Below are positions 1 to 64,000 of a DNA stretch of 64,000 bases, piece after piece. Made by a program: the position numbers and the translations under genes. Source of the DNA: Nitrospirota bacterium. GTDB taxonomy: Bacteria; Nitrospirota; Nitrospiria; JACQBZ01. Location of the stretch: NCBI GenBank assembly GCA_016201865.1, contig JACQCA010000019.1, positions 1 to 64,000 of the forward strand. The letters run 5' to 3'. The notes under the pieces are model-generated. The model worked only from the letters and a program-made list of their open reading frames with translations. It made no database searches and was not told the DNA's origin. Positions within the stretch are counted from its first letter, which is position 1; every line of letters starts with the position of its first letter.

Positions 1-43
1 ATCCGTCGGCAGGCGCGGAGGAGGGGGTATGGTGATGCCAAAC

Positions 44-424
44 TCAAGACCTGAGCCTCGCCCTTGGCTCTGCTTTGATCCATGGTTCATGAAGGAACCG
101 CTTCAGTGCCACGGCGCTGTTGTGTTTTCCATCGCGCGCCGCAAAAACGAGCGTCACGGTTCTTTCCCGGGCCTTGCGCAGGAGCAGATCGAGAAACGCT
201 TTCTTTGATCGGAGCTCGGCCCTGTAACGCTTGCAAAACTCTTTCCATCGAGCTGGTTCATGACCAAACCAGGTTCGTAGCTCCGGACTCGGCGCGATCT
301 CCTTCAGCCATAGATCGATTCTGGCCCGTTGCTTTGTCAATCCCCTCGGCCAGAGCCGCTCGACGAGGATGCGGTATCCGTCCTCGCGGGATGGCGCTTC
401 ATAGACACGCTTGAGCCGCATCAC
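44..424 (-). CDS. DUF488 family protein
   Basis: 126 aa ORF; 'KRVYEAPSREDGYRILVERLWPRGLTKQRARIDLWLKEIAPSPELRTWFGHEPARWKEF' is the characteristic DUF488 pattern. Confidence 0.88.
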   Translation of the reverse strand: MMRLKRVYEAPSREDGYRILVERLWPRGLTKQRARIDLWLKEIAPSPELRTWFGHEPARWKEFCKRYRAELRSKKAFLDLLLRKARERTVTLVFAARDGKHNSAVALKRFLHEPWIKAEPRARLRS

Positions 425-461
425 GATCGAAACTGATCCCTTTCTATCAAATCATGGATGG

Positions 462-489
462 GTAAGGGCGCACGGCCGTGCGCCCTTAC
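462..489. repeat. 28-bp perfect palindrome GTAAGGGCGCACGGCCGTGCGCCCTTAC (REP-like hairpin)
   Basis: Direct reading; similar in size and arm sequence to the hairpins at the RAYT gene near 38 kb. Confidence 0.8.
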
Positions 490-517
490 ATTACCGTGTG
501 TCCATTGGCATTGCCCA

Positions 518-1153
518 TTACCTCCGGATTGTTTTCGTCCTCCGCCCGTCGGACCGGAGGCGGTCCAATTGGGCACGGCGGAAGCAGTCGACCGTGTGAT
601 CGTTGACCATGCCCACGGCCTGCATATGGGCGTAGACGACGGTGGGGCCGAGGAATTTGAAGCCGCGCTGTTTTAAATCCTTCGCCCAGGCCACGGCCTC
701 ATCGGTATAGGGCGGATAATCTTTGAGGCTGCGGAAGCGGTGGAGGATCGGCCTGCCGTTCACCCACGACCACATGTAGGCGGCGAAGGAGCCGTGCTCG
801 CGCCGGACCTCCAGAAACCGTTGGGCGTTGTTGATCGCGACCTCGATCTTCTGCCGGTTGCGGATGATGCCGGCGTCTTTGAGCAGCAGTGCGACGTCGC
901 GCCGGCCGAAGCGGGCCACCTTTCGGTAGTCGAATCCGGCGAAGGCCTTGCGGAAATTCTCGCGCTTGTAGAGCACCGTGCGCCACGACAGCCCGGCCTG
1001 GAAGACCTCCAGCACCAGGAACTCGTAGATTTTGCGGTCGTCATGCACCGGCACGCCCCATTCCTCGTCGTGGTAGGCGAGATAGAGCGGCTCGCCCGCC
1101 GTGGGCCAGGGACAACGGATGAGGCGTGAGGGAGGCAGCATGGTGATGCTCAT
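518..1153 (-). CDS. tag: DNA-3-methyladenine glycosylase I
   Basis: 'RCPWPTAGEPLYLAYHDEEWGVPVHDDRKIYEFLVLEVFQAGLSWRTVLYKRENFRKAFAGFD' is typical of Tag. Confidence 0.93.
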   Translation of the reverse strand: MSITMLPPSRLIRCPWPTAGEPLYLAYHDEEWGVPVHDDRKIYEFLVLEVFQAGLSWRTVLYKRENFRKAFAGFDYRKVARFGRRDVALLLKDAGIIRNRQKIEVAINNAQRFLEVRREHGSFAAYMWSWVNGRPILHRFRSLKDYPPYTDEAVAWAKDLKQRGFKFLGPTVVYAHMQAVGMVNDHTVDCFRRAQLDRLRSDGRRTKTIRR

Positions 1154-2148
1154 GAGTCCATTTCGTCCGACGCACCGCCCGATCGCGCGAGGTCGTCCAT
1201 GCTGATCTTCGCGGGATCGAATCTGGCGGCGGTCTTGGTCATGCGGTCGATGACTTCATCGAAGCCGAGCGGTTCGGCCTCCTTCGGACGGAACCGGATC
1301 GGGTTGATTCGGGCGACGACGAAGCTTTTCAGATACGGACTCGTCAGCCCGCGGGCCTTTAAGGCCTCGACCTGTTTGGTTACGGCGTCATCCAGCGCGA
1401 GCAGGCGCAGCGCGCGGTCCTTTCGAACTGCCTGCGCCGTGCGGATGGATTGCTTTAAGAACTGATCCACGCGCCGAAGAATCGGATTGTACGCCCCGCC
1501 GGAAAAGCGCGGACGGTCTTCGTAGCAGAGGCCGAGCGTGATGAAGGCCGGCTCTTCGAACTCGATCGCGTAGGTTTCTTCATGGACGTCATCCAACCGC
1601 GCAAGCTCTTTGTACATCCGGACGACCTCGAGCGATTTTTCTCGGAGGTTGTGAGCCTTCTCGGTATTGAGCGCCAGGATCTGATAAGCCGCCGAAGCCT
1701 CCGGCACGACGATCGCGACGATGCTCTTCGCGCCGAGCGTCCGCATCGCCGAGAGGCGATGGTTTCCGTTGGGTGTCCAGTATTTAGTGGCGCCGCCGGT
1801 CTCGTTCCGGACCGCGATGATCGGATCGAGGAACCGGCCGAGCTTTCCGATCACGTTCTCGAGTTTCCGGACATGCATCTCGGAGATGTTGCGTTGGTAG
1901 GGCGTCGGCTCGACGATCCCGATCGGAAGCGCGGCCAGCACGAGCCAGTTCCCGCCGTACGGCTCGCGGTAGGCCGCGAGAACCTTCCCGCCGTCGGCCT
2001 CGATGGATCGATCCAACTCGGCCACTTCTCCAGGCGGCGCCGCGGCAAGAAGGTCCGGCGCGGCCAGTCCCACCGAAACACCGGCCGATTTCCGCCGTTT
2101 TTTAACCGCTCCCGCCGCTCGCGGCTTTTTGGGTTTCTTGTCGGGCAT
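1150..2148 (-). CDS. ParB/Srx-like nuclease-domain protein
   Basis: 'YQRNISEMHVRKLENVIGKLGRFLDPIIAVRNETGGATKYWTPNGNHRLSAMRTLGAKSIVAIVV' ParB-like core; no partner ParA nearby. Confidence 0.75.
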   Translation of the reverse strand: MPDKKPKKPRAAGAVKKRRKSAGVSVGLAAPDLLAAAPPGEVAELDRSIEADGGKVLAAYREPYGGNWLVLAALPIGIVEPTPYQRNISEMHVRKLENVIGKLGRFLDPIIAVRNETGGATKYWTPNGNHRLSAMRTLGAKSIVAIVVPEASAAYQILALNTEKAHNLREKSLEVVRMYKELARLDDVHEETYAIEFEEPAFITLGLCYEDRPRFSGGAYNPILRRVDQFLKQSIRTAQAVRKDRALRLLALDDAVTKQVEALKARGLTSPYLKSFVVARINPIRFRPKEAEPLGFDEVIDRMTKTAARFDPAKISMDDLARSGGASDEMDS

Positions 2149-2156
2149 AATCGCGC

Positions 2157-2894
2157 TCAGCCTCTTTTTGCGACGGCGACGAAATTGGCAAAGGCCGAGT
2201 CGAGGAGGGATTTAAACAATTCGGCCGTTTCCCGGTCGGTCGGATCGGGCCACGGCGGAAGATCCGTTTTCGGGTAGAGACGAGTGGCCGAGATCCAAAC
2301 CGCCGACTCCAGCACGACGGGGAGGCCGTTCTTTTCAAACGCCTCATTTAATATGTGCGCCCCTTTTTTTCGGTCGAAGACGATCACGATGATTTCAAAC
2401 GCGGTCCGGCCGGACAGAGAACGAAAGGGCGAGTAGACGATCGAGACGCCCGCCTGAGAGGTCTCGGCATTTCCGACCGTGTATCCGCGTTTCCGTATCC
2501 GATCGGCCACCCACCGATGCATTTTCTGAGTGTATTGCCGGGCCGTGTTCTTGTCGATCGTATCCGGAAAAAAAACCGTGCTGGTGTCGAGCCTTTGATA
2601 CGACCGCAGTTTCTTCCCGGTGAGCAATCGAACCATCGTGACCGGGCTTCCGGATCCCCCCGCCAATTCGATACGGGACGATTCATTGTGACTTAAGATG
2701 CCCGATTGTTTCGAGAAAGGAAGTTTTGCCGGTTCCGGACCGGGAAGCGTTTTGAGCGTTCCGTGACCGGCGGCGCATCCGAGAAGGCCGACCGCGGCCG
2801 GGACCCATAAAAACGCTCCGAGCCAACCCAAGCGGCGCCCGCGGGGGCGGGTAAGACGGCCGTGGTAAAGGTCTGGAATGTATGGATGCGGCAT
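2157..2894 (-). CDS. putative lipoprotein of unknown function
   Basis: Signal/lipobox-like 'AVGLLGCAAGH'; start at 2894 chosen inside the longer ORF 2157..2954. Confidence 0.55.
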   Translation of the reverse strand: MPHPYIPDLYHGRLTRPRGRRLGWLGAFLWVPAAVGLLGCAAGHGTLKTLPGPEPAKLPFSKQSGILSHNESSRIELAGGSGSPVTMVRLLTGKKLRSYQRLDTSTVFFPDTIDKNTARQYTQKMHRWVADRIRKRGYTVGNAETSQAGVSIVYSPFRSLSGRTAFEIIVIVFDRKKGAHILNEAFEKNGLPVVLESAVWISATRLYPKTDLPPWPDPTDRETAELFKSLLDSAFANFVAVAKRG

Positions 2895-3079
2895 GGTCAA
2901 AATCCGTGGGTGGGAGTAAAAACGAATCATACCAATTTCGGGCCGATAAATCAACCGTCGGGATGTCGGCGCGGCCGGAAAAAAGTCTTGCGGTTTTCCC
3001 GGGTTTCCCGTATGATTTTTCTGTGCCGGTATGCCATGCCTGTCAGAAGCCGGATCATCTATTTAAGAAAGCCTGATGG

Positions 3080-3724
3080 ATGTTTAAAACCGATCTGCTT
3101 ATATTCGATCTGGACGGCACGCTGGCCGATACGAAGGACGATCTCGCCGCGGCCGTGAACCTGACGCTCGGGGAGTTGGGCCTTCCCGAACGACGGCCGA
3201 CCGAGATCTACGGCTATGTCGGCAGCGGCGTCCGAAGATTGATCCAGCAGGCCGTGGGCGAGGAGGAGGGCGAACGATTCAAACAGGCGATGCGGATCTT
3301 CAAGGGCCATTATCTGGCCCATCTCCTGGATACCACGAGACTGTATCCGGGGATGGACGGCGTGCTTGCGCATTTCAAGTCCAAGAAAAAGGCCGTTGTG
3401 ACGAACAAGCCGCAGATCTATACCGACAAGATCTTGGCCGGTTTGAAGATCACGGATCGGTTCGATCTCATCGTCGGCGGGGATAACGGCCTGCCGCTCA
3501 AGCCCGATCCGCAAATGGTCCATGCCGTCCTCGAAAAACTTTCGGCCGATCCGAAGAGGACCGTCATGATCGGGGACGGGCTGCACGACATCCATGCCTC
3601 GCGCGCGGCCGGGATCGCGGTCTGCGCCGTCGGGTACGGCCTCGGGAATCCCGAAGAGCTCAAGGCGGCCCGGCCGGACTTTTTCTGCTCAAACGCTGAT
3701 GAATTAAAACAGTTGTTCGTTTAG
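3080..3724 (+). CDS. gph: HAD-family phosphoglycolate phosphatase-like
   Basis: 'LLIFDLDGTLADTKDDL', 'VVTNKPQIYTDKIL', 'VMIGDGLHDIHASRAAGI' HAD motifs. Confidence 0.85.
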   Translation: MFKTDLLIFDLDGTLADTKDDLAAAVNLTLGELGLPERRPTEIYGYVGSGVRRLIQQAVGEEEGERFKQAMRIFKGHYLAHLLDTTRLYPGMDGVLAHFKSKKKAVVTNKPQIYTDKILAGLKITDRFDLIVGGDNGLPLKPDPQMVHAVLEKLSADPKRTVMIGDGLHDIHASRAAGIAVCAVGYGLGNPEELKAARPDFFCSNADELKQLFV

Positions 3725-3776
3725 CGTCGCTCGGAGCCTGCCGGGCCTCGATTGATATTCATCTGAGGCGCAAGCC

Positions 3777-4268
3777 GTGTGGCCCAAGATTTTTGGCGTC
3801 GTGGTATTTGTCGTCGCGCTGCCTCTGGCGGCCGTCGTGGTCGCGATCGCGATGAACCGGCCGATGGTATTCGATCCGCCCGGTTTTTCAAAACGGCTTG
3901 CGATCTATCTCCAGTACAATGTGGCCGAGACCACGGCCGATCCGCTCCTGCCCGAACTTCGCATCCGGCGGTATCGGGCCTCCGAGGAGGAAATAAAGGC
4001 GGCGGTCGAACAGGCGATCCGCTCTTTTCCCCGCTGGAGAATGATCCGGACCGAAAGGGATTTGGGCGCGTATCAGGTCGAGGCGACCAGCCTTCTGTGG
4101 CGGTTCCGGGATGACCTCTCGATTTTGGTAATCCGCTCCGCATCCGACGGAGTCGAGGTCTACCTCCATTCCGCATCGCGGGTCGGAGGCGGCGATCTGG
4201 GGGCCAACCGCGCCCGCATCATCGAGTTCTACGAGGCGCTTGAACGCGAACTTGGAAAAGGCGTTTAA
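3777..4268 (+). CDS. DUF1499-like protein
   Basis: N-terminal TM; 'FPRWRMIRTERDLGAYQVEATSLLWRFRDDLSILVIRSASDGVEVYLHSASRVGGGDLGANRARI' is DUF1499-like. Confidence 0.7.
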   Translation: MWPKIFGVVVFVVALPLAAVVVAIAMNRPMVFDPPGFSKRLAIYLQYNVAETTADPLLPELRIRRYRASEEEIKAAVEQAIRSFPRWRMIRTERDLGAYQVEATSLLWRFRDDLSILVIRSASDGVEVYLHSASRVGGGDLGANRARIIEFYEALERELGKGV

Positions 4269-4308
4269 ACCGCGGGCGAATTATTCTTTATACTTGTCAC
4301 GGGAAATT

Positions 4309-4317
4309 TGGTATAAT
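4309..4317 (+). promoter_or_regulatory. extended -10 promoter element (TGG-TATAAT) upstream of the histone-like gene
   Basis: TGnTATAAT 52 bp before the ATG at 4369; no good -35, as expected for the extended -10 class. Confidence 0.55.
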
Positions 4318-4368
4318 CGGGTCCGTTTTTTCCAACAGTCCGAAAATTCACACCGAAAGGAGAGAAGG

Positions 4369-4554
4369 ATGGCGGATATTCTGGTGGTGGCGTCGAAAGT
4401 GAAGAAATTCATTCGGGAGAAGTCCGGGATGAATACCTCGGCCGAGATCCTGGAGGTCTTGAGTCAAAAGCTGGAGAAGATCTGCCTGGATGCGATCGAG
4501 AAGGCGAAGGCCGACGGTCGTAAGACGGTCAAAGGGCGCGATCTCGAGGGATAA
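4369..4554 (+). CDS. single-domain bacterial histone-fold protein (61 aa)
   Basis: MADILVVASKVKKFIREKSGMNTSAEILEVLSQKLEKICLDAIEKAKADGRKTVKGRDLEG; helix-loop-long helix-loop layout ending in 'A..DGRKTVKGRDL' matches the histone L2 RxTV and final KDL pattern; RBS AAAGGAGAGAAGG. Confidence 0.8.
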   Translation: MADILVVASKVKKFIREKSGMNTSAEILEVLSQKLEKICLDAIEKAKADGRKTVKGRDLEG

Positions 4555-4580
4555 CCGGTCCGCCCGCCTCAGGCGGGGGG

Positions 4581-5228
4581 TTAGTGGTCGAAATGCGCCC
4601 CGCAGCTGGGGCAGACGGGATCGTCCGGATCGCAGGCCTCACCGCAGGACGAGCAGAAATATTCCTCTTCATCCGCTTCATCGTCCAGGTCCAACTCCCT
4701 TCCGCATTCCGGGCAGATCTCATCCTCCGGAGCGACCTCGGAGTCGCAGGCCGCGCAGACGATCGTTGCTTCTTCGTCTTCCGCGAGAAATCGGTCTTCC
4801 TCTTTGTTCAGGGCATCCTTCTGGGCCTCCCAGTCCAGCAGCGCGCGGGCCTTCTCGACTTGGGAGAGGGGCGCCCGCACGACCACGCCGTCCAGATCGG
4901 ACGGCCGATCTTCCTCATCCAACCGATACTGAAACAAGAGGAGTTCATCATGCTCGATCCGGCATCGGATGCCTTCCTTTTCGAGGAAACGGGCCGCCTC
5001 TTTCATTTCGTTGAGTCGGCCGCGGAGGACCTCGATATGGGCCTCTTCGCGCGGGGCGGCGGCCGTTTTCTTGGGCGGTTTCGGTTTTGGAGAAGCCGTT
5101 CCTTTCGAGAGGCCGGGATGCTCGGTCCGGAGTTTGATCGCGGAAGGAGGAAGAAGTTCACGCCCGCATTTCGGACAGACCAGAATAGGGGATCGATACT
5201 TTTTATTACAATGGGGACAGATGAGCAT
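4581..5228 (-). CDS. multi zinc-ribbon protein with central DUF2007-like region
   Basis: CxxC pairs at the N-terminus (CPHC/CPKC) and two C-terminal ribbons (CAAC/CPEC, CSSC/CPSC). Confidence 0.7.
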   Translation of the reverse strand: MLICPHCNKKYRSPILVCPKCGRELLPPSAIKLRTEHPGLSKGTASPKPKPPKKTAAAPREEAHIEVLRGRLNEMKEAARFLEKEGIRCRIEHDELLLFQYRLDEEDRPSDLDGVVVRAPLSQVEKARALLDWEAQKDALNKEEDRFLAEDEEATIVCAACDSEVAPEDEICPECGRELDLDDEADEEEYFCSSCGEACDPDDPVCPSCGAHFDH

Positions 5229-5397
5229 TGACGGTTCCTGTATATATTTTAACTCCCCCGGAGTCGAAATGCAAACGGGAAAAGGGGATCGGCGGCGCCG
5301 GCCGCGTTCCCGATCGCAAGACGAACGAAATTGACTTTGTCGTCGTTTTCTTTTAGCATCAACCGTGAAGGTCGTCTCTTTCGATATGGAGGATTAA

Positions 5398-5889
5398 ATG
5401 GTCGAGCATCCGATCCACCCGGTCGTGGTCCATTTCCCGATCGCGCTGCTTTTCACGGCCGTCTTTTTTGAAATTTTAGGATTTCTGTTGCGACGCGAGC
5501 AGTACCGCCAGTTCGGTTTTTGGCTGCTTATCCTGGGGTTCTTGAGCGGGCTCGTGGCGGCCGGATTCGGACTTTGGGGCGAGGCGGCGGCCGTGAAGAT
5601 GGGCGTTCCGGAGAAAGCAATCGAACGGCATGAGTCCTTTGCCGTGTCGACCCTGATCACGTTCGGGCTGCTGCTGATCTACCGCCGATGGGCCCGTGAT
5701 CGCTGGTCCTCCCATCGCAAAACGATCTATATTTCCGCGGCCGTGGCGGGCCTCCTTCTTTTGGGGACGACGGGATACTTCGGAGGGGAACTGGTGTACG
5801 AGTACGGCGCCGGCGTTTCGAAAACGGCTCCGGGAAGGTCAGGGTCGTCCGAGGCGACGCCGCCGGCCGCAAAGTCCGATAGGGACTAA
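5398..5889 (+). CDS. DUF2231 family membrane protein
   Basis: 'HPIHPVVVHFPIALLFTAVFFEILGFLLRR' is the DUF2231 hallmark. Confidence 0.87.
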   Translation: MVEHPIHPVVVHFPIALLFTAVFFEILGFLLRREQYRQFGFWLLILGFLSGLVAAGFGLWGEAAAVKMGVPEKAIERHESFAVSTLITFGLLLIYRRWARDRWSSHRKTIYISAAVAGLLLLGTTGYFGGELVYEYGAGVSKTAPGRSGSSEATPPAAKSDRD

Positions 5890-5902
5890 GGATGTTTCCC
5901 AC

Positions 5903-5931
5903 TTGACAATAAAATCGGTATGGGGCATAGT
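5903..5931 (+). promoter_or_regulatory. sigma70-like promoter TTGACA-N17-CATAGT
   Basis: Direct reading; upstream of the RRM gene. Confidence 0.5.
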
Positions 5932-6013
5932 AATTCACGAATCGTAAAGGTTCCGCGCGGCGGTTGCCGTGATGATCGGAACAGTGCTGTGTTTTCAGTC
6001 AAAGGAGAATCGG

Positions 6014-6346
6014 ATGGGTGCAAAGCTTTATGTCGGTAATCTTTCGTATCAAGTTACGGAACAAGAGATCAGCGAGCTGTTTGCGACGGCCGGAACGGTC
6101 GCTTCCGTAAAGATCATCACGGACAACCAAACGGGGCGTGCGCGGGGGTTCGGCTTTGTGGAAATGGGATCATCGGAAGATGCCCAGAAGGCGGTCGAAA
6201 TGTTTAACGGGAAGAGTTTTAAAGATAGAAATCTGATCGTCAGCGAGGCCCGTCCCCAGCAAAAGCGGGAGCGGGGCGGCGGGGGCTACGGCGGCGGAGG
6301 CTATGGCGGCGGAGGCTATGGCGGCCGCGGAGACCGCGGGAGATAA
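6014..6346 (+). CDS. RRM RNA-binding protein with Gly-rich tail
   Basis: RNP2 'KLYVGNLSY', RNP1 'RARGFGFVEM', C-terminal GGYGGGGYGGGGYGGRG. Confidence 0.95.
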   Translation: MGAKLYVGNLSYQVTEQEISELFATAGTVASVKIITDNQTGRARGFGFVEMGSSEDAQKAVEMFNGKSFKDRNLIVSEARPQQKRERGGGGYGGGGYGGGGYGGRGDRGR

Positions 6347-6422
6347 TCCGGCCGCGTCGAAATGGCCGGGTTGAGAACCCTCCTTTCAAACGGACTTTTT
6401 CAGCAGCCTGTTAGAGGGGAAG

Positions 6423-7094
6423 ATGCGACTGGCCATATGTTTGACCGTGCTCTGTCTTGCAGTAGGGGGTCCGGCCGCCGCGTCGGATCTGAGCCGGCCT
6501 ACGGAATCACTGAAACCGGGAACGTTTCTCTTCTCGGCGCCTCAATTGCGCGACCCGCACTTTTTCCACACCGTCGTTCTTCTGGTCACGTACGGCGCTG
6601 AAGGCGCCTCGGGTTTGGTCATCAACCGTCCCACCGATATTTCCCCCGGCCGGGCCTTTCCGGATCTGAAAGGGATTGAAAAATTACTAAAGCCTGTTTA
6701 TTTCGGCGGCCCGGTCAATCAGAGTCTCATCCTGGCGCTTTTGCGGACGGAATCCCTGCCGGACGGGGCGCAGAAGGTCGTGGACCATATCTATGTGACG
6801 GCCAGCCGGAAGGCCCTGGCCGACGCGCTTCAGAACCGAGATCCCGATAAAAAGGTTCGGGTTTTTTTCGGTTACGCCGGTTGGGGACCGGGACAACTTG
6901 ATCGGGAGTACGGAAACGGGGATTGGGTTGTCCGGGATGCGGATCCGGAGGCCGTTTTTTCGGAAGATCCCTCCACGGTCTGGGACGTGATCATGGAGCG
7001 CCGGGAAAAGATCCAGATCCGGACTCCGAACCTCCCGCCGTTCCTGCCATGGCCGTTCGGCATCCTTTCTAAAGGCCCGATCAACGGTCTCTAA
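6423..7094 (+). CDS. YqgE/AlgH family protein (with predicted signal peptide)
   Basis: 'LFSAPQLRDPHFFHTVVLLVTYGAEGASGLVINRPT', 'YFGGPVNQ', 'FFGYAGWGPGQLDREYGNGDWVV'. Confidence 0.92.
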   Translation: MRLAICLTVLCLAVGGPAAASDLSRPTESLKPGTFLFSAPQLRDPHFFHTVVLLVTYGAEGASGLVINRPTDISPGRAFPDLKGIEKLLKPVYFGGPVNQSLILALLRTESLPDGAQKVVDHIYVTASRKALADALQNRDPDKKVRVFFGYAGWGPGQLDREYGNGDWVVRDADPEAVFSEDPSTVWDVIMERREKIQIRTPNLPPFLPWPFGILSKGPINGL

Positions 7095-7133
7095 ATCGCC
7101 TCCTCACTCAGGCAGTCGCTTCGTCAAAATTCC

Positions 7134-7162
7134 TTGACAGCCCATCGGATATACCGTATGAT
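7134..7162 (+). promoter_or_regulatory. sigma70-like promoter TTGACA-N17-TATGAT upstream of rpsU
   Basis: Direct reading; 17-nt spacer, near consensus. Confidence 0.8.
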
Positions 7163-7218
7163 AGTTCGGTCTTTTCGCCGGACCGCAGAGAAACCGTTGC
7201 CTATTGAAAGGTTAGTTC

Positions 7219-7410
7219 ATGGAAGTCAAAGTCTATCAAGAAGGCCTGGAAAAAGCGATCAAGATCCTGAAACGGAAGATGGCCAAGGAAGGGATCTTCC
7301 GCGAACTTCGTCGTCAACAGGCCTACGAAAAGCCCAGCGTTAAGAAACGTCGCAAGCGACAGGATGCGCGAAAGCGCCGTCTAAAGGCCGAACGCCGCGG
7401 CCGCGAGTAA
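7219..7410 (+). CDS. rpsU: 30S ribosomal protein S21
   Basis: MEVKVYQEGLEKAIKILKRKMAKEGIFRELRRQQAYEKPSVKKRRKRQDARKRR. Confidence 0.96.
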   Translation: MEVKVYQEGLEKAIKILKRKMAKEGIFRELRRQQAYEKPSVKKRRKRQDARKRRLKAERRGRE

Positions 7411-7415
7411 TCAGG

Positions 7416-8675
7416 CTATTTATTATAGGGGCTCACGTCGCCCCCTCCACCGGCGAAGCCGGATGGAGCCTCCCCCTCTCGCTCGCCTTGCGAGCTGGGT
7501 AGATCCCCGCGGATATAAATCGGATTCGAGAAAATCCAGGGCCGCAGGCTCCCTTCGATGGTAAGCGAGATCTGGACCCGGTACACGCCGGCCTCTTCGA
7601 CCGGAACGGTCCACTGCGCCGTCTCGGCCTGTCGGATGACCGTTCCGTTTCGGATCAGCTCGATCCGTCCCGCGACCGGACTTTGGACGGTCAGTCTTAA
7701 TCCCGTCGTAAGCCTTATCTCGTCGCCCTGCATTCCTTTGAACGCCGGATCACCCGCCCAGAACGCGAAGCCGGTTGCGTCCGAAAACGTATCGAATGCC
7801 ACATAGGCATGACCGGAAGCGAGAGCCCTCAGCAGCTCCGTTTCGTTCAGGCCCTCGGCCAGGACATGCGTACGGACGAATCGGAAGCTCAAGCCGTAGG
7901 AATCGATCCGGCGGCCCAGAAGCCGGATGTTTTGATGCGCGTCGTTCCCGGCGAGGCCCGCCCAGCGCCGTTGTTGCGTCAGCGCATCCCATCGCCGAAG
8001 CGCTTCGGTCGGCCGATCGAGAATGGACGAGAAAACCTCCTCGGGATAAGAACGGAACGAGTACTCGATATCCAAAAAATATTTCGGAAACCGCCAGCGG
8101 TGGTCCACCGCGTCGTCTAAGATATCGTAAATCTCCATTCCGTCTATGCCTTGCGAGTCCCAATCGGTAAACCCGTTCGGATGGGCGACAAAGGCCAGCC
8201 CTCCCTGTCGCTTGACCCGGGCGATGATCTGGGGCATCGTCAGCGCTGCGGGGTCCAAGTAGTTTTTCAGTCCAAGAATGAGCAGACTGTTGCAGGTGTC
8301 GCCGGTGCGGCCGGCGCATCCTTTGATGATTTCGGAACCGCGGATGACCAGGATGTTGTCGAACCATCCTTCAAAGCCCTGAGTGTAAACTCGAGGGTTG
8401 TGGTGATCCGTCATGACCACGAATGAAAGCCCGGCCTGCTTGGCTCCTTCAATGATTTCATCCATCGTTCCCCGGCTGTCATGGGACAACAACGAATGGA
8501 CATGAACGACGCCCGGAAAATCCCGGTAACCCGCGAGCGGAGGAATCGGCCTTCGAGTTTTTTGGAGGGCTTCGATCGCATCCTTCTGTCGTTGCCAATA
8601 CGCGTGGGAAGTGCAACCCGATGCGGGGAGGATGAGGAAAAGAAGCATCAGGGCCGGCGCGAGACTTCGGGGCAT
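7416..8675 (-). CDS. PHP-domain metal-dependent phosphoesterase-like lipoprotein
   Basis: Lipobox 'LPASGCTS'; 'GVVHVHSLLSHDSRGTMDEIIEGAKQAGLSFVVMTDHHN' PHP motifs; C-terminal tail encoded by a dispersed repeat. Confidence 0.85.
   Translation of the reverse strand: MPRSLAPALMLLFLILPASGCTSHAYWQRQKDAIEALQKTRRPIPPLAGYRDFPGVVHVHSLLSHDSRGTMDEIIEGAKQAGLSFVVMTDHHNPRVYTQGFEGWFDNILVIRGSEIIKGCAGRTGDTCNSLLILGLKNYLDPAALTMPQIIARVKRQGGLAFVAHPNGFTDWDSQGIDGMEIYDILDDAVDHRWRFPKYFLDIEYSFRSYPEEVFSSILDRPTEALRRWDALTQQRRWAGLAGNDAHQNIRLLGRRIDSYGLSFRFVRTHVLAEGLNETELLRALASGHAYVAFDTFSDATGFAFWAGDPAFKGMQGDEIRLTTGLRLTVQSPVAGRIELIRNGTVIRQAETAQWTVPVEEAGVYRVQISLTIEGSLRPWIFSNPIYIRGDLPSSQGEREGEAPSGFAGGGGDVSPYNK
7425..7502. repeat. 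~80-bp hairpin element, copy A
   Basis: ataggggctcacgtcgccccctccaccggcgaagccggatggagcctccccctctcgctcgc...gagctgggta; near-identical to 63462..63544 and similar to 59915..59998. Confidence 0.85.
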
Positions 8676-11590
8676 CAGGATTCCTTTCCGAACCGCGTAT
8701 AAGGACAGATATCCTGATAGGCGCAGTACCGGCAGGCCATGTAAGAAGGGCGCGGGGCAAAATCGCCTTTCTTGATTCCGGAGGCCACCTCGCGTATCGT
8801 CGCGGCGGTTTTCTCCAGATCCCGGTCGGTTTTTTCCGCCCGTCCGACGAGTCCGGATTCAAGGAAATGGAGCTCCACGCGGTCCGGGATTCTTCCATGC
8901 TGTTCACGATAGGCCAGCGCATAGATCGAAAGCTGCAGGCTTTTCTTCGTTTCCTCATCCGCCTTCTTCTGCGTCTTGACGGCGGATGATTTGTAGTCGA
9001 TCACCCGGACCTCTCCATCGACTTCATCGATCCGGTCCCACCGTCCCGTGACTTTGGCCGATCCCGGGCTTCGGTCGATGAAGAATTTAAAACTCTTCTC
9101 AATAGCGGACGGGACGACATCGGAGGCCTCTTCCCTTTGAAAAAAACGCCGGAGTGTTTCCCGCCCGGCCGCCCGTCGCTGCTCTTCATGTTCCCGGCTT
9201 AAGAAGCCGTCATTGACCCAGGCGTTCTCAAAAACCTGAAGGAGTTCATCGAGCGGCATCGTCCGTCCGGCCATCTTCTGCCGCAGACAGGCCTGCGCCG
9301 CCGTGTGCAGCGCGCTCCCGTACATGACGGTCGGAGGGCGCGGCACGGGCGGCCGGATGAGATGGGCGAATTTGTATTTGAGCGGACAGGTCAGATAGTC
9401 GTCGATCTTATAGTAGCTCAAGATCGGCGATTCCGTCGGATAATACGGGGCGACGTTGGGATCGGCGGGAGGCCCGGCCGAGCGGCGGATCACCTCGATC
9501 GAGGCGGAACGGCGGATCGGGATCGCGTCGTCATTGAGTCCCAACGCCTCCAACACGAAACGACTCGTCCTTCGGGATTTTCCCCCGCCGTAATCCCGTG
9601 CCGAGGTCAGGTAAAGCTCCTCTTTGGCCCGCGTCATGCCGACATAAAACAGTCGGCGTTCTTCCTGAAGATGAAAATCGCCGGCCGGCAGCTCGTCCTT
9701 AATCAGGGTCTCCGGAAAATCGATCGGGTCGCCGCGTTCGCGCGCCGGAAACTTCTGTTCCACCAGGCTGACCAGAAACACCACACGGAACTCGAGCCCC
9801 TTGGCCTTGTGAACCGTCAGAATGTTCACCGCATCCTGTTCCGTCTCGACCTCGGCCGCGGCCGGATCGTCTCCGGCCTCAATCAGGGCGTCCAGATGCC
9901 GTACGACGTGCCGGACCGAGTGGACGTCCAGAACGGCCTCGATCCGGCGGATCTTCTCAAAAAACTCCCCCATGTTTTTGATCGTCAGCTCGGCCTCCAG
10001 CGTTTCGGCCTTCGTCAGGTCCGTCAGATACCCGGTCTGCTGAAGGAAACGGTAGAGAAGGACCGAGGCGGGGAGAGTCCTTGACGCTTCGCGAAAGTGA
10101 TGAATGTCATGAAGCAGTCGGGCGATCACCGGAACGGCGGTCGGGGAGGGCGCGAAGAGGTCCTCAAAGCCCGTGAGATGCTCGAAGACATCGGCCAGCG
10201 TTCGGCGTTTCCGGTCGGCGAGGGTGGAGCACCAGGCCAGCGTATCCATATCCAATCGGTAGATATCGGAACCGGCCAGTTGGTAGAGGCTCAGGCTATC
10301 GGCGGGATCGGACAGAACCTTCATGAAGGCGGTCAGCGTCCGGATCTCTTCCCGGCGGTACAGCCCGCGGTTTCCGGTGAACGAGTAGGGGATCCTCCGA
10401 ATGTTGAGCGCCCGCATGAAGGGTTCGGCATCCTGATTCGCACGCACTAAGATCGCAATGTCTTTATAGAGATAGCGTCCGGTGTCGACCTTTTCCTCGA
10501 TGCTCTTGGCCACGCCGTCCGCCTCGGCCGAGACGGTGTCGTAGGCCAGGTGAAGCACCGGGACGTCGCCGGGTCGTTGCGCCTTCAGGCGCTTGTCGAT
10601 CTTGTTCCGGACTTCCAGGCGGTCCGGGTCGTTGTGGCGGATCAGACGATAGGCCGTGTCCAGAAGCGTCTGGGTCGAGCGGTGGTTCTCGGTCAGGACC
10701 GCCTGCCTTGCCTCCGGATAGTGTTTCATGAAATTGAGGATATTGCTGATCGCGGCTCCGCGGAATTTATAGATGCTCTGATCGTCGTCCCCGACGACGA
10801 CGATGTTCTTGTGGCCCTGCGCCAGCAGGCGGACGAGCTGGAACTGGGTGTAGTTCGTGTCTTGAAATTCGTCCACCAGGACGAAACGGAACCGATCCTG
10901 ATACCGTTTCAGGATCATGGGATGGGTCCGAAAAAGATTGAGGGGCAGCAACACGAGATCGCCGAAATCCACGCGGCCTTCCTTCATCAGAAGCCGCTGG
11001 TAGGCTTCATACGTCCGGGCCAGCTCCATCTGCTGTTGCGCCGATTCCGCAAGGCTTTTATCTTTCGGTTTCCGGCGGGCCTTCGCGGCCTGCCGCTCGG
11101 CGAAGGCGAGATACTCCTCCGGTCCGACGTCCTCGTCCTTGGCCCGCGAAATCAGCGTCAGGATCGCCTCGATATGCTTCGTGGGATTGCTCAGAGGCCG
11201 GTAATAATCGAGCTCGAACTCGAAGAGATGTTCTGCGAAAAAGATCACCTGTTCCGGGCGGGACAATGTTCTAAAGTCGGTCGTCAGACCGAGCGCCAGG
11301 CCGTGCTCGCGCAGAACTCGCTCGCCGAAGGAATGGAAGGTGCTGATCTGATAACCGAAGGCCCCCATCGGCGTAAGAATATCCACGCGCTCCTCCATTT
11401 CATTGGCAGCCTTCTCGGTGAAGGTCAGCGCAAGGATTTCTTCCGGCCGGGCCTTTCGGGTCGAGATGAGGTGCGCGATCTGGTGGGCGATGACGAGGGT
11501 CTTGCCGGTGCCTGCGCCGGCGATGATCAGCAGCGGCCCGCCTTCATGCTCGATCGCCGTTCGCTGTTGCGGGGTCAGGTCCATAGCCAA
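8675..11590 (-). CDS. UvrD/PcrA-family superfamily 1 helicase fused to RecB-like PD-(D/E)XK nuclease with Fe-S cysteines
   Basis: Walker A 'IAGAGTGKT', 'VDEFQDTN', 'GDDDQSIYKFRGA', nuclease 'VRVIDYKSS', terminal CxxCx5C 'CRYCAYQDIC' plus upstream 'LTCPLKYKF'. Confidence 0.93.
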   Translation of the reverse strand: MAMDLTPQQRTAIEHEGGPLLIIAGAGTGKTLVIAHQIAHLISTRKARPEEILALTFTEKAANEMEERVDILTPMGAFGYQISTFHSFGERVLREHGLALGLTTDFRTLSRPEQVIFFAEHLFEFELDYYRPLSNPTKHIEAILTLISRAKDEDVGPEEYLAFAERQAAKARRKPKDKSLAESAQQQMELARTYEAYQRLLMKEGRVDFGDLVLLPLNLFRTHPMILKRYQDRFRFVLVDEFQDTNYTQFQLVRLLAQGHKNIVVVGDDDQSIYKFRGAAISNILNFMKHYPEARQAVLTENHRSTQTLLDTAYRLIRHNDPDRLEVRNKIDKRLKAQRPGDVPVLHLAYDTVSAEADGVAKSIEEKVDTGRYLYKDIAILVRANQDAEPFMRALNIRRIPYSFTGNRGLYRREEIRTLTAFMKVLSDPADSLSLYQLAGSDIYRLDMDTLAWCSTLADRKRRTLADVFEHLTGFEDLFAPSPTAVPVIARLLHDIHHFREASRTLPASVLLYRFLQQTGYLTDLTKAETLEAELTIKNMGEFFEKIRRIEAVLDVHSVRHVVRHLDALIEAGDDPAAAEVETEQDAVNILTVHKAKGLEFRVVFLVSLVEQKFPARERGDPIDFPETLIKDELPAGDFHLQEERRLFYVGMTRAKEELYLTSARDYGGGKSRRTSRFVLEALGLNDDAIPIRRSASIEVIRRSAGPPADPNVAPYYPTESPILSYYKIDDYLTCPLKYKFAHLIRPPVPRPPTVMYGSALHTAAQACLRQKMAGRTMPLDELLQVFENAWVNDGFLSREHEEQRRAAGRETLRRFFQREEASDVVPSAIEKSFKFFIDRSPGSAKVTGRWDRIDEVDGEVRVIDYKSSAVKTQKKADEETKKSLQLSIYALAYREQHGRIPDRVELHFLESGLVGRAEKTDRDLEKTAATIREVASGIKKGDFAPRPSYMACRYCAYQDICPYTRFGKES

Positions 11591-11639
11591 TTCTACTTTG
11601 GCCGGACGGGCATGTCAAACCTTTGATTCATAGAGTGTC

Positions 11640-11668
11640 TTGATTTTTTAAGAAGGTTCTGCTATGAA
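11640..11668 (+). promoter_or_regulatory. putative promoter TTGATT-N17-TATGAA
   Basis: Upstream of the DUF2442/DUF4160 pair. Confidence 0.4.
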
Positions 11669-11691
11669 TAAATCGAGAAGAGGTAATCGCC

Positions 11692-11955
11692 ATGTTAAAA
11701 ATTATTGATGTTCGGCCGTTGCCCGGCTTTAAAATCCGGGTCAAATTTCAAGACGGGGTTGAAGGCCAGGTGGATCTTTCTGATCTTGCAGGGAAAGGTG
11801 TTTTTTCCAAGTGGAAGGAACCGGGGTTTTTTGAGTCGGTGTTTATTGATAAAGAAAGCCATACCGTCGCCTGGCCGGGCGGAATAGATTTGTCTCCTGA
11901 ATCTCTCTATGCCGAAATTACGGGAAAAAGTCCTCTAAAGACAACGCATGCCTGA
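11692..11955 (+). CDS. DUF2442 domain protein
   Basis: 'DVRPLPGFKIRVKFQDGVEGQVDLSDLAGKGVFSKWKEPGFFESVFIDKESHTVAWPGGIDLSPESLYAEI'. Confidence 0.88.
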   Translation: MLKIIDVRPLPGFKIRVKFQDGVEGQVDLSDLAGKGVFSKWKEPGFFESVFIDKESHTVAWPGGIDLSPESLYAEITGKSPLKTTHA

Positions 11956-12208
11956 GATAAGCCGGTTCTATGGTATTGTCATTTACATTTTCTTCCGAGA
12001 ACATGACCCTCCTCACTTCCATGCCATCTATGGAGAACATGAGGCCCTTATCGGCATCCAAACCCTAAGCGTCTTTGCCGGTCGCCTGCCCGCGCGATCC
12101 TTGGGTCTTGTCGTAGAGTGGGCTGAGCTTCATAAAGAAGAGCTCATGGAAGCTTGGACCCGCGCCCGAAACCATCAGCTCCCAAACAAGATTGAACCTT
12201 TGCCGTAG
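11948..12208 (+). CDS. DUF4160 domain protein
   Basis: 'MPEISRFYGIVIYIFFREHDPPHFHAIYGEHEALI'; overlaps the preceding ORF by 8 nt. Confidence 0.9.
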   Translation: MPEISRFYGIVIYIFFREHDPPHFHAIYGEHEALIGIQTLSVFAGRLPARSLGLVVEWAELHKEELMEAWTRARNHQLPNKIEPLP

Positions 12209-12320
12209 TTTTCACTTGATCCTCTCCAGAATGCAATCAGCCGCCGTAGCGGGAAAATCTTTGAGGGCTATGTTGATTTAGAGAGATTTTAAGATGGGTT
12301 ATGTTTCCCGTTGATCGAGA

Positions 12321-12962
12321 TCAAGCAGACCACAAAATATCAACCTCACAGGTAAAGTCAGCGTCTTCGAGGAGAGATCGCATTGACCCCGGCGTATTCC
12401 TCGTATGAGCCGATCCCGTGATCACTATTGCCCAGTCACCCCCACTCTTTGCCGCTCGGTTTTGAATCTGTTGCGCAAATCTTTTACTGCGGTCAAGATT
12501 GTCGATGCCTTGTTTTGTTGCTGCTCGAATCAATTCGCTGAGTCGGTCGATAGATCCGGGCCACTGCCCACCTGAACGCTCCACATACAGATTTAACCGG
12601 AGCTCTGCGTACTTGTCGATGTCTATCGTGTTTCGGCTCTCTGCAGGTCCAATATCTACCCATAGGATTTCAACATCGGAAAAGATTTCTCGATGAGTAT
12701 CACCCTCGTAGGCCAGAGAACTTTCAAGAATATCCAACTCGGCTGATGAAAGACTATGCCACTGTCCCTGCAATAATCCTCGAAACCTTTCTCTTTGAGC
12801 TATGATTCTGCCGAATCGGTCCTCATCGTACTCCACCGCTACAAACGCCGGTGGCCCCGCATTCTTGTCATTAAGTTTCCGTAGCCATTGCTTCAGATCC
12901 CGTCTGCCCAGCGGGTCATGGTGATTTACCCCTGCCAGGCAGAGTTTCATCCACTGCTTCAT
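12321..12962 (-). CDS. hypothetical protein, possibly TraB/Tiki-like
   Basis: N-terminal 'LAGVNHHDP', 'VAVEYD', C-terminal 'VITGSAHTRNTPGSMRSLLEDADFTCEVDIL' resemble the GxxH...ExD...GaaH layout; weak. Confidence 0.4.
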   Translation of the reverse strand: MKQWMKLCLAGVNHHDPLGRRDLKQWLRKLNDKNAGPPAFVAVEYDEDRFGRIIAQRERFRGLLQGQWHSLSSAELDILESSLAYEGDTHREIFSDVEILWVDIGPAESRNTIDIDKYAELRLNLYVERSGGQWPGSIDRLSELIRAATKQGIDNLDRSKRFAQQIQNRAAKSGGDWAIVITGSAHTRNTPGSMRSLLEDADFTCEVDILWSA

Positions 12963-13017
12963 AGTTGCCCGGGTGTCGGGTGACGGTACCGAGATGACTG
13001 CATGAACTTCACCTATG

Positions 13018-13089
13018 ACCTATATTGCCTTGGATATCGTCTACATCAATTTGGATCGAACATACATCAGATTGAATCGAAGATATGTC
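13018..13089. repeat. degenerate 21-bp tandem repeat (~3.5 units)
   Basis: + frame reads [28 protein letters not shown], one heptad per 21 bp. Confidence 0.55.
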
Positions 13090-13816
13090 TGGCCGCGGCC
13101 AGTATGCCGGCCTGACGCATCCCGCCGCCGAACATCCGGCGCAATCGTCGGAGGTGAGGAATTCGATTGCGCGTCGTGCAGATCATTGAGCCGACCGGCG
13201 CGCCGAGACCTTTTGAAAGACAGAAAGAGACGGTGTCGAAGGGTTTCGCATAGTCCGCGGCCGGAATCCCGGATGCCGCGGAGGCGTTGAAGATCCGCGC
13301 GCCGTCCAGATGCATCGCCACGCCGCGGCTCCGTGCGACTTTTGCGACGGCCCGGATCGTCTCCAGAGGATAGATCGTCCCACCGCCCCGGTTGTGCGTG
13401 TTTTCAAGACAGATGAGGCGTGTGGGCGGAAGATAGTATTCATCCGTCCGGATCGCCTCGGCCACTTGATCCGCTTTTAGAATTCCGCGAACACCCGGCA
13501 GACAATAGAACTGAACCCCGCTTAAGGCCCCTCCGGCCCCGGCCTCGTAATGGAAGATATGGGCCTGGGCCTCGAGGATCACCTCGTCGCCGGGCTGTGT
13601 TAAGGCTCGGATCGCAAGCTGATTGGCCATAATCCCCGAGGGAACGAACAACGCGGACTCTTTTCCTAATAATTCGGCCGCCCGCTCCTGAAGGCGGTTG
13701 ACGGTGGGGTCCTCGCCGAAGACATCATCGCCCACCTCGGCCTCGGCCATGACTTTGCGCATGGCCGGCGTCGGCCGTGTGACGGTGTCGCTTCGAAGAT
13801 CGATCACGGATTTCAT
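13067..13816 (-). pseudogene. low-specificity L-threonine aldolase, apparently 3'-truncated (249 aa)
   Basis: '[39 protein letters not shown]', '[11 protein letters not shown]', '[14 protein letters not shown]', then stops just after '[13 protein letters not shown]'; the family C-terminal domain is absent. Confidence 0.75.
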
Positions 13817-15168
13817 GAAACGGTCTGCCCATCGGCGAGGGCCGCGCGCTGCCAGCGTTCGGAGCGGTATCGGATCAGGAGCAGGATCATCCGCACAACC
13901 CAGTCCGCCACCATGACGCTCCAGACGAACGTGAGGCCCAAGCCCAGAACGCGGGAAAACAGGTAGGCCAACGGAACTCGAACCAGCCAGCTCCCGACCA
14001 CGGTGGTGAATAAAAGATACTGCGTGTCGCCGGCGCCTTTGAGCGAGCCGGACAGCACCATCGTGATCGCCAGCGGGACCTGAAGGATCGCCACGATTTT
14101 CAGGAACAGTGTTCCCAGCCGGATTACCTCGGCATCCGTGGTGAAGAGCCGGAGCAAAAGGTACGGGAAAAAGAAAAACAGGAGTCCCATCCCGGCCATC
14201 AGCATCACCGCGAAGCGGTTGGCTTCCCAGTTCACCAGATGGGCCCGATCGCGCTGATTGGCCCCCAGGCTCTGGCCGACCGCGGTCGTCACGGCGATCG
14301 AGAAGCCGTAGCCCGGCATGAACGAAAGCGCTTCGATTGATACGCCGACCTGATGAGCGGCATAGGCGGCCGTCCCGTAAAACATGATCATTTTAAGATA
14401 GAGGGTCTGACCGGCCTGCTGCAACGCGCGATCGCCGAAGACCGGCAGGCCGATCCGGATCACTTCCTTGAGCAGTGATAGGTTAAACCGCCCCGCGTGA
14501 ATGACCCCGCGATGGTAAAGCGTCCATAGGAGGAGCAGCGCGCCGAAGCCTTCCGAGATCCCGATCGCGATCGCGGCCCCGATTACCCCGATCTGAGGCG
14601 CGGTTCCAAAGCCGTACCAAGTGCCGTAGATCAGGGGGTAGGCGATCAGGACATGCAGGACGTTGATCAGAACGACCGCGATGAAGGGGGTCCCCGTGTC
14701 TCCGATCCCATAGAGGATATTGCAGAGAATGTTCACAAGGGCCGTGAATCCGAATACGGCAAAGATGATCTTGATATAGCCGTCGGCCAGATCGACCACG
14801 GCCGGTTCGGCTCCCAGGAACAGCGCCCCTTGCTTTCCGAAGGCCCAACCGACCCAGCTGATCAACAGGGAAAGAATGAGACCCAACAAGATGGATTGAA
14901 ACGCAATCCGGGCCGCTTCCGGTTGCCGCCGGCCCCCATAGAGTTGCGCGATGACGACCGTGGTGCCGGACGACAGTCCCCAGATGACGGTCATCGAGAT
15001 GAAGATCAGAAGCTGGCCGATTCCCACGGCTGCGATCGCCTCTTTCCCGAGGCCGCCGACCAGGAAAATATCAATGATGCTCACGCCCCGCTGCAGCAGG
15101 CTGCTTAAAACGACCGGGACGGCCAGTGTGAATATCTCGCGGCGGATCTGTCGGCGAAGGGGGGTCAT
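13813..15168 (-). CDS. MATE family efflux transporter
   Basis: ~12 TM; '[36 protein letters not shown]'-type N-terminus and internal repeat. Confidence 0.92.
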
Positions 15169-15224
15169 TGTTTTTTAATTATAACCTATTTTGGGTCCGA
15201 ATCAAGAAGGGAGAGGGCGATGAG

Positions 15225-16262
15225 TTATTTCCCGTTGCGGAAGGTCCTTTCGATTCCCGGTGAATAATGCGAATGTCCCTCGTCGTCCACGATGATCCCT
15301 TCAATACCGGGAAGGCTTTTGATGAGCGTCATGCCTTTTTCCGGGCCGAGGACGAAGACGGCTGTTGAGAGCGCATCGGAGGTCATCGTGTCCGGGGCCA
15401 GGATCGAGACGCTCCGGCAGCCCCGCGCCGGATAGCCTGTCTTAGGATCGATGATATGGTGATAGAGGATGCCGTCTTTAATGAAAAACCGCTCGTAATC
15501 GCCGGAGGTCGAGAGAGAAATGTTGGTGAGGGCCAGCGTTCCGAGAAGTTTGGTCTTGTCTCTCGGGTGCTGGATGCCGATGGCCCAGGGTTTTCCGTCC
15601 TCCGTCCCTTGGATCCGCATATCGCCGCCGGCCTTGATGACGGCGTTCTTGATTCCCGCGTTCACCATGACCTGCATCGCCTTGTCCACGGCATATCCTT
15701 TGGCGATTCCGCCGAGGCCGATTCCCATCCCCGGTTTCTTGAGGAAGACGGTCTTCCGGGTCTGGTCCAGTTGGATATCCCTGTAGTTGATCAGCGGCTG
15801 CGTCTTCCGGATCTCATCCGGGGTCGGTATTTTCTCATCGCCCTTTGAAAATTTCCACAAGCCTCTCATCGCGGCCCAGGAGATATCAAACGCGCCGCCG
15901 GATAACTCCGAGATCGTCTGTCCGGCCACAATGACATGGAGCAGTTCATCCGGAACGGTCACGGCCTTCCGACCCGCCATTCGATTGATCATCGAGACGG
16001 GGGTTTCTTCCTTCCATTCGCTCATCACGTTCTCGATCCGGGCCATTTCCCCAATGGCCGCATCGAACGCCGCATGAACCTTCGTCTCGTCCGTATCCGA
16101 CGCGATCAGCTCGATATCCGTGCCCATCAGCACCGTATTTTTCTTGAACGTTTTTCCGAAGGAGGAGGCGGGCGTTGCGGCCAAACAGAACGTCAGCCCG
16201 AGGACGAGCGCCGTTGCCCGGCCGGCCGGGAACGGATTATTCCGAAAACCAGTGGGTGACAT
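15225..16262 (-). CDS. apbE: FAD:protein FMN transferase (ApbE family)
   Basis: 'VLMGTDIELIASD', 'GGIAKGYAVDKAMQVM', 'AVIKAGGDMRIQG', 'HHIIDPKTGYPARGCRSVSILAPDTMTSDALSTAVFVLG'. Confidence 0.95.
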   Translation of the reverse strand: MSPTGFRNNPFPAGRATALVLGLTFCLAATPASSFGKTFKKNTVLMGTDIELIASDTDETKVHAAFDAAIGEMARIENVMSEWKEETPVSMINRMAGRKAVTVPDELLHVIVAGQTISELSGGAFDISWAAMRGLWKFSKGDEKIPTPDEIRKTQPLINYRDIQLDQTRKTVFLKKPGMGIGLGGIAKGYAVDKAMQVMVNAGIKNAVIKAGGDMRIQGTEDGKPWAIGIQHPRDKTKLLGTLALTNISLSTSGDYERFFIKDGILYHHIIDPKTGYPARGCRSVSILAPDTMTSDALSTAVFVLGPEKGMTLIKSLPGIEGIIVDDEGHSHYSPGIERTFRNGK

Positions 16263-16977
16263 ATTGGGAGAGTGTGCCTAAATTGTTGGTAAAGATCAAG
16301 AGTCCGACGCCGATTAAGAAGAGGCCGCTCACCATCGTGATTCGATTCATGTAAGGGGCGATCTTCTTAAAGGCGCTCAAGAAGCTGTTGAGGGCGAGGG
16401 AGGAGAGAAAAAAGGGGATCCCCAGACCGAGGGAATAGGCCGATAGAAGCGCCATGCCGTGGGTCATGGTCTGCGCCGTCGTCGCGACCATCAGGATCGC
16501 GCCCAGGATCGGGCCGATGCAGGGAGTCCAGCCGGCCGCGAAGCTGATGCCCACCAGGACCGATCCGGCATAACCGAGCGGTTTATTCTTTAGATGAATT
16601 CTTTTTTCTCTCTGCAGGAAGCCGAACTTGATCAGACCGGCAAAGTGAAGGCCGAGAAGCATCACGATCAGGCCGCCCGCTTTCTGGAGCGCGCCCTGGT
16701 GCTGATTCAGGACGTTTCCGAGGGTGGTGGCGGAGGCCCCGAGCGAGACGAAAACGGTCGAGAATCCGAGGATGAAGAACAGAGAATGGAGCGTCGTGGT
16801 TTTTCGGATCCGCGCGCGGTCTTCGCCTTTCGTCATATCGTCAAACGAAATGCCGGTGATGAAGGAAGCATAGGAAGGCAGCAACGGGAGCACGCAGGGC
16901 GATACGAAGGAAAGAAACCCGGCCGTCAGAGCCACCATGAACGATACATTCGATGAAGCATCCATCCGAACCCCCAC
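16237..16977 (-). CDS. CcdA family cytochrome c biogenesis / thiol-reductant transporter
   Basis: 'GFLSFVSPCVLPLLPSYASFITG', 'SFAAGWTPCIGPILGAIL'. Confidence 0.93.
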   Translation of the reverse strand: MGVRMDASSNVSFMVALTAGFLSFVSPCVLPLLPSYASFITGISFDDMTKGEDRARIRKTTTLHSLFFILGFSTVFVSLGASATTLGNVLNQHQGALQKAGGLIVMLLGLHFAGLIKFGFLQREKRIHLKNKPLGYAGSVLVGISFAAGWTPCIGPILGAILMVATTAQTMTHGMALLSAYSLGLGIPFFLSSLALNSFLSAFKKIAPYMNRITMVSGLFLIGVGLLIFTNNLGTLSQYVTHWFSE

Positions 16978-16980
16978 AGG

Positions 16981-18243
16981 TTAGAAATTAAATCGCAGCC
17001 CGATCATGACCGAGTGGGCCGTCACATGAATCGTCTCGGTATAGAACTCATAGCGCGCCTCGAACGTCCCTAACCGGATGCCGTTGGAGCGGCCCGGTGT
17101 TGCCTTGAAGAGGTGGGTGTATTTCAGGCCCGCGAGCTCCGAACTCAGCGCCAGCAACTGCTGAGAGGAGGAGCGATAGCGGTCCGCCGCCGTGTAAAGA
17201 TCTTTGGCAAAGAAGGCCGCCGTCTGACGGTAATACCGAAGATTCAGTCCGAGGATGTTTCGGTCCGTCACGTATTTATTGTACTCGGCCTCCTCGGTAT
17301 GGGAGGTGATATTCCAGTCATCCGTATAGTACCGATACGTCAGCTTGACGGAGGATCGGTCCATGAAGCCGTCCGAAAAATAGTGATTGATCCCCAACAG
17401 GACGGCATTCCTTGACCGGGTGCTCGGGAAAACCTCTCCCTCGCACGAGCCGGCTGCCTTGGCGGTGCACTGATCCGGGGTCGTCGGGCTGATCGCGACC
17501 AGCCGATTTCCTTCCGGGATGAAGCCGCGGGCCCGACTGCCGGAGTAGCCGATCTGCGCGAATGTGACGGGGGAGAGCAGTTGCGTGATGCCGAAGTAGT
17601 AATTGTCGGTATCCCGGCTCTTGCGGCCGTCCATGAAACGGCCGTAGACCAGGTCCATGTTTTTAGAGTAGCTCAATGTCAGCGTCGTATTTTTCTCGAA
17701 CAGATCTTTTTTCAGGGTGATGCTGGGGGTGTTTGAGAGATAGTCTTTTTCCTGGCTGTAGTCGTAATAAAATTCGGTCGTGATGAGATTGTTGAAATTA
17801 TGACTGAACCCGGCCGTCAGCTCGTTCCGGGTGTCGGTGGTCGTTCCGCCACCGGTCGCCGCGCTGGACGCGGTGGAAACCGCGGCCACGTTTTGTCGGA
17901 CCCCGCCCTTTCCTTCTCCCCCTTCTCCTCCCTCACTTCCTTCGCCGAGAAATTCCGGGTTGATGAAGTCCACGGTGTATTTGAAATAGGACGAGGTTTC
18001 CAGCGAAACGTCCTTGTTCAGCGCAAAGACCTCGGTGTAAACGGCGACATGGTTGCTGAAGCTGTGAACGTAACTCTGCGTCACCGCATAATCTTCGGCC
18101 GCCGCGCCGCGCGCGAAGACAGCGGCAACGACGATACAGCCCAAGGCAAGGCCGGCGATTCGGAAACGGTTCTTTCGTCCGGGAATGTTAGTTGCAACCA
18201 CAACCGCCGCCGCTGACGCCGAAACTGCCCGTGCTGCCCTCAC
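16981..18243 (-). CDS. DUF3570 family beta-barrel protein
   Basis: Signal peptide, TonB-less barrel-like strands, 'YVHSFSNHVAVYTEVFALNKDVSLETSSYFKYTVDFI', ends 'MIGLRFNF'; true start probably downstream of 18243. Confidence 0.78.
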   Translation of the reverse strand: MRAARAVSASAAAVVVATNIPGRKNRFRIAGLALGCIVVAAVFARGAAAEDYAVTQSYVHSFSNHVAVYTEVFALNKDVSLETSSYFKYTVDFINPEFLGEGSEGGEGGEGKGGVRQNVAAVSTASSAATGGGTTTDTRNELTAGFSHNFNNLITTEFYYDYSQEKDYLSNTPSITLKKDLFEKNTTLTLSYSKNMDLVYGRFMDGRKSRDTDNYYFGITQLLSPVTFAQIGYSGSRARGFIPEGNRLVAISPTTPDQCTAKAAGSCEGEVFPSTRSRNAVLLGINHYFSDGFMDRSSVKLTYRYYTDDWNITSHTEEAEYNKYVTDRNILGLNLRYYRQTAAFFAKDLYTAADRYRSSSQQLLALSSELAGLKYTHLFKATPGRSNGIRLGTFEARYEFYTETIHVTAHSVMIGLRFNF

Positions 18244-18406
18244 GGGTGCTGATGGAATGCTCCCGAACCGCCTTCTCTTCCTTGTTGTAATCCGGCTGCA
18301 TGATGGGATCCGCGAGATGTTCCCGTTCCCAGGGTTTCACGCCGGCGCAGCCGTTAGCGATGGAGAGGATACCGATCAATCCGATGATGAATAAATTTCT
18401 GTTCAC
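18188..18406 (-). CDS. DUF4266 small lipoprotein
   Basis: MNRNLFIIGLIGILSIANGCAGVKPWEREHLADPIMQPDYNKEEKAVREHSISTREGSTGSFGVSGGGCGCN. Confidence 0.85.
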   Translation of the reverse strand: MNRNLFIIGLIGILSIANGCAGVKPWEREHLADPIMQPDYNKEEKAVREHSISTREGSTGSFGVSGGGCGCN

Positions 18407-18409
18407 CGA

Positions 18410-18925
18410 TTAATTTTCCTTCCGGAGGAGGGCTTCGATTTCCGTAACCCACTTGGCCGGATCGGCCTCATTAAAGCCGAGATGGATATACCGAATGACG
18501 CCTTCCTTGTCGACGATAAAGGAAGTGGGCATGGCCCGGGCCCCGTATGAGGAAACGACGGTGGACTGCGGATCCAGCAGTACGGTCATCCTTTGAGAAA
18601 GGGGCATCGGCAATCGTTCCAGAAACTCATCCACGTGGGCTCTCTTTTTATCCAGGTTGACCGCCAGGATGAGCATGTCGGATTCCTTGTATCGTTCGGC
18701 CAGTTTGTTGAGCTCCGGAAACTCCTTCTTGCAGGGCGGACACCAATCGGCCCAGAAATCGATAAAGATCACCTTGCCTTTCAAGCCCGGCAGGGAGACC
18801 GGCTGACCGTTGAGGTCCTGGAGCGTGAAGTCCGGCGCCTTGTCGTTAATCCATGCCGCCCAAGACGGCGAAGCGGTCAGGAGAAACGAGGCCAGTATTG
18901 AAACCTGAGCGATGACTCTGAACAT
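18410..18925 (-). CDS. TlpA-like thioredoxin-fold protein
   Basis: Signal peptide; 'APDFTLQDLNGQPVSLPGLKGKVIFIDFWADWCPPCKKEFPELNKL'. Confidence 0.95.
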   Translation of the reverse strand: MFRVIAQVSILASFLLTASPSWAAWINDKAPDFTLQDLNGQPVSLPGLKGKVIFIDFWADWCPPCKKEFPELNKLAERYKESDMLILAVNLDKKRAHVDEFLERLPMPLSQRMTVLLDPQSTVVSSYGARAMPTSFIVDKEGVIRYIHLGFNEADPAKWVTEIEALLRKEN

Positions 18926-18944
18926 AAATATGCCTCCATACAGA

Positions 18945-18992
18945 TGGAAGCCTCCCCGCCTGAAAAGCGAGGATCAGGCGGGGAGGCTTCCA
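18945..18992. repeat. perfect inverted repeat, 19-nt arms, 10-nt loop
   Basis: TGGAAGCCTCCCCGCCTGA-N10-TCAGGCGGGGAGGCTTCCA, between DUF5666 and tlpA. Confidence 0.85.
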
Positions 18993-19004
18993 TGCCGATC
19001 CGGC

Positions 19005-19964
19005 CTATTCGAACGAGATTTCCCTGGCGATCAGAACGCCGTCGGCGTCCAGCGTTCCTTCCGCCTCTAATAGAACGTTCAGCCCGATCATTGCGGCGGT
19101 TCCGTCTTTAAACGTCGTTAGAGAAGTCGTCGCGACGGGCTGGCCGTTTATATCGAAATCGGTTGCCGAAACGTACCGCGTGACATACCCTTCAATCTTC
19201 AGCTCATCGCCTTCCGAACCGCCCACCGAGTTATCCTCGGCCTTGACCTTGCTTGCGGTCAGCGCACCTGCCGAATCGATCCCCGTCGTGCTTTTGACCT
19301 CGACATACAATCCGTCGGCCAATACGAGACCGGTCGGCTCAAGCGTCGCATGGCTGTAATCCACCTTTTGATCCCCGATGAGGAATGTCATTGCGAGGGG
19401 ATCCAGGCTCGTGATCTTTCCTTTCAACTCAATTTCAGTTCCCGAGATGTGCTGGGGCGCCTTCAGTTCGATAAAGGTTGCCTGGATGGATCCATCCGCA
19501 TTCACAAAACCGCTCACCTCAATTACATTCCCGACATTCAGCCCGGAAAAATCGCCGACGTTTTCATAGCGGGTCGCGGCATCCGCCACAACCTTCTGGC
19601 TCATCACAGTCAATGTCAAATTGGGCGCGTTGATGTCCTGAATCACGCCTTCCAGATCGTCCTTATACTCGATGCTGCTCGCGCTCCCGGTCGTTCCGTC
19701 CGCATTGAAGGTTCCATGAACCGTCACGACCATCCCGATGGCGAGATCGTCCTGCGCAGCCGCGTCGCCGTCCTTGGTGATCGTCGTTCCGGTCGTATCG
19801 AACTCGACGCCGTTAACGAAAACACTCCCGAATCCGGTGATCTTCCCGACAACCCCGCCGCTTGCTGTGGTATGACTGCTTCCACCCCCGCTGCACGAGA
19901 TGCTGATGACCGCGGTCAGCAGAAGGACTGCGAATTGACCTAATCGAACTTGAAATGCCTTCAT
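19005..19964 (-). CDS. DUF5666 domain protein (paralog 2)
   Basis: 'GKITGFGSVFVNGVEFDTTGTTITKDGD...DLAIGMVVTVHGTFNADGTTGSASSIEY'; repeated OB-like units. Confidence 0.85.
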   Translation of the reverse strand: MKAFQVRLGQFAVLLLTAVISISCSGGGSSHTTASGGVVGKITGFGSVFVNGVEFDTTGTTITKDGDAAAQDDLAIGMVVTVHGTFNADGTTGSASSIEYKDDLEGVIQDINAPNLTLTVMSQKVVADAATRYENVGDFSGLNVGNVIEVSGFVNADGSIQATFIELKAPQHISGTEIELKGKITSLDPLAMTFLIGDQKVDYSHATLEPTGLVLADGLYVEVKSTTGIDSAGALTASKVKAEDNSVGGSEGDELKIEGYVTRYVSATDFDINGQPVATTSLTTFKDGTAAMIGLNVLLEAEGTLDADGVLIAREISFE

Positions 19965-19978
19965 GACTTGCCTCCTCG

Positions 19979-20000
19979 GGACTTATTCGTAAATAAGTCC
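19979..20000. promoter_or_regulatory. 22-nt hairpin GGACTTATT-CGTA-AATAAGTCC adjacent to the RBS of DUF5666 paralog 2
   Basis: Perfect 9-bp arms immediately upstream (minus strand) of GAGGAGG. Confidence 0.6.
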
Positions 20001-20070
20001 TCTTTTAAAAAAGTGAATACCTGTTTCGGCTCCTTTTCGGCCGGTTCCCCCGAATGAATTGACATCCCCA

Positions 20071-21024
20071 CTACTCAAACGAAATTTCCCTGGCGATCAG
20101 TATCCCGTTGGCGTCCAGCGTGCCTTCGACTTCGAGCAAAACGTTCGCTTGGATATTAGCCGGGGCGCCGTTTTCGAACAAGGTCTGCGAGTTGGTCTGA
20201 ACGCGTTGGCCGTTTACCTCAAAGTCGCTCGCGTTGGTGAACTGATTCACCAGTCCCTCGATCTCCAAGAGATCTCCCTCCGCAGCACCCAGGGCGTTGT
20301 TTACAACCCCAATCTGAGTGGCTATCAGAACACCCGACGCATCAAGCGTCCCCTTGACCTCGACAAGCATCCCCAGAGCCAGACCGCTCGGCGGGACATT
20401 CTCAAGAACAGCCCCGCTGTAGTCCACCACTTGACTGCCGATCTGGAAGGTGTTACTCACGGGAGTGTTGCTGATCGTTCCTGTGAGCTCCACGTGGGTG
20501 CCGGGCGGCGTCCGTTCAATTCTTGTCGCTACAATGGTGCCGTCTGAGCCGACGAACCCGCTGATCTCCACAATGTCGCCCTTCGCTAACGATCCGAAGG
20601 TCGCGTTCTCAAATACCGTGGAACTGTCCACCGCCACCGTTTGACCCAGCACAACCAAGAAAGAAGCCAATAGATTGATGCTGTCGATGGGGCCTTCGAG
20701 GTTGTTGTTGTAATCGATGCTGCTTGCGGTTCCGGTTGTTCCATTGCCGTTGATTGTGCCTTTGACGGTGACCACCATTCCGATTCCCAGATCGGTCTGC
20801 GTTGCCGTTGGATCGCCATTGACCGTGATCGTGGCCCCGGTCGTGTTGAACTCGACACGATTAACGAAGACACTCCCGAATGCGGTGATCTTTCCGACGG
20901 AAACTCCCGTGCCGCCGACCCCGCCGCCGGCCGTGGTGCTGCCGCCTCCGCCTCCGGCGCACGAGACGCCGACGGTTGCGGTCAGCAGAAAGATAGCGAA
21001 TTGACCTAATCGAAACATCTTCAT
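20071..21024 (-). CDS. DUF5666 domain protein (paralog 1)
   Basis: 'GKITAFGSVFVNRVEFNTTGATITVNGDPTATQTDLGIGMVVTVKGTINGNGTTGTASSIDY'; clearly paralogous to 19005..19964. Confidence 0.85.
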   Translation of the reverse strand: MKMFRLGQFAIFLLTATVGVSCAGGGGGSTTAGGGVGGTGVSVGKITAFGSVFVNRVEFNTTGATITVNGDPTATQTDLGIGMVVTVKGTINGNGTTGTASSIDYNNNLEGPIDSINLLASFLVVLGQTVAVDSSTVFENATFGSLAKGDIVEISGFVGSDGTIVATRIERTPPGTHVELTGTISNTPVSNTFQIGSQVVDYSGAVLENVPPSGLALGMLVEVKGTLDASGVLIATQIGVVNNALGAAEGDLLEIEGLVNQFTNASDFEVNGQRVQTNSQTLFENGAPANIQANVLLEVEGTLDANGILIAREISFE

Positions 21025-21860
21025 GACTTGCCTCCTGGAAGAGTATTTTCAGATACATCCTCTTCAAAATAGTAAATGGCCATTCCGGCGCGTTTCCGGC
21101 CGGTTCCTTTAGTGGATGGATTGACATCTCGATCGTGTTGGGACAGCCATCGGTCCATTTCCTCAAGCAAGGACTGTCCTCTGCCCAAGGTCAATGCACG
21201 AAACTGCGGCAGAATTTCAGCCGGAAGATTGTCGTAAGCCACCTTTCTCTGGAAAAAGCTTTCGGTCGTGTTGCTGCGAAGGTTATGATCAATCGTGCGG
21301 ATCAGGTCCCGGACGTCCGTGCCCAGGATGCCGAGCTTCCCGGCCTCTTCGTTTTGTGGAAGGTAGGCGCGGGTCCGTAAATGGATCCGGCCGTCGCGCA
21401 GGCGTTCAACGGCCCCTACCCGTAAAAGTTCATCCAAAATGGCGCGAACAGGCATATCGCCGCTGTAGCGTTTTACCAATTGACTGAACGTGGCGCCCCT
21501 TCCTTCCAACGGCAGGTCGGCTTCACGGCCTTTGTTGTCCTTAAACTTGACGTCGCGGATCCAACCGCTGATCACCCGTGCGGCGCGGTTATAACGTTCC
21601 AGAGCGCGGGTATCCTTCGGCTCGGGAAGAGACTTCACGCGGCTGACTTCTTTGCGCGAAAGCCCCGTAATGATCGAAACCCGTGAGACGGTCTGTTTTC
21701 TGCCCGGGACTCCGAATTCCCGGGCGGCCACATCCACATAGACACGCTTCGCCAGATCCGCAAACGCGTGATAGGGCACGCCATTGCGGAGGAGGATCCG
21801 CACCAGAGGACGGAGCAATCGAATCACTGCCGCGAAAAGGGCCTGTTCCATCGTAGACAT
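21021..21860 (-). CDS. DUF6502 family protein (wHTH-like, putative regulator)
   Basis: 'LLRPLVRILLRNGVPYHAFADLAKRVYVDVAAREFGVPGRKQTVSRVSIITGLSRKEVSRV'; start placed at ATG 21858..21860. Confidence 0.82.
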   Translation of the reverse strand: MSTMEQALFAAVIRLLRPLVRILLRNGVPYHAFADLAKRVYVDVAAREFGVPGRKQTVSRVSIITGLSRKEVSRVKSLPEPKDTRALERYNRAARVISGWIRDVKFKDNKGREADLPLEGRGATFSQLVKRYSGDMPVRAILDELLRVGAVERLRDGRIHLRTRAYLPQNEEAGKLGILGTDVRDLIRTIDHNLRSNTTESFFQRKVAYDNLPAEILPQFRALTLGRGQSLLEEMDRWLSQHDRDVNPSTKGTGRKRAGMAIYYFEEDVSENTLPGGKS

Positions 21861-21870
21861 ATTAGTTGGG

Positions 21871-21899
21871 ATTATATTCCCAAATATAGAGATTGTCAA
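21871..21899 (-). promoter_or_regulatory. perfect consensus sigma70 promoter TTGACA-N17-TATAAT
   Basis: Minus strand: TTGACA (21899..21894), 17-nt spacer, TATAAT (21876..21871). Confidence 0.9.
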
Positions 21900-22072
21900 G
21901 TCTTGAATGATCATTCTTCAACTCCATCCGAAAAAAAGAATCCGGCGCGTATATGTTTAATCCATAAGCTCTATCTAAACGGCTGAAGTTTGGGTATAAT
22001 TACTGGCGCTAAAAAATCGGATCACCGGTTGTGTTATTATTTAAAAAGGGCCTATTTTAGGCTGATTGGATC

Positions 22073-23419
22073 ATGAGACATCGAAACCGATTCGTCTATC
22101 TTTTCTTTTTTGGGGTGTTGGTTTTGGTCGGCTGCGGCCTTATGGTTTCGGTTCAGACCGATCCGATTCCAACAACCCTAACCGACGAAGGCTCCTTGCC
22201 GTTTCCGGCGCCGATGATCAATCCGACGGCCGCCTTCCGGACTGAACTTCCGGTCTATTCCATGGCGCTAAGTCCGACCGGTCGTTACCTGGCCCTCGGC
22301 AGCCGGAAAAGGATCATCTTATGGGATGCAGCCAAGCCGGAGGAGACGCGGGTCTTGGACGGCGGCACGCGTGATATTCTTTCCTTGGCCTTCAGCCCGG
22401 ATGAAAAAACCCTCGCTGCGGGGAGCTATATCAATATTGATCTGTTGGATGTCAATGCCGGGCAACGGACGGCCTTTCTCCCCGGACATGCCGATTATGT
22501 CCATTCCCTGGCCTTCAGCCCGGACGGCCGATGGCTGGCCTCGGGGTCGGGGGGCACGGAGACGGCGATCCATGTTTGGGATCTGTCCGACAAGCGATTG
22601 GTGAGACGGATGACCTACCGCCCCGGATACTCCGAGCGGGTCCGGGCCCTAGCCTTCAGCCCGGACGGCCGATGGCTGGCTTCGTTGGGATTGGACCGGC
22701 TCACCAGGGTATGGGAGATCGATATGAGACGACGATATTCCATGCCTCATCAGGTCTTGTTCGATCCCGCCACGACTCCGATCACGGCCTCCTTCAGTCC
22801 GGATCAAAAGATTCTGGTTTCCGGGACTGCGGAAGGGCGAATCGTCCTGTATGATTTGACCGAAGGAGCGGTTCTGAAGACCCTGTCCGGACATGAGGGG
22901 GAAGTTCTTTCCGTTGTGTTCAGTCGGGATGGAAGGACGCTGATCTCCACGGGGCGGGATAGGACGATTCGCCGTTGGGATGTGGAAACGGGCAAGGCGA
23001 TCGAGGCCCATGAAATGAAGGATGACGTGCAGTTCGGCAAAATGACGTCGGATGGAACCGTGATGGCCGCCGCCGGTCCGTTGGGGGCTGCGCTGTTTAA
23101 ACTGGAAGAGCCGAAGGGCACGCCGCTGGTGATCACACTGCTTACGCCGGTTGATCGGCAGACCGTGAATCAGTCCGTGATCCAACTGGTCGGGAAGATT
23201 GTCGATGACGCGGGCGTGATCGGGTTTAGGATCCTGGTCAATGATGTGTTGCTGAAGGACAATTCTGAGGCCGAGATCCCGGCGGAAATCTTCTTAGATG
23301 AAGTGATCAGCCTTGATGAAGGGGAGAACATGATCACCGTGACGGCTTACAATCGGGCAGGAATATCCCGTACCGAGACGATCCTTGTCACCTACGTGCC
23401 GGAAGAAGGGGAGATGTAA
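22073..23419 (+). CDS. WD40-repeat lipoprotein
   Basis: Lipobox 'LVLVGCG'; repeated 'LAFSPDGRWLASGS...VWD' units. Confidence 0.88.
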   Translation: MRHRNRFVYLFFFGVLVLVGCGLMVSVQTDPIPTTLTDEGSLPFPAPMINPTAAFRTELPVYSMALSPTGRYLALGSRKRIILWDAAKPEETRVLDGGTRDILSLAFSPDEKTLAAGSYINIDLLDVNAGQRTAFLPGHADYVHSLAFSPDGRWLASGSGGTETAIHVWDLSDKRLVRRMTYRPGYSERVRALAFSPDGRWLASLGLDRLTRVWEIDMRRRYSMPHQVLFDPATTPITASFSPDQKILVSGTAEGRIVLYDLTEGAVLKTLSGHEGEVLSVVFSRDGRTLISTGRDRTIRRWDVETGKAIEAHEMKDDVQFGKMTSDGTVMAAAGPLGAALFKLEEPKGTPLVITLLTPVDRQTVNQSVIQLVGKIVDDAGVIGFRILVNDVLLKDNSEAEIPAEIFLDEVISLDEGENMITVTAYNRAGISRTETILVTYVPEEGEM

Positions 23420-23422
23420 TCG

Positions 23423-24010
23423 GTGGCGATCGGGATCGGTCTGCGTTTCATTATCATCGGCCTGCTTGTCGTGTCGTTGAGCGGTTTGACCGACCTGGCC
23501 GTATGGGCCCAGACCGTGACGATGGACTCCGCTCCTCCGGTCCTCCGCCATGACCCTCCCGCGCCGCTGTATCCGGGAGACGTTTTTCTGATCCGCGCGA
23601 CGGTAGAAGGCGAAAGCGATATTGTCCGGGTGAACCTTTTCTATCGGGTTTCGGGGGAAAAAACGTATGAGACGATTCCCATGACCCAGGTTTCCGAGAA
23701 TACCTATGAGGTTCGTATTCCCGTGACAAAGGATTTCAAGCCGGGAGTCGAGTATTACGGAGTCGAGTATTACATTGAGGCCGCCGATCGTCTCGGCGCT
23801 GAGGGCACGGATGGGGCCCAGGCGTTGCCGTATTTCGTGGCGATCCGGGAAAAGCCTGTTTTGATTTCCGTCGCGCCGAAAAGAATGAAGCGGCCCTGGT
23901 GGAAAAATCCCTGGTATTGGGTCGGAATCGTTCTGGCCGTCGGCGGAGGCGCCGCCGCCGCGCAAAGCGCCGGCAGAAAACAGGGCAGTGGGACCGTGAT
24001 TGTCCAGTAA
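23423..24010 (+). CDS. exported protein with C-terminal TM, unknown function
   Basis: GTG start; signal peptide, Ig-like region, C-terminal 'WWKNPWYWVGIVLAVGGGAAAA'. Confidence 0.6.
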   Translation: MAIGIGLRFIIIGLLVVSLSGLTDLAVWAQTVTMDSAPPVLRHDPPAPLYPGDVFLIRATVEGESDIVRVNLFYRVSGEKTYETIPMTQVSENTYEVRIPVTKDFKPGVEYYGVEYYIEAADRLGAEGTDGAQALPYFVAIREKPVLISVAPKRMKRPWWKNPWYWVGIVLAVGGGAAAAQSAGRKQGSGTVIVQ

Positions 24011-24054
24011 AAAAGGAAGATCCGTCGGGGAGGAAAAAGGAAAAGCGAATCGCG

Positions 24055-26226
24055 ATGCGACTGTTTAAACGACTGAACAAAATATCATGCGCCGGGTTGT
24101 TGACGGCCGGCCTCTTGATCGGCTGCGGCTCGAACTCGGACAAAGACGGAACGTTGATCCTTAAGTCGTCTCCTTTCCTCGCGATTCAGGGAAGGACGGA
24201 TGTCGCGGCCGTTCTGACGATCGGCGGGAAGATCTGTCCGCTCAGCGTCGATGCGGATCTGACGCTCGGCGGTCAATGCCCCGATCTCCCCTTTGGGACC
24301 CAATCCTATATCTTGGAATATACGGCGGGAGGAGTCGTCATCGCCCAAGCGAGCGGCGCGGTGACGATCGTCAAGGGCCACACGGCCGAAGCGGATGTTC
24401 CATCGCTCGATACGAGCATGGACGATGATGGAGACGGTTATACCAATCTCGATGAGGTGATCGCCGGAACCGATCCGAAGGATCCAAGGTCACATCCGGC
24501 CCGACTCACGGTGACGAAATCCGGCGTCGGCACGGGAAGGGTAGCGGGGCCCGGGATTGATTGCGGGACGGATTGCTCCGAGCTCTATCAAAGCAGTGCG
24601 AGCGTGACTCTTACCGCCGCTCCGGATACGGGTTTTGCCTTTGCCGGTTGGAGCGGAGACTGTGCGGGAACCGGTCTTTCAACGACGATGACGATGAATG
24701 CCGACAAGAGCTGCACGGCGGCCTTCAATGTGCCATGGGCCATCTCGACGATCGACAGCGCAGGAGATGTCGGGCAGTATGCCACCATTGCATTGGATTC
24801 CACAAACAAGGTTCACATTGCTTATTATGACGCTGCCACGAATAGCGACCTGAAATATATCACGAACGCTTCGGGTCCGTGGGTGCCATCGACGGTCGAC
24901 AGCGCGGGGGATGTAGGGCAATATGCCTCCATTGCCGTCGATGCCGCTGGGGTTCATATCGGTTATTACGATGTCACAAACACTGCGCTGAAGTATGCCA
25001 CGTCTCCAGACGGCGTGTCATGGGTATCCACCATAGTGGACAATCCCCGCGATGAAGATGTAGGGCAATATGCCTCCATTGCCGTCGATGCCGCTGGGGT
25101 TCATATCGGTTATTACGATGTCACAAACACGGCGCTGAAGTATGCCACGTCTCCAGACGGCGTGTCATGGGTATCCACCATGGTGGACAATTCCGGCTTT
25201 GTGGGACAATTTGCATCTCTGACCGTGGATAGTACGGGTAAGAGGTATATCGGTTATTACGATGCGACCAACGGCGATCTCAAATATGCCGAGTCGATTA
25301 CACCCGTCAAGCTGTTCAACGACGATTTTGAGACCGGCTTAGACCCGTTGAAATGGACGGCCGATATAAGTCCTACATGTCCGTCTCCATGGGGCCTGAC
25401 CTCCCCGCCATCGCACGGTGGTTCATGGTCGGTTACCGATAGTCCCACCGGTAATTACAGCAGCAACACCGATTGTTCTATAACCATGAAAAATTCGGTG
25501 CCCATTACGGACTTAACCGAGTTGTCCTTCTGGCATCAATATTCGCTTGATGTGAATACAGGTTTTGCTCATGTGGAAATATCGACCGATGGAGGAGCAA
25601 CCTGGCCTACGATACCGGCTATCTATGGAAAAAAATATGGAAAATCACCGGACTGGCCGAGCTGGACGCCGGTATCCATTGATCTGAGCAGTTATATCAG
25701 TCCATCGGTCAAGATACGATTCAGATTAATACCAACCGGCGCACCTGCCGATGGCTGGTACATTGACGATATTGCCATTAAGCAAAACTATACGGCCGAA
25801 ACCCTTGACGGAAACAATCCTCAAAATCCCGACGTGGGACAGTATGCCTCCATTGCGCGGGACAAGACCACGAATACGATTCACATCAGCTACTACGACG
25901 TCTCCAATGGAACACTCAAATATGCCACGAACGCCTCGGGTTCATGGATCACCTCCACGATCGACGGCACGGTCAATGTAAATAAAGTGGGACAATACAC
26001 CTCCATCGCGGTCGATTCGAACGGCAAGGTCCATATCAGTTATTATGATTTAACCAATCATGCGCTGAAATACGCCACGAATGGTTCGGGTTCATGGGCG
26101 ACCTACACAATCGACACGGGTAATGTGGGGCAGTATACCTCCATTGCGGTCGACTCAAACAGAAAAGTGCATATCGCCTATTACGATGCCGCCAACGGTG
26201 ACCTCAAATACGCCACGAGTCAATAG
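24055..26226 (+). CDS. large repeat lipoprotein: Ca-binding TSP3-like loop, B-repeat, beta-propeller-like repeats, inserted MAM/jelly-roll-like domain
   Basis: Lipobox 'LLIGCGS'; 'DDDGDGYTNLDEVIAGTDPKDP'; 'AGWSGDCAGTG..TMTMNADKSCTAAF'; repeated 'VGQYASIAVD...HI.YYD..N..LKYAT'. Confidence 0.8.
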   Translation: MRLFKRLNKISCAGLLTAGLLIGCGSNSDKDGTLILKSSPFLAIQGRTDVAAVLTIGGKICPLSVDADLTLGGQCPDLPFGTQSYILEYTAGGVVIAQASGAVTIVKGHTAEADVPSLDTSMDDDGDGYTNLDEVIAGTDPKDPRSHPARLTVTKSGVGTGRVAGPGIDCGTDCSELYQSSASVTLTAAPDTGFAFAGWSGDCAGTGLSTTMTMNADKSCTAAFNVPWAISTIDSAGDVGQYATIALDSTNKVHIAYYDAATNSDLKYITNASGPWVPSTVDSAGDVGQYASIAVDAAGVHIGYYDVTNTALKYATSPDGVSWVSTIVDNPRDEDVGQYASIAVDAAGVHIGYYDVTNTALKYATSPDGVSWVSTMVDNSGFVGQFASLTVDSTGKRYIGYYDATNGDLKYAESITPVKLFNDDFETGLDPLKWTADISPTCPSPWGLTSPPSHGGSWSVTDSPTGNYSSNTDCSITMKNSVPITDLTELSFWHQYSLDVNTGFAHVEISTDGGATWPTIPAIYGKKYGKSPDWPSWTPVSIDLSSYISPSVKIRFRLIPTGAPADGWYIDDIAIKQNYTAETLDGNNPQNPDVGQYASIARDKTTNTIHISYYDVSNGTLKYATNASGSWITSTIDGTVNVNKVGQYTSIAVDSNGKVHISYYDLTNHALKYATNGSGSWATYTIDTGNVGQYTSIAVDSNRKVHIAYYDAANGDLKYATSQ
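24910..25191 (+). repeat. 147-bp-period near-identical tandem duplication within the CDS
   Basis: 24910..25044 vs 25057..25191 differ at only about 2 positions. Confidence 0.9.
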
Positions 26227-26249
26227 CAGGGGCTCGCGGTCGTTCGGAT

Positions 26250-26729
26250 CTACACCGTTTCGCCTTGGACCATGGAGCAGTGGTCGTGCGCGATCTTCCA
26301 GCGTGATCCATCCTTGAGGAAGACATAGGTGCAGAGCTGTTCAATCCGCTGTTCCCCTTTTTCATGGACCGAGAGCCGGATCGATTCCCGTACGACGAGA
26401 TAAGCCATCTCGGGGCCGATACGGCTGGCCCTTACTTTAGGCTGGTAACTGCACGTTAGGCCGGGAAGCGGGTTCATCGACTGTTTCAATTCCTTAATCG
26501 TTTCATCGAGCGTGGACTGGAGGCCGTCGCTGATGATCTCGGCATTCGCCAGGTAATAGTCGCGCAGTCGGTCCGCATCATTGCATGAAACCTGATAGGC
26601 GGCATCAAGGACCTTCAGAAAGACCTCTTCCTTTTCCGCGCTCTTTTCAGCGGCTCGCAATGGATCCGGACCGAAGATAAGACATAAAACAGCCATGATA
26701 ATTCCCCAACCGAGTTTTGAAGATAACAC
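26250..26729 (-). CDS. exported NTF2/SnoaL-like protein
   Basis: Signal peptide; 'YLVVRESIRLSVHEKGEQRIEQLCTYVFLKDGSRWKIAHDHCS'. Confidence 0.6.
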   Translation of the reverse strand: MLSSKLGWGIIMAVLCLIFGPDPLRAAEKSAEKEEVFLKVLDAAYQVSCNDADRLRDYYLANAEIISDGLQSTLDETIKELKQSMNPLPGLTCSYQPKVRASRIGPEMAYLVVRESIRLSVHEKGEQRIEQLCTYVFLKDGSRWKIAHDHCSMVQGETV

Positions 26730-26771
26730 GGGCGCCTCCTTGTTAAGGTTACAACGTCACGATAACTGTCT

Positions 26772-26795
26772 GGGGACAGATTTAAATCTGTCCCC
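26772..26795. repeat. 24-bp perfect palindrome GGGGACAGATTTAAATCTGTCCCC
   Basis: Direct reading; second version at 51593..51619. Confidence 0.85.
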
Positions 26796-26805
26796 TCCCG
26801 GTTTA

Positions 26806-29097
26806 CTATCGTTCCTTTCGGTCTTGAGCCGGCAGCGCGGCCAGGGCTTGGCGGCGAGCCAGCGTCGAGGCGGATTCTTTGACCAAGCTCCCGTCCTCCC
26901 GCGGCACAAGCACGGACATCGGTGATTGAATCACGGGCCATTCGCCTTTGACGACATTGGACGGTTCGTCGCCCTCGAAACCGAGATAGCTGTATTTGCC
27001 GTAATGCGGCAGTTTTCGTCCGAGGCCGGGAAGCGCGGCGGCATGATCCGCGGCCAACCATGCGATGGTATGGGCCGGGTTCATCGGGCGGCGCGCGGTC
27101 AGCACGATGGAATGACCTTCGCGGACGATCTCCGTCCGGCCGATGCGCAGAACGGCGGGGTCGATCGCGACATCGTTTCCCGCCAGCGCCTCGACGATTT
27201 GCGGGCGGAAACGATTTTCCCAGCCGAAAAGCCAGACGACGCGGTCGTCCGGCAGCTTGCTCAGCTCGCTGTCCGATTTAATCTCGATCGAGCCGGACTG
27301 AAACTGTTTTAAGGATTCGGCGAGTTTGCGGTAAGCCTCCCGTAGCGCGTCCACGGCGGCGGATGGAATGACGATCAAGACCTTTTCGGCGCCGAACATC
27401 TGTGTCAGCGCCGGAGGAATTTCATTGCGGTCCAAACGGCGGAAGAGATCGAACTCCGGATCCATGTCCAATCGCAGCGGGCGTGCCGGTAAGGCCAGTT
27501 CAAGGTTAAGACGTTTCGTATCCAGAATCACGGTGGTCTGGTAGGCCTGCTCGCGGCCTTCGAGAGTCACGGCGACCGGGACGCGGAGCCGATAGGCCGG
27601 GCCGGGCTGGGTCTGTTCAATGAGCGCCGTGAGAAGGTAACCCTTCCCCAGGGCCTGCATCTTCGCATTGCTGACCGCAAGCGACGGCGCGCCGATCCGG
27701 TTGACCCACGGGTCGAATTCGTTCTTCAAGTCTCTTCCGGCGACGCCGGAGAAGGCGTTCTGAAGATCGGCGAAGGTCGCGCGGCGGAACTTATTCTCTC
27801 GGTAGAATTTTTGCAGGCCTTGAACAAAAGTCTCATCGCCCAACTCAAGGCGCAGCATGTGGAAGAACATCAGAGTCTTGCCGTACCCGACCGCTTCCGT
27901 GGCCTGGCTGTGGCGCGCGCGAAATTCGGTTAAGGGGAAATCTTTTCCGGCCGCGACGGTGTCGGTATATTTCTGGAGCGTCGCTCGTCGGTAATCTGCC
28001 CCGGCGCCGCGTTGCTCTTGGATCAGATGATCGGCCAGGTAGGCCGTCAGCCCCTCGCTCCAGTTGCCGGTTGAGTAATCGACATAAACGCCGTTGCCCC
28101 ACCAGTTATGGAGGATCTCATGGGGATAGGAGGAATGGAGGATGAAGGGAAGCCGGATCACGGCCGGCCCCAGCAGCGTGAAGGACGGCATGCCGTAACC
28201 GGTCTCCCAGAAATTTTCGACGAGCGCGAATTTCTTGTAGGGATACGGCCCGATCAGCTTGTCGTACATTTCCAGGTACCGGACCGTCGCATCGAGGTAA
28301 CGGCTTGCCAGCGTCTCGTCCGGGGTTCGCAGAAAGGCCATCGCCTGCAGGCCGTTCGCGGCGCGTTGATATTCGGTGAACCGGCCGCCGACGATATAAA
28401 TCTCGTCCTGAGGCTCGGGGGATTCCCACCGGCTCTCGACGAGTCCGTCCTTGCGTTCATGCCGCGACCGTTCGCCCTGGCTGACTGCCTCCCAGTGCTC
28501 CGGCAGCCGAAGGTCCATCGTGAAGGTGACCGGATCATCGTTGAACCACGGATACCAGTGGGTCGAGCCGGACAGGACGATTCCGTCCAAGGCGATCAAA
28601 CCGGGTGTCTCGCTGAAGCTGCGCGCGTAGACCTCCCGTTCCGGCTTGAGCGGATGATCGATCCGCCCTTGGTATCGAATGACAAAAACGAGTTTTCCGG
28701 CGGGCAGGGTCAGCGCGTATCGCGCGGAGCGGATCGCATCATCCAATGACGGTTCATCCCGATCGTCCGGATCCGGTTCCTTCAACCGGATGATTTTCAC
28801 GCCCTCGGTGGGCGAGATCGGCTCCAACCCGTCGTGGAGTGAGAACGTCAGTTTTCCCCCCTCGGCCCGGACCCGTGCTTCCGGCAACGTGATCGTGTCC
28901 TCGACTTTGAGTTCGTGACGGTTAGGTTGTATCGCGATCTGCATTTCATGGCGGATCATCTCTTGAGCGCAGAGGGGAAACGGAAGGAGGATCAGAACGG
29001 CCAGGGACAACCATTTTAAAAACGGCTTCACGATATTCTCCTGATCCGAAGCGACAGGCAATGTTTGCATGATAACAATTCTAAAAACGTAAATCAA
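26806..29097 (-). CDS. M1-family aminopeptidase-like protein (exported)
   Basis: 'HSSYPHEILHNWWGNGVYVDYSTGNWSEGLTAYLADHL' HExxH-x18-E gluzincin motif; start may be internal. Confidence 0.85.
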   Translation of the reverse strand: MIYVFRIVIMQTLPVASDQENIVKPFLKWLSLAVLILLPFPLCAQEMIRHEMQIAIQPNRHELKVEDTITLPEARVRAEGGKLTFSLHDGLEPISPTEGVKIIRLKEPDPDDRDEPSLDDAIRSARYALTLPAGKLVFVIRYQGRIDHPLKPEREVYARSFSETPGLIALDGIVLSGSTHWYPWFNDDPVTFTMDLRLPEHWEAVSQGERSRHERKDGLVESRWESPEPQDEIYIVGGRFTEYQRAANGLQAMAFLRTPDETLASRYLDATVRYLEMYDKLIGPYPYKKFALVENFWETGYGMPSFTLLGPAVIRLPFILHSSYPHEILHNWWGNGVYVDYSTGNWSEGLTAYLADHLIQEQRGAGADYRRATLQKYTDTVAAGKDFPLTEFRARHSQATEAVGYGKTLMFFHMLRLELGDETFVQGLQKFYRENKFRRATFADLQNAFSGVAGRDLKNEFDPWVNRIGAPSLAVSNAKMQALGKGYLLTALIEQTQPGPAYRLRVPVAVTLEGREQAYQTTVILDTKRLNLELALPARPLRLDMDPEFDLFRRLDRNEIPPALTQMFGAEKVLIVIPSAAVDALREAYRKLAESLKQFQSGSIEIKSDSELSKLPDDRVVWLFGWENRFRPQIVEALAGNDVAIDPAVLRIGRTEIVREGHSIVLTARRPMNPAHTIAWLAADHAAALPGLGRKLPHYGKYSYLGFEGDEPSNVVKGEWPVIQSPMSVLVPREDGSLVKESASTLARRQALAALPAQDRKER

Positions 29098-29120
29098 TTA
29101 TAGTCGAATGATACGGAAGC

Positions 29121-31292
29121 TCATTCCCGGCGGAGGCGGGGCGGCTTATTGGATAGGGAGTCTAAAGCCTTCCGAGCATCGGGAAAGTCGGGCTTGATCT
29201 CTAAAGCCCGTTCAAACGCCTGGCGCGCGTCACGAACCCGCCCTTTGAGGAGATAGGCGTTTCCAAGGTTATAATGGACCCCCTCATGAGTCGGTTGGAG
29301 TTTAAGTGCGATCTGGAATTCCTGTATGGCGTCGTCTAAATGTCCCAGGTCTGCATAGACTGTTCCCAGATTGTTGTGCGCCTCGGTAAAATCCGGTTTC
29401 AGCTTTACCGCCGCCTGGTATTCCCGGACGGCGTCCTCCAATCGTTTCTGTGCCGCATAGGCATTGCCCAGGTTATTATGGATCTCGGCCGAGTCCGGTC
29501 CTATCTTCAATGCCGTCCGATATTCCCGGACCGCTTCCTCCAAGCGGCCTTGCTCATCAAAAAGGCGGCCCAGTTTGTCGTGCGCCTCCACCCAATCCGG
29601 TTTTAGCTTTAATGCCGCCTGATATTCCCGAACGGCGTCTTCCCATCGCCCCAGATCTTTATAAGTAATTCCCAAGTTGTAGTGCGCCACGGCATGGTTA
29701 TGTTCTACTTTGAGTGCCGTTTGGTATTCTTGAGCTGCTTCCTCTAAGCGTCCCTGCATAGCATAGATGATGCCAAGGTTGTTGTGTGCATCGGCATAGT
29801 TCGGTTGTAACTTTAATGCGATTTGATATTCCTGAGCCGCGTCTTCCAAGCGTCGCAAATTTTCGTATACGACTCCCAGGTTGTTGTGCGCCTCGGCATA
29901 GTCCGGTTTTAGCTTTATTGCCGTTTGATATTCCTGAATGGCTTCCTCAAAACGCTGTTGTGCATCATAAGCAACTCCGAGATTATTATGCGTCCTTGCT
30001 TTTCCCGGTGCTTTGCTCACCACATCCTCCCACAGGCTTGCCTCGTTTTTCCAAACAAGATTTCTCTGGTAAGTGGCTGCTGAAAAAATGAGAAGGATCA
30101 AGGAAAGGGATAGGATCCTCGATAGGGAACCCGATATAAGCCGAGAGGCAGCGATCGATGCGGCCAAAATGAAGCCTGCCGAGGGTAGATACAGTCGATG
30201 CTCAAAGATCACATCGCGGATGGGAATGATCGAGGATTCAATGGACAAGGTCAGGAAGAACCAGAGAAGACCAAAGGCGATGAGTCGTGAGTTAGGGGTT
30301 CTGAATTTTAAGTTGAAGAGAAGAAACAACGACAAGGCAAACAACGACAAAAGAAACAAGAATGAGAGAAGCACCGAAGGTTCGAAGAAGGAATGATGGA
30401 TCGGATAGTCATAGTCTAAATTTTGGTTGATGGGCAAAACAAGTAGTCGGAGGTAAGTCATGATCACCCGGACCTGGGTGAAGAGATAGTCGGAGCGGGA
30501 AACCTCCGTAGTCTCTCGGGCCAACCCTGTTTCGGCCTCGCCTAAAGCCTCTGGAAGAGAGAGGGGAATAATGGATAACGTGATCAGGAATGGAATCAGC
30601 GTCATCCAATGTTTGCGGGTCAATGGCCAAAAGAAGACGGCCTCGATCAAGACGATCATTAGCGGTAATGTAAAGCTGATTTCTTTTGTTTTCATTGCTA
30701 AGACGGTCGAGACCCAGGCCCCGATATACCAGAGATATCGTCTCCTATTTCCTGATGGCATCACCCGCCATTTCAGATAACAGACTGCGGCGAGAAGATA
30801 AAACAAGGCGGCCAAGGAGGCAAATCGTTGAGCGATATAGGTCACGGCCTGGGTCTGAATGGGATGGGCAACAAACAACAGGGCCGTGGCCAGGGCGATC
30901 CAAGGAGCAGAAACCAGTTCTAAGTTTTGAGTTGAGAGTTTTGAGTTAAGATGAGCCGCTCGGAACCACAGTAGAACCAGAGAGTAAACCAGAAAACCGT
31001 TTGTGATATGAATCAGAAGATTGACGAGGTGATAGCCGAAGACAGAAAGGCCTCCGAAGTGGTAATTAAGGGCGAAGGACAGAAAACTCACATATCGGGT
31101 GCCGGAGAAGTCGAGGAAACTTCCCGGATCTTTGATTCGGGCATTATGGACAATAGTATGGTTATCATCAAAATGGAAAGTGGATGAGAAGGTATTAGAG
31201 TAGATGAGGGTGGCGAGTAGCGCGATCGTGAAAAAGACGGCTACAGGTCGGGTCAGGAGTCCATGAGCTTTTTCCCGATTCCCTTTCCCCAT
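29121..31292 (-). CDS. multi-TM protein (TMTC/PMT-like) with C-terminal TPR array
   Basis: N-terminal 'HFDDNHTIVHNARIKDP', TM segments, then about 8-9 'A..NNLG..Y...GR..EA..EYQ.ALKL.P' TPRs. Confidence 0.85.
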   Translation of the reverse strand: MGKGNREKAHGLLTRPVAVFFTIALLATLIYSNTFSSTFHFDDNHTIVHNARIKDPGSFLDFSGTRYVSFLSFALNYHFGGLSVFGYHLVNLLIHITNGFLVYSLVLLWFRAAHLNSKLSTQNLELVSAPWIALATALLFVAHPIQTQAVTYIAQRFASLAALFYLLAAVCYLKWRVMPSGNRRRYLWYIGAWVSTVLAMKTKEISFTLPLMIVLIEAVFFWPLTRKHWMTLIPFLITLSIIPLSLPEALGEAETGLARETTEVSRSDYLFTQVRVIMTYLRLLVLPINQNLDYDYPIHHSFFEPSVLLSFLFLLSLFALSLFLLFNLKFRTPNSRLIAFGLLWFFLTLSIESSIIPIRDVIFEHRLYLPSAGFILAASIAASRLISGSLSRILSLSLILLIFSAATYQRNLVWKNEASLWEDVVSKAPGKARTHNNLGVAYDAQQRFEEAIQEYQTAIKLKPDYAEAHNNLGVVYENLRRLEDAAQEYQIALKLQPNYADAHNNLGIIYAMQGRLEEAAQEYQTALKVEHNHAVAHYNLGITYKDLGRWEDAVREYQAALKLKPDWVEAHDKLGRLFDEQGRLEEAVREYRTALKIGPDSAEIHNNLGNAYAAQKRLEDAVREYQAAVKLKPDFTEAHNNLGTVYADLGHLDDAIQEFQIALKLQPTHEGVHYNLGNAYLLKGRVRDARQAFERALEIKPDFPDARKALDSLSNKPPRLRRE

Positions 31293-31405
31293 GTCGGCTA
31301 ATATATCAAACGGTCTGGGGTGTGTAAAGCAAAAGAGCGCAACGCGCAGACCAGAAAAACGCTCTCGGCTTGACGAAGAATCCGGCGATCCGTTAGAATT
31401 TGACG

Positions 31406-32908
31406 ATGGAAGCGTCCAGTCCCGTCGATTCCGATCCGACGTTACCGCAACTCATTCCCAGCGTTCGCTGTCTGTCCTGCGACGTCTGCTGCCGGTTTCC
31501 GGAGAAGGACAGCCCGCTGGCGCCCTACTTCACGGCCGGGGAGATTCAAAGGGCGATCGAACGGGGCATCCCGTCGGAACGATTTCCGGATCCGCAAGGT
31601 TGCCGAATCAAACTCATCCCCCATCCGCTTGGAGAGGGATACATCTGTCCCGCCTTTGATCCGGCCGAAAACGGCTGCCGGATTTATAACGATCGTCCAT
31701 TGGATTGCCGGTTATTTCCACTGGCCTTGATGTGGGATCCTTCCAAAAGCGCCGTGCTTCTCGGATACGACCGCAAATGCCCATTTATCGTGGAAACGCT
31801 TTTTGAGGCGGCGCCATTTGAGTACGGCCGTTTGATGGCCGCCCGGCTGGAATCGGATGAGATGATCAAGGACCTGCAGGGGCACCCCGGATTGGTGGGC
31901 GAGTTTCAGGACGACGTGATGATCCTGACGCCGCTGCCCCGCTTGAGCGAGGCCTTGACCGGACAAAAATCGGCCGCTCGATCACGACCGTCTCCTGAAA
32001 CCGTCGGACTGACCCCGCTGACCGATACCGATCGTCCGCTTTTTGAGTCGGCGATAAAACGGACCCGGACGGAGCTTTCGAGTTATTCCTGGCCGGCGCT
32101 GATGATCTGGAAGGATCACTTCAAATATTACTGGGCGATCATCGACCGGCAGTTCTGTTTCTTTGCCGGATATGTCGACGGTCTGTTCATGCCTCTTCCG
32201 CCGATCGGAGCGTCCCTGACCGGCAAAGCCGTCCGACGGTGTTTTGAAATAATGGACGCCGTCAATCCCCATTCAGCGATATCCCGGATTGAAAATCTGG
32301 ATGCGGAGCTTGTCCCGTTTCTCGATGCGATGGGTTTTGTCGTCAAACCAAAGGAACAGGAATATCTGTATGACCGCGAGGCGCTTGTCCGTCTATCCGG
32401 GGATCGGTACAAATCCCAACGCTGGGCCTGTAACCGATTTGTGCGGGACCACCCAAAGGACAACGTCCGCTTGGAGCCCTATCGCTCTTCCGATCTCGAC
32501 GACTGCCTGGAACTGTATGCCCGTTGGAAGGACCAACAAGCCGATCATGACCCGCGTTCGGAAGACCGGATGATGCTGGAAGATGCCGCTTCGGCCCATC
32601 GGCGGGCATTGACGGAGTTTGAGGCCTTGGGCCTGATCGGGTGCGTGGTACGGCTGGCGGGAAAGATCGTCGGGTACACGTTCGGTTATTCCTTTCGGCC
32701 GGGTATCTTCTGTGTTCTGCTCGAGGTGGCCGATCATCGGATCACCGGTCTGTCGGCCTATCTCTTTCGCGAATTCTGCCGGGAGATGTCGGGCCATGCG
32801 ACGATCCATGCCATGGGCGATTCGGATCTTGCGCGCCTGCGCGCGGTCAAGCTCTCCTACCATCCATCGAAAATCATTCCATCTTATATCGTGACCCGAT
32901 CTCCGTGA
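31406..32908 (+). CDS. YkgJ-type cysteine cluster domain fused to DUF2156-like acyltransferase domain
   Basis: 'CLSCDVCCRFPEKDSPLAPYFTAGEI...CPAFDPAENGCRIYNDRPLDCRLFPLAL' then 'SYSWPALMIWKDHFKYYWAI...IHAMGDSDLARLRAVKLSYHPSKIIPSYI'. Confidence 0.82.
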   Translation: MEASSPVDSDPTLPQLIPSVRCLSCDVCCRFPEKDSPLAPYFTAGEIQRAIERGIPSERFPDPQGCRIKLIPHPLGEGYICPAFDPAENGCRIYNDRPLDCRLFPLALMWDPSKSAVLLGYDRKCPFIVETLFEAAPFEYGRLMAARLESDEMIKDLQGHPGLVGEFQDDVMILTPLPRLSEALTGQKSAARSRPSPETVGLTPLTDTDRPLFESAIKRTRTELSSYSWPALMIWKDHFKYYWAIIDRQFCFFAGYVDGLFMPLPPIGASLTGKAVRRCFEIMDAVNPHSAISRIENLDAELVPFLDAMGFVVKPKEQEYLYDREALVRLSGDRYKSQRWACNRFVRDHPKDNVRLEPYRSSDLDDCLELYARWKDQQADHDPRSEDRMMLEDAASAHRRALTEFEALGLIGCVVRLAGKIVGYTFGYSFRPGIFCVLLEVADHRITGLSAYLFREFCREMSGHATIHAMGDSDLARLRAVKLSYHPSKIIPSYIVTRSP

Positions 32909-33013
32909 ATCATGACGACCGCTTGACTTAAGATCTTAATACTGATAACTTCATCATAGAAATCATGCGAATGATATACGGGCTCCCACTGATAATAATA
33001 AGGAGGCACTCCT

Positions 33014-33097
33014 GTGAGTTATCTTCCACTCTGGTTGATGCTGATCGTGGCGGTCGTCGTTGTTGTGATGGCGGGCGTGGTCAGCGGTAAGCAATAG
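33014..33097 (+). CDS. 27-aa single-TM small protein
   Basis: GTG start, MSYLPLWLMLIVAVVVVVMAGVVSGKQ*, canonical SD AAGGAGG with 7-nt spacing; not in the ORF track because of its size. Confidence 0.6.
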   Translation: MSYLPLWLMLIVAVVVVVMAGVVSGKQ

Positions 33098-33174
33098 ATC
33101 CTGCCGCATCTTTTTCCCGGATGCCTTCATTGATCCCCTTTGACCACGATCAGTTTCCCCGACAAGGAACACGG

Positions 33175-33203
33175 TTGACAAGCAATGCATCGGGAGATAT
33201 ACT
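33175..33203 (+). promoter_or_regulatory. sigma70-like promoter TTGACA-N17-TATACT
   Basis: Upstream of the PAS-GGDEF-EAL gene. Confidence 0.75.
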
Positions 33204-33345
33204 GACCTCCGGTTTCGAGGGCGGCAGGTCACCTCTGCTGTTGCCGGAATCAGCCCCGGCCAATGCGCCTTAGACCGTTCATGCGCGAATCCTCGCCCTC
33301 TGAAGCGACTCGATCACCGATTCCAAACTCAGAAGCGTAAACCCA

Positions 33346-36213
33346 ATGCCCAAGAAGCCGAAAAAGCGGATCGCTGCAAACCCAACCCGGCGAAAGCGGA
33401 CGGCCGCGGCAGGGACGAGCCCGGACGAAAGGTTTCGCATTCTCGTCGAGAATTTGCCGGATGTGATTATGACGGTGGATCGTGAAAGCAGGATTTTGTT
33501 TATCAATTACACCTTGCCCCAGTATACCGTCGAAGACGTTATGGGGAAGAAGGCCGTCGGCTTCTTGTCGGCCGAGGACGGCCAGAGATACGTGAAGGCC
33601 CTCCGGGAGGTGTTCGATTCCGCGGAATCGAGAGAGCTTGAAATCAGCGCGTCCGGGCCGACCTCTTGGTTGACCCGCCTGATTCCGATCAAGAGAAACG
33701 GCCGGGTCGCATCCGCGATGGTGATCGCCACCAATATCACCGAGCGAAAGCGGATGGAGGAGGCGCTGCGTCAAAGCGAAGAAGAGTATCGGAGGATCGT
33801 GACAAACATCCATGAAGTCGTTTACATGATTGAGATGGGCGACGATCCGTTTTCAGGGAGGGTGCAGTTCGTGGGCAGTCGGACCGAGGATATTATCGGT
33901 TACCGGGCGGATGAATTTATCGAAGATCCCGGGCTGTGGTATCGAATCATTCACCCGGAGGATAAACCGGCCATGATCGAATCCACTCAAAAGATCATTG
34001 CAAGTCAACGGGCCGGCATCCGGGAGTACCGCCTACGGCACAAGGAGACGGGCGAGTACCGGTGGTTGGAGGACAGGGCCGTGCCGCAGGTCGGCGAGTC
34101 CGGAAAGGTCGCCGGAATTTTCGGCGTGGCCCGCGACATCACCGAGCGCCGGCAGGCGGAGATGGAACTTGAAAAATCGGTATCGCTGCTCCGCGCAACG
34201 CTCGAATCAACGGCCGACGGGATCCTCGTGGTGGACCGAGAAGGCAAGATCGTCAGCTTTAATCAAAAATTTACGGATCTGTGGCGAATTCCGCAGTCGA
34301 TCGTCTCGACGCGGGATGACAGCCAAGCGTTGGCGTTCGTTCTGGATCAGTTAAAAGATCCCGAACTCTTTCTTAAAAAGGTGCGGGAGTTGTACAATCA
34401 ACCGGATGCGGAGAACTTCGATCTGCTCGAATTTAAGGATGGGAGGATCTTTGAGCGATATTCGCGGCCTCAGCGGATAGGAGATAAAAGCGCCGGACGG
34501 GTCTGGAGTTTCCGCGACATCACCGAGCGCAAGCGGGCCGAGGAGGAGCTCCGTAAAAGCGAAGTCAAAAATCGCGCCCTGTTGAACGCGATGCCGGACA
34601 TGATGTTTCGGATCAGCCGGGAGGGCATCTGCCTGGATTTCATTGCCTCCAAGGACGTAGAGTCGTTGCTGCCGCCGACTGAATTTTCAGGCAAGAATAT
34701 CAAAGAGACCCTGCCGGCCGATCTGGCCCGGCAATCGTTATATTATGTGCAGCAGGCGCTTCAAACCGGCGAGAAGCAGATCTTTGAGCATCAACTTCTC
34801 ATCAACGGCAGTCGGCGCGATTATGAATCCCGGATCGTGGTCAGCGGAGAAGATGAGGTCCTGGCCATCGTTCGCGACATCACCGAGCGCAAGGCCCAGG
34901 CGGCCGCGCTCGAATATCAAGCTCTTCATGACGTCTTGACCGATCTGCCCAACCGCACACTGGTTCAGGACCGACTCAAGCAGGCGATTCATGCCGCCGA
35001 CCGGGAAAACCGGCCGTTGGCCTTGTTGATCATGGACCTGGACCGGTTCAAGGACGTCAACGACGCCCTCGGACATCATCACGGCGACCTCTTGTTGAAA
35101 CAGGTCGGGCCGCGCGTATTGAGCGTGCTGAGGGAATCCGACACGGTCGCCCGCCTGGGCGGCGACGAGTTCGCCGTGTTGCTGCCGGCGACGGATATCA
35201 ACGGCGCCGCCGTAGCGGCCCGGAAAATCCTGGAGGCGCTGGACCGACCGTTCGTGGTGGAGGGCTTTTTTCTTGAAATCGGGGCGAGCATCGGCATCGC
35301 GCTGTTTCCCGAGCACGGGGAAGACGCCGATATACTGATGCGCCGCGCGGACGTGGCGATGTACCAGGCCAAACAATCCGGCAGCGGATTTGCCGTCTAC
35401 ATCTCGGAGCATGATCGCCACAGTCCGCGCCGCCTGGCCTTGATGGGAGAACTGCGGCATGCCGTCGAGCGTCGAGAATTGGTCCTTTACTACCAGCCGA
35501 AGATCAATCTGAAAACCGGCCGCACGACCGGCGTCGAGGCGTTGGTGCGATGGCAGCATCCCCAGCACGGGCTGATCCTTCCGGATCAATTTATTGCGCT
35601 GGCGGAGCATACCGGGGTGATCAAACCGCTGACGCTGTGGGTGCTGAGCGATGCGGCCCGCCAATGCCGCGACTGGCAGCAGGCCGGGATGGAGTTCACG
35701 GTCGCGGTGAATCTCTCGGCGAGGAACCTCCAGGATCTGCAGTTGCCGGATCAGATCGCCGAAATGCTTCAAACGAGCGGCATCCGGCCGGACTTTTTGG
35801 AGTTGGAGATCACGGAAAGCGCGATCATGGCCGATCCGGCGCGCGTGTTGGAAATCATCTCGCGCCTGAAGGCGATGGGCATCCGATTCTCGATTGATGA
35901 CTTCGGGGCCGGTTATTCTTCCCTGAGCTATCTGAGGAAACTGCCGGTGGCCGCGGTCAAGGTCGACAAGTCGTTTGTGATCGGCATGACCGCGAACGAG
36001 GACGATGCGATTATCGTGCGCTCGACCATTGATCTGGCGCATAATCTGGGGCTGAAGGTCGTGGCGGAGGGCGTGGAGAGTCAAGAAATCTTGGACCGGC
36101 TGGTGGCGATGGGTTGCGACGCGGCCCAGGGATATTATATCAGCCATCCGGTTCCGGCCGAGGGGTTCACCCGGTGGTTGGGCGAGTCGCCTTGGGGCGC
36201 GGCGCGGGCCTGA
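33346..36213 (+). CDS. PAS(x4)-GGDEF-EAL cyclic-di-GMP signalling protein
   Basis: '[17 protein letters not shown]' (I-site RxxD + GGDEF), '[11 protein letters not shown]', '[13 protein letters not shown]', 'VVAEGVES'. Confidence 0.95.
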
Positions 36214-36214
36214 C

Positions 36215-37945
36215 ATGAAGAACCTTCTGCGGCTGTTTGTTTATATTAAACCCTATGTCAGGCGGATGGCCCTGGCCGCCGTGCTGCTTGCGGCCGTGGC
36301 CGCGACCAATCTGGGCCTGCTCTGGATCGTCCGGGATGTGGTCAATTCATTTCTCCACAAGCCTGACGCCGCGGCGCTCAACGCGGCCGTGCTGAGCCTC
36401 ATGGGTCTTTTCGTCGTCCAGGGCCTGCTGACGATGGGCCACAGCTATCTCGTGGCCTTCATCGGCCAGCGGGTCGTGGCCGATTTTCGCATCCGCCTCT
36501 TCAAACACCTCCAAACACTTTCCGTGAGTTTCTTCGCCAAGCGGCGGACGGGCGAACTGATGTCCCGATTGACCAGTGACGTGATGGTGATCCAGAACAT
36601 TGCGACCAATGTTCCGATCGATATGGCCAAGCAGATCGTCACGCTCATCGGCGGCGTCTCGATCCTGTTTTATCTGAACTGGCGGCTCTGTCTGTTGATC
36701 CTCTCGGTCATTCCGTTGATCGTCTTCATCGGGACCTTCTTCGGCCGGAAGCTCAAGCGGCTTTCGACCCAGATCCAGGACCGGACGGCCGATACCTCGA
36801 CGGTGGTCGAGGAAGTCGTCTCCGGCATACGGATCGTGAAGTCGTTCGTGGCCGAATCGCATGAGGAAGAACGGTACGGCCGACATCTTGAGCGGACGGT
36901 TTCGACGGGACTGACGCGCGCGCGGATCCTGGCCGTTTTCATTCCGCTGATCACGATCGTGACCTTTGGAGCCGCCGCCGCGATCCTGTGGTACGGCGGT
37001 CGTCAGGTGATGGCCGGAACGATCACGCCGGGGGATTTGATCGCCTTCATTCTGTATGCCGGCATACTGATCGGGCCGTTCGGGAGCTTCGCCCATCTCA
37101 TCTCTCAGATCAAAGAGGCGCAGGGAGCGACGCAGCGCGTTTTCGAGATCCTGGACACAAAACCGGAAGTGGCCGATCTTCCGGGCGCGGATGAGATGCC
37201 GCGGATAGACGGCCGCGTGGCCTTCCATCAGGCGAGTTTTCAGTACACGCCCGAGATTCCGGTGCTCAAAGAGATCTCGTTCGAGGTCCAGCCGGGCGAG
37301 ATGGTCGCCTTGGTCGGTCCAAGCGGCGCCGGAAAGAGCACGCTGATCCAGCTTCTCCATCGCTTCTACGATCCGACGGCCGGGACGATCGAGATCGACG
37401 GCGTGGATATCAAGACGGTCCAACGGGCCGGCCTGTACCGGCAGATCGGGCTGGTGCCGCAGGAGACGATCCTCTTCGGCGGGTCGATCCGGGAGAATAT
37501 TCGGTACGGGAAATTAATCGCCACCGACGCTGAGATCATCGAGGCCGCGAAATCGGCCAATGCGCACGATTTCATCACGGCTTTTCCAAAGGGATATGAC
37601 ACGATCGTGGGCGAGAAGGGGATCAACCTGTCGGGCGGGCAGCGTCAGCGCATCGCGATCGCGCGCGCGATCCTAAAAAATCCGCGCCTCTTGATTTTAG
37701 ACGAGGCCACCTCGTCGCTCGATAACGAATCCGAGGCGGCGATTCAGGAGGCGCTCGACCGGCTCATGAAAGGCCGCACGACCTTCGTGATCGCCCATCG
37801 TCTCACCACCATCCAAAAGGCCGACCGGATTTTTGTGATGGACAAGGGCCGGATCGTGGAAGAAGGGACGCACTCCGAGCTTTTGGAGCGCCGCGGGCTC
37901 TACCATCATCTGTATACACTGAAGCTGGCGGGGATTGAGGAATAA
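36215..37945 (+). CDS. ABC transporter, MsbA-like permease/ATPase fusion
   Basis: TM domain + Walker A 'GPSGAGKST', signature 'LSGGQRQRIAIARAIL', Walker B 'LLILDEATSSLD'. Confidence 0.93.
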   Translation: MKNLLRLFVYIKPYVRRMALAAVLLAAVAATNLGLLWIVRDVVNSFLHKPDAAALNAAVLSLMGLFVVQGLLTMGHSYLVAFIGQRVVADFRIRLFKHLQTLSVSFFAKRRTGELMSRLTSDVMVIQNIATNVPIDMAKQIVTLIGGVSILFYLNWRLCLLILSVIPLIVFIGTFFGRKLKRLSTQIQDRTADTSTVVEEVVSGIRIVKSFVAESHEEERYGRHLERTVSTGLTRARILAVFIPLITIVTFGAAAAILWYGGRQVMAGTITPGDLIAFILYAGILIGPFGSFAHLISQIKEAQGATQRVFEILDTKPEVADLPGADEMPRIDGRVAFHQASFQYTPEIPVLKEISFEVQPGEMVALVGPSGAGKSTLIQLLHRFYDPTAGTIEIDGVDIKTVQRAGLYRQIGLVPQETILFGGSIRENIRYGKLIATDAEIIEAAKSANAHDFITAFPKGYDTIVGEKGINLSGGQRQRIAIARAILKNPRLLILDEATSSLDNESEAAIQEALDRLMKGRTTFVIAHRLTTIQKADRIFVMDKGRIVEEGTHSELLERRGLYHHLYTLKLAGIEE

Positions 37946-37979
37946 GAAGACCCGTCATTTTAAACGTGTCATTCCCCCC

Positions 37980-38007
37980 GTAGGGGCGCAGCATGCTGCG
38001 CCCCTAC
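37980..38007. repeat. 28-bp perfect palindrome GTAGGGGCGCAGCATGCTGCGCCCCTAC
   Basis: Immediately upstream of the RAYT start codon. Confidence 0.9.
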
Positions 38008-38325
38008 ATAGAATGGATAACATGCCGGACCGAACAACCTATAATCGCGAAATCCACCACCGCAGATCGATTCGTCTGAAGGGATACGATTATTCTCTGG
38101 CCGGCGCCTATTTTGTGACGGTCTGCACATGGAACAAGGAATGTTTGTTTGGGGAAATTGTCGATGGTGAAATGCGGATGAATGAATATGGACGGGTGGT
38201 TCAGGATTGCTGGGATGCGATACCGCGTCATTTTCGGAACGTGTTGTTGGACGCATTTGTGGTGATGCCCAATCATGTGCATGGAATTTTGGTTTGCACG
38301 GGCACGGATGGTTCACACCCAGATC

Positions 38326-38353
38326 GTAGGGGCGCAGCATGCTGCGCCCGTAC
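38326..38353. repeat. 28-bp hairpin inside the RAYT CDS
   Basis: GTAGGGGCGCAGCATGCTGCGCCCGTAC, 1 mismatch to 37980..38007. Confidence 0.9.
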
Positions 38354-38594
38354 AATAAACAGGCGCGTTCCGGCCAACGTTATCCCGGGTTCATTGGGCG
38401 CGATTGTCCGTTCATTCAAATCCGCCGCGACCCGGCGGATCAATGTTTTGCGGTGCGCACCGGGCGTCCCGGTATGGCAACGCAATTATTACGAACAGGT
38501 CGTTCGTGACGATTCCGAAATGCACCGTGTCCGGGAATATTTCACCGGCAATCCGGCGGGGTGGTTGGAGGACGAAGAGAACCCGGTTCATTTC

Positions 38595-38622
38595 GTAGGG
38601 GCGACCGTCCGGTCGCCCCTAC
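38595..38622. repeat. 28-bp hairpin at the 3' end of the RAYT CDS
   Basis: GTAGGGGCGACCGTCCGGTCGCCCCTAC. Confidence 0.88.
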
Positions 38623-38768
38623 CATGAATGAACGCCCCGTGCCTGCCCGGATCTGCGGGATCGAAAAGGAGCAATATATCCGATCTGCATCTATTATATA
38701 TAGGGGCCGGAGGGGCGGGGAAGGAACTCCGGGCAGGAGCCGACGGTGTTCTATAGAGGCCTCGCAAA

Positions 38769-39296
38769 ATGAAAACCATCGTTTACATCGGAACCAGTCT
38801 TGACGGCTTTATCGCCCGAAAAGATGGGGAGATCGATTGGCTGGTTAAGTTCGAGAAGCCGGTGAGAGGCGACTACGCCGAATTTATAAGCAAGATCGAC
38901 GCGGTCGTAATGGGACGGGGCACGTTTGAAAAAGTCCTCACGTTTCCTTCCTGGCCTTATGAAAAGAAAGTCTTCGTGCTGAGCACCACGATTAAACAGG
39001 TTCCGGCCAAGTTAAAAAGGAAAGTAACCGTTCTTTCAATGAAGCCCAGAGAGCTGCTGGATTATCTTTCCAACGAAGGCTTTTCGAATATCTATGTTGA
39101 CGGCGGAAAGGTGATACAGAGTTTTTTAAAAGAAGACTGCATCGATGAGATGATCATTACCAAGGCCCCTGTGCTGATCGGAAGCGGCATTCCATTGTTC
39201 GGTTATCTTGACCATGATCTTCCATTCAAACATATACGGACCAAAGTATATTCCAACGGACTTGTAAAGAGCCACTACAAAAGAAAACGAAAGTGA
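38769..39296 (+). CDS. dihydrofolate reductase / RibD C-terminal-like protein
   Basis: 'YIGTSLDGFIARKDGEIDWL', 'VVMGRGTFEKVLTFPSWPYEKKVFVLS', 'IYVDGGKVIQSFL'. Confidence 0.9.
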   Translation: MKTIVYIGTSLDGFIARKDGEIDWLVKFEKPVRGDYAEFISKIDAVVMGRGTFEKVLTFPSWPYEKKVFVLSTTIKQVPAKLKRKVTVLSMKPRELLDYLSNEGFSNIYVDGGKVIQSFLKEDCIDEMIITKAPVLIGSGIPLFGYLDHDLPFKHIRTKVYSNGLVKSHYKRKRK

Positions 39297-39423
39297 ACCC
39301 AAGCGGCGGCTGACAGCGGGAGCAACGACGCTCACACATTGCTCCCCCGCGCCGGAGCCGATGCGCGTAAGCCGATACACGCGTTAGCAAGACACGACCC
39401 TGTATAATGCGATAGTTTGGAAT

Positions 39424-40344
39424 CTAAAAGCCCCCGATCTCGTACGCAACGCCCCATGAGTATACCTTCTTGTAATACTGCGCCAGGTCGCTGTTGTAAC
39501 CGCTCGATGTCCGTGCGATCAATGGGATCTCAAGAATTTTCATGCCGACCTCGATGCGAATGGTGTTGTACCGGAAAATATCGCGATAGCCGGTTTCATA
39601 GATCACGGCTGTCTTGAAATCGCTAAGAATTCCCCACTTGAACGGCTGTATGATTTTGAGTAATACACCGATGCCGTTGACCCGATCCCTGGGTTTTCCT
39701 TCCGGATCATTTTCCCAATCGTTATATTCTTCAATATTCCCTTGCAAGAATCCGTGGGGCAGAAAATATTTAAGGATGAGGTAGCCGTTAAGATTGCCGT
39801 TCGTCTCGTTTATTTTAAGCGATGGGCTCTTCAGGTTTACTTTGATGAAGTCCCATCCTCTGCTGATTTGGTCTTTTGCAAAAGCCCCTCGTTCGGCATT
39901 CAATCTGGCCTGGTCGTACTCCGTCGGGGAGGTGATATCTTGGCCGTTTGATTCGTGTGCGTAACCCAGTTCGATGTAACCGTCGGTTGGAGATTTATAT
40001 CGAACGAATAATTCAGGATTGTATCGCTTTCCGACAACGGGCGATGAATGCCTGGTTCCAATGTATTGACCGAATCGTCCCGTAAGGCCCAGATACAGAT
40101 CCAGACGTTCAAAAACCTTACGCACATAGTCGGGAGCTAATGACGCTTTCACCGATAATTTGACATCTAAAAAAGGAACATCGTCGCTATCAAATGTATA
40201 GCCTATTGTGTTGGGCTCATAAGAGTCCAGATAACTGATTTTGGGTGGTCCATTATTATTGGAATCCGCCCATGCTTGTGAGGCAACGATAAGAATCGCC
40301 AGACCTGCCGTCGAAATAAGATTCCATATCCTATGGGCCGTCAC
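39424..40344 (-). CDS. outer-membrane phospholipase A (PldA/OMPLA)-like
   Basis: 'YNPELFVRYKSPTDGYIELGYAHESNGQD' (HxSNG), 'ISRGWDFIKVNL', 'GYNSDLAQYYKKVYSWGVAYEI'. Confidence 0.75.
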   Translation of the reverse strand: MTAHRIWNLISTAGLAILIVASQAWADSNNNGPPKISYLDSYEPNTIGYTFDSDDVPFLDVKLSVKASLAPDYVRKVFERLDLYLGLTGRFGQYIGTRHSSPVVGKRYNPELFVRYKSPTDGYIELGYAHESNGQDITSPTEYDQARLNAERGAFAKDQISRGWDFIKVNLKSPSLKINETNGNLNGYLILKYFLPHGFLQGNIEEYNDWENDPEGKPRDRVNGIGVLLKIIQPFKWGILSDFKTAVIYETGYRDIFRYNTIRIEVGMKILEIPLIARTSSGYNSDLAQYYKKVYSWGVAYEIGGF

Positions 40345-40445
40345 TCAGCCACCCCGCCCCGCAGCCAACCGACACGTGCAAGCCAATGCACACCGAGGGT
40401 CAGGATTCGCAATCAAGCACCCCGCGCGGTTGCTTTCTCACAACA

Positions 40446-42962
40446 TTATCCGGGCACAGGTTTTATCCACCGGAAGAGGAGCCTGGTGAAAACTTTTTCT
40501 GCGACATCCATGTCCTGTTCTTTAAGGATATTCTCGTCCTCCGCGAACACCTCCTTGCCGATGTGATAGCCAAGGGCACGATAGGACTCAAACTGCGCTT
40601 CATCGAAGAACTGGTCTAACGTCGTCTGGTGGGGGAAAGTCTCGTCTACTTGTCGATAAGCAAGCAGGTCAGCCGGGCTGTCTTCGCAGAGCGTGGGTTT
40701 CAGATAGACGAGGATGCCTTCTTCTCCTTCCGGATATTCAATCTTGCCCACCGCGCAATGTTGGCGACTCAGCCCGGTTCGAGAGTCCGGCATCAAGACG
40801 AGTGGATTCAGGTGAACCTGCACTCCGAAATCAATGCGGATCTTGCGAAGCGCGTTGGCCAGGTCGGCGAAGGCCGATCCCTCATCGGCGCCCGCATCCG
40901 ACACAAGGATGTACTTGCAGCGCCGCTGGACGAGCGCATAGAGTCCCAGGTTTTCAAAGTGGCCTCCATCCGAGAGATTGACATAGGGGGAGTTTAAAGA
41001 GTCAAGGCTGAGAAGTTCGAAGAACAACGTGCCCAATATCCCCCCTTTCCACCATTCGGTGGCACGGGGGTTTTGCCTCCATGAACCGAGTCGAATATTC
41101 AGTAGCGTCATTAAAATGGCCATGGGCCGACTGGTGTACATCCCCATCTGGGAGCCGACCGCGGCTCCCGAGATGGCCATGGCCGTGGCGAGGTCCATTC
41201 GACCGGATTCGTACATTGTGCTGGCCCGCCAGCCGGTTGACTTTGAACCGCAGTAGAACGGGCTGAACTGAAAAAGGTCCGCATTCCGACCACGAGAGTC
41301 AATGTTCCCATCTCCGCATAGATTGATCGTGGCATTAATTAGATGATACGGGGGGCGAAAGTCTTCCGAGGGAGAAGCCTCTTGGCACAATGAGTGAAGT
41401 CTGAGATCATGGTTGGGGACGAAGGATTCAGGGTTTGTGCTTTTGGGCCTGACGACGTACGCTTCGGTCAGTCGGTCTCGATAAAGGAAATGGAGAGAGG
41501 CCCTGTCCGGATCAAGGAACAAAACGGCGAGGATAAGAATCCCAGCGGATGTCCAGAAGAGAGGAATTGGATGGTCACGATATAGCGAGATGAGTGACAG
41601 GCTGATGGAAATAAGAAAAACGATCACCCCGCCTTTGACCAAAGGTGTTTTAAGTTTTTTGATCCATTTATTTTGCCAAGCGCGATTGGCCATCAGCGTT
41701 GCTAAAAGGGATAGAAACGAGACGGTCCACTTTCCGATCTCTCCCCAACCTTCGGACGCTTTTTCGGCAACCCATCTCCAAAGAGAAGACCACGCCAAGA
41801 CAGAGGTCGGGAGAATGGCGAGCAGGATGGTCACGAACAGAAAGAGCAGCGTGCGCGACTGAATCTTGGCTAAAAGCTCCCGTCTCTCCGGCCGACTCTG
41901 CTCCTTCATTTTTACAAGAAAAACCGCGACCGAAAGGATAAAGAGGACAATCAGCGCCAGGACCCAGGCGACCAACAACCGAATCAAGCCGGACGGCACC
42001 CAGGCCAGAAAGCCAAGGCATCGCCGGAATGAATCGGTGCCGGCCGTGAGACAGTTTGATGGAGTCCAATACCAAATCGCCGGTGTGAGCCAAAAGACAC
42101 CTTGAGGCTGGGTCCAAAAGGTAAATAACATCGTACCAAGAAGCGTGAGGAGGAGGATCGGTAATGTTTTCGGATGGTGCAACACGGAGGAACTTTTTTT
42201 ATCCGGCCGATTCCACTTGCCCGTGACAGCGAGAAGAACAACCAAGAAGATAGCAGGGAAGCTTAATATGACCCACAAGCGATCAACGATCAGGGACAAG
42301 GCATCGATGGAGCCGGCGATGACGATGAACAGGGCAAGAGGAACAGGAAGCAGAACAAGCAACCCAGTCACATACGTCGAAATGAGACGCCATGTATCCA
42401 GTCGAAACAGCCCATGTCGGGGCGCAAGATAGTTGCCGTGATTGCGCAGATGCCTGACCTCCGGCCGTTCCTTGCCATCGAGTGGAAGGGCGAATGGGAA
42501 TTGATCCCCTTCCATTTTTACCGGTTTCTCTCCCTCAAGAGGCCGGTGTAGATGAGACGTAAGGCAGGAACCGATATAACCTCCGCCTGAGACGGTGGAC
42601 AGATAATCGCAGTGCTTAAGGAATCTGAGGCGGGCCAAGGCCTGAAGGAGGCCAAGGTTAAAAGTGGCGGAACGGATGCCGCCACCGGAGAAGGCTATCC
42701 CCACAAGATTGATTTTGGTGGTGGGGTCGTTGCCGGAGTCGGGATCGCGAAGGTTCCGGCGGTGGGGTGTGCGATTTTTCAGATATCGCTCCCATTCTTC
42801 TTTCCAGAGGTTCTGAAATTTGTTTCCGGCAATGTAGGATGTCATTCCAGGCTTGGGTCCGCCTCGCATCCGTTGAAGTGCTGACCGGGCCAGTTCACCA
42901 ATGCCTAGGCCGCTCTTTTTGGTAAATTCGACAATGTCGTTGATCTTCATGGGTTCCTTCAC
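40446..42962 (-). CDS. patatin-like phospholipase with internal TM segments
   Basis: 'VGIAFSGGGIRSATFNLGLLQAL', 'YLSTVSGGGYIGSCL', 'LSDGGHFENLGLYALVQRR'. Confidence 0.85.
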   Translation of the reverse strand: MKEPMKINDIVEFTKKSGLGIGELARSALQRMRGGPKPGMTSYIAGNKFQNLWKEEWERYLKNRTPHRRNLRDPDSGNDPTTKINLVGIAFSGGGIRSATFNLGLLQALARLRFLKHCDYLSTVSGGGYIGSCLTSHLHRPLEGEKPVKMEGDQFPFALPLDGKERPEVRHLRNHGNYLAPRHGLFRLDTWRLISTYVTGLLVLLPVPLALFIVIAGSIDALSLIVDRLWVILSFPAIFLVVLLAVTGKWNRPDKKSSSVLHHPKTLPILLLTLLGTMLFTFWTQPQGVFWLTPAIWYWTPSNCLTAGTDSFRRCLGFLAWVPSGLIRLLVAWVLALIVLFILSVAVFLVKMKEQSRPERRELLAKIQSRTLLFLFVTILLAILPTSVLAWSSLWRWVAEKASEGWGEIGKWTVSFLSLLATLMANRAWQNKWIKKLKTPLVKGGVIVFLISISLSLISLYRDHPIPLFWTSAGILILAVLFLDPDRASLHFLYRDRLTEAYVVRPKSTNPESFVPNHDLRLHSLCQEASPSEDFRPPYHLINATINLCGDGNIDSRGRNADLFQFSPFYCGSKSTGWRASTMYESGRMDLATAMAISGAAVGSQMGMYTSRPMAILMTLLNIRLGSWRQNPRATEWWKGGILGTLFFELLSLDSLNSPYVNLSDGGHFENLGLYALVQRRCKYILVSDAGADEGSAFADLANALRKIRIDFGVQVHLNPLVLMPDSRTGLSRQHCAVGKIEYPEGEEGILVYLKPTLCEDSPADLLAYRQVDETFPHQTTLDQFFDEAQFESYRALGYHIGKEVFAEDENILKEQDMDVAEKVFTRLLFRWIKPVPG

Positions 42963-43008
42963 ACTTTACTGGCGGCCAGGGTGTGCATCAGTCAGTGAGC
43001 GGCAGAGA

Positions 43009-44565
43009 CTATGGAGACTGTAAGAACTTAATAATTTCGTCCCGGTGCTTCTCTACAACCTTGTGGGCTGCTTTAATTAGGAGCGCCCCGTGGCATCGAT
43101 TCTTGATCTTGAACAGGGTCGGAATCTGACTGATCGCTTGCCGGATCTTCTCGGGTGTCACATCCGGTTTGAATACCCCGCGGCATTCGGCCGGGAGATC
43201 CTGGTAGCCCGCCCAGTCGGCGTCCGTGTTTTTCAGGAAAACGATCGTGAAGTGGTTAAAATCCGGGAGAAGAACTTGCTCGCCTCGAAGGATATTCCAC
43301 AGTGCAAACTGATAGGCATTCGCCCGCTGTTCCATGATCCCGACCGGACGAGAGGGATCGTCTACGAATGCCTGGAATCCCTGCCTTGTGTGATCCATCT
43401 CATCATTTTTAACATCGAACGGATAAGAGGCATCCATCACGATAATGAGGCCTTTCTTGGCAGATCCCGGTGTTATTTTGTTCAAAAATACTTCGGACAG
43501 GGATTCAAGACCGAGGTTATCGAAAAGGCCTCCATCCCCGATATGGTTATAGGTCGGCTGGCCCTCCACGTTGTAGGTGACGGGTCCTATCACGGGCGGA
43601 AAGGAGGCCGATGTGGCCACGGCAAGGGAGATCCGGAGTTCGTGATGATCGCCTTGAATGTCTTCGAAGGTAACAGGGAGCAATTGCTTCCTGGCTTTTT
43701 CAATTCTTGCCGCAATACCGGCCTGTTCATCCTTCGGAAATCCTTTTTGGTTCTCTTGGGCGGCCTGTCCAAGCAACCGGGTGAAGTCATAGTTAAAATC
43801 GGCGGGCGAGAGTGTGGTGAGGACAAACCGGCGGCCGTTGTTATAGAGCGTCCCATTGAGGATCAGTCGCGGACTGTCCCCATGTTGTTCCCGTTTGTAG
43901 AGCCCGGAGAAGGTAATCTCATTGAAAAAGGCGCCGTCCCATACCTCGGAAAGCGAGTAGGCCACCTTGGTGGGATTGAACTGCCTAACAAAAAAGATCT
44001 GTCGAAGAAGCACGGGCGTCTGAAAGTTCCGTTGCATGTCCGCTTTATAATCTGAGAAAAAGCCCTGGTAGCGCGGGGAGAGTCCCTTGTCGCCCAAGAT
44101 GGGTACTCCTCGATCGGGCTTCTTCACCGCGTAATAGGCGCCCGCAAGGCTGCCTCCGGACACGCTGGAGATGTAGTTCACTTTTTCCAGCAGGCTTATC
44201 TCCCGATCGCCCTCCTTGATTCGCACCTCGGCCAGCGCTTCCAGAGCACCGGCCGCAAAGGTGGCCGCTCGGCTGCCTCCTCCTGAAATCGCCAAGCCGA
44301 CGAGCGTGTTCGGTTCCTCTAAGGGTTGAAACACGGGTCCGCCGGTCGTGTTCGGCGTGAGATAATGAATCCGGGCAGAACATCCTGTCGATAACAGGGA
44401 AAGCATGACCCCCAGAAAGAGAAGAGCTTTCATGGCCGCCTCCATAAAGAAAGGTGTTGCGCGCATCCCGCCGGATGCGGCGGGAGTATATATGGGATGT
44501 GAGGCCGGTATATCAAAACCTGCTGAACCTGTCAAGAAAAAATATCCGAAGGGGTTCCGGCTCAA
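43009..44565 (-). CDS. patatin-like phospholipase (lipoprotein)
   Basis: 'VGLAISGGGSRAATFAAGALEAL', 'ISSVSGGSLAGAYYAV', 'IGDGGLFDNLGLESL'; lipobox 'LLSTGCSA' implies a start inside the ORF. Confidence 0.88.
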   Translation of the reverse strand: MSRNPFGYFFLTGSAGFDIPASHPIYTPAASGGMRATPFFMEAAMKALLFLGVMLSLLSTGCSARIHYLTPNTTGGPVFQPLEEPNTLVGLAISGGGSRAATFAAGALEALAEVRIKEGDREISLLEKVNYISSVSGGSLAGAYYAVKKPDRGVPILGDKGLSPRYQGFFSDYKADMQRNFQTPVLLRQIFFVRQFNPTKVAYSLSEVWDGAFFNEITFSGLYKREQHGDSPRLILNGTLYNNGRRFVLTTLSPADFNYDFTRLLGQAAQENQKGFPKDEQAGIAARIEKARKQLLPVTFEDIQGDHHELRISLAVATSASFPPVIGPVTYNVEGQPTYNHIGDGGLFDNLGLESLSEVFLNKITPGSAKKGLIIVMDASYPFDVKNDEMDHTRQGFQAFVDDPSRPVGIMEQRANAYQFALWNILRGEQVLLPDFNHFTIVFLKNTDADWAGYQDLPAECRGVFKPDVTPEKIRQAISQIPTLFKIKNRCHGALLIKAAHKVVEKHRDEIIKFLQSP

Positions 44566-44605
44566 TCTTGCATCCCATCCGTCGATGTGTTAGGCTTCCG
44601 TCGCC

Positions 44606-45940
44606 ATGAAACGACCGATTATTGCCATCATCGGACGGCCGAATGTCGGCAAGTCCACGCTGTTCAACCGGATCTTGGGACGGCGCGTTGCGATCGTGGA
44701 GGACATCCCGGGCGTCACGCGCGACCGGAATTATGCCGAGGCGGCCTACGGCGGGCGGTCCTTCACGCTGGTGGACACCGGCGGACTGGACCCGACGGCC
44801 AAGTCACGCGAAAGCATTCTGTCTCAGGTCAAGGCCCAGACAGAGCATGCGATTGCCGATGCCGACATCCTGATCATGCTTTTTGACGGCCGCGAAGGCG
44901 TCACGGCTTTGGATGAGGAGATCGTCCCGCTGCTGCGTCGTCTCAAGAAACCGATCTTTTACGCGATCAACAAAATCGACGCGCCCAAATCCGAGCCGCT
45001 CACGGCCGAGTTCTACCGGCTCGGAATCAAAACGCTCTATCCCGTTTCGGCCGAGCACAGCAAGGGTGTGGATGAGTTGTTGGAGGCGATCGAGCCCCTG
45101 TTGCCGCCGCCCTTGGAGGCCGGGGAGCGTGAGGATGCGACCGCCGCCGTGCCCAAGGTGGCCGTGGTCGGCCGGCCGAATGTCGGAAAGTCCACCTTGA
45201 TCAACACACTCTTGGGAGAAGACCGCCTCGTGACGGACGCGACGCCCGGCACAACGCGGGACACGATCGACAGTCGGGTGCGGCATGACGGCAAGACGTA
45301 TTGCTTCATCGATACGGCCGGAATCCGTCGAAGGGGAAGAATCGAGCGGGGCGTGGAGCGTTATAGCCTCTCGCGCGCATTGACGGCGATCGAGCGGTGC
45401 GACCTGGCCGTGGTGGTGTTGGACGCGGCGGAGGGGATCGTCGAACAGGATACCAAAATCATCGGCCAGGCGCTTAAGGCACGCAAGGGCTGTCTGATTT
45501 TGGTGAACAAGTGGGATCGGCGGCGGGGTGATCCGAAGGCGAGGGAGAAGATCCGGTCCGAGTTAGAACGCCGCTTGTCGTTCATCCCGTATGCCCCGGT
45601 CCTGTTCATCTCGGCCCTGGAAGGAACGCCGGTCAAGGAGATCTTCGAAAAGATTGATGCGATCGTGACGGCCTATTCCAACCGCGTCTCGACCGGGGCC
45701 TTGAACCGCGCCTTCGAGCGGGCTGTTTCGACCCATCCGCCTCCGCAACGATCCGGACGACCTGTAAAGCTCAATTACATCACGCAGGCAGAGGTTCGCC
45801 CGCCGACCTTCGTGATCTTCTCCAACCGACCGGAGCAGGTGAAGGAGCCGTACCTCCGCTACCTCGAGAATTTCCTCCGCGACTCATTTGATTTCACCGG
45901 AACGCCGCTGGCTATCCGAATACGGAAGAAGCGATCATAA
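44606..45940 (+). CDS. der: ribosome biogenesis GTPase Der
   Basis: Two tandem G domains ('GRPNVGKSTLFNRI', 'GRPNVGKSTLINTLLGEDR') and C-terminal KH-like region. Confidence 0.97.
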   Translation: MKRPIIAIIGRPNVGKSTLFNRILGRRVAIVEDIPGVTRDRNYAEAAYGGRSFTLVDTGGLDPTAKSRESILSQVKAQTEHAIADADILIMLFDGREGVTALDEEIVPLLRRLKKPIFYAINKIDAPKSEPLTAEFYRLGIKTLYPVSAEHSKGVDELLEAIEPLLPPPLEAGEREDATAAVPKVAVVGRPNVGKSTLINTLLGEDRLVTDATPGTTRDTIDSRVRHDGKTYCFIDTAGIRRRGRIERGVERYSLSRALTAIERCDLAVVVLDAAEGIVEQDTKIIGQALKARKGCLILVNKWDRRRGDPKAREKIRSELERRLSFIPYAPVLFISALEGTPVKEIFEKIDAIVTAYSNRVSTGALNRAFERAVSTHPPPQRSGRPVKLNYITQAEVRPPTFVIFSNRPEQVKEPYLRYLENFLRDSFDFTGTPLAIRIRKKRS

Positions 45941-46009
45941 TCTGAGTTTGCATGGCGACGGCCGGCGTGATAGGATGGTTGACGGTTTTTAGTCTACGAA
46001 AGGCAACCG

Positions 46010-46792
46010 GTGAAGCATCGAATCGCGAACGTTGTCGTTATTGTAATCGGAATTGCGGCCGGGGGGTTGAATCCGTCGCATCATGCCTGGGCTTATGAAG
46101 AAGAACGGGTTGCGGACGGCGCTACGATTACCGGACGGGCGATTTTTAAAGGCGCCGTCCCGCCGCCGAGACCGTTCGGCCTGATCGTCTATCCCGATAT
46201 CGAACTTTGCGAGCGGATCTCGGATGGAAAGGGACACCGCCTGCTCCGTGATTTTACGGTTTCGAAGGACGGAGGACTTCAGGATGTGGTCGTGGTTGTG
46301 GAAGACGTCAAGCAAGGGAAGCCCTTTCCAGTATCCGGTCCCAAGATCGCGATCAAGGATTGCAGCTTTACCCCGTTCATGTCCGTGATCCGCGACCGGC
46401 AGAACATGACCTTTCAAAACCATGACAGCGTGATTCACGATATCCAAACCTATGCGATCGAGGACAATAAACGCGGAGACCGGATCTTTGATCGCGCGGC
46501 GCTGGCCGAATCCAGCTTGACTCAGGAGATCAAGCTTCCAAAGGGACAAAAAGTGGTCTGGGTCCAGTGCGGCAAGCACTCATTCATGCAGACCTGGGCC
46601 TACGTCGTGGATAGTCCCTATGATGCGATCACGACGCAGGACGGAACCTTTTCGATCCAGGACCTTCCGCCGGGGCGGTACCGTGTGACGGCCTGGCATC
46701 CTTTCATGAAACTTCGAGAGCAGACAATCGAGGTCGCTCCAAACTCGAAGGTCGTCGTCAACTTCGAATTTGGAAAGCAGGAGACGAAATAA
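46010..46792 (+). CDS. exported cupredoxin-/carboxypeptidase-regulatory-like protein
   Basis: 'GATITGRAIFKGAVPPPRP', 'MTFQNHDSVIHDIQTY', 'GTFSIQDLPPGRYRVTAWHPFM'. Confidence 0.75.
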   Translation: MKHRIANVVVIVIGIAAGGLNPSHHAWAYEEERVADGATITGRAIFKGAVPPPRPFGLIVYPDIELCERISDGKGHRLLRDFTVSKDGGLQDVVVVVEDVKQGKPFPVSGPKIAIKDCSFTPFMSVIRDRQNMTFQNHDSVIHDIQTYAIEDNKRGDRIFDRAALAESSLTQEIKLPKGQKVVWVQCGKHSFMQTWAYVVDSPYDAITTQDGTFSIQDLPPGRYRVTAWHPFMKLREQTIEVAPNSKVVVNFEFGKQETK

Positions 46793-46793
46793 A

Positions 46794-47783
46794 ATGTCGA
46801 ACGAAACCCAGATTCAATGGACCGAAGACGCGCTGAAGAGCGTCGAAAAGGCCCCTCTGTTCTTGCGCGGCATGGTGAAAAAACTGGCCGAGAAAAAGGC
46901 GAGAGAGATGGGGCTGTCGCAAATCACGGCTGACCAATTGACGGCCTGGAAGAACGAATCGATGGGGGCGATGGGCGGCGAGAAGGGTCTTCAAGAGGCG
47001 GCCGATCAGATGGCCAAAGGCCATCTCCCCTGGACGCTCGCGGCGCGCGAGCGTCTCGCGACCGTCCCGGTTTTTATGCGGGAGATGGTGCGGCAGATCG
47101 CGGAAGAGGTTGCGATCGAACGCGGCCATATGGAGGTGAATGTCGAACTGCTTGAGAAGGTCGAGGCGCTGGGCGAGTTTGAGGATCAAAACCCGCGCGT
47201 GGCGATGCGCTGGTCGGAAGGCGCGACAGCATTGCTGATGAAGAAGATCGAAAGCGCGCCGCCCGTGGCGACCGATTTCGTCTCCCAGATGCTCAAGAGC
47301 GATGCCGAGGACCTGGCCCGGACCAAGGGCTTTTCCGAAATGACGGAGGAAAACCTGAGGGCCGTCTGGGAAGCGCCGCTCGAAGAGGTGAAATGGTCCG
47401 AAGAGGCCTGGCGGAGGTTACAGACCTCGCCCGATTTCGTCCGCAGCGGAATCAAGAAGGCGGCCGAACGGCGCGCGCGAAAAGACGGGGCCAAAGAGAT
47501 CTCGTCCGAGATGTTGACCCGTTACCGGAACCAGGCGATGATGAAAGCCGTGATGCGGATCCGAAAGCTCGGCTTCAACGAGCTGACCTTCGATGCCTTT
47601 GACGCGGCCAAACAGAAAGTAAAACGCCTCCGGGGAAACGAGCAGGCCGATAAGCGTCTGAATGAGATCCGCGATTTCATGACCAAACGCCCCGAGAAGC
47701 CCGGCGAAGTTCTCGGCGACGAATTGATGACCCGATTCCGGAAATTCCTTAAGGGTGAAGGCGACCTCAAGCCCGACGCATAG
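46794..47783 (+). CDS. protein composed of 4 PCP_red-like repeats
   Basis: Repeated 'W(T/S)E(D/E)A...(V/A)P.F.R.M.(K/R).(A/I)E..A...G...I' units. Confidence 0.8.
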   Translation: MSNETQIQWTEDALKSVEKAPLFLRGMVKKLAEKKAREMGLSQITADQLTAWKNESMGAMGGEKGLQEAADQMAKGHLPWTLAARERLATVPVFMREMVRQIAEEVAIERGHMEVNVELLEKVEALGEFEDQNPRVAMRWSEGATALLMKKIESAPPVATDFVSQMLKSDAEDLARTKGFSEMTEENLRAVWEAPLEEVKWSEEAWRRLQTSPDFVRSGIKKAAERRARKDGAKEISSEMLTRYRNQAMMKAVMRIRKLGFNELTFDAFDAAKQKVKRLRGNEQADKRLNEIRDFMTKRPEKPGEVLGDELMTRFRKFLKGEGDLKPDA

Positions 47784-47903
47784 CCATTTCCCTCCTTTAT
47801 TTTCCTCCCATCTAAATCAGGACAGGGCCGACCGCCTGATCGGGACGCGAGGGGAGAAGCATGGAATGCTCACGATGACGACCACCGGAAAGAGGTTTTC
47901 CTA

Positions 47904-48686
47904 ATGGAACACGTCGGGCTGGTTCTGCTCACCACCTTTCTCTACGGCTTCCGCCACGGGATTGATTGGGATCATATCGCGGCGATCACGGACATCACCA
48001 GCACCGCACCCTCCCTTTCCGCCGCACAAGCGGGTCGGCCCGTTCTGTTTCTGTCGACGATGTATGTGTTGGGGCATGCGGCGATGGTGGTGACGCTCGG
48101 CTCGGCGGCGCTCCTGGCCCAGGAAATTCTACCCCGATGGGTGGATCCCATCCTGGAGCGGGTTGTGGGAGCGACACTGCTACTGCTGGCCGTCTGGGTC
48201 TTCTACTCCCTGGTGCAGTATCTGCGCGGCCGGGGCGAGTTCCAATTGCGCAGCCGCTGGATGCTCATTTTCTCCGGGATCGCGTACCTCTGGCACCGTC
48301 TGCATGAACGGCTCGAGGGCGGCGCGCACGAGCATCGACATCGGCTGACGCAGTACAGTCCGGTTTCGGCCTTCATCGTGGGAATCATTCACGGCATCGG
48401 GGCCGAGACCGGATCGCAGGTCCTGCTCATTGCGGCCGTCGGCGGGGCGGCCGGACCCAAGTACGGACTGCTGCTGATGGGGAGCTTTGTGACCGGTCTC
48501 GTCCTGAGCAACAGTCTGATCGCCGTGGTCACGGCCGCCGGATTTCTCGGGGCGCAGAGCCAGCGCGGTGTGTACGTGGCGGTCGGCTTGATGGCCGGTA
48601 TTTTCAGCCTGGTGGTGGGCGTCTACTTTGTGACGGGGCGGGCCGAGTCGCTGCCCGACCTGCCCGGCCTGTTCGGCGCGCACTAA
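47904..48686 (+). CDS. NiCoT/NicO-like metal transporter family membrane protein
   Basis: 'YGFRHGIDWDHIAAITDI' resembles the NiCoT HX4DH motif; multiple TMs. Confidence 0.75.
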   Translation: MEHVGLVLLTTFLYGFRHGIDWDHIAAITDITSTAPSLSAAQAGRPVLFLSTMYVLGHAAMVVTLGSAALLAQEILPRWVDPILERVVGATLLLLAVWVFYSLVQYLRGRGEFQLRSRWMLIFSGIAYLWHRLHERLEGGAHEHRHRLTQYSPVSAFIVGIIHGIGAETGSQVLLIAAVGGAAGPKYGLLLMGSFVTGLVLSNSLIAVVTAAGFLGAQSQRGVYVAVGLMAGIFSLVVGVYFVTGRAESLPDLPGLFGAH

Positions 48687-48741
48687 GAAAAAACTTGACG
48701 GCCGAATAAAAAAGGATTATGTGTAATACCTGACGGTTATC

Positions 48742-49059
48742 ATGATGCGAAAGACACAAATCAAGCAGACCGCCCTCGTTCTCACCCTGGTCTATCTCTT
48801 TCTGTCGGGCTTTATAATGGTCGGAGCGGGAGGGCATGCTGCCCATCACAGTGATTCCGCCGACCATGCCGCCCAGCATGCCTCTTTCATCTGCAATTGG
48901 ATGTGCGCCGCCTCCACGTTTGTCCAATCGGCGAATCCACGCTTAAGCCAAAGATTGACGCTCTCTTTTGAGAACTTAGCGGGTTACGCCGACGGCTTCT
49001 ACGGTATCCGTTCCGTCATTTCTTTTTATATCCGTCCCCCTCCCGTCTCCGTTTCATAA
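48742..49059 (+). CDS. small His-rich exported/membrane protein
   Basis: 'GGHAAHHSDSADHAAQHASFICNWMCAASTF'. Confidence 0.5.
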   Translation: MMRKTQIKQTALVLTLVYLFLSGFIMVGAGGHAAHHSDSADHAAQHASFICNWMCAASTFVQSANPRLSQRLTLSFENLAGYADGFYGIRSVISFYIRPPPVSVS

Positions 49060-49188
49060 ACGGATAACCCCATAACCAACATTTCAGGCTTCGTGTGTTG
49101 AGGACGGCCATCGGCCTCCATCGTGTTCGGGGAAGGTCGCGGCCGGCTCTTTCATCACGAGGCGCAAATTGATGACGGGAGGAGACCG

Positions 49189-50124
49189 ATGTGTGACTTT
49201 TTTATTCGATTGACCGGCGTGCTGTTTCTGATCGGCTTGATGGGATGGCCGACGATCCTTTGGGCCCATGGAGTGGTAGGCAAGCGATTTTTCCCGGCGT
49301 CCATCGTCGTGGAAGATCCATTTCCGGCCGACGAAATGACCCTGGCGGCCCCCTCCTATATCAAGGGTCCCGAGGGGAAGGAGACTTCCGTCGGGTTTGA
49401 GATACAAAAACGATTGAGCCCCGATCTGGGACTTTCGGTCGGGGACGAATATCTCTCGGTCAACCCCGAGGAGGAAGGACGGCCCACCGAAAAAGGTTTC
49501 GCCAATCCCGAGTTCACACTGACCTACGCCATGTTCCGCAGCTCGGAACATGAATATATCGCCTCGACGGCCGTCAGTTTTGAGCCGGGAGGGATCGGCT
49601 CGGATAAGGTGGGCGCCGAGGATCTGTCGCGCATCGCGCCGGCCTTCCTGTTCGGAAAGGGGTTGGGCGATCTGCCCGACAGGTTGGCTTACCTGAGGCC
49701 GCTTGCGGTATCCGGCCGTGTCGGCCTGGAGGTGCCTTGGGGCCGAAGCGGTGATGCGGCGGATCTGGCCGGCTCATTCCGTTATGGACTGGTGGTGGAA
49801 TACAGCATTCCGTATCTCCAGTCTTTCGTCAAAGATGTGGGGCTTCCCCGGCCGTTCAACCGGATGTTCCCGATCGTAGAGCTGACCTATGATGTCCCGA
49901 TGAGCGGACCGGATGCACATAAGGCCACCGGGTTCTTAAATCCCGGGATCGTCTGGACCGGAAAGTACGTTGAGCTTGGACTCGAGGCCCAAATTCCGTT
50001 AAACGACCGGACCGGAAAAAATACCGGCGTGGCCGGGTTGATTCACCTTTTCTTGGACGATATGGCACCGAACGTTTTTTCTTGGACGCCCTTTTCGGGG
50101 ACGTTGGGACCGACACGACGATGA
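49189..50124 (+). CDS. exported protein, outer-membrane barrel-like, unknown function
   Basis: ATG with SD GGGAGGAG; signal peptide 'FIRLTGVLFLIGLMGWPTILWAHG'. Confidence 0.6.
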   Translation: MCDFFIRLTGVLFLIGLMGWPTILWAHGVVGKRFFPASIVVEDPFPADEMTLAAPSYIKGPEGKETSVGFEIQKRLSPDLGLSVGDEYLSVNPEEEGRPTEKGFANPEFTLTYAMFRSSEHEYIASTAVSFEPGGIGSDKVGAEDLSRIAPAFLFGKGLGDLPDRLAYLRPLAVSGRVGLEVPWGRSGDAADLAGSFRYGLVVEYSIPYLQSFVKDVGLPRPFNRMFPIVELTYDVPMSGPDAHKATGFLNPGIVWTGKYVELGLEAQIPLNDRTGKNTGVAGLIHLFLDDMAPNVFSWTPFSGTLGPTRR

Positions 50125-50534
50125 AAGCGAACCATTATATAGCCGTTCTATCCGCGGCCGTCGTGCTATTTGGATCGGCGGCCTCGCTCGCATGGGCCCA
50201 TGTCTTCCCGGATCATTCGGAACCGCGGGTGGGGTCGACGCTGAAGACCCCGCCTTCGACCGTCCGGATCTGGTTTGACGGTTATCTGGAGCCGGCCTTC
50301 AGTCGAATCGAGGTCTATTTAGATCAGGCGCCGGGGATACGGCAAAATCAGCATGAAGACCCCACGAGAATGGATCAAAACAACGGCCACGTAAATTCCT
50401 CGGACCCAACGCTTCTCGAAGTAAGCCTGTCCGTACTGCCGCCTGGAAGATATCGAGTGGCATGGAACGTTGTATCCGTGGATGGTCATCGCACGGAAGG
50501 GGATTTTTCATTCACGGTCGGTGGGCCGCCATGA
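50121..50534 (+). CDS. copC: CopC/YobA domain copper-resistance protein
   Basis: 'AWAHVFPDHSEPRVGSTLKTPPSTVRIWFDGYLEPAFSRIEV...YRVAWNVVSVDGHRTEGDFSFTV'; overlaps upstream stop. Confidence 0.9.
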   Translation: MKANHYIAVLSAAVVLFGSAASLAWAHVFPDHSEPRVGSTLKTPPSTVRIWFDGYLEPAFSRIEVYLDQAPGIRQNQHEDPTRMDQNNGHVNSSDPTLLEVSLSVLPPGRYRVAWNVVSVDGHRTEGDFSFTVGGPP

Positions 50535-51577
50535 CGCATTCCCATCTGTTCCTGCATATCGTGATCCGGTGGCTCGATTTCACGGCCCTTGCGGCGGTGT
50601 TGGGCGGCCTGTCCTACCGTTGCTTTGTGCTGACGCCGGCCTGCCGCGCCCGATCCATTTGGAATGGAGGAACCTCCGACCGGGCGCTGATGGCCGTGAT
50701 GCTGGCCGCGCTGGTCGTCACCAGCGTGATCGATCTGTCCCTCCGGACCGTCATGATGAGCGGACGGCCCGTCTCGGAACTTTTTTCGGTGATTCCGACC
50801 GTGTTCTTAAAGACGCATTTCGGAGGAATCTGGATCGGGCGGTTCGGGCTGATCCTCTTGTTGGGAGGGATTCTTTTCCTTGAGGCCCGAGGGATTTTTG
50901 GCAAAACGGCGTCCGGTTATTTGTCGCTCGGGGCCGGGGCCGCTCTGGGACTGACCACGGGCCTTTCGGGTCATGCGGCCAATCAAGGAAACTGGACGGG
51001 AACCGTTTTTGTGGACTGGGTCCATGTCTTGGCTGTTTCGGGATGGGTGGGAGGGTTGTTCATTCTAACGATGCATCTTTCTCCGTTCTTGATCGCGGTT
51101 TCGGGGATCGAGCGGAGGGCCTTTTTGGCGGCGGTCATCCGGTCCTTCTCGACGGTGGCGATGACCTGCGTGGGCGGGCTGCTCTTATCGGGCGCTTACA
51201 ATACCTGGATCCATGTGCATTCCACATCGCTTTTGGTCGGGACGGAATACGGGAAGATTTTGATCCTCAAATGGGCGTTGCTTGTTCCGATGATTCTTCT
51301 CGGCGGGATCAGCCGGTTTTACGTTCTTCCGCGGCTAGAGAACAGCGATGGAAGCCCGAAAAACGGCGTTCTGACGCGCTTGGCCCGTTCAATCATCGAG
51401 GCGGTCTGGAAACGCCCGGACGATCAACGGCTCGAGCGGCTGTTCGTCAGGCTCATCATCATTGAGGCCGTACTGGGGCTGGGGGTTCTGGGCTGCAGCG
51501 CCTGGATCACGCAGCTCCCGCCGCCTCATGAGACGTCGCTCGGTCTGGACCATGGTCAGGGACAGCACACCATGTGA
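50531..51577 (+). CDS. copD: CopD family copper-resistance membrane protein
   Basis: Multi-TM; 'DWVHVLAVSGWVGGLFIL...'; overlaps copC stop. Confidence 0.87.
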   Translation: MTHSHLFLHIVIRWLDFTALAAVLGGLSYRCFVLTPACRARSIWNGGTSDRALMAVMLAALVVTSVIDLSLRTVMMSGRPVSELFSVIPTVFLKTHFGGIWIGRFGLILLLGGILFLEARGIFGKTASGYLSLGAGAALGLTTGLSGHAANQGNWTGTVFVDWVHVLAVSGWVGGLFILTMHLSPFLIAVSGIERRAFLAAVIRSFSTVAMTCVGGLLLSGAYNTWIHVHSTSLLVGTEYGKILILKWALLVPMILLGGISRFYVLPRLENSDGSPKNGVLTRLARSIIEAVWKRPDDQRLERLFVRLIIIEAVLGLGVLGCSAWITQLPPPHETSLGLDHGQGQHTM

Positions 51578-51592
51578 CGGCCGCATACGGTG

Positions 51593-51619
51593 TGGGGACA
51601 GATTTGAAATCTGTCCCCA
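51593..51619. repeat. 27-bp palindrome TGGGGACAGATTTGAAATCTGTCCCCA
   Basis: Second member of the family at 26772..26795. Confidence 0.85.
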
Positions 51620-51626
51620 CCGGGTG

Positions 51627-52070
51627 TTAGTGCGCGTATCGCAGGAAGGCTGCGCAGAGAATGATGAAGAGACCGAGAACCAAAGAGATGTTGGCATAGG
51701 GCACCGCCTGCTCACCGGTCTCGGGAGGATTGGATTTGTACAGGACATTCAGCAGATAAATGCTCCCGAAGGCCGTGACCAAGGCCAACTTAAGGCCCAA
51801 GACGATCACCCAGAGTTTTGAGGCCTTCTCCGCACCCTCTAAGGCGAAATGAACATTCACGCCGCCGGTGATCAGGATCAAGGCCAGGAAGATTCCGGAC
51901 ATTCGGAAATAACGCCTCCGGATGTCCTGAAAAAAAACCTTTGTGGATTCCTGAGGGAATTTCCCCCGTAAGGCCGGCGTCAGTGTCATCACGATGAAGG
52001 CCAAGCCGCCGATCCAGATCACGACCGAGACCAGGTGAAGCCAGTGATTGATCGAAGCCAGGACGCGCAT
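51627..52070 (-). CDS. CopD-like four-TM membrane protein
   Basis: 'INHWLHLVSVVIWIGGLAFIVMTLTPAL'. Confidence 0.75.
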   Translation of the reverse strand: MRVLASINHWLHLVSVVIWIGGLAFIVMTLTPALRGKFPQESTKVFFQDIRRRYFRMSGIFLALILITGGVNVHFALEGAEKASKLWVIVLGLKLALVTAFGSIYLLNVLYKSNPPETGEQAVPYANISLVLGLFIILCAAFLRYAH

Positions 52071-52084
52071 GCGGTCGACTCCGG

Positions 52085-54085
52085 TTAAGCTCTCGGCTGC
52101 TCTTCGGCCGACTTGGCCGCTTTGAATTTTGCCAGGAGTTCATTGAGCATGGCCGGATTCTTCATCGCCTCCTCCATGGCGCGCTTGCCTTCTTCGATGC
52201 CGGCGTTCGCAATCTCAAGCGTGACGGTGTTCGTTCCCAGTTTATGCGCATGCTGCTCGATCATGCCGCGGGTGCAGTCGCGCATGTAACCCGCCGGGAC
52301 CTTCGAAAGCCGCTCAATCGCTTCCGCCGCCCAGTTCAGTTTGTCCATCGCCAGGACCTCGCTTAAGACCAGACCCTCGCTTTCCAACAGCGGAACGGCG
52401 AACTCTTTGGTGATGATCGTCAAGCCCTTCTTTCGACCCGACTTGTCCACCTTGGCCTTTGCCCGGCGTCGCTGGAAGCCGGGAGGGATCATGCGGAGGG
52501 TTTTTCGCGCCTCGTCCGTCCATTGGAGCTGGACGTCGTCATAGGCCGTCTCCATTTCGAGACCCCCCTCGGCCTTTGCCGCGGCCTCAAAGATCGTCTT
52601 GTCGAGGAATTTAAACTGCTCGCCCCCCGCGCCGCAGATGGGGCATTGGACCGGCTCGGCGCCTTTGGCGGTGTGTCCACAGGCTTGACAGACGTAATAA
52701 TTGACCGGTGGGGCCGACGCATCCGTCTCGGCCACCTGCGAGACCATGCCGGCCAGACCCTGACCCATGAGATCCCCCACCACCCCGTCGCTTGCGGTCA
52801 TTTTGTTCCGATCGATGCCGGCCGCGTCTAATTGCTTGCCCATGTTCTTCATGGCGTCGATGGCCGATTTGGGAAGAATGTCGCCCATCGCGCCATCCAC
52901 CACGGCATTGCTGATGATCGTGAACCCCTTTTCGATCGCATACCGGTAGACGGCCGTCTTGGCCATTCCCCGTGCGAAGACCGGGACCCTTTCCATGCGC
53001 TTGAGCGCCTCTTCCGTCCAGGCCACGGTGTATTCCGCGAGCGCATCGATGGGCGGAACGAATTTTCGGCTGGAGATGAGCACGTTGCAAGGGACCAGGC
53101 GGAGCAGGTTCTCGGTGTTGCTGCCGACGTCCATGTCCTCGTCCGAATGGACGCCGATGCGCCCTAGGATCAACAGCCAGGGCTTCTCGCGCCGGACGTA
53201 TTGGAGAACCTTGTCGAACGGTTTTCCATCCAGCAGCGCCGTCTTGATCTCGACGCCCTCCTCTTCCGCCACCTTTTTCGATATTTCAAGATGGGATTGG
53301 TAGATCTTTGCGAGCCCGCTGTCGATCACTTCCTCATGAAGCTTTTCCTGCTGTTTGAATCGGAAGACCTTGCCGGCTTCTTCGGAGAGGACGCCGGAGA
53401 TGCTGTTGAACATCGCGTAATGGAAGTAGGGATCGAAGGCCGAGACGGCATGGACTTCGCAATTCAAGGCCTTGGCCAGGGTCAAGGCTGTTTTGAGGCC
53501 TCCGAACGACTGCGCGCTGCCATCCATCGCGACCGTGATCTTGCCCCCGCCATTTAAGGGCTTCAAATCCTTGACGATAAAGAGATCGGCCGACCGGACG
53601 CGACGCACGACGCGCTCGGTGACGCTCCCGATCATGCTGTCCTTCACCGCGCCGACGCCGAGCGCGCCCATGACGACGAGGTCATAACCGTTTTCGTTGA
53701 TGTCGTCCACTAAGACCTTGAAATTTTTGCCTTCGAGGGACCGTTCTTCCAGAGGAATATTGTCGGCGGCGCATTTTTTTTCAACGACATCCAGATAAGA
53801 ATCCGTGATGATCTGGAGCCCGCGGGTGATCAGAGAGTCATGGATCTTCCGCTGTCGTTCGAGTTCTTGTTCGTCGTGATATTCTTCCGGAAGGCCCGCC
53901 TCCATCTGTTTGAATCGGCGATCGTGCAACTTTGCGGCGTAGACATGGCTCCCGATGACTTTGGCGCCGAACTGTTTGGCCAGTCGGACGCCGATATCGA
54001 TCGCCATGTTCGAATGATCGGAATTATCTACTGGAATGTAGATCTGCTTATACATGCGTGCCCCCTCGTGCCCTCTCCAAGGCAC
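52085..54085 (-). CDS. UspA-UspA fused to three PCP_red-like domains and a rubredoxin-like knuckle
   Basis: Two Usp domains ('GALGVGAVKDSMIGSVTERVVRR', 'GRIGVHSDEDMDVGSNTENLLRLV'); 'VAWTEEALKRMERVPVFARGMAKTAVYRYAIEKGFTII'; 'YVCQACGHTAKGAEPVQCPICGAGGEQF'; two more W-T/A-x-EA repeats. Confidence 0.85.
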   Translation of the reverse strand: MPWRGHEGARMYKQIYIPVDNSDHSNMAIDIGVRLAKQFGAKVIGSHVYAAKLHDRRFKQMEAGLPEEYHDEQELERQRKIHDSLITRGLQIITDSYLDVVEKKCAADNIPLEERSLEGKNFKVLVDDINENGYDLVVMGALGVGAVKDSMIGSVTERVVRRVRSADLFIVKDLKPLNGGGKITVAMDGSAQSFGGLKTALTLAKALNCEVHAVSAFDPYFHYAMFNSISGVLSEEAGKVFRFKQQEKLHEEVIDSGLAKIYQSHLEISKKVAEEEGVEIKTALLDGKPFDKVLQYVRREKPWLLILGRIGVHSDEDMDVGSNTENLLRLVPCNVLISSRKFVPPIDALAEYTVAWTEEALKRMERVPVFARGMAKTAVYRYAIEKGFTIISNAVVDGAMGDILPKSAIDAMKNMGKQLDAAGIDRNKMTASDGVVGDLMGQGLAGMVSQVAETDASAPPVNYYVCQACGHTAKGAEPVQCPICGAGGEQFKFLDKTIFEAAAKAEGGLEMETAYDDVQLQWTDEARKTLRMIPPGFQRRRAKAKVDKSGRKKGLTIITKEFAVPLLESEGLVLSEVLAMDKLNWAAEAIERLSKVPAGYMRDCTRGMIEQHAHKLGTNTVTLEIANAGIEEGKRAMEEAMKNPAMLNELLAKFKAAKSAEEQPRA

Positions 54086-54249
54086 ATCTCCTGCCTGTCG
54101 GCGGGCAGGCGCTTTGGACGGGATTGTTTTTAAGAATGGGAAATGTTAGCACGATCTTTTTTCTAAATCAACACTTTTGTTGGGTTAATCGGGTCTGACC
54201 CGAAGAGGGGAGGGGGGCGCCTTCATCGGCGGGTTGCATGCCGGCGCTG

Positions 54250-54594
54250 TTACTCTTCGACGATCTTGATTTCTCCTCCTCCGCCGCCTTTGACCGGCAG
54301 GGTCCTGTGGCATTTCGGGCATTTAACATAGACCAGGTTGTCGAACAGGCCGATGCTGTAATGATGCGCCAGCATGTCGAAGGACGTCCGGCAGTTTGTG
54401 CAGACCGCGACGTAGCGACCGGTGAGACTCTGAAGCTTCGCTTCCAGAGCCGAAACCGTCTTCTCAAGCTGTCGGAGCTGGGACTGCATCTGCCGCAGTT
54501 GTTCCTGAAGATCCTGAGAGGTCTTGTCTATGGAATCTTGGGAAGCATGCAAAAGTTGTTTGGCATTCGAATCGGACATCATCCTGAATCTCAC
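54250..54594 (-). CDS. coiled-coil plus zinc-ribbon small protein
   Basis: 'LRQMQSQLRQLEKTVSALEAKLQSL' then CTNC...CPKC. Confidence 0.6.
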   Translation of the reverse strand: MRFRMMSDSNAKQLLHASQDSIDKTSQDLQEQLRQMQSQLRQLEKTVSALEAKLQSLTGRYVAVCTNCRTSFDMLAHHYSIGLFDNLVYVKCPKCHRTLPVKGGGGGEIKIVEE

Positions 54595-54666
54595 CTCCGG
54601 AACCTAAATTCAGTCATCCGGACTCTACCATAACCGATTCCGGAATACAAATCGCCCGCCGGGCAT

Positions 54667-55095
54667 CTACGCAACGGGCCCTTTCCCTTCCCGCTCTTTC
54701 AACAGCCCCCGCCATTTTTCGGGGCCTTCTTCGATCTTGAAATTCTTTGTGGCGATGAAGGTCCCGCCGTGATAAAGGTTCACCTTGAATTTTCCTTGCC
54801 CGTACTTCTCGGCGAGGAAATGGAGAAAGGCGGATGCCTCCAAGAGCGATTCGAAGTCTTGAAACCGATACATGTCCAGATCCAGAAACTGGATGATCAT
54901 CCCGACCTTGTCGCTAATCATGAGTTTAATCTCAAAATCCCGGTGCATCTTCTGATAACGGGACTGCATCTCTTCAAGCGGCATCGCTCCCGTTGAGGCC
55001 GTCCTCGTGATCTTGCGGACATATTCCTGGAACATCTCCCAGATCCAGCCGTGGCAAGGATGATTTTGTGGGGATGCCATATCCTTATCTCCCAA
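54667..55095 (-). CDS. conserved-looking hypothetical protein adjacent to NorD-like gene
   Basis: 142 aa ORF, 3 nt from the NorD-like gene start-side neighbour, same strand. Confidence 0.55.
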   Translation of the reverse strand: MGDKDMASPQNHPCHGWIWEMFQEYVRKITRTASTGAMPLEEMQSRYQKMHRDFEIKLMISDKVGMIIQFLDLDMYRFQDFESLLEASAFLHFLAEKYGQGKFKVNLYHGGTFIATKNFKIEEGPEKWRGLLKEREGKGPVA

Positions 55096-55098
55096 GGA

Positions 55099-58000
55099 TC
55101 AGGTCGTCAGCCGTTTGTAGATGCGGGGCAGCTTGTCCGGAAGCGTGGCGACACGATCGATGATCGTGTGGTTAACCTCGCCGTACATCTTGGCGACATA
55201 CTGACTGGCTTCGTGATCGATCGTGATGCAGTAGGGATGAATGCCGTGCATCCGGGTCTCCCTGAGCGCCATCCTGGTGTCCTGAAGGGAATGGTCCCCG
55301 GCATAGTCCGTGTCCAGAGGCTTGCCGTCGCTCAACAGGATCAGCAGGCGGGTTTTCGAGGGTTGTTGTTCTAATTTGGACGAGGCATGACGGATGGCGG
55401 CCCCGTCTCGGTTTTGGTTCAGCGATTTCATCGCGCCGATCCGCTCATGGATGACGGGATTAAAGGCCTCCGAGAAGTCTTTGATGATGTAAAAAGCCAC
55501 ATGGTCCTTCGAGTCGCCTGAAAAGCCGTAGATGGCAAAGGTGTCTCCGACCGCTTGGAGGGCCTCGGCCGTCAGGATCAGGGCCTCCTGTTCCACCTCG
55601 ATCACCCGCCTTCGGGCCGACGGGATCTGTCGGCTGGTCGAGCCGCTCATATCGATCAGGAGGGCGACCGCCACATCTCGTGTTCGTTTCTCGTTTTTGA
55701 TGTACAGACCGTCCTGGGGTGTGCGGCCGCCTCGTATGTCCGTGCGGGCCTCGACGACCGCGTCCAGATCCAACTGATCGCCGTGGACCTGGCGTTTGAT
55801 TTTTCGGAAGGCCTCCGGCCGCAGGCTCTGAAAATGGCGTCGGAGCAGCCGTAATGCCGGCCCGTGGGAGGACAGGATTTGATCGACGATCCGACCGGAC
55901 TCGGGTTCCATGCGGTGCTCATAAAGACGGCACCATTTTGGGCGGTATTCCTGGGCCCCATCGTCCCACTCGTCGTAGAAGAAAACCTTTGTTTCAAACG
56001 CCTCCATCTCGACGGAACGGGTCGGCGCCGTTTTGAATCCGAGATGGGGAAGCTTTCCGTTCGGCGTCGTTTCCGTTTGACCTTGACGGAGCATCTTTTC
56101 CCTCGGCTCCGGACGCAGAGCGGATGCGGGCGGACGGGATTCTAAACGGGAGGCATCGATGGGAAGCGTCGCCTCCCCTCGGCGCGCCTGGACCCGGTCG
56201 GGATGCATCACGCCGCGGTATGAAAGTCCGGACGGCACGAGGGTCGCCCCTTGTTGATTCGGCGATCCGGCCGAATCCGAAAAAACATCCCGCATCGTTT
56301 CTTGTGCGCCCAGCGGGTCCGCTTCGCCTTGCACGGCCGGAAAGCGGCGGAGTTGCTCCTCTATGAAACGGTACAACCGGGCCAGTACGCGAAGCGAATC
56401 GGTGGAGACGGACGACGGCTTCTTCAGTTCGAGAAGAAGGTCATAGGCGCCCGAGACGACTTCGGCCAGCTCCAATGGGGTTTCCGTCGTGTCCGTAATC
56501 GAAAGTTGAAGGAGGGCTTCATGGATCGCCGTTCTCGGGGGCAGGCTTTCTAATTTAGGCCGGGACTGGAGGTCCAGCGCAACGATCCGGTCCATGTCTC
56601 GGCGCACGCCCGGGTATTCGGTCCGAAGCAGAAAGTCAACCCGTGCGTCTTCCAGAATCGCCCAGAGCGATCGGGCCCAGGCCGGATTCGGGAAGAGACG
56701 AAGGTAGTCCCCGACCGTCTGCGCGGCCTCCGATGAGGAAGCCGCCCGACCGTATTCAGCCTGCAGCTCTTGGATGATGTCCTGCATCGCATGCAGATCC
56801 GGTTCGTACGTTCCGAACTCAAGATGACCGGCTTCATGCAGCGTGGAAACCTTGTACAACCTGAAATTCTCGGCCGCTTCGGGGAAGAACCGGATCCGGG
56901 GCGGCAGATAGATCGTCCGCCCGTCGGTGGTCGGGGAATCGCCGATCGTCTCGCGCAGTCCCTCGGGCAGATCCGTGGTCGGTTTGATCGTGACGGATTG
57001 TCCGGAGAGGCCTTCGGCGTATAACGTCAGCGTCCGGCCGATCGTCTTGAGCGAGACTCCTCCGATCAGACGTTCGGTCGTTTCCTGTCCCGTCTTCGAC
57101 CGGCCGCTGAAATAGGCCTTGGCCCGTTCGGGTCCGCCGGAGGCGGACTGCGTCAGAAGCGCAAGACCGGCATCCACCCACGCCGCAAAATCGGTCGGGT
57201 TGTTTTCAAGCGCCGAAAACATTTTCGGCCCCTCTCGGAGATAAGCCATCACTACGGACGGGTCCTGCTCGGCCAGACGCTTGGCCTGCGACAAAAACAG
57301 TCTACGGTGAATCGGGGAGCCGAATTCCCGGAGCACGGATGGACAGGATCGGAGAAAGTCCATGCCGAGGGCGGCGGATCTCCGGGCCAGAACCAGTCCC
57401 AGATCTAAGAACGGTCGTCGAAGGTCCGGCGGTTCCAGGGCGGCGAGTATCTCGGCGCTGAGCCGGAAATATTCGATCACCTTTAAATAGTCCGGCTTTC
57501 CGAGGGTATTCGGTTCGACGAGATGCTTTCCCCATTCAACCCAAAGCGCGAGGTCGGCCATGGCGAGATGGCGCAGGACCTCCGGGCTGATCCGGAAATA
57601 CTCGACCGCCAGCACCAAGTCCTCCTCCGTCAGACGAAGGCCTTCCTCCATCCACGAGGTCAGATCGGTCGTCTCCATTCCGGCGGACAGTTGAGAGCCG
57701 GCCCGGATAAAGTCCAGCACGACGCCGTGATGCCCGTCGCTCAATTCCAGTCCGAGCGTCAGGAGCGGCAGTCGTTTTGAGGGGTCGGTCGCGGCCAGGA
57801 GGTCCGGGCTCTCCGAAAAATATTTCTGCGCCGCCGTCGAGGACTGGGACGCCATGGCCGTGCCCAGATCAAGCCATGGAAGCGCCTGGGCCGGGCCGAC
57901 GGCCTGAAGAACGCGGGGAAGTTTTTTAAGGCCGATCGTGGCCGATTTTGGGGAGGCCTCGATCAATTCTTCCGATAGTTCGAAGAAGCGGCTCCGGTCG

Positions 58001-58119
58001 GAAGGGGCAAAGGCGGCGATCGTCTCGAAAAGGATCTTCTTAGAGTGAGCGTCTAATTCATGCGCGCAAAAATCGGCGAGAAGAGGAGGGAGCGAAATCG
58101 GGGAGGTCGGGTCCGTCAT
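55099..58119 (-). CDS. NorD/CbbO-like von Willebrand factor A protein with N-terminal helical repeats
   Basis: MIDAS 'ALLIDMSGSTSRQ', 'LLILLSDGKPLDTDYAG'; ~42-aa N-terminal repeats; 'STLHEAGHLEFGTYEP'. Confidence 0.87.
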   Translation of the reverse strand: MTDPTSPISLPPLLADFCAHELDAHSKKILFETIAAFAPSDRSRFFELSEELIEASPKSATIGLKKLPRVLQAVGPAQALPWLDLGTAMASQSSTAAQKYFSESPDLLAATDPSKRLPLLTLGLELSDGHHGVVLDFIRAGSQLSAGMETTDLTSWMEEGLRLTEEDLVLAVEYFRISPEVLRHLAMADLALWVEWGKHLVEPNTLGKPDYLKVIEYFRLSAEILAALEPPDLRRPFLDLGLVLARRSAALGMDFLRSCPSVLREFGSPIHRRLFLSQAKRLAEQDPSVVMAYLREGPKMFSALENNPTDFAAWVDAGLALLTQSASGGPERAKAYFSGRSKTGQETTERLIGGVSLKTIGRTLTLYAEGLSGQSVTIKPTTDLPEGLRETIGDSPTTDGRTIYLPPRIRFFPEAAENFRLYKVSTLHEAGHLEFGTYEPDLHAMQDIIQELQAEYGRAASSSEAAQTVGDYLRLFPNPAWARSLWAILEDARVDFLLRTEYPGVRRDMDRIVALDLQSRPKLESLPPRTAIHEALLQLSITDTTETPLELAEVVSGAYDLLLELKKPSSVSTDSLRVLARLYRFIEEQLRRFPAVQGEADPLGAQETMRDVFSDSAGSPNQQGATLVPSGLSYRGVMHPDRVQARRGEATLPIDASRLESRPPASALRPEPREKMLRQGQTETTPNGKLPHLGFKTAPTRSVEMEAFETKVFFYDEWDDGAQEYRPKWCRLYEHRMEPESGRIVDQILSSHGPALRLLRRHFQSLRPEAFRKIKRQVHGDQLDLDAVVEARTDIRGGRTPQDGLYIKNEKRTRDVAVALLIDMSGSTSRQIPSARRRVIEVEQEALILTAEALQAVGDTFAIYGFSGDSKDHVAFYIIKDFSEAFNPVIHERIGAMKSLNQNRDGAAIRHASSKLEQQPSKTRLLILLSDGKPLDTDYAGDHSLQDTRMALRETRMHGIHPYCITIDHEASQYVAKMYGEVNHTIIDRVATLPDKLPRIYKRLTT

Positions 58120-58125
58120 GACCGG

Positions 58126-58956
58126 TTACGGAAAGATGCTGTTGACGATTTCGGAGAGGCTCCGATGCATGTCGGGATCGTCCGTGATCGGCTGGATGAC
58201 GGCCGCTTCGCAGGCGGTCCGCGGATCAATTCCTTTCCGGATCAAGTCACCGGCGTAGACCAAAAGGCGCGTGCTGACCCCCTCCTCCAGTCCGTGGTTC
58301 TTTAAATTCCGGACCTTCTCGCCTAATTTAACCAGGCTCATCGCGGCGGCTTCAGAAAGCCCGGTCTCATGAAGGAGGATGCGGACCTCCATTTCTTTGG
58401 GAGGATAATCGAACTCGATCGCCAGGAATCGCTGCTTGGTGCTCGGCTTGAGCTCTTTGAGTACGCTTTGGTAGCCGGGGTTGTATGAAATCACCAGCAT
58501 GAATTCATCCACCGCCTCTATCACTTGGCCCTTTTTCTCGATGGGAAGGATTCGGCGGTCGTCCGTCAGCGGGTGGATCACGACCGTGGTGTCCTTGCGG
58601 GCCTCGACCACCTCATCGAGGTAGCAGATCGCGCCGTGCTTGGCGGCGAGGGTGAGCGGACCGTCCATCCAGACCGTCTCGTCGCCCCGGAGGAGATAAC
58701 GACCGACGATGTCCGAGGCCGTCAGATCCTCGTGACAGGCGATCGTGATCAGCGGCCGTTTGAGCTGGTAGGCCATGTGTTGAACGAATCGGGTCTTGCC
58801 GCAGCCCGTCGGGCCTTTGAGCATGACCGGCATCCGATTCAGATAGGCGGTGCGAAACAGATCGATCTCGCTCCGTACCGGGATATAAAAAGGCTCCCGC
58901 GCGATCCGGAACTGATCGATCTCGAGCTCCAGTCCTTTGAGCCGTTCGGTCGTCAT
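58126..58956 (-). CDS. CbbQ/NirQ/NorQ-type MoxR AAA+ ATPase
   Basis: '[45 protein letters not shown]', '[36 protein letters not shown]'. Confidence 0.93.
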
Positions 58957-59312
58957 GTGCTTGGTTTAATACGATGGGTGAGCATGAAGACGATCACCGT
59001 GAGGATCGTCCCGTAAAAGAGGATGATCTTGTACCAGGGACCGACCCGCGGATCGACCGCAAAGACGATGCCGGCCGCGATCACCAGGCCGATCACGCCC
59101 CACTTATGCCAGGTCTCAACGCTGCTGTGGACGAACAGGATGACGCCGAACAGGAACATCAGGACCGGCGTGATATCCAGGTCGTAGTTGAAGGAAAGCA
59201 GGATGTTCAGAAACCCCATGATGATCATGGTGAGACCGATCAGCCGCTCGACGGATGCAAGCCGTTTGTCCAGGAAGCGCCTCCGAAAAAAGCCGTTACT
59301 AACGTAGCACAA
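58953..59312 (-). CDS. small membrane protein, overlaps NorQ-like start
   Basis: Four predicted TM stretches; start overlap suggests translational coupling. Confidence 0.6.
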
Positions 59313-59386
59313 GAGGGGAGGTCTGTCAACGAACTTAAGCCGAACTTAAGCCGATAGGTTTCCGGGCTGCTCCGCGACTCTTGATA

Positions 59387-59415
59387 TTGACAGAGGGACA
59401 AAAGAGGGTTATTCT
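59387..59415 (+). promoter_or_regulatory. sigma70-like promoter TTGACA-N17-TATTCT
   Basis: Upstream of 59474..59899. Confidence 0.5.
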
Positions 59416-59473
59416 GAAGATGTTTTTTGAAGGTTTTGGGCGCTGCACTGGCGCTCCGTTCGAGGAGTCCTTC

Positions 59474-59899
59474 ATGCCGCACCTTGTGCGTCGATACGAT
59501 CGTAACGTCCCGCACTCCATCCCTCGGTTTTCCATTTGGGCGGTATTCGCGTTGCTCCTCTTTGGCGGCTGGCTTCTATTTCCCGTTCAAGGTTTGGCCG
59601 TGGAGCTGGGCGACCTTCTCGATGCGCCGGCCAAGTACGACGGCATGCCGGTGAAAGTAACCGGCGCCGCAAGCGAGCCGCGCTACCGTGTGAGCCGCGG
59701 CAAACCGTTTACGGTGTTCGATCTTTCGGACAAACGCGGCCGGACCGTCCGGGTCTTCAGTTGGGGACAATTAACGATTCACCGCGGCGATAGGCTGGAG
59801 GTTGAAGGCCGATTTATCAAAAGCAAGGCGGTCGGCCGCCACGCGATCGAAAACGAAATCGAGGCCGCTGCCGTACGCCCCGCGCCCGAACACTTTTAG
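59474..59899 (+). CDS. exported OB-fold-like protein
   Basis: Signal peptide from ATG 59474; 'LGDLLDAPAKYDGMPVKVTGAASEPRYRVSRGKPFTVFDLSDKRGRTVRVFSWGQLTIHRGDRLEVEGRF'. Confidence 0.65.
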   Translation: MPHLVRRYDRNVPHSIPRFSIWAVFALLLFGGWLLFPVQGLAVELGDLLDAPAKYDGMPVKVTGAASEPRYRVSRGKPFTVFDLSDKRGRTVRVFSWGQLTIHRGDRLEVEGRFIKSKAVGRHAIENEIEAAAVRPAPEHF

Positions 59900-59914
59900 T
59901 CGTTTTACTATTTT

Positions 59915-59998
59915 ATAGGGGCTCGCGTCGCCCCCTCCATCCGCCTAAGGCGGAATGGAGCCTTCCCCCTCTCGCTCGCTGAGCTCGCTGGGTATTTA
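59915..59998. repeat. ~80-bp hairpin element, copy B (intergenic)
   Basis: Same family as 7425..7502 and 63462..63544; compensatory changes in the inner stem (ccgcctaaggcgg). Confidence 0.85.
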
Positions 59999-60619
59999 CC
60001 TGGAAGGCGCGTAGTAGGGATTTCGGCCGGAGGCGTGGTCCGTAGTATCAAGAATCTCCGTGACCTCGGGGACGAACTGCCGGATCGTCTTCTCGATGCC
60101 CTGCTTGAGGGTGACGGAGGCCATGCCGCAGCCCTGGCATCCGCCGCTCATCTTGATATAGACCGTCGTTCCTTTGACGTCCAAGAGCGATACGTAACCG
60201 CCATGTCCCCCCACGCCCGGATTGATCTGTGTGTCTAAGAGATTCTGGATCTTGGCCTTGATCCGTTCTTCATTGGCGAGATCGGCCCCGGATCCCTTCG
60301 AGATCGCGGACGGGAGGGACGCCGCCTCGGACTGGAGATATGCCCGGATCACCTTCCCCACCTTCTTTCCGATTGCGGTCCAGTCCTCGGCGCCCTTCTT
60401 GGCGATCGTGACCGTGTTGCCGGCCAGTTGAACGGCCGTCACCCCCTCGATCTGAAACAACTTCTCGGCCAGGGGCGATTCCTTGGCTTTTTCCCTGCCC
60501 AGGTAGAGGAGCGAGCCTCCCGCGCGAAAGACGGGACGGTCGACGACGAACTTGCACCGCTCCGCGTCCAACACCTCCGCCTTGATCTTGATCTCCGTAT
60601 CGGCTTGTTTTAATTCCAT
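59996..60619 (-). CDS. Nfu-type Fe-S scaffold protein with N-terminal Nfu_N-like domain
   Basis: 'INPGVGGHGGYVSLLDVKGTTVYIKMSGGCQGCGMASVTLKQGIEKTI' (CxxC NifU C-terminal domain). Confidence 0.93.
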   Translation of the reverse strand: MELKQADTEIKIKAEVLDAERCKFVVDRPVFRAGGSLLYLGREKAKESPLAEKLFQIEGVTAVQLAGNTVTIAKKGAEDWTAIGKKVGKVIRAYLQSEAASLPSAISKGSGADLANEERIKAKIQNLLDTQINPGVGGHGGYVSLLDVKGTTVYIKMSGGCQGCGMASVTLKQGIEKTIRQFVPEVTEILDTTDHASGRNPYYAPSR

Positions 60620-60631
60620 CGGATGATTCTC

Positions 60632-60964
60632 CTATCGCTTTCTGCAAAGTTCACAGGGACAGATCTCACGCAGATAATCAAAGTGATAAATCCCCGTGGC
60701 GTGTTGATCCGAGAATGAAAAGCTTAAGCCGTAGCCTCCCACCGGTTCCACTTTCAAGCCCTCCAGATCCAACGGGATGCTGCCGGGGTTCAGTGTTTTT
60801 GCGCTCGTCCATTCATCGATGCAGCCGGCGCAGGGGCAGTTCTGCCTTAAATACCGAAAGCTGTACGGACTCACATGCCCGTCTTCCCATGTGATCAGGA
60901 GCGTTTTATTGCCCTGTTTTTTGATGATGGCCGGCGTGCCGCGGGTATGTTGAACATTTGTCAT
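60632..60964 (-). CDS. DUF971 (GBBH-like N-terminal) protein
   Basis: 'LLITWEDGHVSPYSFRYLRQNCPCAGCIDEWT...GYGLSFSFSDQHATGIYHFDYLREICPCELC'; start trimmed to ATG at 60964. Confidence 0.92.
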   Translation of the reverse strand: MTNVQHTRGTPAIIKKQGNKTLLITWEDGHVSPYSFRYLRQNCPCAGCIDEWTSAKTLNPGSIPLDLEGLKVEPVGGYGLSFSFSDQHATGIYHFDYLREICPCELCRKR

Positions 60965-60971
60965 GACAGGT

Positions 60972-62078
60972 CTATACCGTAAACGTTTTCGGATTCGGTT
61001 CCGGTTCTTCGATAATCTGGATCGGCTTCGAATAATAATTGCGAATGCTGATTTGAGCCGCCAGCCGTTCGATGATCTCAAGATACGCCTTGGCCGAGGG
61101 AGCCTCGGGATCGGCGATCACGATCGGCATGCCTTGATCCGCGTATTTCCGAATGGCGATATCCAGAGGGATCTCTCCTAAAAACGGCACCTTCAGGCGC
61201 TCGCTTTCCTGCGCGACCATCCCGTGTCCGAAGATCTCTTCCCGCTCGCCGCAATGGGAACAGATGTGGTAACTCATGTTTTCGATGATCCCGAGCGGGT
61301 GGACCTTGGTTTGCTCGAACATCCGGAAGGTCTTCATCGAGATCGTCAGGCCCACGTCCTGAGGCGTGGAGACGATCACGGCGCCCACCAGCGCGACCGT
61401 CTGAACCAGGGTGAGGTGAACATCCCCCGTTCCCGGAGGCATATCCACGATCAAGTAATCCAACGGACCCCAATCCACATTCAGCAACGATTCCTGGACG
61501 GCCTTATGGGCCATGGGGCCCCGCCAGATCAGCGGCTGGTTGCCGGTCGCCAGAAAGCCCATCGACATGAATTTGACGCCGTGCGCTTCGATCGGGATAA
61601 TGCGGCCGTCGCGTTGTCGGAGCTCTTCCGTCCGCGCGCCCATCATGATGGGGATGGTCGGTCCATAGATATCGCCGTCGACGAGCCCCACCTTGGCTCC
61701 GTATTTGGCCAGTCCCACCGCGAGATTCGCGCTCACGGTGGACTTCCCCACGCCCCCTTTGCCGCTGCCGATCGCGACGATGTTCTTAACGCCCGGAATC
61801 GCGGCGCGATCCGTCGCCGCATGTCCCGTCACTTCGGACTTCATCTTGACATCGACCATCGAGACGCCCGAAAGGCCTTTTACAATACCGGCGGCCTCTT
61901 CCCGCATCTTTTCTTTCACGGGAAAGAGGGGCATGGGCAGAACGATCTCAAAGCCGACCTTGGAATCCCGAACCGCGATATGATCAACAAATCCCAGGGT
62001 CACGATGTCTTTATGAAAATCCGGATCCTGGATTCGGCTTAAGGCGGCCAGGATCTCTTTTTCGGTGACGGGCATCAA
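60972..62078 (-). CDS. apbC: Mrp/NBP35 family Fe-S carrier ATPase
   Basis: 'IGSGKGGVGKSTVSANLAVGLAK', 'DYLIVDMPPGTGDVHLTLVQ', 'ENMSYHICSHCGEREEIFG'. Confidence 0.96.
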   Translation of the reverse strand: MMPVTEKEILAALSRIQDPDFHKDIVTLGFVDHIAVRDSKVGFEIVLPMPLFPVKEKMREEAAGIVKGLSGVSMVDVKMKSEVTGHAATDRAAIPGVKNIVAIGSGKGGVGKSTVSANLAVGLAKYGAKVGLVDGDIYGPTIPIMMGARTEELRQRDGRIIPIEAHGVKFMSMGFLATGNQPLIWRGPMAHKAVQESLLNVDWGPLDYLIVDMPPGTGDVHLTLVQTVALVGAVIVSTPQDVGLTISMKTFRMFEQTKVHPLGIIENMSYHICSHCGEREEIFGHGMVAQESERLKVPFLGEIPLDIAIRKYADQGMPIVIADPEAPSAKAYLEIIERLAAQISIRNYYSKPIQIIEEPEPNPKTFTV

Positions 62079-62157
62079 CCTTCTCCTTTGTAGTTTCTGC
62101 GATCGAGCTTCTATTCTACGGGCGGCCGGATTCCTTCGTCAAGCGGTTTAATCCTTG

Positions 62158-62739
62158 TCAACCAAGATCGCTGGAGAGTTCCTGCCGAACGGCCTTATCC
62201 AAGATAGTTCGGGCCCGGTATTTCGGATGATCCACGACCAGAGCGGCCGGAGTCTTATCATTGCGGAATTCGGTCTGCTGTTCCGGTGAAAACTGAAAAC
62301 GGACATAATGGACCGCGCTGAGTTTGTCCTCCTTGCTGTGGCCGGCCTCAAACTGTCCGTCGATTCGATCCGGGCCGAGCTCAATAAAGACGGAGCGGCC
62401 GTCGTCAATCCCCTGGAGGCCGTCCAGGATTTCCTTGATCCGTTCCGATTCGGTGATCTCGATGAACAGCGTGGCCGACAGCTCGCCCGGGCCGCCGATC
62501 AGGGGGTTGTACGTATCCAGTTCGTCCTGTATTTTTTCCGGATCGTAGATATGCTCCACGCGCATCATTTCCTGGATCTGGAACAGGATCGTGTCGCGAT
62601 TCTCGAAGACCAGCGTCATCCGGTCGCCGACTGAAACGCGCCGCCGTTTCTTGAGGGCGATGATCCGTTCCCTGAGTTCTTTGCGGATCGGTTCGTATTC
62701 CGAAAGCGGCTTTATGTCTTTTAATTGGAGCGTGTCCAT
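62158..62739 (-). CDS. DUF3501 family protein
   Basis: 'YEPIRKELRERIIALKKRRRVSVGDRMTLVFENRDTILFQIQEMMRVEHIYDPEKIQDELDTYNPLI'. Confidence 0.88.
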   Translation of the reverse strand: MDTLQLKDIKPLSEYEPIRKELRERIIALKKRRRVSVGDRMTLVFENRDTILFQIQEMMRVEHIYDPEKIQDELDTYNPLIGGPGELSATLFIEITESERIKEILDGLQGIDDGRSVFIELGPDRIDGQFEAGHSKEDKLSAVHYVRFQFSPEQQTEFRNDKTPAALVVDHPKYRARTILDKAVRQELSSDLG

Positions 62740-62740
62740 T

Positions 62741-64000
62741 TTATTTTAAGCCGTACGCTTTTTGAATGATCTGAATCGGATGGACCGATTTCTTCCCGGT
62801 GCTCTGCGTGAGCGCCATGCCGGAGAGGGGACAGTCCGAGGCGGTCACATCCGGTTTGGCATTCTCGACGGCGGCAAAGGCTTTCCGCCCGACCTTGAGC
62901 GAGAAGTCGTAGTATTCTTGTTTTACCCCGAACGTGCCGTCATGTCCGGAACATTTCTCGATCACCTCGACCGTGATCCCGGGAATCAGCTTCATCAGGT
63001 CACGGGATTTCAGCCCGATGTTCTGGTCCCGCAGATGGCACGGCACCTGGTAGGCGACCTTGCCGGGGCTGGAGACGAAATCCTTCGCAAGTTTCCCCTG
63101 GCTGTCGAGTTTCATGAGATATTCGCAGAGATCATAGGTGTTGGCCGCGACCTTCCGCGCCTCTTCCGTCGGAACGAGGTCCGGGTATTCCTTCTTCAGC
63201 ATCAGGCTGCAGGTCGGCATGGGGGAGACAATTTTATAGCCCGCATCCACGGCGGCTGCCAGACTCTTGATATTCGACCGGGCCTTTTGACGGACCGCCT
63301 CCAGATCCCCGATATCGAAGTACGGCATCCCGCAACATTCCTGCTCCGGGCAGATCACCTCGACGCCGTTTTTCTCAAGGACCTGGAGCGTGGCCTTGCC
63401 GATCTCGGGATCATGGCGGTTGACGTAACAGGTATAAAAGAGCGCCACCTTTTCTTCCATCATAGGGGCTCGCGTCGCCCCCTCCACCGGCGAAGCCGGA
63501 TGGAGCCTCCCCCTCTCGCTCGCTTCCGCTCGCTGGGTATCTACAAACGATTGCCGATGGAAATGGGGAAAAAGTCTTTCCCGGTGAATACCCATCACTT
63601 TTTCAAGTACCCAGCGCACCGACGGTTGCCGCAGAGCCCAGTTGGTCAGCGGAGCGATCATTCCGCCCAGGCGCCCCATGAAATCCACATCGGCCAGAAA
63701 CCGGTCGCGCAGTCCGGCCGGTTGCCGGTTCAACTTTAAATGCTTTCCCCAAAGCATGAGCCGCGGAAAATCCAGGTCGTAATGATGCGGGGGGCAATAA
63801 GGACAGTGGTTAAAACAGAGTTTGCAATAATAACAGAGATCCACCACCTGATTTAAAACCAGGGCGTCCAGCGCGTTCACTTCGCCGTCTTTGTCGTCGA
63901 CGCCGCGGAACAGCACATCAAACGACGGGCAAAGGTTAAAGCATCTCCGGCATCCGTTGCAGATCTCATAGACACGCAACGTCTCGGTGTCAAAGGCTTT
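62741..64000 (-). CDS. GlpC/HdrB-type Fe-S oxidoreductase, probably continuing past the window edge
   Basis: 'CNGCRRCFNLCPSF', 'CYYCKLCFNHCPYCPPH', CCG motifs 'CPEQECCGMPYF' and 'KCSGHDGTFG'; the frame stays open to position 64000. Confidence 0.88.
   Translation of the reverse strand, partial: KAFDTETLRVYEICNGCRRCFNLCPSFDVLFRGVDDKDGEVNALDALVLNQVVDLCYYCKLCFNHCPYCPPHHYDLDFPRLMLWGKHLKLNRQPAGLRDRFLADVDFMGRLGGMIAPLTNWALRQPSVRWVLEKVMGIHRERLFPHFHRQSFVDTQRAEASERGRLHPASPVEGATRAPMMEEKVALFYTCYVNRHDPEIGKATLQVLEKNGVEVICPEQECCGMPYFDIGDLEAVRQKARSNIKSLAAAVDAGYKIVSPMPTCSLMLKKEYPDLVPTEEARKVAANTYDLCEYLMKLDSQGKLAKDFVSSPGKVAYQVPCHLRDQNIGLKSRDLMKLIPGITVEVIEKCSGHDGTFGVKQEYYDFSLKVGRKAFAAVENAKPDVTASDCPLSGMALTQSTGKKSVHPIQIIQKAYGLK
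63462..63544. repeat. ~80-bp hairpin element, copy C, in frame inside the Fe-S oxidoreductase CDS
   Basis: Encodes '...DTQRAEASERGRLHPASPVEGATRAPMM...'. Confidence 0.88.

Follow-up and report, generated by a model that had tools for sequence, protein, structure and literature searches.

We found that the window, a 64,000-nucleotide stretch of a Nitrospirota bacterium (contig JACQCA010000019.1), encodes a 61-aa histone whose best assignment, judged from its sequence and predicted fold, is to the α3 ‘bacterial dimer’ family, the type member of which is Bd0055/HBb of Bdellovibrio. We put the probability at roughly 0.88 that this is an architectural nucleoid protein, an α3 bacterial-dimer homodimer that would bind DNA non-specifically across minor grooves and bend it locally, beside HU and from its own promoter. 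Homodimerization, DNA binding, bending, a nucleoid role and abundance are all likely by analogy with HBb, and it is on this basis that we infer a role in chromatin.

The histone gene lies at 4369..4554 on the plus strand, running from an ATG at 4369 to a TAA stop at 4552–4554 as read directly from the sequence, and encodes a single histone fold of the bacterial-dimer (α3) type. The mechanically called ORF that covers it is 104 aa long and starts at TTG 4240. We rejected this start because the stand-alone-type Nitrospiria homologues all begin at an ATG equivalent to 4369, each with a ribosome-binding site just 5′ of it. In the window the ribosome-binding region is AAAGGAGAGAAGG (4356..4368, plus strand), and its AAGGAGA is present in most close relatives. 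The first-pass annotation had likewise preferred a 61-aa protein preceded by a ribosome-binding site to the 104-aa ORF; we read the same 61 aa, the homologue starts agree, and AAAGGAGAGAAGG was confirmed at the expected place. The match to Bd0055 (E = 2.7e-19) and the 83–90% protein identity in six relatives of the host’s own family, despite a synonymous divergence (pS) of 0.54–0.74, rule out a chance ORF, and the pN/pS values of 0.05–0.16 between members of that family indicate that the gene is under purifying selection. The protein has a pI of 9.2 (9.25 for HBb), and SGMNTSAEILEVLSQK is one of its tryptic peptides.

Several comparisons converge on the same fold and the same relative. The window histone is 63% identical to Bd0055/HBb over 59 aa, and a PDB sequence search returned 8fvx and 8cmp at E about 3e-19 (the best, Bd0055, at 2.7e-19), the next solved relative being HLp at 3.7e-6. 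The histone-fold family PF00808 (CBFD_NFYB_HMF) matched with 22.7 bits, above its gathering cut-off of 21.4. An AlphaFold2 model of the single chain, built from a 37-sequence alignment, reached a mean pLDDT of 91 and placed α1 at residues 2–19, α2 at 25–48 and a short, one-turn α3 at 56–58. The five best PDB fold matches to this model were HBb chains (E 4e-5 to 1e-4, probability 1.00), followed by HTkC and HLp; superposition on HBb gave an rmsd of 2.2–2.9 Å and a TM score of only about 0.7 because the model is a single chain. The first-pass annotation had proposed one histone fold with the short layout of Bd0055, to be checked by structure prediction. The α1-α2-short α3 arrangement predicted for the single chain, the pLDDT and the PF00808 score agree with the first proposal, and the position of Bd0055/HBb as closest solved relative both by sequence and by structure bears out the second.

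The features that define the bacterial-dimer category are likewise present. Clustering with Bd0055/HBb was seen by pairwise comparison, where the category’s authors used a CLANS map, and the AlphaFold2 model has the truncated α3 (3–4 residues) and short α2. The RKTxxxD motif and the RD clamp occur as R51-K52-T53-V54-K55-G56-R57-D58, of which R51, K52, T53, R57 and D58 are invariant or nearly so across the 37-sequence alignment. The dimer–dimer residues of face-to-face (FtF) histones, R48/N52 in the FtF logo and R49/N53 in HLp (PMC11390915; PMC12701072), are replaced by K45/D49, an absence that is less than absolute since K45 is a conservative change. An FtF assignment is disfavored by the lack of R49 and N53 (HLp numbering). 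We rejected a ZZ histone because the 61-aa chain begins at the histone fold with no N-terminal ZZ-type zinc-binding domain, and a DUF1931 pseudodimer histone because there is a single fold here, whose 20.2 bits fall short of the 21.8 cut-off.

Crystals and simulations of HBb assign its DNA contacts to T8, S9, K10, K12, K16, N22, T23, S24, A25, K52, T53 and R57 (PMC11317129). Ten of these 12 residues (S9, K10, K12, N22, T23, S24, A25, K52, T53 and R57) are identical in the window protein, the two changes being T8A and K16R. Both residues of the RD clamp, R51 and D58, are kept, as is the additional D49 of HBb. The dimer core retains V11 and L31 unchanged, with I35/L38/I59 conservatively replaced by L/I/L. 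A profile search detected a single histone in the host genome, so the dimer would be a homodimer. We envisage that two 61-aa chains pair head-to-tail through α2, and that the L1–L2 loops of the dimer grip the DNA backbone across minor grooves, with N22, T23 and S24 from one chain and K52, T53 and R57 from the other, while the start of α1 (S9, K10, K12) would contact DNA as well. The outcome, as in HBb, would be local bending without sequence preference, alongside HU. The retention of the HBb contact residues and the RD clamp, together with K45/D49 at the FtF tetramer positions, argues for such an HBb-like homodimer.

The binding mode of Bd0055/HBb is itself contested, with end-binding in a straight sheath (Hocher 2023, PMC10627809) set against bending (Hu 2024, PMC11317129). 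The window histone could belong to the same family and yet act in the mode of Hocher et al., in which edge-on dimers coat unbent DNA and a hydrophobic N-terminus joins the dimers. Its N-terminus (MADILVV, against MAEVLVV) and all of the Bd0055 L1–L2 contacts are retained, and the 8FVX/8FW7 structures are related to it just as closely. However, S9 and K10, which belong to the second, bending interface of Hu et al. (PMC11317129), are retained too, and solution data on HBb favor bending (PMC11317129), making a sheath unlikely here.

Another alternative is a face-to-face tetramer that wraps roughly 60 bp, as HLp does in Leptospira. The window histone shares the α3 superfamily and 38% identity with HLp, other Nitrospiria copies carry R45, and one of them, L017, combines R45 with N49, the HLp tetramer residues R49/N53 (PMC12701072). 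Against this, the window protein has K45/D49 at those positions, D49 being the HBb residue, and HBb is far closer at 63% identity; we consider a tetramer very unlikely.

Expression of the proposed DNA-bending dimer would start at an extended −10 element, TGG-TATAAT (TGGTATAAT, 4309..4317, plus strand). The TATAAT is conserved upstream of the histone ATG, occurring 5′ of the gene in 7/7 members of the host family (f1) and in family f4, with TATATT in f8. Most relatives pair it with TTGAC-type −35 hexamers 16–19 bp upstream. No canonical −35 was found ahead of the window histone, where a scan returned 0 promoter-like sites and the best candidate, TATACT, matches at 3/6 positions with a spacing of 17 bp. 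The label ‘extended −10’, which the first-pass annotation had used, is thus the right one for this promoter, and the window copy, with its poor −35, would rely on that element. The promoter sequence may point to constitutive expression, as the first-pass annotation suggested. Sequence and conservation together suggest that the histone has a sigma-70-type promoter to itself, which would probably yield a short transcript. By raw CAI the histone heads the 56 ORFs, but its codon adaptation, with amino-acid composition controlled, gives only p = 0.04, which supports high expression weakly and carries no weight in our reading. Downstream, between the two convergent genes, a GC-rich hairpin (4560..4580, no strand assigned; stem CCCGCC-TCA-GGCGGG) was weighed as a possible Rho-independent terminator and rejected, being weak (z only −0.67) and without a T run. 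In some relatives, L003 and L007 among them, GC-rich inverted repeats can be picked out visually between the genes.

Two neighbors, neither part of the proposed mechanism, adjoin the histone in 7/7 family members. Upstream lies a DUF1499 protein (3777..4268, plus strand; Pfam PF07386), 67–71% identical in six relatives; convergent with the histone lies a protein with Pfam zinc ribbons (4581..5228, minus strand), 60–64% identical in six relatives. The latter shows repeated CxxC pairs and a weak, below-cut-off likeness to the NCBIfam ‘zinc ribbon-containing (seleno)protein DG’. In those relatives’ stretches that reach far enough, the zinc-ribbon gene is followed by a DUF2231 and/or RRM protein and AlgH. 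Elsewhere in the window, an RNA-binding protein of the RRM type (PF00076; 5969–6346, plus strand) that has a glycine-rich tail shows 86–89% identity to its counterparts in relatives across the part that aligns, a conservation above that of the other neighbors, and a 332-aa protein (1150–2148, minus strand) has a lysine-rich start and looks ParB-like by eye, with no Pfam match.

This conserved setting within f1, and the patchiness of the histone across the class, could be taken to mean that a histone-fold protein has been recruited to a job outside chromatin, as a local regulator or complex subunit for instance. We find this extremely doubtful: the DNA-contact residues are kept except for two, the histone has its own promoter, and nothing evident ties the neighbors to it functionally, the DUF1499–histone–zinc ribbon arrangement not being found in the examined loci outside f1.

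Across Nitrospiria, the histone was found in 20/190 genomes of 90% completeness or more and, with less complete genomes included, in 7/15 sampled families (f1, f3, f4, f7, f8, f9 and f11); the host family has it in 7/7 genomes seen. The two best-sampled families, f2 and f12, yielded none; these class-wide absences come from draft genomes searched in six frames. Across the phylum, a profile search covering 399 genomes (173 genera) yielded none outside Nitrospiria. Weak six-frame PF00808 matches in G134 and G140 (f2) and in G025 (f10) fell below cut-off, were unconfirmed by A1 profile or P0001 searches, and were left out of the counts. Since most sampled Nitrospiria genomes lack it, the histone is no general requirement of the class. 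HU/IHF-family genes are present in 190/190 of these genomes, with three in the host, so the histone comes on top of HU, and we reject its having replaced HU. That the gene is a binning contaminant or a recent transfer into one metagenome-assembled genome, as a draft of 97 contigs and the patchiness of bacterial histones might suggest, can be dismissed, being refuted by synteny in independent assemblies (L027–L030), with all 7/7 family genomes sharing the gene context at 83–90% identity and high synonymous divergence, and a histone GC of 55% that fits the 57% of the window.

In a gene tree the sequences group largely by family; with only 61 columns, it resolves neither the deep order nor vertical descent against transfer. 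L017 (1501–1680, plus strand), with R45 and N49 at the positions of HLp R49/N53, is otherwise close to the dimer type. It is conceivable, and in our judgment quite unlikely, that bacterial-dimer histones have long been inherited in Nitrospiria beside HU and that tetramer-type residues (R45, or R45 and N49 in L017) arose on a dimer backbone; if so, Nitrospiria would offer a natural series covering the transition from a DNA-bending dimer to a DNA-wrapping tetramer. Separately, two Nitrospiria genomes (G033 and G029) carry a second histone (L025, 1501–1980, minus strand; L026, 1501–1980, minus strand) whose N-terminal domain, unrecognized by Pfam, has a stretch rich in Cys and His (CSVSTCRRKTTGLVFC...CWDAHLGFANHR); these resemble the ZZ histones described for Proteobacteria. 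ZZ-like histones also occur in MAG records titled Bifidobacterium breve (L035) and Klebsiella pneumoniae (L038), which group in the gene tree with uncultured proteobacterium and Myxococcota bins, suggesting that the two organism labels are probably wrong.

The fold and family are already known, and what is probably new is the Nitrospirota lineage for bacterial-dimer histones. Schwab et al. 2024 (PMC11390915) assign these chiefly to Bdellovibrionota, Elusimicrobiota, Spirochaetota, Planctomycetota, Myxococcota_A and Chlamydiota. Nitrospirota are unnamed in the main texts, as distinct from the supplements, of Schwab 2024, Hocher 2023, Hu 2024 and Hu 2025, and a literature search outside supplementary tables found no Nitrospirota histones and nothing relevant for Manganitrophus and histone. 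With only two bacterial histones, HBb and HLp, studied in structural detail so far (PMC12701072, PMC13260811), the window adds a close HBb relative, conserved family-wide, from an uncultured lineage; those relatives of the host that have record titles are Nitrospirae/Nitrospiria bacteria, all uncultured and most of them from groundwater, which places the host in that class. Its occurrence in Nitrospiria detaches the HBb-type histone from Bdellovibrio’s predatory life cycle, and the 20-odd natural variants, together with the histone-free families of the class, provide material for testing what a histone contributes where HU is present.

Set beside known histones, the window protein has the histone fold, the RKT motif and the RD clamp in common with archaeal HMfA/HMfB, from which it differs by a shorter α2 and a one-turn α3, at 28–31% identity in structural alignments. 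ZZ histones have a closely related histone domain preceded by an N-terminal zinc-binding domain that the window protein lacks. The face-to-face histones HLp (Leptospira perolatii) and HTkC (Thermococcus) share its α3 superfamily, truncated α3 and SKVK and RxT motifs, yet are only 35–38% identical to it, and it has K45/D49 instead of the HLp tetramer pair R49/N53. The closest counterparts are the α3 ‘bacterial dimer’ histones Bd0055/HBb of Bdellovibrio bacteriovorus (PDB 8FVX, 8FW7, 8CMP, 9EZZ, 9F0E), which have in common with the window histone their length class, the RKTVxxRD motif, the RD clamp, D49, the N-terminal S9-K10, the short α2, the one-turn α3 and an A48 where archaeal histones carry the tetramer histidine; the window histone is set apart from them by T8A, K16R, K45 where they have S45, and its Nitrospirota host.

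Follow-up and report, generated by a model that had tools for sequence, protein, structure and literature searches.

A REP hairpin embedded in a subclass 2.4 RAYT gene of a Nitrospirota bacterium: a candidate cis-acting site retained at the nucleotide level

Introduction

Why would a transposase gene carry, within its own coding sequence, a palindrome of the kind that its relatives bind and cut? The RAYT of E. coli, TnpAREP, acts on single-stranded GTAG hairpins, which it binds and cuts (PMC3733652, PMC6006769), and neither the persistence of RAYTs nor their role in the host has been explained. In the window analysed here, a stretch of 64,000 nt from a Nitrospirota genome, a RAYT gene has one such palindrome before it, one inside it and one at its 3' end. 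A first-pass annotation of this DNA explained the internal copy as a recent insertion of a REP into its own transposase gene. Below, this account is set against the homologues of the gene, their loops and the REPs of their host genomes.

Anatomy of the locus

The features of the locus are listed in window coordinates.

37980..38007, no strand: upstream double-foot REP, a perfect 28-nt palindrome adjoining the start codon (pattern search, alignment, folding)
38013..38627, + strand: RAYT / TnpAREP gene, subclass 2.4 type (ORF, NF047646, 4er8 profile match, AF2 model)
38274..38276, + strand: first His codon of the HUH motif, H85 (invariant in 69 homologues)
38280-38282, + strand: H87 codon of the HUH motif
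38326..38353, no strand: internal double-foot REP in which one pair, at 38350, is broken; codons 102-111 with ATG 38022 as the start (alignment, folding, AF2 loop)
38538..38540, + strand: catalytic Tyr codon, Y173 in YFTGNP, 88 residues after H85 (homologue conservation)
38595..38622, no strand: 3' double-foot REP with a different core, encoding the C-terminal tail (pattern search, folding)

All three palindromes are of the GTAGGGGC...GCCCCTAC type. The positions that the first-pass annotation gave for them (37980, 38326 and 38595) were all confirmed, and its distance of 6 nt between the upstream palindrome and the start codon holds for ATG 38013, with ATG 38022 an equally possible start and the stop codon at 38625-38627. 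Its description of the internal copy was also borne out: this REP is read in frame within its own type of transposase gene (38326-38353), encodes RRGAACCART and is identical to the upstream copy at 27/28 positions, the lone change being a C to G at 38350 that breaks one pair. The third palindrome (38595-38622) has the same feet as the other two and the core ACCGTCCGGT, and encodes the final residues VGATVRSPLP. The pattern GTAGGGGCG..CGCCCCTAC has two exact matches in the window against 0 expected from 100 shuffles, and the internal copy escapes it because it carries the mismatch. Folded as RNA, the three palindromes reach -25.9, -21.9 and -26.2 kcal/mol, with z scores from -4.9 to -6.9.

The identity of the gene as a RAYT associated with REPs, as first annotated, is supported by NF047646, the 4er8 profile, conserved HUH and Y residues, and structure matches of an AF2 model. 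Among the 69 homologues compared, H85, H87, W152 and Q153 are invariant, and Y173, N177 and P178 are at least 90% conserved. The match to the NCBIfam equivalog NF047646 reaches 52 bits and so falls short of the cut-off of 80, because the loop splits it into two pieces; with a profile of the C-terminal part of the RAYT, which follows the loop, 4er8 (E. coli TnpArep) is recovered. A Pfam search with the long open frame and a phmmer search of the PDB with the RAYT protein returned no match, and a PHROGs search returned a single one (E 0.12). The AF2 model (pLDDT 84) matches ISDra2 TnpA, 4er8 TnpArep and IS608 TnpA, and places the REP-encoded residues 102-111 in a loop that links strand 85-92 to helix 125-144 and is modelled with low confidence, with pLDDT of about 50 in the loop and below 50 at residues 103-106. 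This loop is the beta3-alphaC insertion of subclass 2.4, and probably disordered.

The motifs of subclass 2.4 (NH[IFV]H, WQ and Y-x3-NP) are all present in the window gene, the first as NHVH and the last as YFTGNP where the subclass has YIxNNP, and the HUH-Y spacing of 88 residues from H85 to Y173 equals the median of the subclass (PMC6006769). The gene also shares with the subclass flanking and double-foot GTAG (GT[AG]G-foot) REPs and an in-frame REP between HuH and Y, in the long and variable beta3-alphaC loop; no difference in anatomy was seen. Judged by its motifs, HUH-Y distance, loop and REPs, the window gene is a subclass 2.4 TnpAREP (Bertels group 4). It is not the first of its kind, because Quentin et al. 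(2018) had described double-foot REPs in this subclass, together with predominant in-frame insertions of REPs in the stretch from HuH to Y, which they expect to affect activity little (PMC6006769). E. coli TnpAREP (4er8) and the IS200/IS605 TnpA proteins of ISDra2 and IS608 share the HUH/Y1 fold and its motifs, and hairpin recognition is seen in their solved structures; E. coli TnpAREP is placed in subclass 2.2, where in-gene REP insertions are not reported (PMC6006769). Intragenic REPs and Rickettsia palindromic elements are likewise palindromic repeats read in frame inside proteins, but they lie in unrelated genes and at varying sites (PMC3733652), whereas here a recurrent site is occupied in the transposase gene of the REP's own kind.

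REPs in the host genome

The host genome (G000) is a Nitrospirota MAG of 2.47 Mb in 97 contigs, in which REP copies were counted by pattern search. It contains 16 perfect palindromes of 28/29 nt of the form GTAGGGGCG-core-CGCCCCTAC, against 0 for the reversed control pattern, and in these the feet are fixed while the cores vary and yet remain self-complementary. The sequence GTAGGGGC-N(8-14)-GCCC has 40 matches per strand, against 2 and 7 control matches. These repeats are multi-copy, carry a GTAG foot and form a hairpin, as REPs of the GTAG superfamily do. The palindrome is thus repeated elsewhere in its genome, and distant homologues were not found to keep the internal residues without it; the opposite outcomes had been named in the first-pass annotation as grounds for giving up its reading.

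Among homologues, the embedded element takes one of two forms at one site: the minimal 28/29-nt double foot, or a full REPIN, that is, two inverted single-foot REPs and a spacer. G000 holds both, the double foot in the window gene and a 62-bp REPIN in the paralogues L019 and L020 (contigs C2 and C19), and the latter is also dispersed across the genome. Dispersed REPINs of about 50-75 bp lie at C5:9827-9888, C19:20737-20799 and C26:4064-4125 and on C40, C42, C46 and C50, and several of them are the same 62-bp REPIN that is embedded in the C2 and C19 RAYT genes. One palindrome copy, C52:20131 (L009), sits in the gap between two same-strand ORFs.

Prevalence of REPs in the RAYT loop

In a first set of 80 homologues from many phyla, the loop contains a foot-bearing palindrome in about 45, a count from a sample biased towards the loop, since the query contained it. 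Prevalence is therefore quoted from loop-blind searches. A C-terminal-only profile was run against 396 Nitrospirota genomes, and 80 loci were taken together with the window gene and its two paralogues. Fifty-nine of 69 intact Nitrospirota genes have a REP in the loop, against 0/69 for equal-length pieces of the core on either side. With a looser test and duplicates removed, an outward GTAGGGGC...GCCCCTAC pair spanning 28-134 nt is present in 56/68 Nitrospirota loops; the same 68 loops have no foot pair in the wrong order, four have no foot at all, and control segments have no pairs. In Chloroflexota, again loop-blind, the outward pair is found in 28/49 loops against 1/49 controls. Feet are missing altogether from 14/49 Chloroflexota loops and from several loops of cyanobacteria, so the embedded site is dispensable for the enzyme. 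As a general account, a recent insertion is not supported: the same loop is occupied in most homologues, across many phyla, and a REP in the loop is a standing architecture of the subclass and not a single recent accident.

The loop also varies in length among homologues. Chloroflexota loops (L232, L195, L216, L233, L235) and those of L051, L059 and L050 contain long in-frame tandem repeats, with many copies of an MDTDVMGT-like unit in L232. In cyanobacteria, which were sampled via the loop-biased set only, the short palindrome is mostly absent (L026, L038, L055, L085 and others); some of these loops have long-armed inverted repeats with decayed feet, and others nothing.

Two reading frames are used by the embedded palindrome (42 and 26 cases, duplicates included), and never the one in which the foot would give TAG. 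Selection on the encoded peptide was considered and rejected: one and the same REP occurs in both frames, and conservation extends to codons, beyond the residues they encode.

Match to flanking REPs and to RAYT lineage

Internal and flanking double-foot cores are identical in 24/27 loci (one locus counted twice), against a mean of 2.8 and a maximum of 8 after shuffling. When the loop is left out of the tree, there are 32 changes of core type (shuffled mean 49, minimum 44) and 9 of reading frame (19 shuffled). Hence, REP type follows RAYT lineage, across phyla, although core type sometimes differs between related RAYT genes. The REP of the window gene is read in frame f1 and that of its nearest tree neighbours, L036 and L077, in f0, in a weakly supported grouping; for the window gene alone, this frame leaves room for an insertion that may be younger.

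Retention at the nucleotide level

A clade of eight Nitrospirota genes with a CGGTTC-type REP (SH-aLRT 99; core proteins about 65% identical) shows how far the embedded sequence is held. Its internal 28-mers are 25-28/28 identical and in the same frame, whereas third positions at identical residues agree at about 53%. Among the six genes with an intact REP, codons at amino acid-invariant columns are invariant in 8/8 cases within the REP and 7/53 outside it; for all eight genes, including L140 and L144 with decaying internal copies, the counts are 6/7 and 6/48. A Chloroflexota gene, L203, found after the clade had been defined, has the 28-mer at 28/28 in the loop and frame of the clade; elsewhere, its codons at identical residues agree at 31-44%. 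Four REPIN-bearing genes from two phyla, picked after inspection and thus illustrative, have both 26-nt arms identical and a varying spacer.

Across all 53 disjoint nearest pairs of homologues, codons are identical in 239/294 cases (81%) within the REP and 2514/4923 (51%) elsewhere, a comparison in which independent insertions of shared-foot REPs inflate pairwise codon identity. In the 33 pairs with enough columns for a per-pair test, codon identity is higher in the REP in 29 (p 1e-5). Palindromy is also kept through paired changes, in L024/L029, in L041 and in the flanking copies of L116 and L140. A REP conserved while synonymous sites are near saturation, in an arrangement already described for the subclass (PMC6006769), speaks further against recency as a general explanation. 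For nucleotide-level conservation and for REPs confined to the RAYT locus, no report was found in the literature searched, which lay outside supplementary files and most subscription journals.

Distribution of matching REPs among genomes

Counting copies within 3 mismatches, and bearing in mind that MAGs may miss REP copies, G288 has the in-gene copy only, and the copies of G157, G381, G291, G389, G246 and G223 are all located at the RAYT locus. In G332, G170 and G404, the left arm of the REPIN occurs only inside the gene; other REP types are numerous in G404, and a few are present in G170. Dispersed CGGTTC REPs are found in G000, G285 and G023, in which no RAYT of the CGGTTC clade was identified, and G437 and G396 have both dispersed copies and the RAYT. 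This distribution would fit a cycle in which a RAYT arrives with its REP, the REP spreads and the RAYT is then lost. The CGGTTC-type REPs of G000 lie on contigs C27, C57, C70, C71, C87 and C92, with no intact RAYT of that clade identified; G396, from the same family as G000, has a RAYT with a CGGTTC-type REP inside.

Possible roles and alternative explanations

What is added here to the published picture is the retention at the nucleotide level, the loop-blind prevalence, the lineage-matched cores and the locus-confined REPs. The reading that we favour, at slightly better than even odds (about 0.55), is that this is an architecture of the subclass in which the embedded REP is retained at the nucleotide level as a cis-acting cognate site, be it regulatory, a seed, or both. 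By homology to enzymes that bind and cut hairpins with a GTAG foot, the RAYT would be a single-strand DNA nuclease of the HUH/Y1 kind; its flexible loop between HUH and the helix would tolerate a REP insert, and the hairpin would be kept as a cognate site acting in cis in the RAYT gene or its mRNA. It might serve as an autoregulatory site, bound or cleaved by the RAYT or acted on by mRNA machinery, or as a portable seed copy that holds enzyme and REP together through horizontal transfer. The two roles could coexist. The fuller claim, that the embedded REP or REPIN is under selection, regulates the gene or keeps enzyme and target together, and is the sole such site in some genomes, is put forward more tentatively, at somewhat short of even odds on the sequence comparisons at hand. 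Against a cis-acting element count the window gene itself, a single case with a frame unlike its neighbours and one broken palindrome pair, the two decaying copies of the CGGTTC clade, the loops that lack any foot, and the dispersed copies in G437, G396 and G404, which could act as donors.

One may argue that the loop is merely a tolerated hot spot: REPs would insert often in or near RAYT genes, survive where they fall in a disordered loop and a TAG-free frame, and be replaced by resident REPs as they age, all with no function. The use of two frames but never the TAG frame fits such a process, as do a loop that varies in length and also gathers tandem repeats, the occasional difference in core type between related genes, the occurrence of intragenic REPs in unrelated genes (PMC3733652) and the little impact on activity expected by Quentin et al. 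(PMC6006769). We nevertheless consider this unlikely, though it deserves serious weight, since re-insertion must account for the same site, frame and 28/28 sequence in nine genes of two phyla (two copies decaying) at near-saturated synonymous divergence, and since in several genomes, including G332, that REP has no dispersed copies on which re-insertion could draw.

The hairpin could also be kept perfect without selection, by correction of quasi-palindromes at replication or by conversion from neighbouring REPs. Palindromy that outlives paired changes (L024/L029, L041 and the flanking copies of L116 and L140) is what such correction would leave, and flanking REPs are often close by; yet correction keeps arms complementary without fixing their sequence across phyla, and conversion in G288 would lack a donor, since no second copy exists there within 3 mismatches, which makes this explanation improbable. 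That the upstream REP was recently inserted, in a single event, into the window gene is more improbable still. This view draws on the 27/28 identity of the two copies and on the frame unlike that of the nearest tree neighbours, but the same loop is filled in most homologues, and in the RAYT family of the window gene a high identity between REPs is no sign of a recent origin.

Should the REP inside the gene prove to be a conserved functional site, the transposase and its REP would make up a single, inseparable unit, and both self-regulation through the enzyme's own target and the seeding of REPs in new genomes would become directly testable. Selection on a DNA or RNA hairpin within coding sequence, independent of the peptide, would then have a clear example.

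Additional observations

In G437, the part of the RAYT that follows the internal REP is present twice, 300 bp apart (C10:11752-12293, L203), each time behind a copy of the same REP, so that the internal REP marks the bounds of a tandem duplication. In the window, the next gene 3' of the RAYT (38769-39296) encodes a product of 175 aa, which by eye we take to be RibD C-terminal/dihydrofolate-reductase-like.

Follow-up and report, generated by a model that had tools for sequence, protein, structure and literature searches.

The PCP_red domain (PF08369) is already known as a fusion in BchB. In phototrophs, it is listed as one of the most prevalent Pfams of photosynthesis (PMC12815261), and in the literature that we searched, PF08369 was found solely as a marker of phototrophy, while queries by the Pfam name PCP_red returned unrelated work only and queries pairing AhbD with protochlorophyllide returned nothing. 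The passage concerned in PMC12159084 links the universal stress protein (Usp) domain with LI-POR_suB-like_C in archaea (Methanomicrobiaceae) on the basis of automatic annotation. For heme synthesis, AhbD and ChdC have been reviewed as alternative catalysts of the same last step, the conversion of coproheme to heme (PMC7242693). The cytochrome bd-like oxidases of Nitrospira are treated as putative novel terminal oxidases in the relevant passages of PMC6606698 and PMC12342949. Here we describe a gene from a Nitrospirota genome (2.47 Mb, 95% complete) found in a window of 64,000 nucleotides (the whole stretch of DNA analysed, positions 1 to 64,000 of contig JACQCA010000019.1).

A tandem Usp protein with a PCP_red extension

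The gene is located on the reverse strand at 52085..54055. Homologues place the translation start at 54055 (MYKQIYIPVD) and not at the GTG at 54085, and the protein therefore comprises 656 aa, which shortens the 666-aa ORF of the original prediction. The domain order read there from the letters alone, Usp-Usp-PCP_red-rubredoxin-like knuckle-PCP_red-PCP_red, was borne out by Pfam hmmscan, with the knuckle slightly under its own cutoff, and every domain belongs to a known family. The AlphaFold model of the protein is of moderate quality (pLDDT 72, pTM 0.49).

Usp (PF00582) matches with 128 bits over two stretches of the ORF (E 4e-37), corresponding to Usp domain 1 (residues 1-160; 53576..54055, reverse strand) and Usp domain 2 (residues 172-330; 53066..53542, reverse strand). 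Both carry an ATP-type motif (G-2x-G-9x-GS in domain 1) and a highly conserved insert, HVYAAKLHDRRFKQMEAGLPEEY in domain 1 and AFDPYFHYA...EEAGKVFRFKQQEKLHEE in domain 2. The motif G-2x-G-9x-G(S/T) is kept in 32/33 homologues in the first domain and 31/33 in the second, which suggests that the tandem Usp half binds an adenine nucleotide. Foldseek groups this first half with tandem Usps, Rv2623 and ATP-bound TTHA0350 being closest. The two inserts (residues 37-89 and 206-256) are the most constrained parts of the protein, with mean conservation of 0.93 and 0.95 compared with 0.83-0.84 for the whole Usp domains and 0.69-0.87 for PCP_red, and they contain five His residues (37, 44, 72, 212 and 240) that are invariant across classes and phyla. 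The insert of Usp domain 2 is poorly modelled, which could reflect ordering upon binding of a partner or ligand. Identity between classes and phyla amounts to 47-59%, a constraint stronger than Usps usually show, and a generic Usp is judged unlikely given this conservation and the gene pairing described below.

An energy or stress sensor, in which the tandem Usp half responds to adenylates by switching respiration or heme synthesis at low oxygen, would fit the retained ATP motifs and the fold class, and several UspA proteins, not linked to the one described here, increase at low O2 in Nitrospira marina (PMC8115632). However, the unusual constraint is concentrated in inserts outside the ATP motif, and the constant association with a single enzyme fits a working partner better than a general sensor; we therefore consider a sensor unlikely. 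A search for a regulator or DNA-binding partner that would support such a role found none.

The rubredoxin-like knuckle (Cys 456/459/471/474; 52601..52699, reverse strand) reaches 25.3 bits against RUBY_RBDX (PF21349; E 1e-5), slightly under the cutoff of 26.5 bits. Its CxxC...CxxC metal-ligand pattern is kept in 31/33 homologues. It is not essential, because homologues occur without it: the knuckle is absent in the gammaproteobacterial homologues and in related tandem Usps of other Nitrospirota lineages. Rubredoxin as the essential core function was rejected on the same grounds. The knuckle is a lineage-specific addition, which might transfer electrons or hold metal.

PCP_red domains in a non-photosynthetic class

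PCP_red matches the ORF with 102.5 bits in total over three stretches on the reverse strand (52892..53020, 52403..52522 and 52211..52333), and the individual scores of 51.8, 34.6 and 32.8 bits all lie above the per-domain Pfam cutoff of 32.5 bits, in agreement with the original assignment of the three repeats. A second PCP_red protein, overlooked in that prediction, is encoded in the window on the forward strand (46770..47783) and consists of three domains above the Pfam cutoff and little else. Its homologue lies directly 3' of the Usp gene and its radical SAM neighbour in several Nitrospiria.

The match to full-length BchB (TIGR01278) is confined to the C-terminal domain (63 of 490 bits). Family searches of the host genome, which is 95% complete, identified neither a BchB core nor BchL above cutoff, so that the earlier remark that no other chlorophyll gene is visible in the window now extends to the whole genome; BchL above cutoff was likewise found in 0/98 Nitrospiria searched. 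A chlorophyll (DPOR) function persisting in cryptic or degenerate form, to which the naming of the domain after BchB and the C-terminal BchB match might point, is contradicted by these genomes and was rejected as extremely improbable.

Relatives at ~91-94% identity derive from Nitrospiria/Nitrospirae groundwater MAGs, and more distant matches were obtained from a Nitrospira sp. MAG (60%) and two gammaproteobacterial MAGs (~40%). The full protein was found in 230/247 Nitrospiria genomes, normally at a single place in each. PCP_red itself occurs in 165/296 Nitrospirota genomes, and a typical Nitrospiria genome contains roughly nine to thirteen occurrences of it. PCP_red proteins are nearly ubiquitous in Nitrospiria in the absence of DPOR. 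Together with the 0/98 result for BchL, this makes the Usp-PCP_red protein a class-wide, non-photosynthetic family in a class that includes nitrite oxidisers. As the domain is so abundant in this class and is tied there to heme enzymes (see below), PF08369 can mislead when it is read as evidence of chlorophyll synthesis.

PCP_red is short (45 positions) and helical and occurs in several architectures, including zinc-ribbon proteins, all of which would also suit an ordinary stress protein carrying a generic helical protein-interaction domain without any tetrapyrrole link. The fusions and pairings of the domain favour tetrapyrrole enzymes, however, namely BchB, an AhbD-like enzyme and a HemQ-like protein, and we regard a generic role as very unlikely. 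As a separate observation, a zinc-ribbon and PCP_red protein on contig C81 (locus L002, 1461-1994) adjoins an Mrp-type NTPase, and its homologues elsewhere have two PCP_red domains.

A radical SAM partner and the heme pathway

In 21/24 informative loci, a radical SAM/SPASM gene lies adjacent to the Usp-PCP_red gene on the same strand within ~250 bp; in the host genome it is found on a separate contig (C55). The encoded protein contains both radical SAM and SPASM domains and ends in PCP_red. It scores 299-337 bits to AhbD and 304-328 bits to NirJ2, far above NirJ, AhbC and PqqE (NCBIfam), and it stays below the curated threshold for each named heme family, reaching at most 337 of the 500 bits required for AhbD (TIGR04545). 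The number of PCP_red domains is variable: the radical SAM protein of genome G049 has three of its own, and in G264 the tandem Usp is devoid of PCP_red and still precedes a radical SAM-PCP_red gene in an oxidase cluster. Thus, the constant unit is the tandem Usp together with the radical SAM enzyme, while the number of PCP_red domains varies on both.

Further genes surround the Usp-PCP_red gene on the reverse strand. A CopD-like small membrane protein (51627..52070; PF05425 slightly under cutoff) is encoded 14 bp downstream, and homologues of it are found near the gene in 14 loci. Upstream are a VWA protein (CobT/NorD/CbbO-like; 55099..58119) and, as identified by Pfam, an AAA+ ATPase with a CbbQ/NirQ/NorQ C-terminus (58126..58956); this arrangement is repeated in a relative with 91% identity (L009). 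Pairs of a VWA protein and a NorQ/CbbQ-type AAA+ ATPase are of a type known to activate metalloenzymes. Close to the locus, the window also contains a same-strand series of iron-sulfur-type genes at 59996-63979 (Nfu, an Mrp/ApbC NTPase, DUF3501 and a CCG/4Fe-4S protein) and, at 31400-32905, an unusual combination of LPG_synthase_C fused with a CxxCxxCC zinc/iron-chelating domain. In Nitrospira-type genomes (L094, 11036-13534), the Usp/radical SAM pair is preceded by MpqE (methyl-plastoquinone methyltransferase, above cutoff) and by an slr0320-like B12-binding radical SAM protein.

The host genome additionally encodes, on contig C63, a fusion of PCP_red to a chlorite-dismutase (Cld)-family domain; among solved structures, this domain matches coproheme decarboxylases (HemQ/ChdC) best. 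The fusion protein keeps the aligned Tyr (MYPF) and His (DEH), which we take to be the catalytic and the proximal residue, respectively, and it stays under the NCBIfam cutoff (129 of 235 bits). The HemQ-PCP_red fusion was observed in two families only, f1 and f7, and an unfused HemQ-like relative is widespread, with matches in 87/98 Nitrospiria. Since AhbD and ChdC perform the same final step (PMC7242693), two candidates for one step bear PCP_red.

To sample the heme pathway, family searches were run in nine Nitrospiria genomes. Ferrochelatase was identified in seven of them, including the host genome, and had no match in the other two, one of which is 99% complete; siroheme decarboxylase (PF17805) was absent in 9/9, and a siroheme-dependent heme route is accordingly not supported. 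Judged by these gene contents, a coproporphyrin-type pathway would be compatible with both results. A protoporphyrinogen-oxidase-type gene follows ferrochelatase in the host genome, and ferrochelatase and the HemQ fusion are ~4.6 kb apart in the relative G302. Genome G065 (family f3; 99% complete) is without a ferrochelatase match, yet Usp and HemQ-like genes are present. With heme-type enzymes as neighbours and DPOR missing, the non-photosynthetic tetrapyrrole role put forward in the original prediction holds as a link to heme; the accompanying "sensor" is without direct support, and the alternative term "scaffold" is plausible.

Association with cytochrome bd-like oxidases

Outside the Nitrospiria, the Usp/radical SAM pair was identified in cytochrome bd-like oxidase clusters at four loci, which belong to Gammaproteobacteria and to two further families of Nitrospirota (three lineages in all), and three of these four loci contain a protoporphyrinogen-oxidase-type gene. 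G049 (Nitrospirota) and the gammaproteobacteria OFTM67 and OFTM98 share a common gene order of bd-like oxidase, cytochrome c, EB_dh-domain cytochrome c, Usp-Usp-PCP_red, radical SAM-PCP_red and protoporphyrinogen-oxidase-type flavoprotein. Within the Nitrospiria, the pair does not adjoin the oxidase; the sampled genomes of this class encode the oxidase in 114/114 and the Usp in 110/114 cases. Among the non-Nitrospiria Nitrospirota (n=182), 15 genomes combine the tandem Usp with the bd-like oxidase, 4 contain the Usp only, 9 the oxidase only and 154 neither (Fisher p 1.2e-12, relatedness ignored), the 19 tandem-Usp matches including three weak ones (33-35% identity). PCP_red was present in 24/24 oxidase-positive compared with 27/158 other genomes (p 4e-16, relatedness ignored). 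In G247, a protein of 170 aa carrying two PCP_red domains is encoded ~7 kb from a bd-like oxidase gene (L099, 8768-9280).

The co-occurrence with the oxidase, the location of the radical SAM gene within oxidase operons at these four loci and the similarity of its product to NirJ2 (putative heme d1 type), which is as close as that to AhbD, would also be in line with a modified heme, d-like or otherwise altered, being made or inserted for the Nitrospirota bd-like oxidase, with the radical SAM enzyme modifying the heme and the Usp-PCP_red protein presenting it. We consider this unlikely, as the pair is separate from the oxidase in Nitrospiria, and protoporphyrinogen oxidase and the HemQ fusion point equally to plain heme b.

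Our favoured reading, of moderate confidence, is that the Usp-PCP_red protein serves the late steps of heme synthesis, or the delivery of heme, as a dedicated accessory factor in Nitrospirota. Its tandem Usp half would bind an adenine nucleotide and partner the AhbD/NirJ2-like radical SAM enzyme, probably via the two near-invariant inserts. The PCP_red modules, common to the Usp protein, the radical SAM enzyme and the HemQ-like protein, may serve for docking or porphyrin handling around the coproheme-to-heme step, and the heme would be destined for the respiratory cytochromes and above all for the cytochrome bd-like oxidase. Whereas the domains, their conservation, the gene pairing, the fusions and the co-occurrence are directly observed, we infer the porphyrin contact, the enzyme chemistry and the direction of delivery. 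A more far-reaching proposal, which we put forward only tentatively and with considerable doubt, is that the tandem Usp, the AhbD/NirJ2-like radical SAM enzyme and PCP_red form a new biogenesis system that makes or inserts the heme of the bd-like oxidase, PCP_red then being a general heme-pathway domain and not one of chlorophyll synthesis. If true, the oxidase served would be the one that Nitrospira-type nitrite oxidisers depend on as their terminal oxidase. The gene pair provides a tangible starting point for asking how nitrite oxidisers supply their unusual bd-like oxidases with heme, and a universal stress protein with a specific enzyme partner is rare in a family of mostly unknown function.

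Comparison with described systems

In the literature searched, we found no description of the constant pairing with an enzyme of the AhbD/NirJ2 type, of the HemQ fusion or of a link to the oxidase. The oxidase that adjoins the pair in other lineages is of the same type as the cytochrome bd-like oxidases of Nitrospira, for which the relevant passages of PMC6606698 and PMC12342949 do not mention a Usp/radical SAM accessory pair. The archaeal protein likewise unites a Usp and a PCP_red-type domain in one chain; it is likened here by annotation, and the passage describing it gives neither gene context nor a heme link (PMC12159084). The radical SAM neighbour shares its two domains and its best NCBIfam matches with AhbD and NirJ2 and differs from both in scoring under their curated cutoffs and in its additional C-terminal PCP_red. 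In common with PCP_red as represented by the solved examples 2KRU and 2L09, the protein described here has domains above the Pfam cutoff, three in number. Unlike in DPOR, these occur without a BchB core and without BchL, in non-photosynthetic genomes, and are repeated and fused to other enzymes. With the tandem Usps Rv2623, TTHA0350 and UspE, the protein has in common two Usp folds in tandem and intact ATP motifs; unlike them, it possesses two long near-invariant inserts, a fixed partner gene and a C-terminal PCP_red and rubredoxin-like extension.

Follow-up and report, generated by a model that had tools for sequence, protein, structure and literature searches.

The window analysed here is a 64,000-nt stretch (positions 1 to 64,000) of contig JACQCA010000019.1, assembly GCA_016201865.1, from a groundwater Nitrospirota bacterium. 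Near its right-hand end lies a gene for a GlpC/HdrB-like Fe-S protein, and inside this gene lies one of three window copies of a short structured repeat (Table 1). The initial annotation described a dispersed element of about 80 bp read in frame within the gene. The sequence it quoted was located at 63462-63539 of the plus strand; the minus-strand ORF is open across this segment, with no stop, and the element encodes VDTQRAEASERGRLHPASPVEGATRAPM there. Both the open frame and the dispersed copies were thus confirmed. Copy 1, whose ends were judged by conserved leader and tail columns, adds 28 residues to the protein and keeps the frame. The insert (segments TQRAEASER and LHPASPVEGATR) sits in the linker, as had been proposed, with the ferredoxin part on one side (Pfam Fer4, residues 10-67) and the CCG domains on the other (CCG, 185-269). 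AlphaFold prediction from a 15-row alignment gave a mean pLDDT of 80, falling below 50 at residues 178-192, within the insert, and better-predicted parts flank this stretch. The low values fit a flexible linker and are in themselves no proof of tolerance.

Table 1. Element copies, hairpins and host gene in the window
Feature	Position	Strand	Remarks
GlpC/HdrB-like Fe-S protein gene	62741..63979, ORF continuing beyond window edge	-	MIPFDSPKF is the start in L031
Element copy 1, in frame in GlpC/HdrB-like gene	~63456..63544	-	coding strand is the folded strand
Hairpin P1 of copy 1	63518..63534	-	GCGAGC GGAA GCGAGC, tandem G-A mid-stem
Hairpin P2 of copy 1	63482..63506	-	CTCC-A-CCGGC TTC GCCGG-T-GGAG; covarying hairpin
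Hairpin P3 of copy 1	63465..63482	-	GGGGC GACGCGA GCCCC; outer base approximate; then tail TATGATGGA
Element copy 2	7421..7505	-	extends C-terminus of minus-strand gene 7416-8675; empty in G001, G003, G004
Element copy 3	59911..59999	-	between convergent genes; abuts stop of NifU-like gene 59996-60619

The extra residues are an insertion and not a segment that orthologs share by homology. In an alignment of the protein with 14 orthologs (A3), the same 28 residues stand at the same site in two further family members, G004 and G005; they are missing from G003, where the site is empty, and from orthologs of other families. The G001 ortholog has an unrelated dispersed repeat at the linker site (GTAGGGGCGGC... 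and GGGCAGGCACGGGGACCTGCCCC), halves of which recur in 6/6 genomes searched, with nine matches in the window's own genome; in the G001 ortholog (L032 1501-2904) the linker repeat reads GTAGGGGCGGC... / GGGCAGGCAC..CCTGCCCC. In a protein tree from which the linker was left out, G003 is the first branch of the family, followed by the window's genome (G000), G004, G005 and G001, with moderate support (81/91). The simplest reading of these sequences is one insertion after the G003 split, which would subsequently have been lost or replaced in G001. In all three relatives P1 of the GlpC-like gene copy carries the uncommon GGAA loop, and this speaks against separate insertion events. As a separate matter, the G000 gene lacks about 19 residues directly before the insert, near 63544, that are present in G004 and G005, and this deletion stops at the element edge.

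The initial annotation had also considered that the gene might be two ORFs, with MMEEKVALF as the start of the second. ATGATG does occur at the junction, and elsewhere start codons often follow copies of the element, but all three carriers have a continuous frame, every aligned relative has a single ORF, the second ATG is lost in G004 and no Shine-Dalgarno sequence is visible ahead of ATGATG. The consensus tail TATAATAGA reads P-I-I-E while that of copy 1, TATGATGGA, reads P-M-M-E, which explains the apparent second start MM: ATGATG derives from the element's own ATAATA tail. We regard a split gene as highly improbable.

Repetition of the element goes far beyond chance. Its 19-base core has two exact occurrences; the expected number, allowing up to 3 mismatches, is 0.10. 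The window matches lie at 7425-7501 (copy 2, 92% identical) and 59915-59999 (copy 3, 88%). The latter is intergenic, as annotated; copy 2, described as lying at a gene end, does lie there but does more, lengthening the C-terminus encoded by its gene by about 26 residues. Its site, like the Fe-S gene site, is found both empty and filled among relatives. A genome-wide census of the own assembly (2.47 Mb, 97 contigs) yielded 41 BLAST matches, with E values from 3.5e-58 to 3e-6, and 52 matches by covariance model, intergenic and intragenic copies both being found.

Aligned copies define a core of about 80 bp, or about 90 bp including leader and tail. The order on the folded strand is leader GATCTACC, hairpin P1, an invariant GAGAGGGGGAGG, hairpins P2 and P3, and tail TATAATAG. 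P1 has the consensus GCNNGC loop GCNNGC, frequently with tandem G-A in mid-stem; P2 is CTCC ... GGAG around a variable, covarying inner stem; P3 is GGGGC GACGYGA GCCCC, and column conservation stops about 9 nt past GCCCC. What had been called a hairpin element is therefore structured and dispersed, but it has three hairpins, not one, and is slightly longer than first reported. Among the 57 sequences of alignment A2, 92.2% of cells were paired versus 83.9% after shuffling, and the covariation score was 0.248 versus 0.102; 0/500 shuffles scored as high, and the other covariation measures likewise exceeded all 500. Kinship inflates covariation scores, but controls with slid partners retain the same kinship, and in these pairing dropped to 32-49% and covariation was gone. 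G-T pairs (31) far outnumber A-C pairs (5), which identifies the sense strand as the folding strand. Leader-tail complementarity, at 4.72 versus 4.80 in re-paired controls, gave no terminal inverted repeats above control level. An extra palindrome of variable sequence stands directly ahead of P1 at six loci (L016, L025, L076, L108, L131 and L147).

Gene context was assigned for 145 distinct copies with a simple, uncurated codon-usage gene caller. The folded strand was the transcribed strand for 58 copies in co-directional spacers and the opposite strand for 18; inside genes the counts were 20 and 3. The bias recurs in the Nitrospirota subset (42:6 in spacers, 12:2 inside genes), and the own genome shows it too (19:2 and 7:1). 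Given the common descent of copies and the uncurated caller, binomial values (as low as 1e-7) serve only as a guide. Upstream stops are commonly 0-60 nt from the copy.

Similar in-frame hosts occur elsewhere. Family models recognise PurN and PriA of the own genome as hosts, the PriA copy being antisense, and PBP1A, RimP, MetG, RecB and LeuS as hosts in bins labelled Deltaproteobacteria; weaker cases are DUF58, AsmA-like and alpha-2-macroglobulin proteins. Internal copies keep the frame without stops despite varying hairpin length, and copies at gene ends supply new C-termini, as window copy 2 does. At L206 9950-10030 (G173, a single-copy genome), a copy supplies the C-terminal tail of one gene and lies immediately ahead of the next start. 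Two of the three sense frames of the element contain no stop; given the right length, an insertion can therefore be read as a hydrophilic peptide. We also considered that the element is removed or bypassed in expression, by RNA excision or ribosome bypassing, leaving the peptide absent from the protein. The sense bias in genes and such conserved hosts as LeuS, PurN and RimP speak for this; the kept, stop-free frame, which would be needless under removal, speaks against it, a weak argument in that the intragenic census saw open frames only and disrupted genes were outside its reach. We think removal or bypassing very unlikely.

At the nucleotide level the insert changes more slowly than its host gene. 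Between genera it is about 97.6% identical, versus 85-87% for the flanking coding DNA; third positions are 96-100% identical in the insert and 68-71% in the flanks, and in none of the pairs does a 28-codon window of the flanks reach the conservation of the insert. At other shared sites, too, the flanks have mostly diverged further than the element, and among the P2 differences some are compensatory. Slower change inside the gene implies that nucleotide-level constraint or gene conversion acts on the element; selection on the folded strand and conversion among copies would each explain the conservation. The insert is also more conserved than expected of a spacer that is simply tolerated. The pattern raises the possibility of a functional RNA element of transcripts (in processing, stability or translation control) that happens to move, its genic copies being kept for the RNA function. 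The covariation with its folded-strand asymmetry, the sense bias, the many copies 7-30 nt ahead of a start codon, the slow change and the compensatory P2 changes all favour such a role. Set against it, the hosts and neighbours seen have no common function, presence differs between close relatives, some copies including that in PriA are antisense, Rfam covariance models gave nothing significant against the element, and gene conversion also accounts for the conservation. We hold an RNA function to be possible but doubtful. No promoter or intrinsic terminator was associated with the element.

The element is spread over several phyla. Twenty-one relatives have 0-129 copies per genome by covariance model, and 5/148 genomes of an even sample of the phylum carry it under stricter filters. 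A pattern scan of GTDB found it, among the matches listed (at least 100), in Nitrospirota and in Deltaproteobacteria including Syntrophus and Syntrophorhabdus, and also in one Acidobacteria bin and one Peribacteria bin; 14 genomes of several phyla reached through these loci have 2-122 copies each. Near-identical cores are shared by Nitrospirota, Desulfobacterota, Acidobacteria and the Peribacteria bin, and exact cores in different phyla indicate horizontal spread. Since metagenome contigs may be binned wrongly, occurrence in the rarest phyla is less secure. One copy with its flanks is identical on L076 and L118, an Acidobacteria-binned and a Syntrophobacterales contig, and one of these two bins is probably contaminated. 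Distant blastn of phage and plasmid records and an exact pattern search of viral contigs gave no match, and a literature search with sequence strings of the element found nothing related.

The enzyme that moves the element was sought among the 21 relatives, where neither candidate mobilising gene is supported. Reverse transcriptase was rejected, RVT_1 occurring in only 2/21 and being absent from nearly all carriers. Y1 transposase, which would move the element as a REP-type repeat (RAYT), is an improbable mobiliser. The element is indeed a short palindromic dispersed repeat, and Y1_Tnp genes occur in 18/21 relatives, but element-bearing and element-free genomes alike are among these; two carriers, G004 and G015, gave no Y1 match, and in the own genome no copy lies near any of the three Y1 loci. 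We therefore rejected Y1, finding neither correlation with presence nor adjacency. The GTAG REP/RAYT class was rejected as well: the GTAG tag is absent, no copies flank the own-genome Y1 genes, and there are three hairpins rather than one. Inspection by eye around the copies in single-copy Nitrospirota genomes, with neighbours left unannotated, revealed no autonomous form.

CGTC REPs have a single stem of 8-9 bp with a 4-5 nt loop, AT first pairs and a CCA tail, and likewise come without a dedicated transposase (PMC3733652). The element resembles GTAG- and CGTC-tagged REPs in being palindromic, dispersed and mainly intergenic with some intragenic copies; it differs from CGTC REPs in its longer three-hairpin unit and in having CGTC inside a loop of the antisense strand. 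Compared with the published description, its alignment and fold have no unpaired CGTC end, no lone 8-9 bp stem with AT first pairs and no CCA tail, and it was excluded from that superfamily. Bacterial MITEs (Correia/NEMIS, ERIC, RUP, YPAL) are non-autonomous units of about 100 bp, in some of which an open frame is fused to a gene (PMC2229807). The element is MITE-like as a short non-autonomous repeat, but terminal inverted repeats are absent, and no target duplication of fixed short length was seen, a minority of copies being bounded by direct repeats of variable length.

Rickettsia palindromic elements (RPEs), to which the initial annotation likened the repeat, are short dispersed structured repeats, intergenic or in frame within genes, with conserved enzymes among their hosts (PMC2229807). 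The likeness holds for the mode of working: both are dispersed, both are intergenic and in-frame intragenic, and both have housekeeping hosts. It fails for membership. RPEs, which are specific to Rickettsia, measure 105-146 bp and carry terminal inverted repeats, whereas the element has three hairpins without leader-tail complementarity and occurs in Nitrospirota, Desulfobacterota and others. Having no single long terminal-repeat stem, and with hosts beyond Rickettsia, it was not assigned to the RPEs. It is a real, dispersed, mobile element that inserts in frame, RPE-like in working and outside the RPE group.

Most probably, then, the Fe-S gene received a short, non-coding, mobile structured element, inserted in frame and kept in a linker. 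Such an element would spread within and between genomes with an enzyme presumably supplied in trans. One strand folds into three hairpins, with ssDNA or RNA as the likely recognised form, and that strand is usually the transcribed one; copies lie mostly in spacers of co-directional genes and sometimes in genes. In an ancestor shared by part of the family, copy 1 would have inserted into a variable linker of low predicted confidence that joins two folded parts, its peptide presumably being translated, and we propose that it was retained because neither folded part was disturbed, the effect on the protein then being nearly neutral. Counting against a mobile element are the lack of terminal inverted repeats, the lack of flanking duplications at most copies, the failure to find a mobilising gene, and an insert more strongly conserved than simple tolerance would predict. 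More tentatively, one sequence may serve at once as mobile element, structured RNA (or ssDNA) and protein segment, oriented by transcription, shared across phyla and held constant at the nucleotide level in genes.

In-frame palindromic insertions are known mainly from Rickettsia; enterobacteria and Neisseria add some MITE fusions. An unrelated element that does the same in several phyla of free-living bacteria suggests that proteins repeatedly gain new segments in this way. The conserved fold and sense bias offer handles on the mobilising enzyme and on a possible RNA action of the repeats, and the empty and filled sites in close relatives make both questions testable.

At three loci (L084, L102 and L137) the element separates an intact gene 3′ end from a duplicate of it, the gene being rplL by sequence at L084. 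The duplicated ends are identical at first and then have nearly only synonymous differences up to the stop codon; they may be an assembly artefact. A protein-level search for further recoded duplications gave none that was convincing beyond these three DNA-visible cases, the rest resembling paralogous repeats or chance. A minority of copies are flanked by direct repeats of variable length (17-59 bp). These repeats and the arrays below are compatible with a mobile element, whatever its machinery. At L161, a copy that follows a tRNA-Pro gene (6583-6658) lies between exact 36-bp repeats, which include the tRNA 3′ end. At L229-L233, in two Syntrophorhabdus-type genomes and a delta-proteobacterial bin, copies follow one another head to tail in arrays whose unit measures about 79-90 bp.
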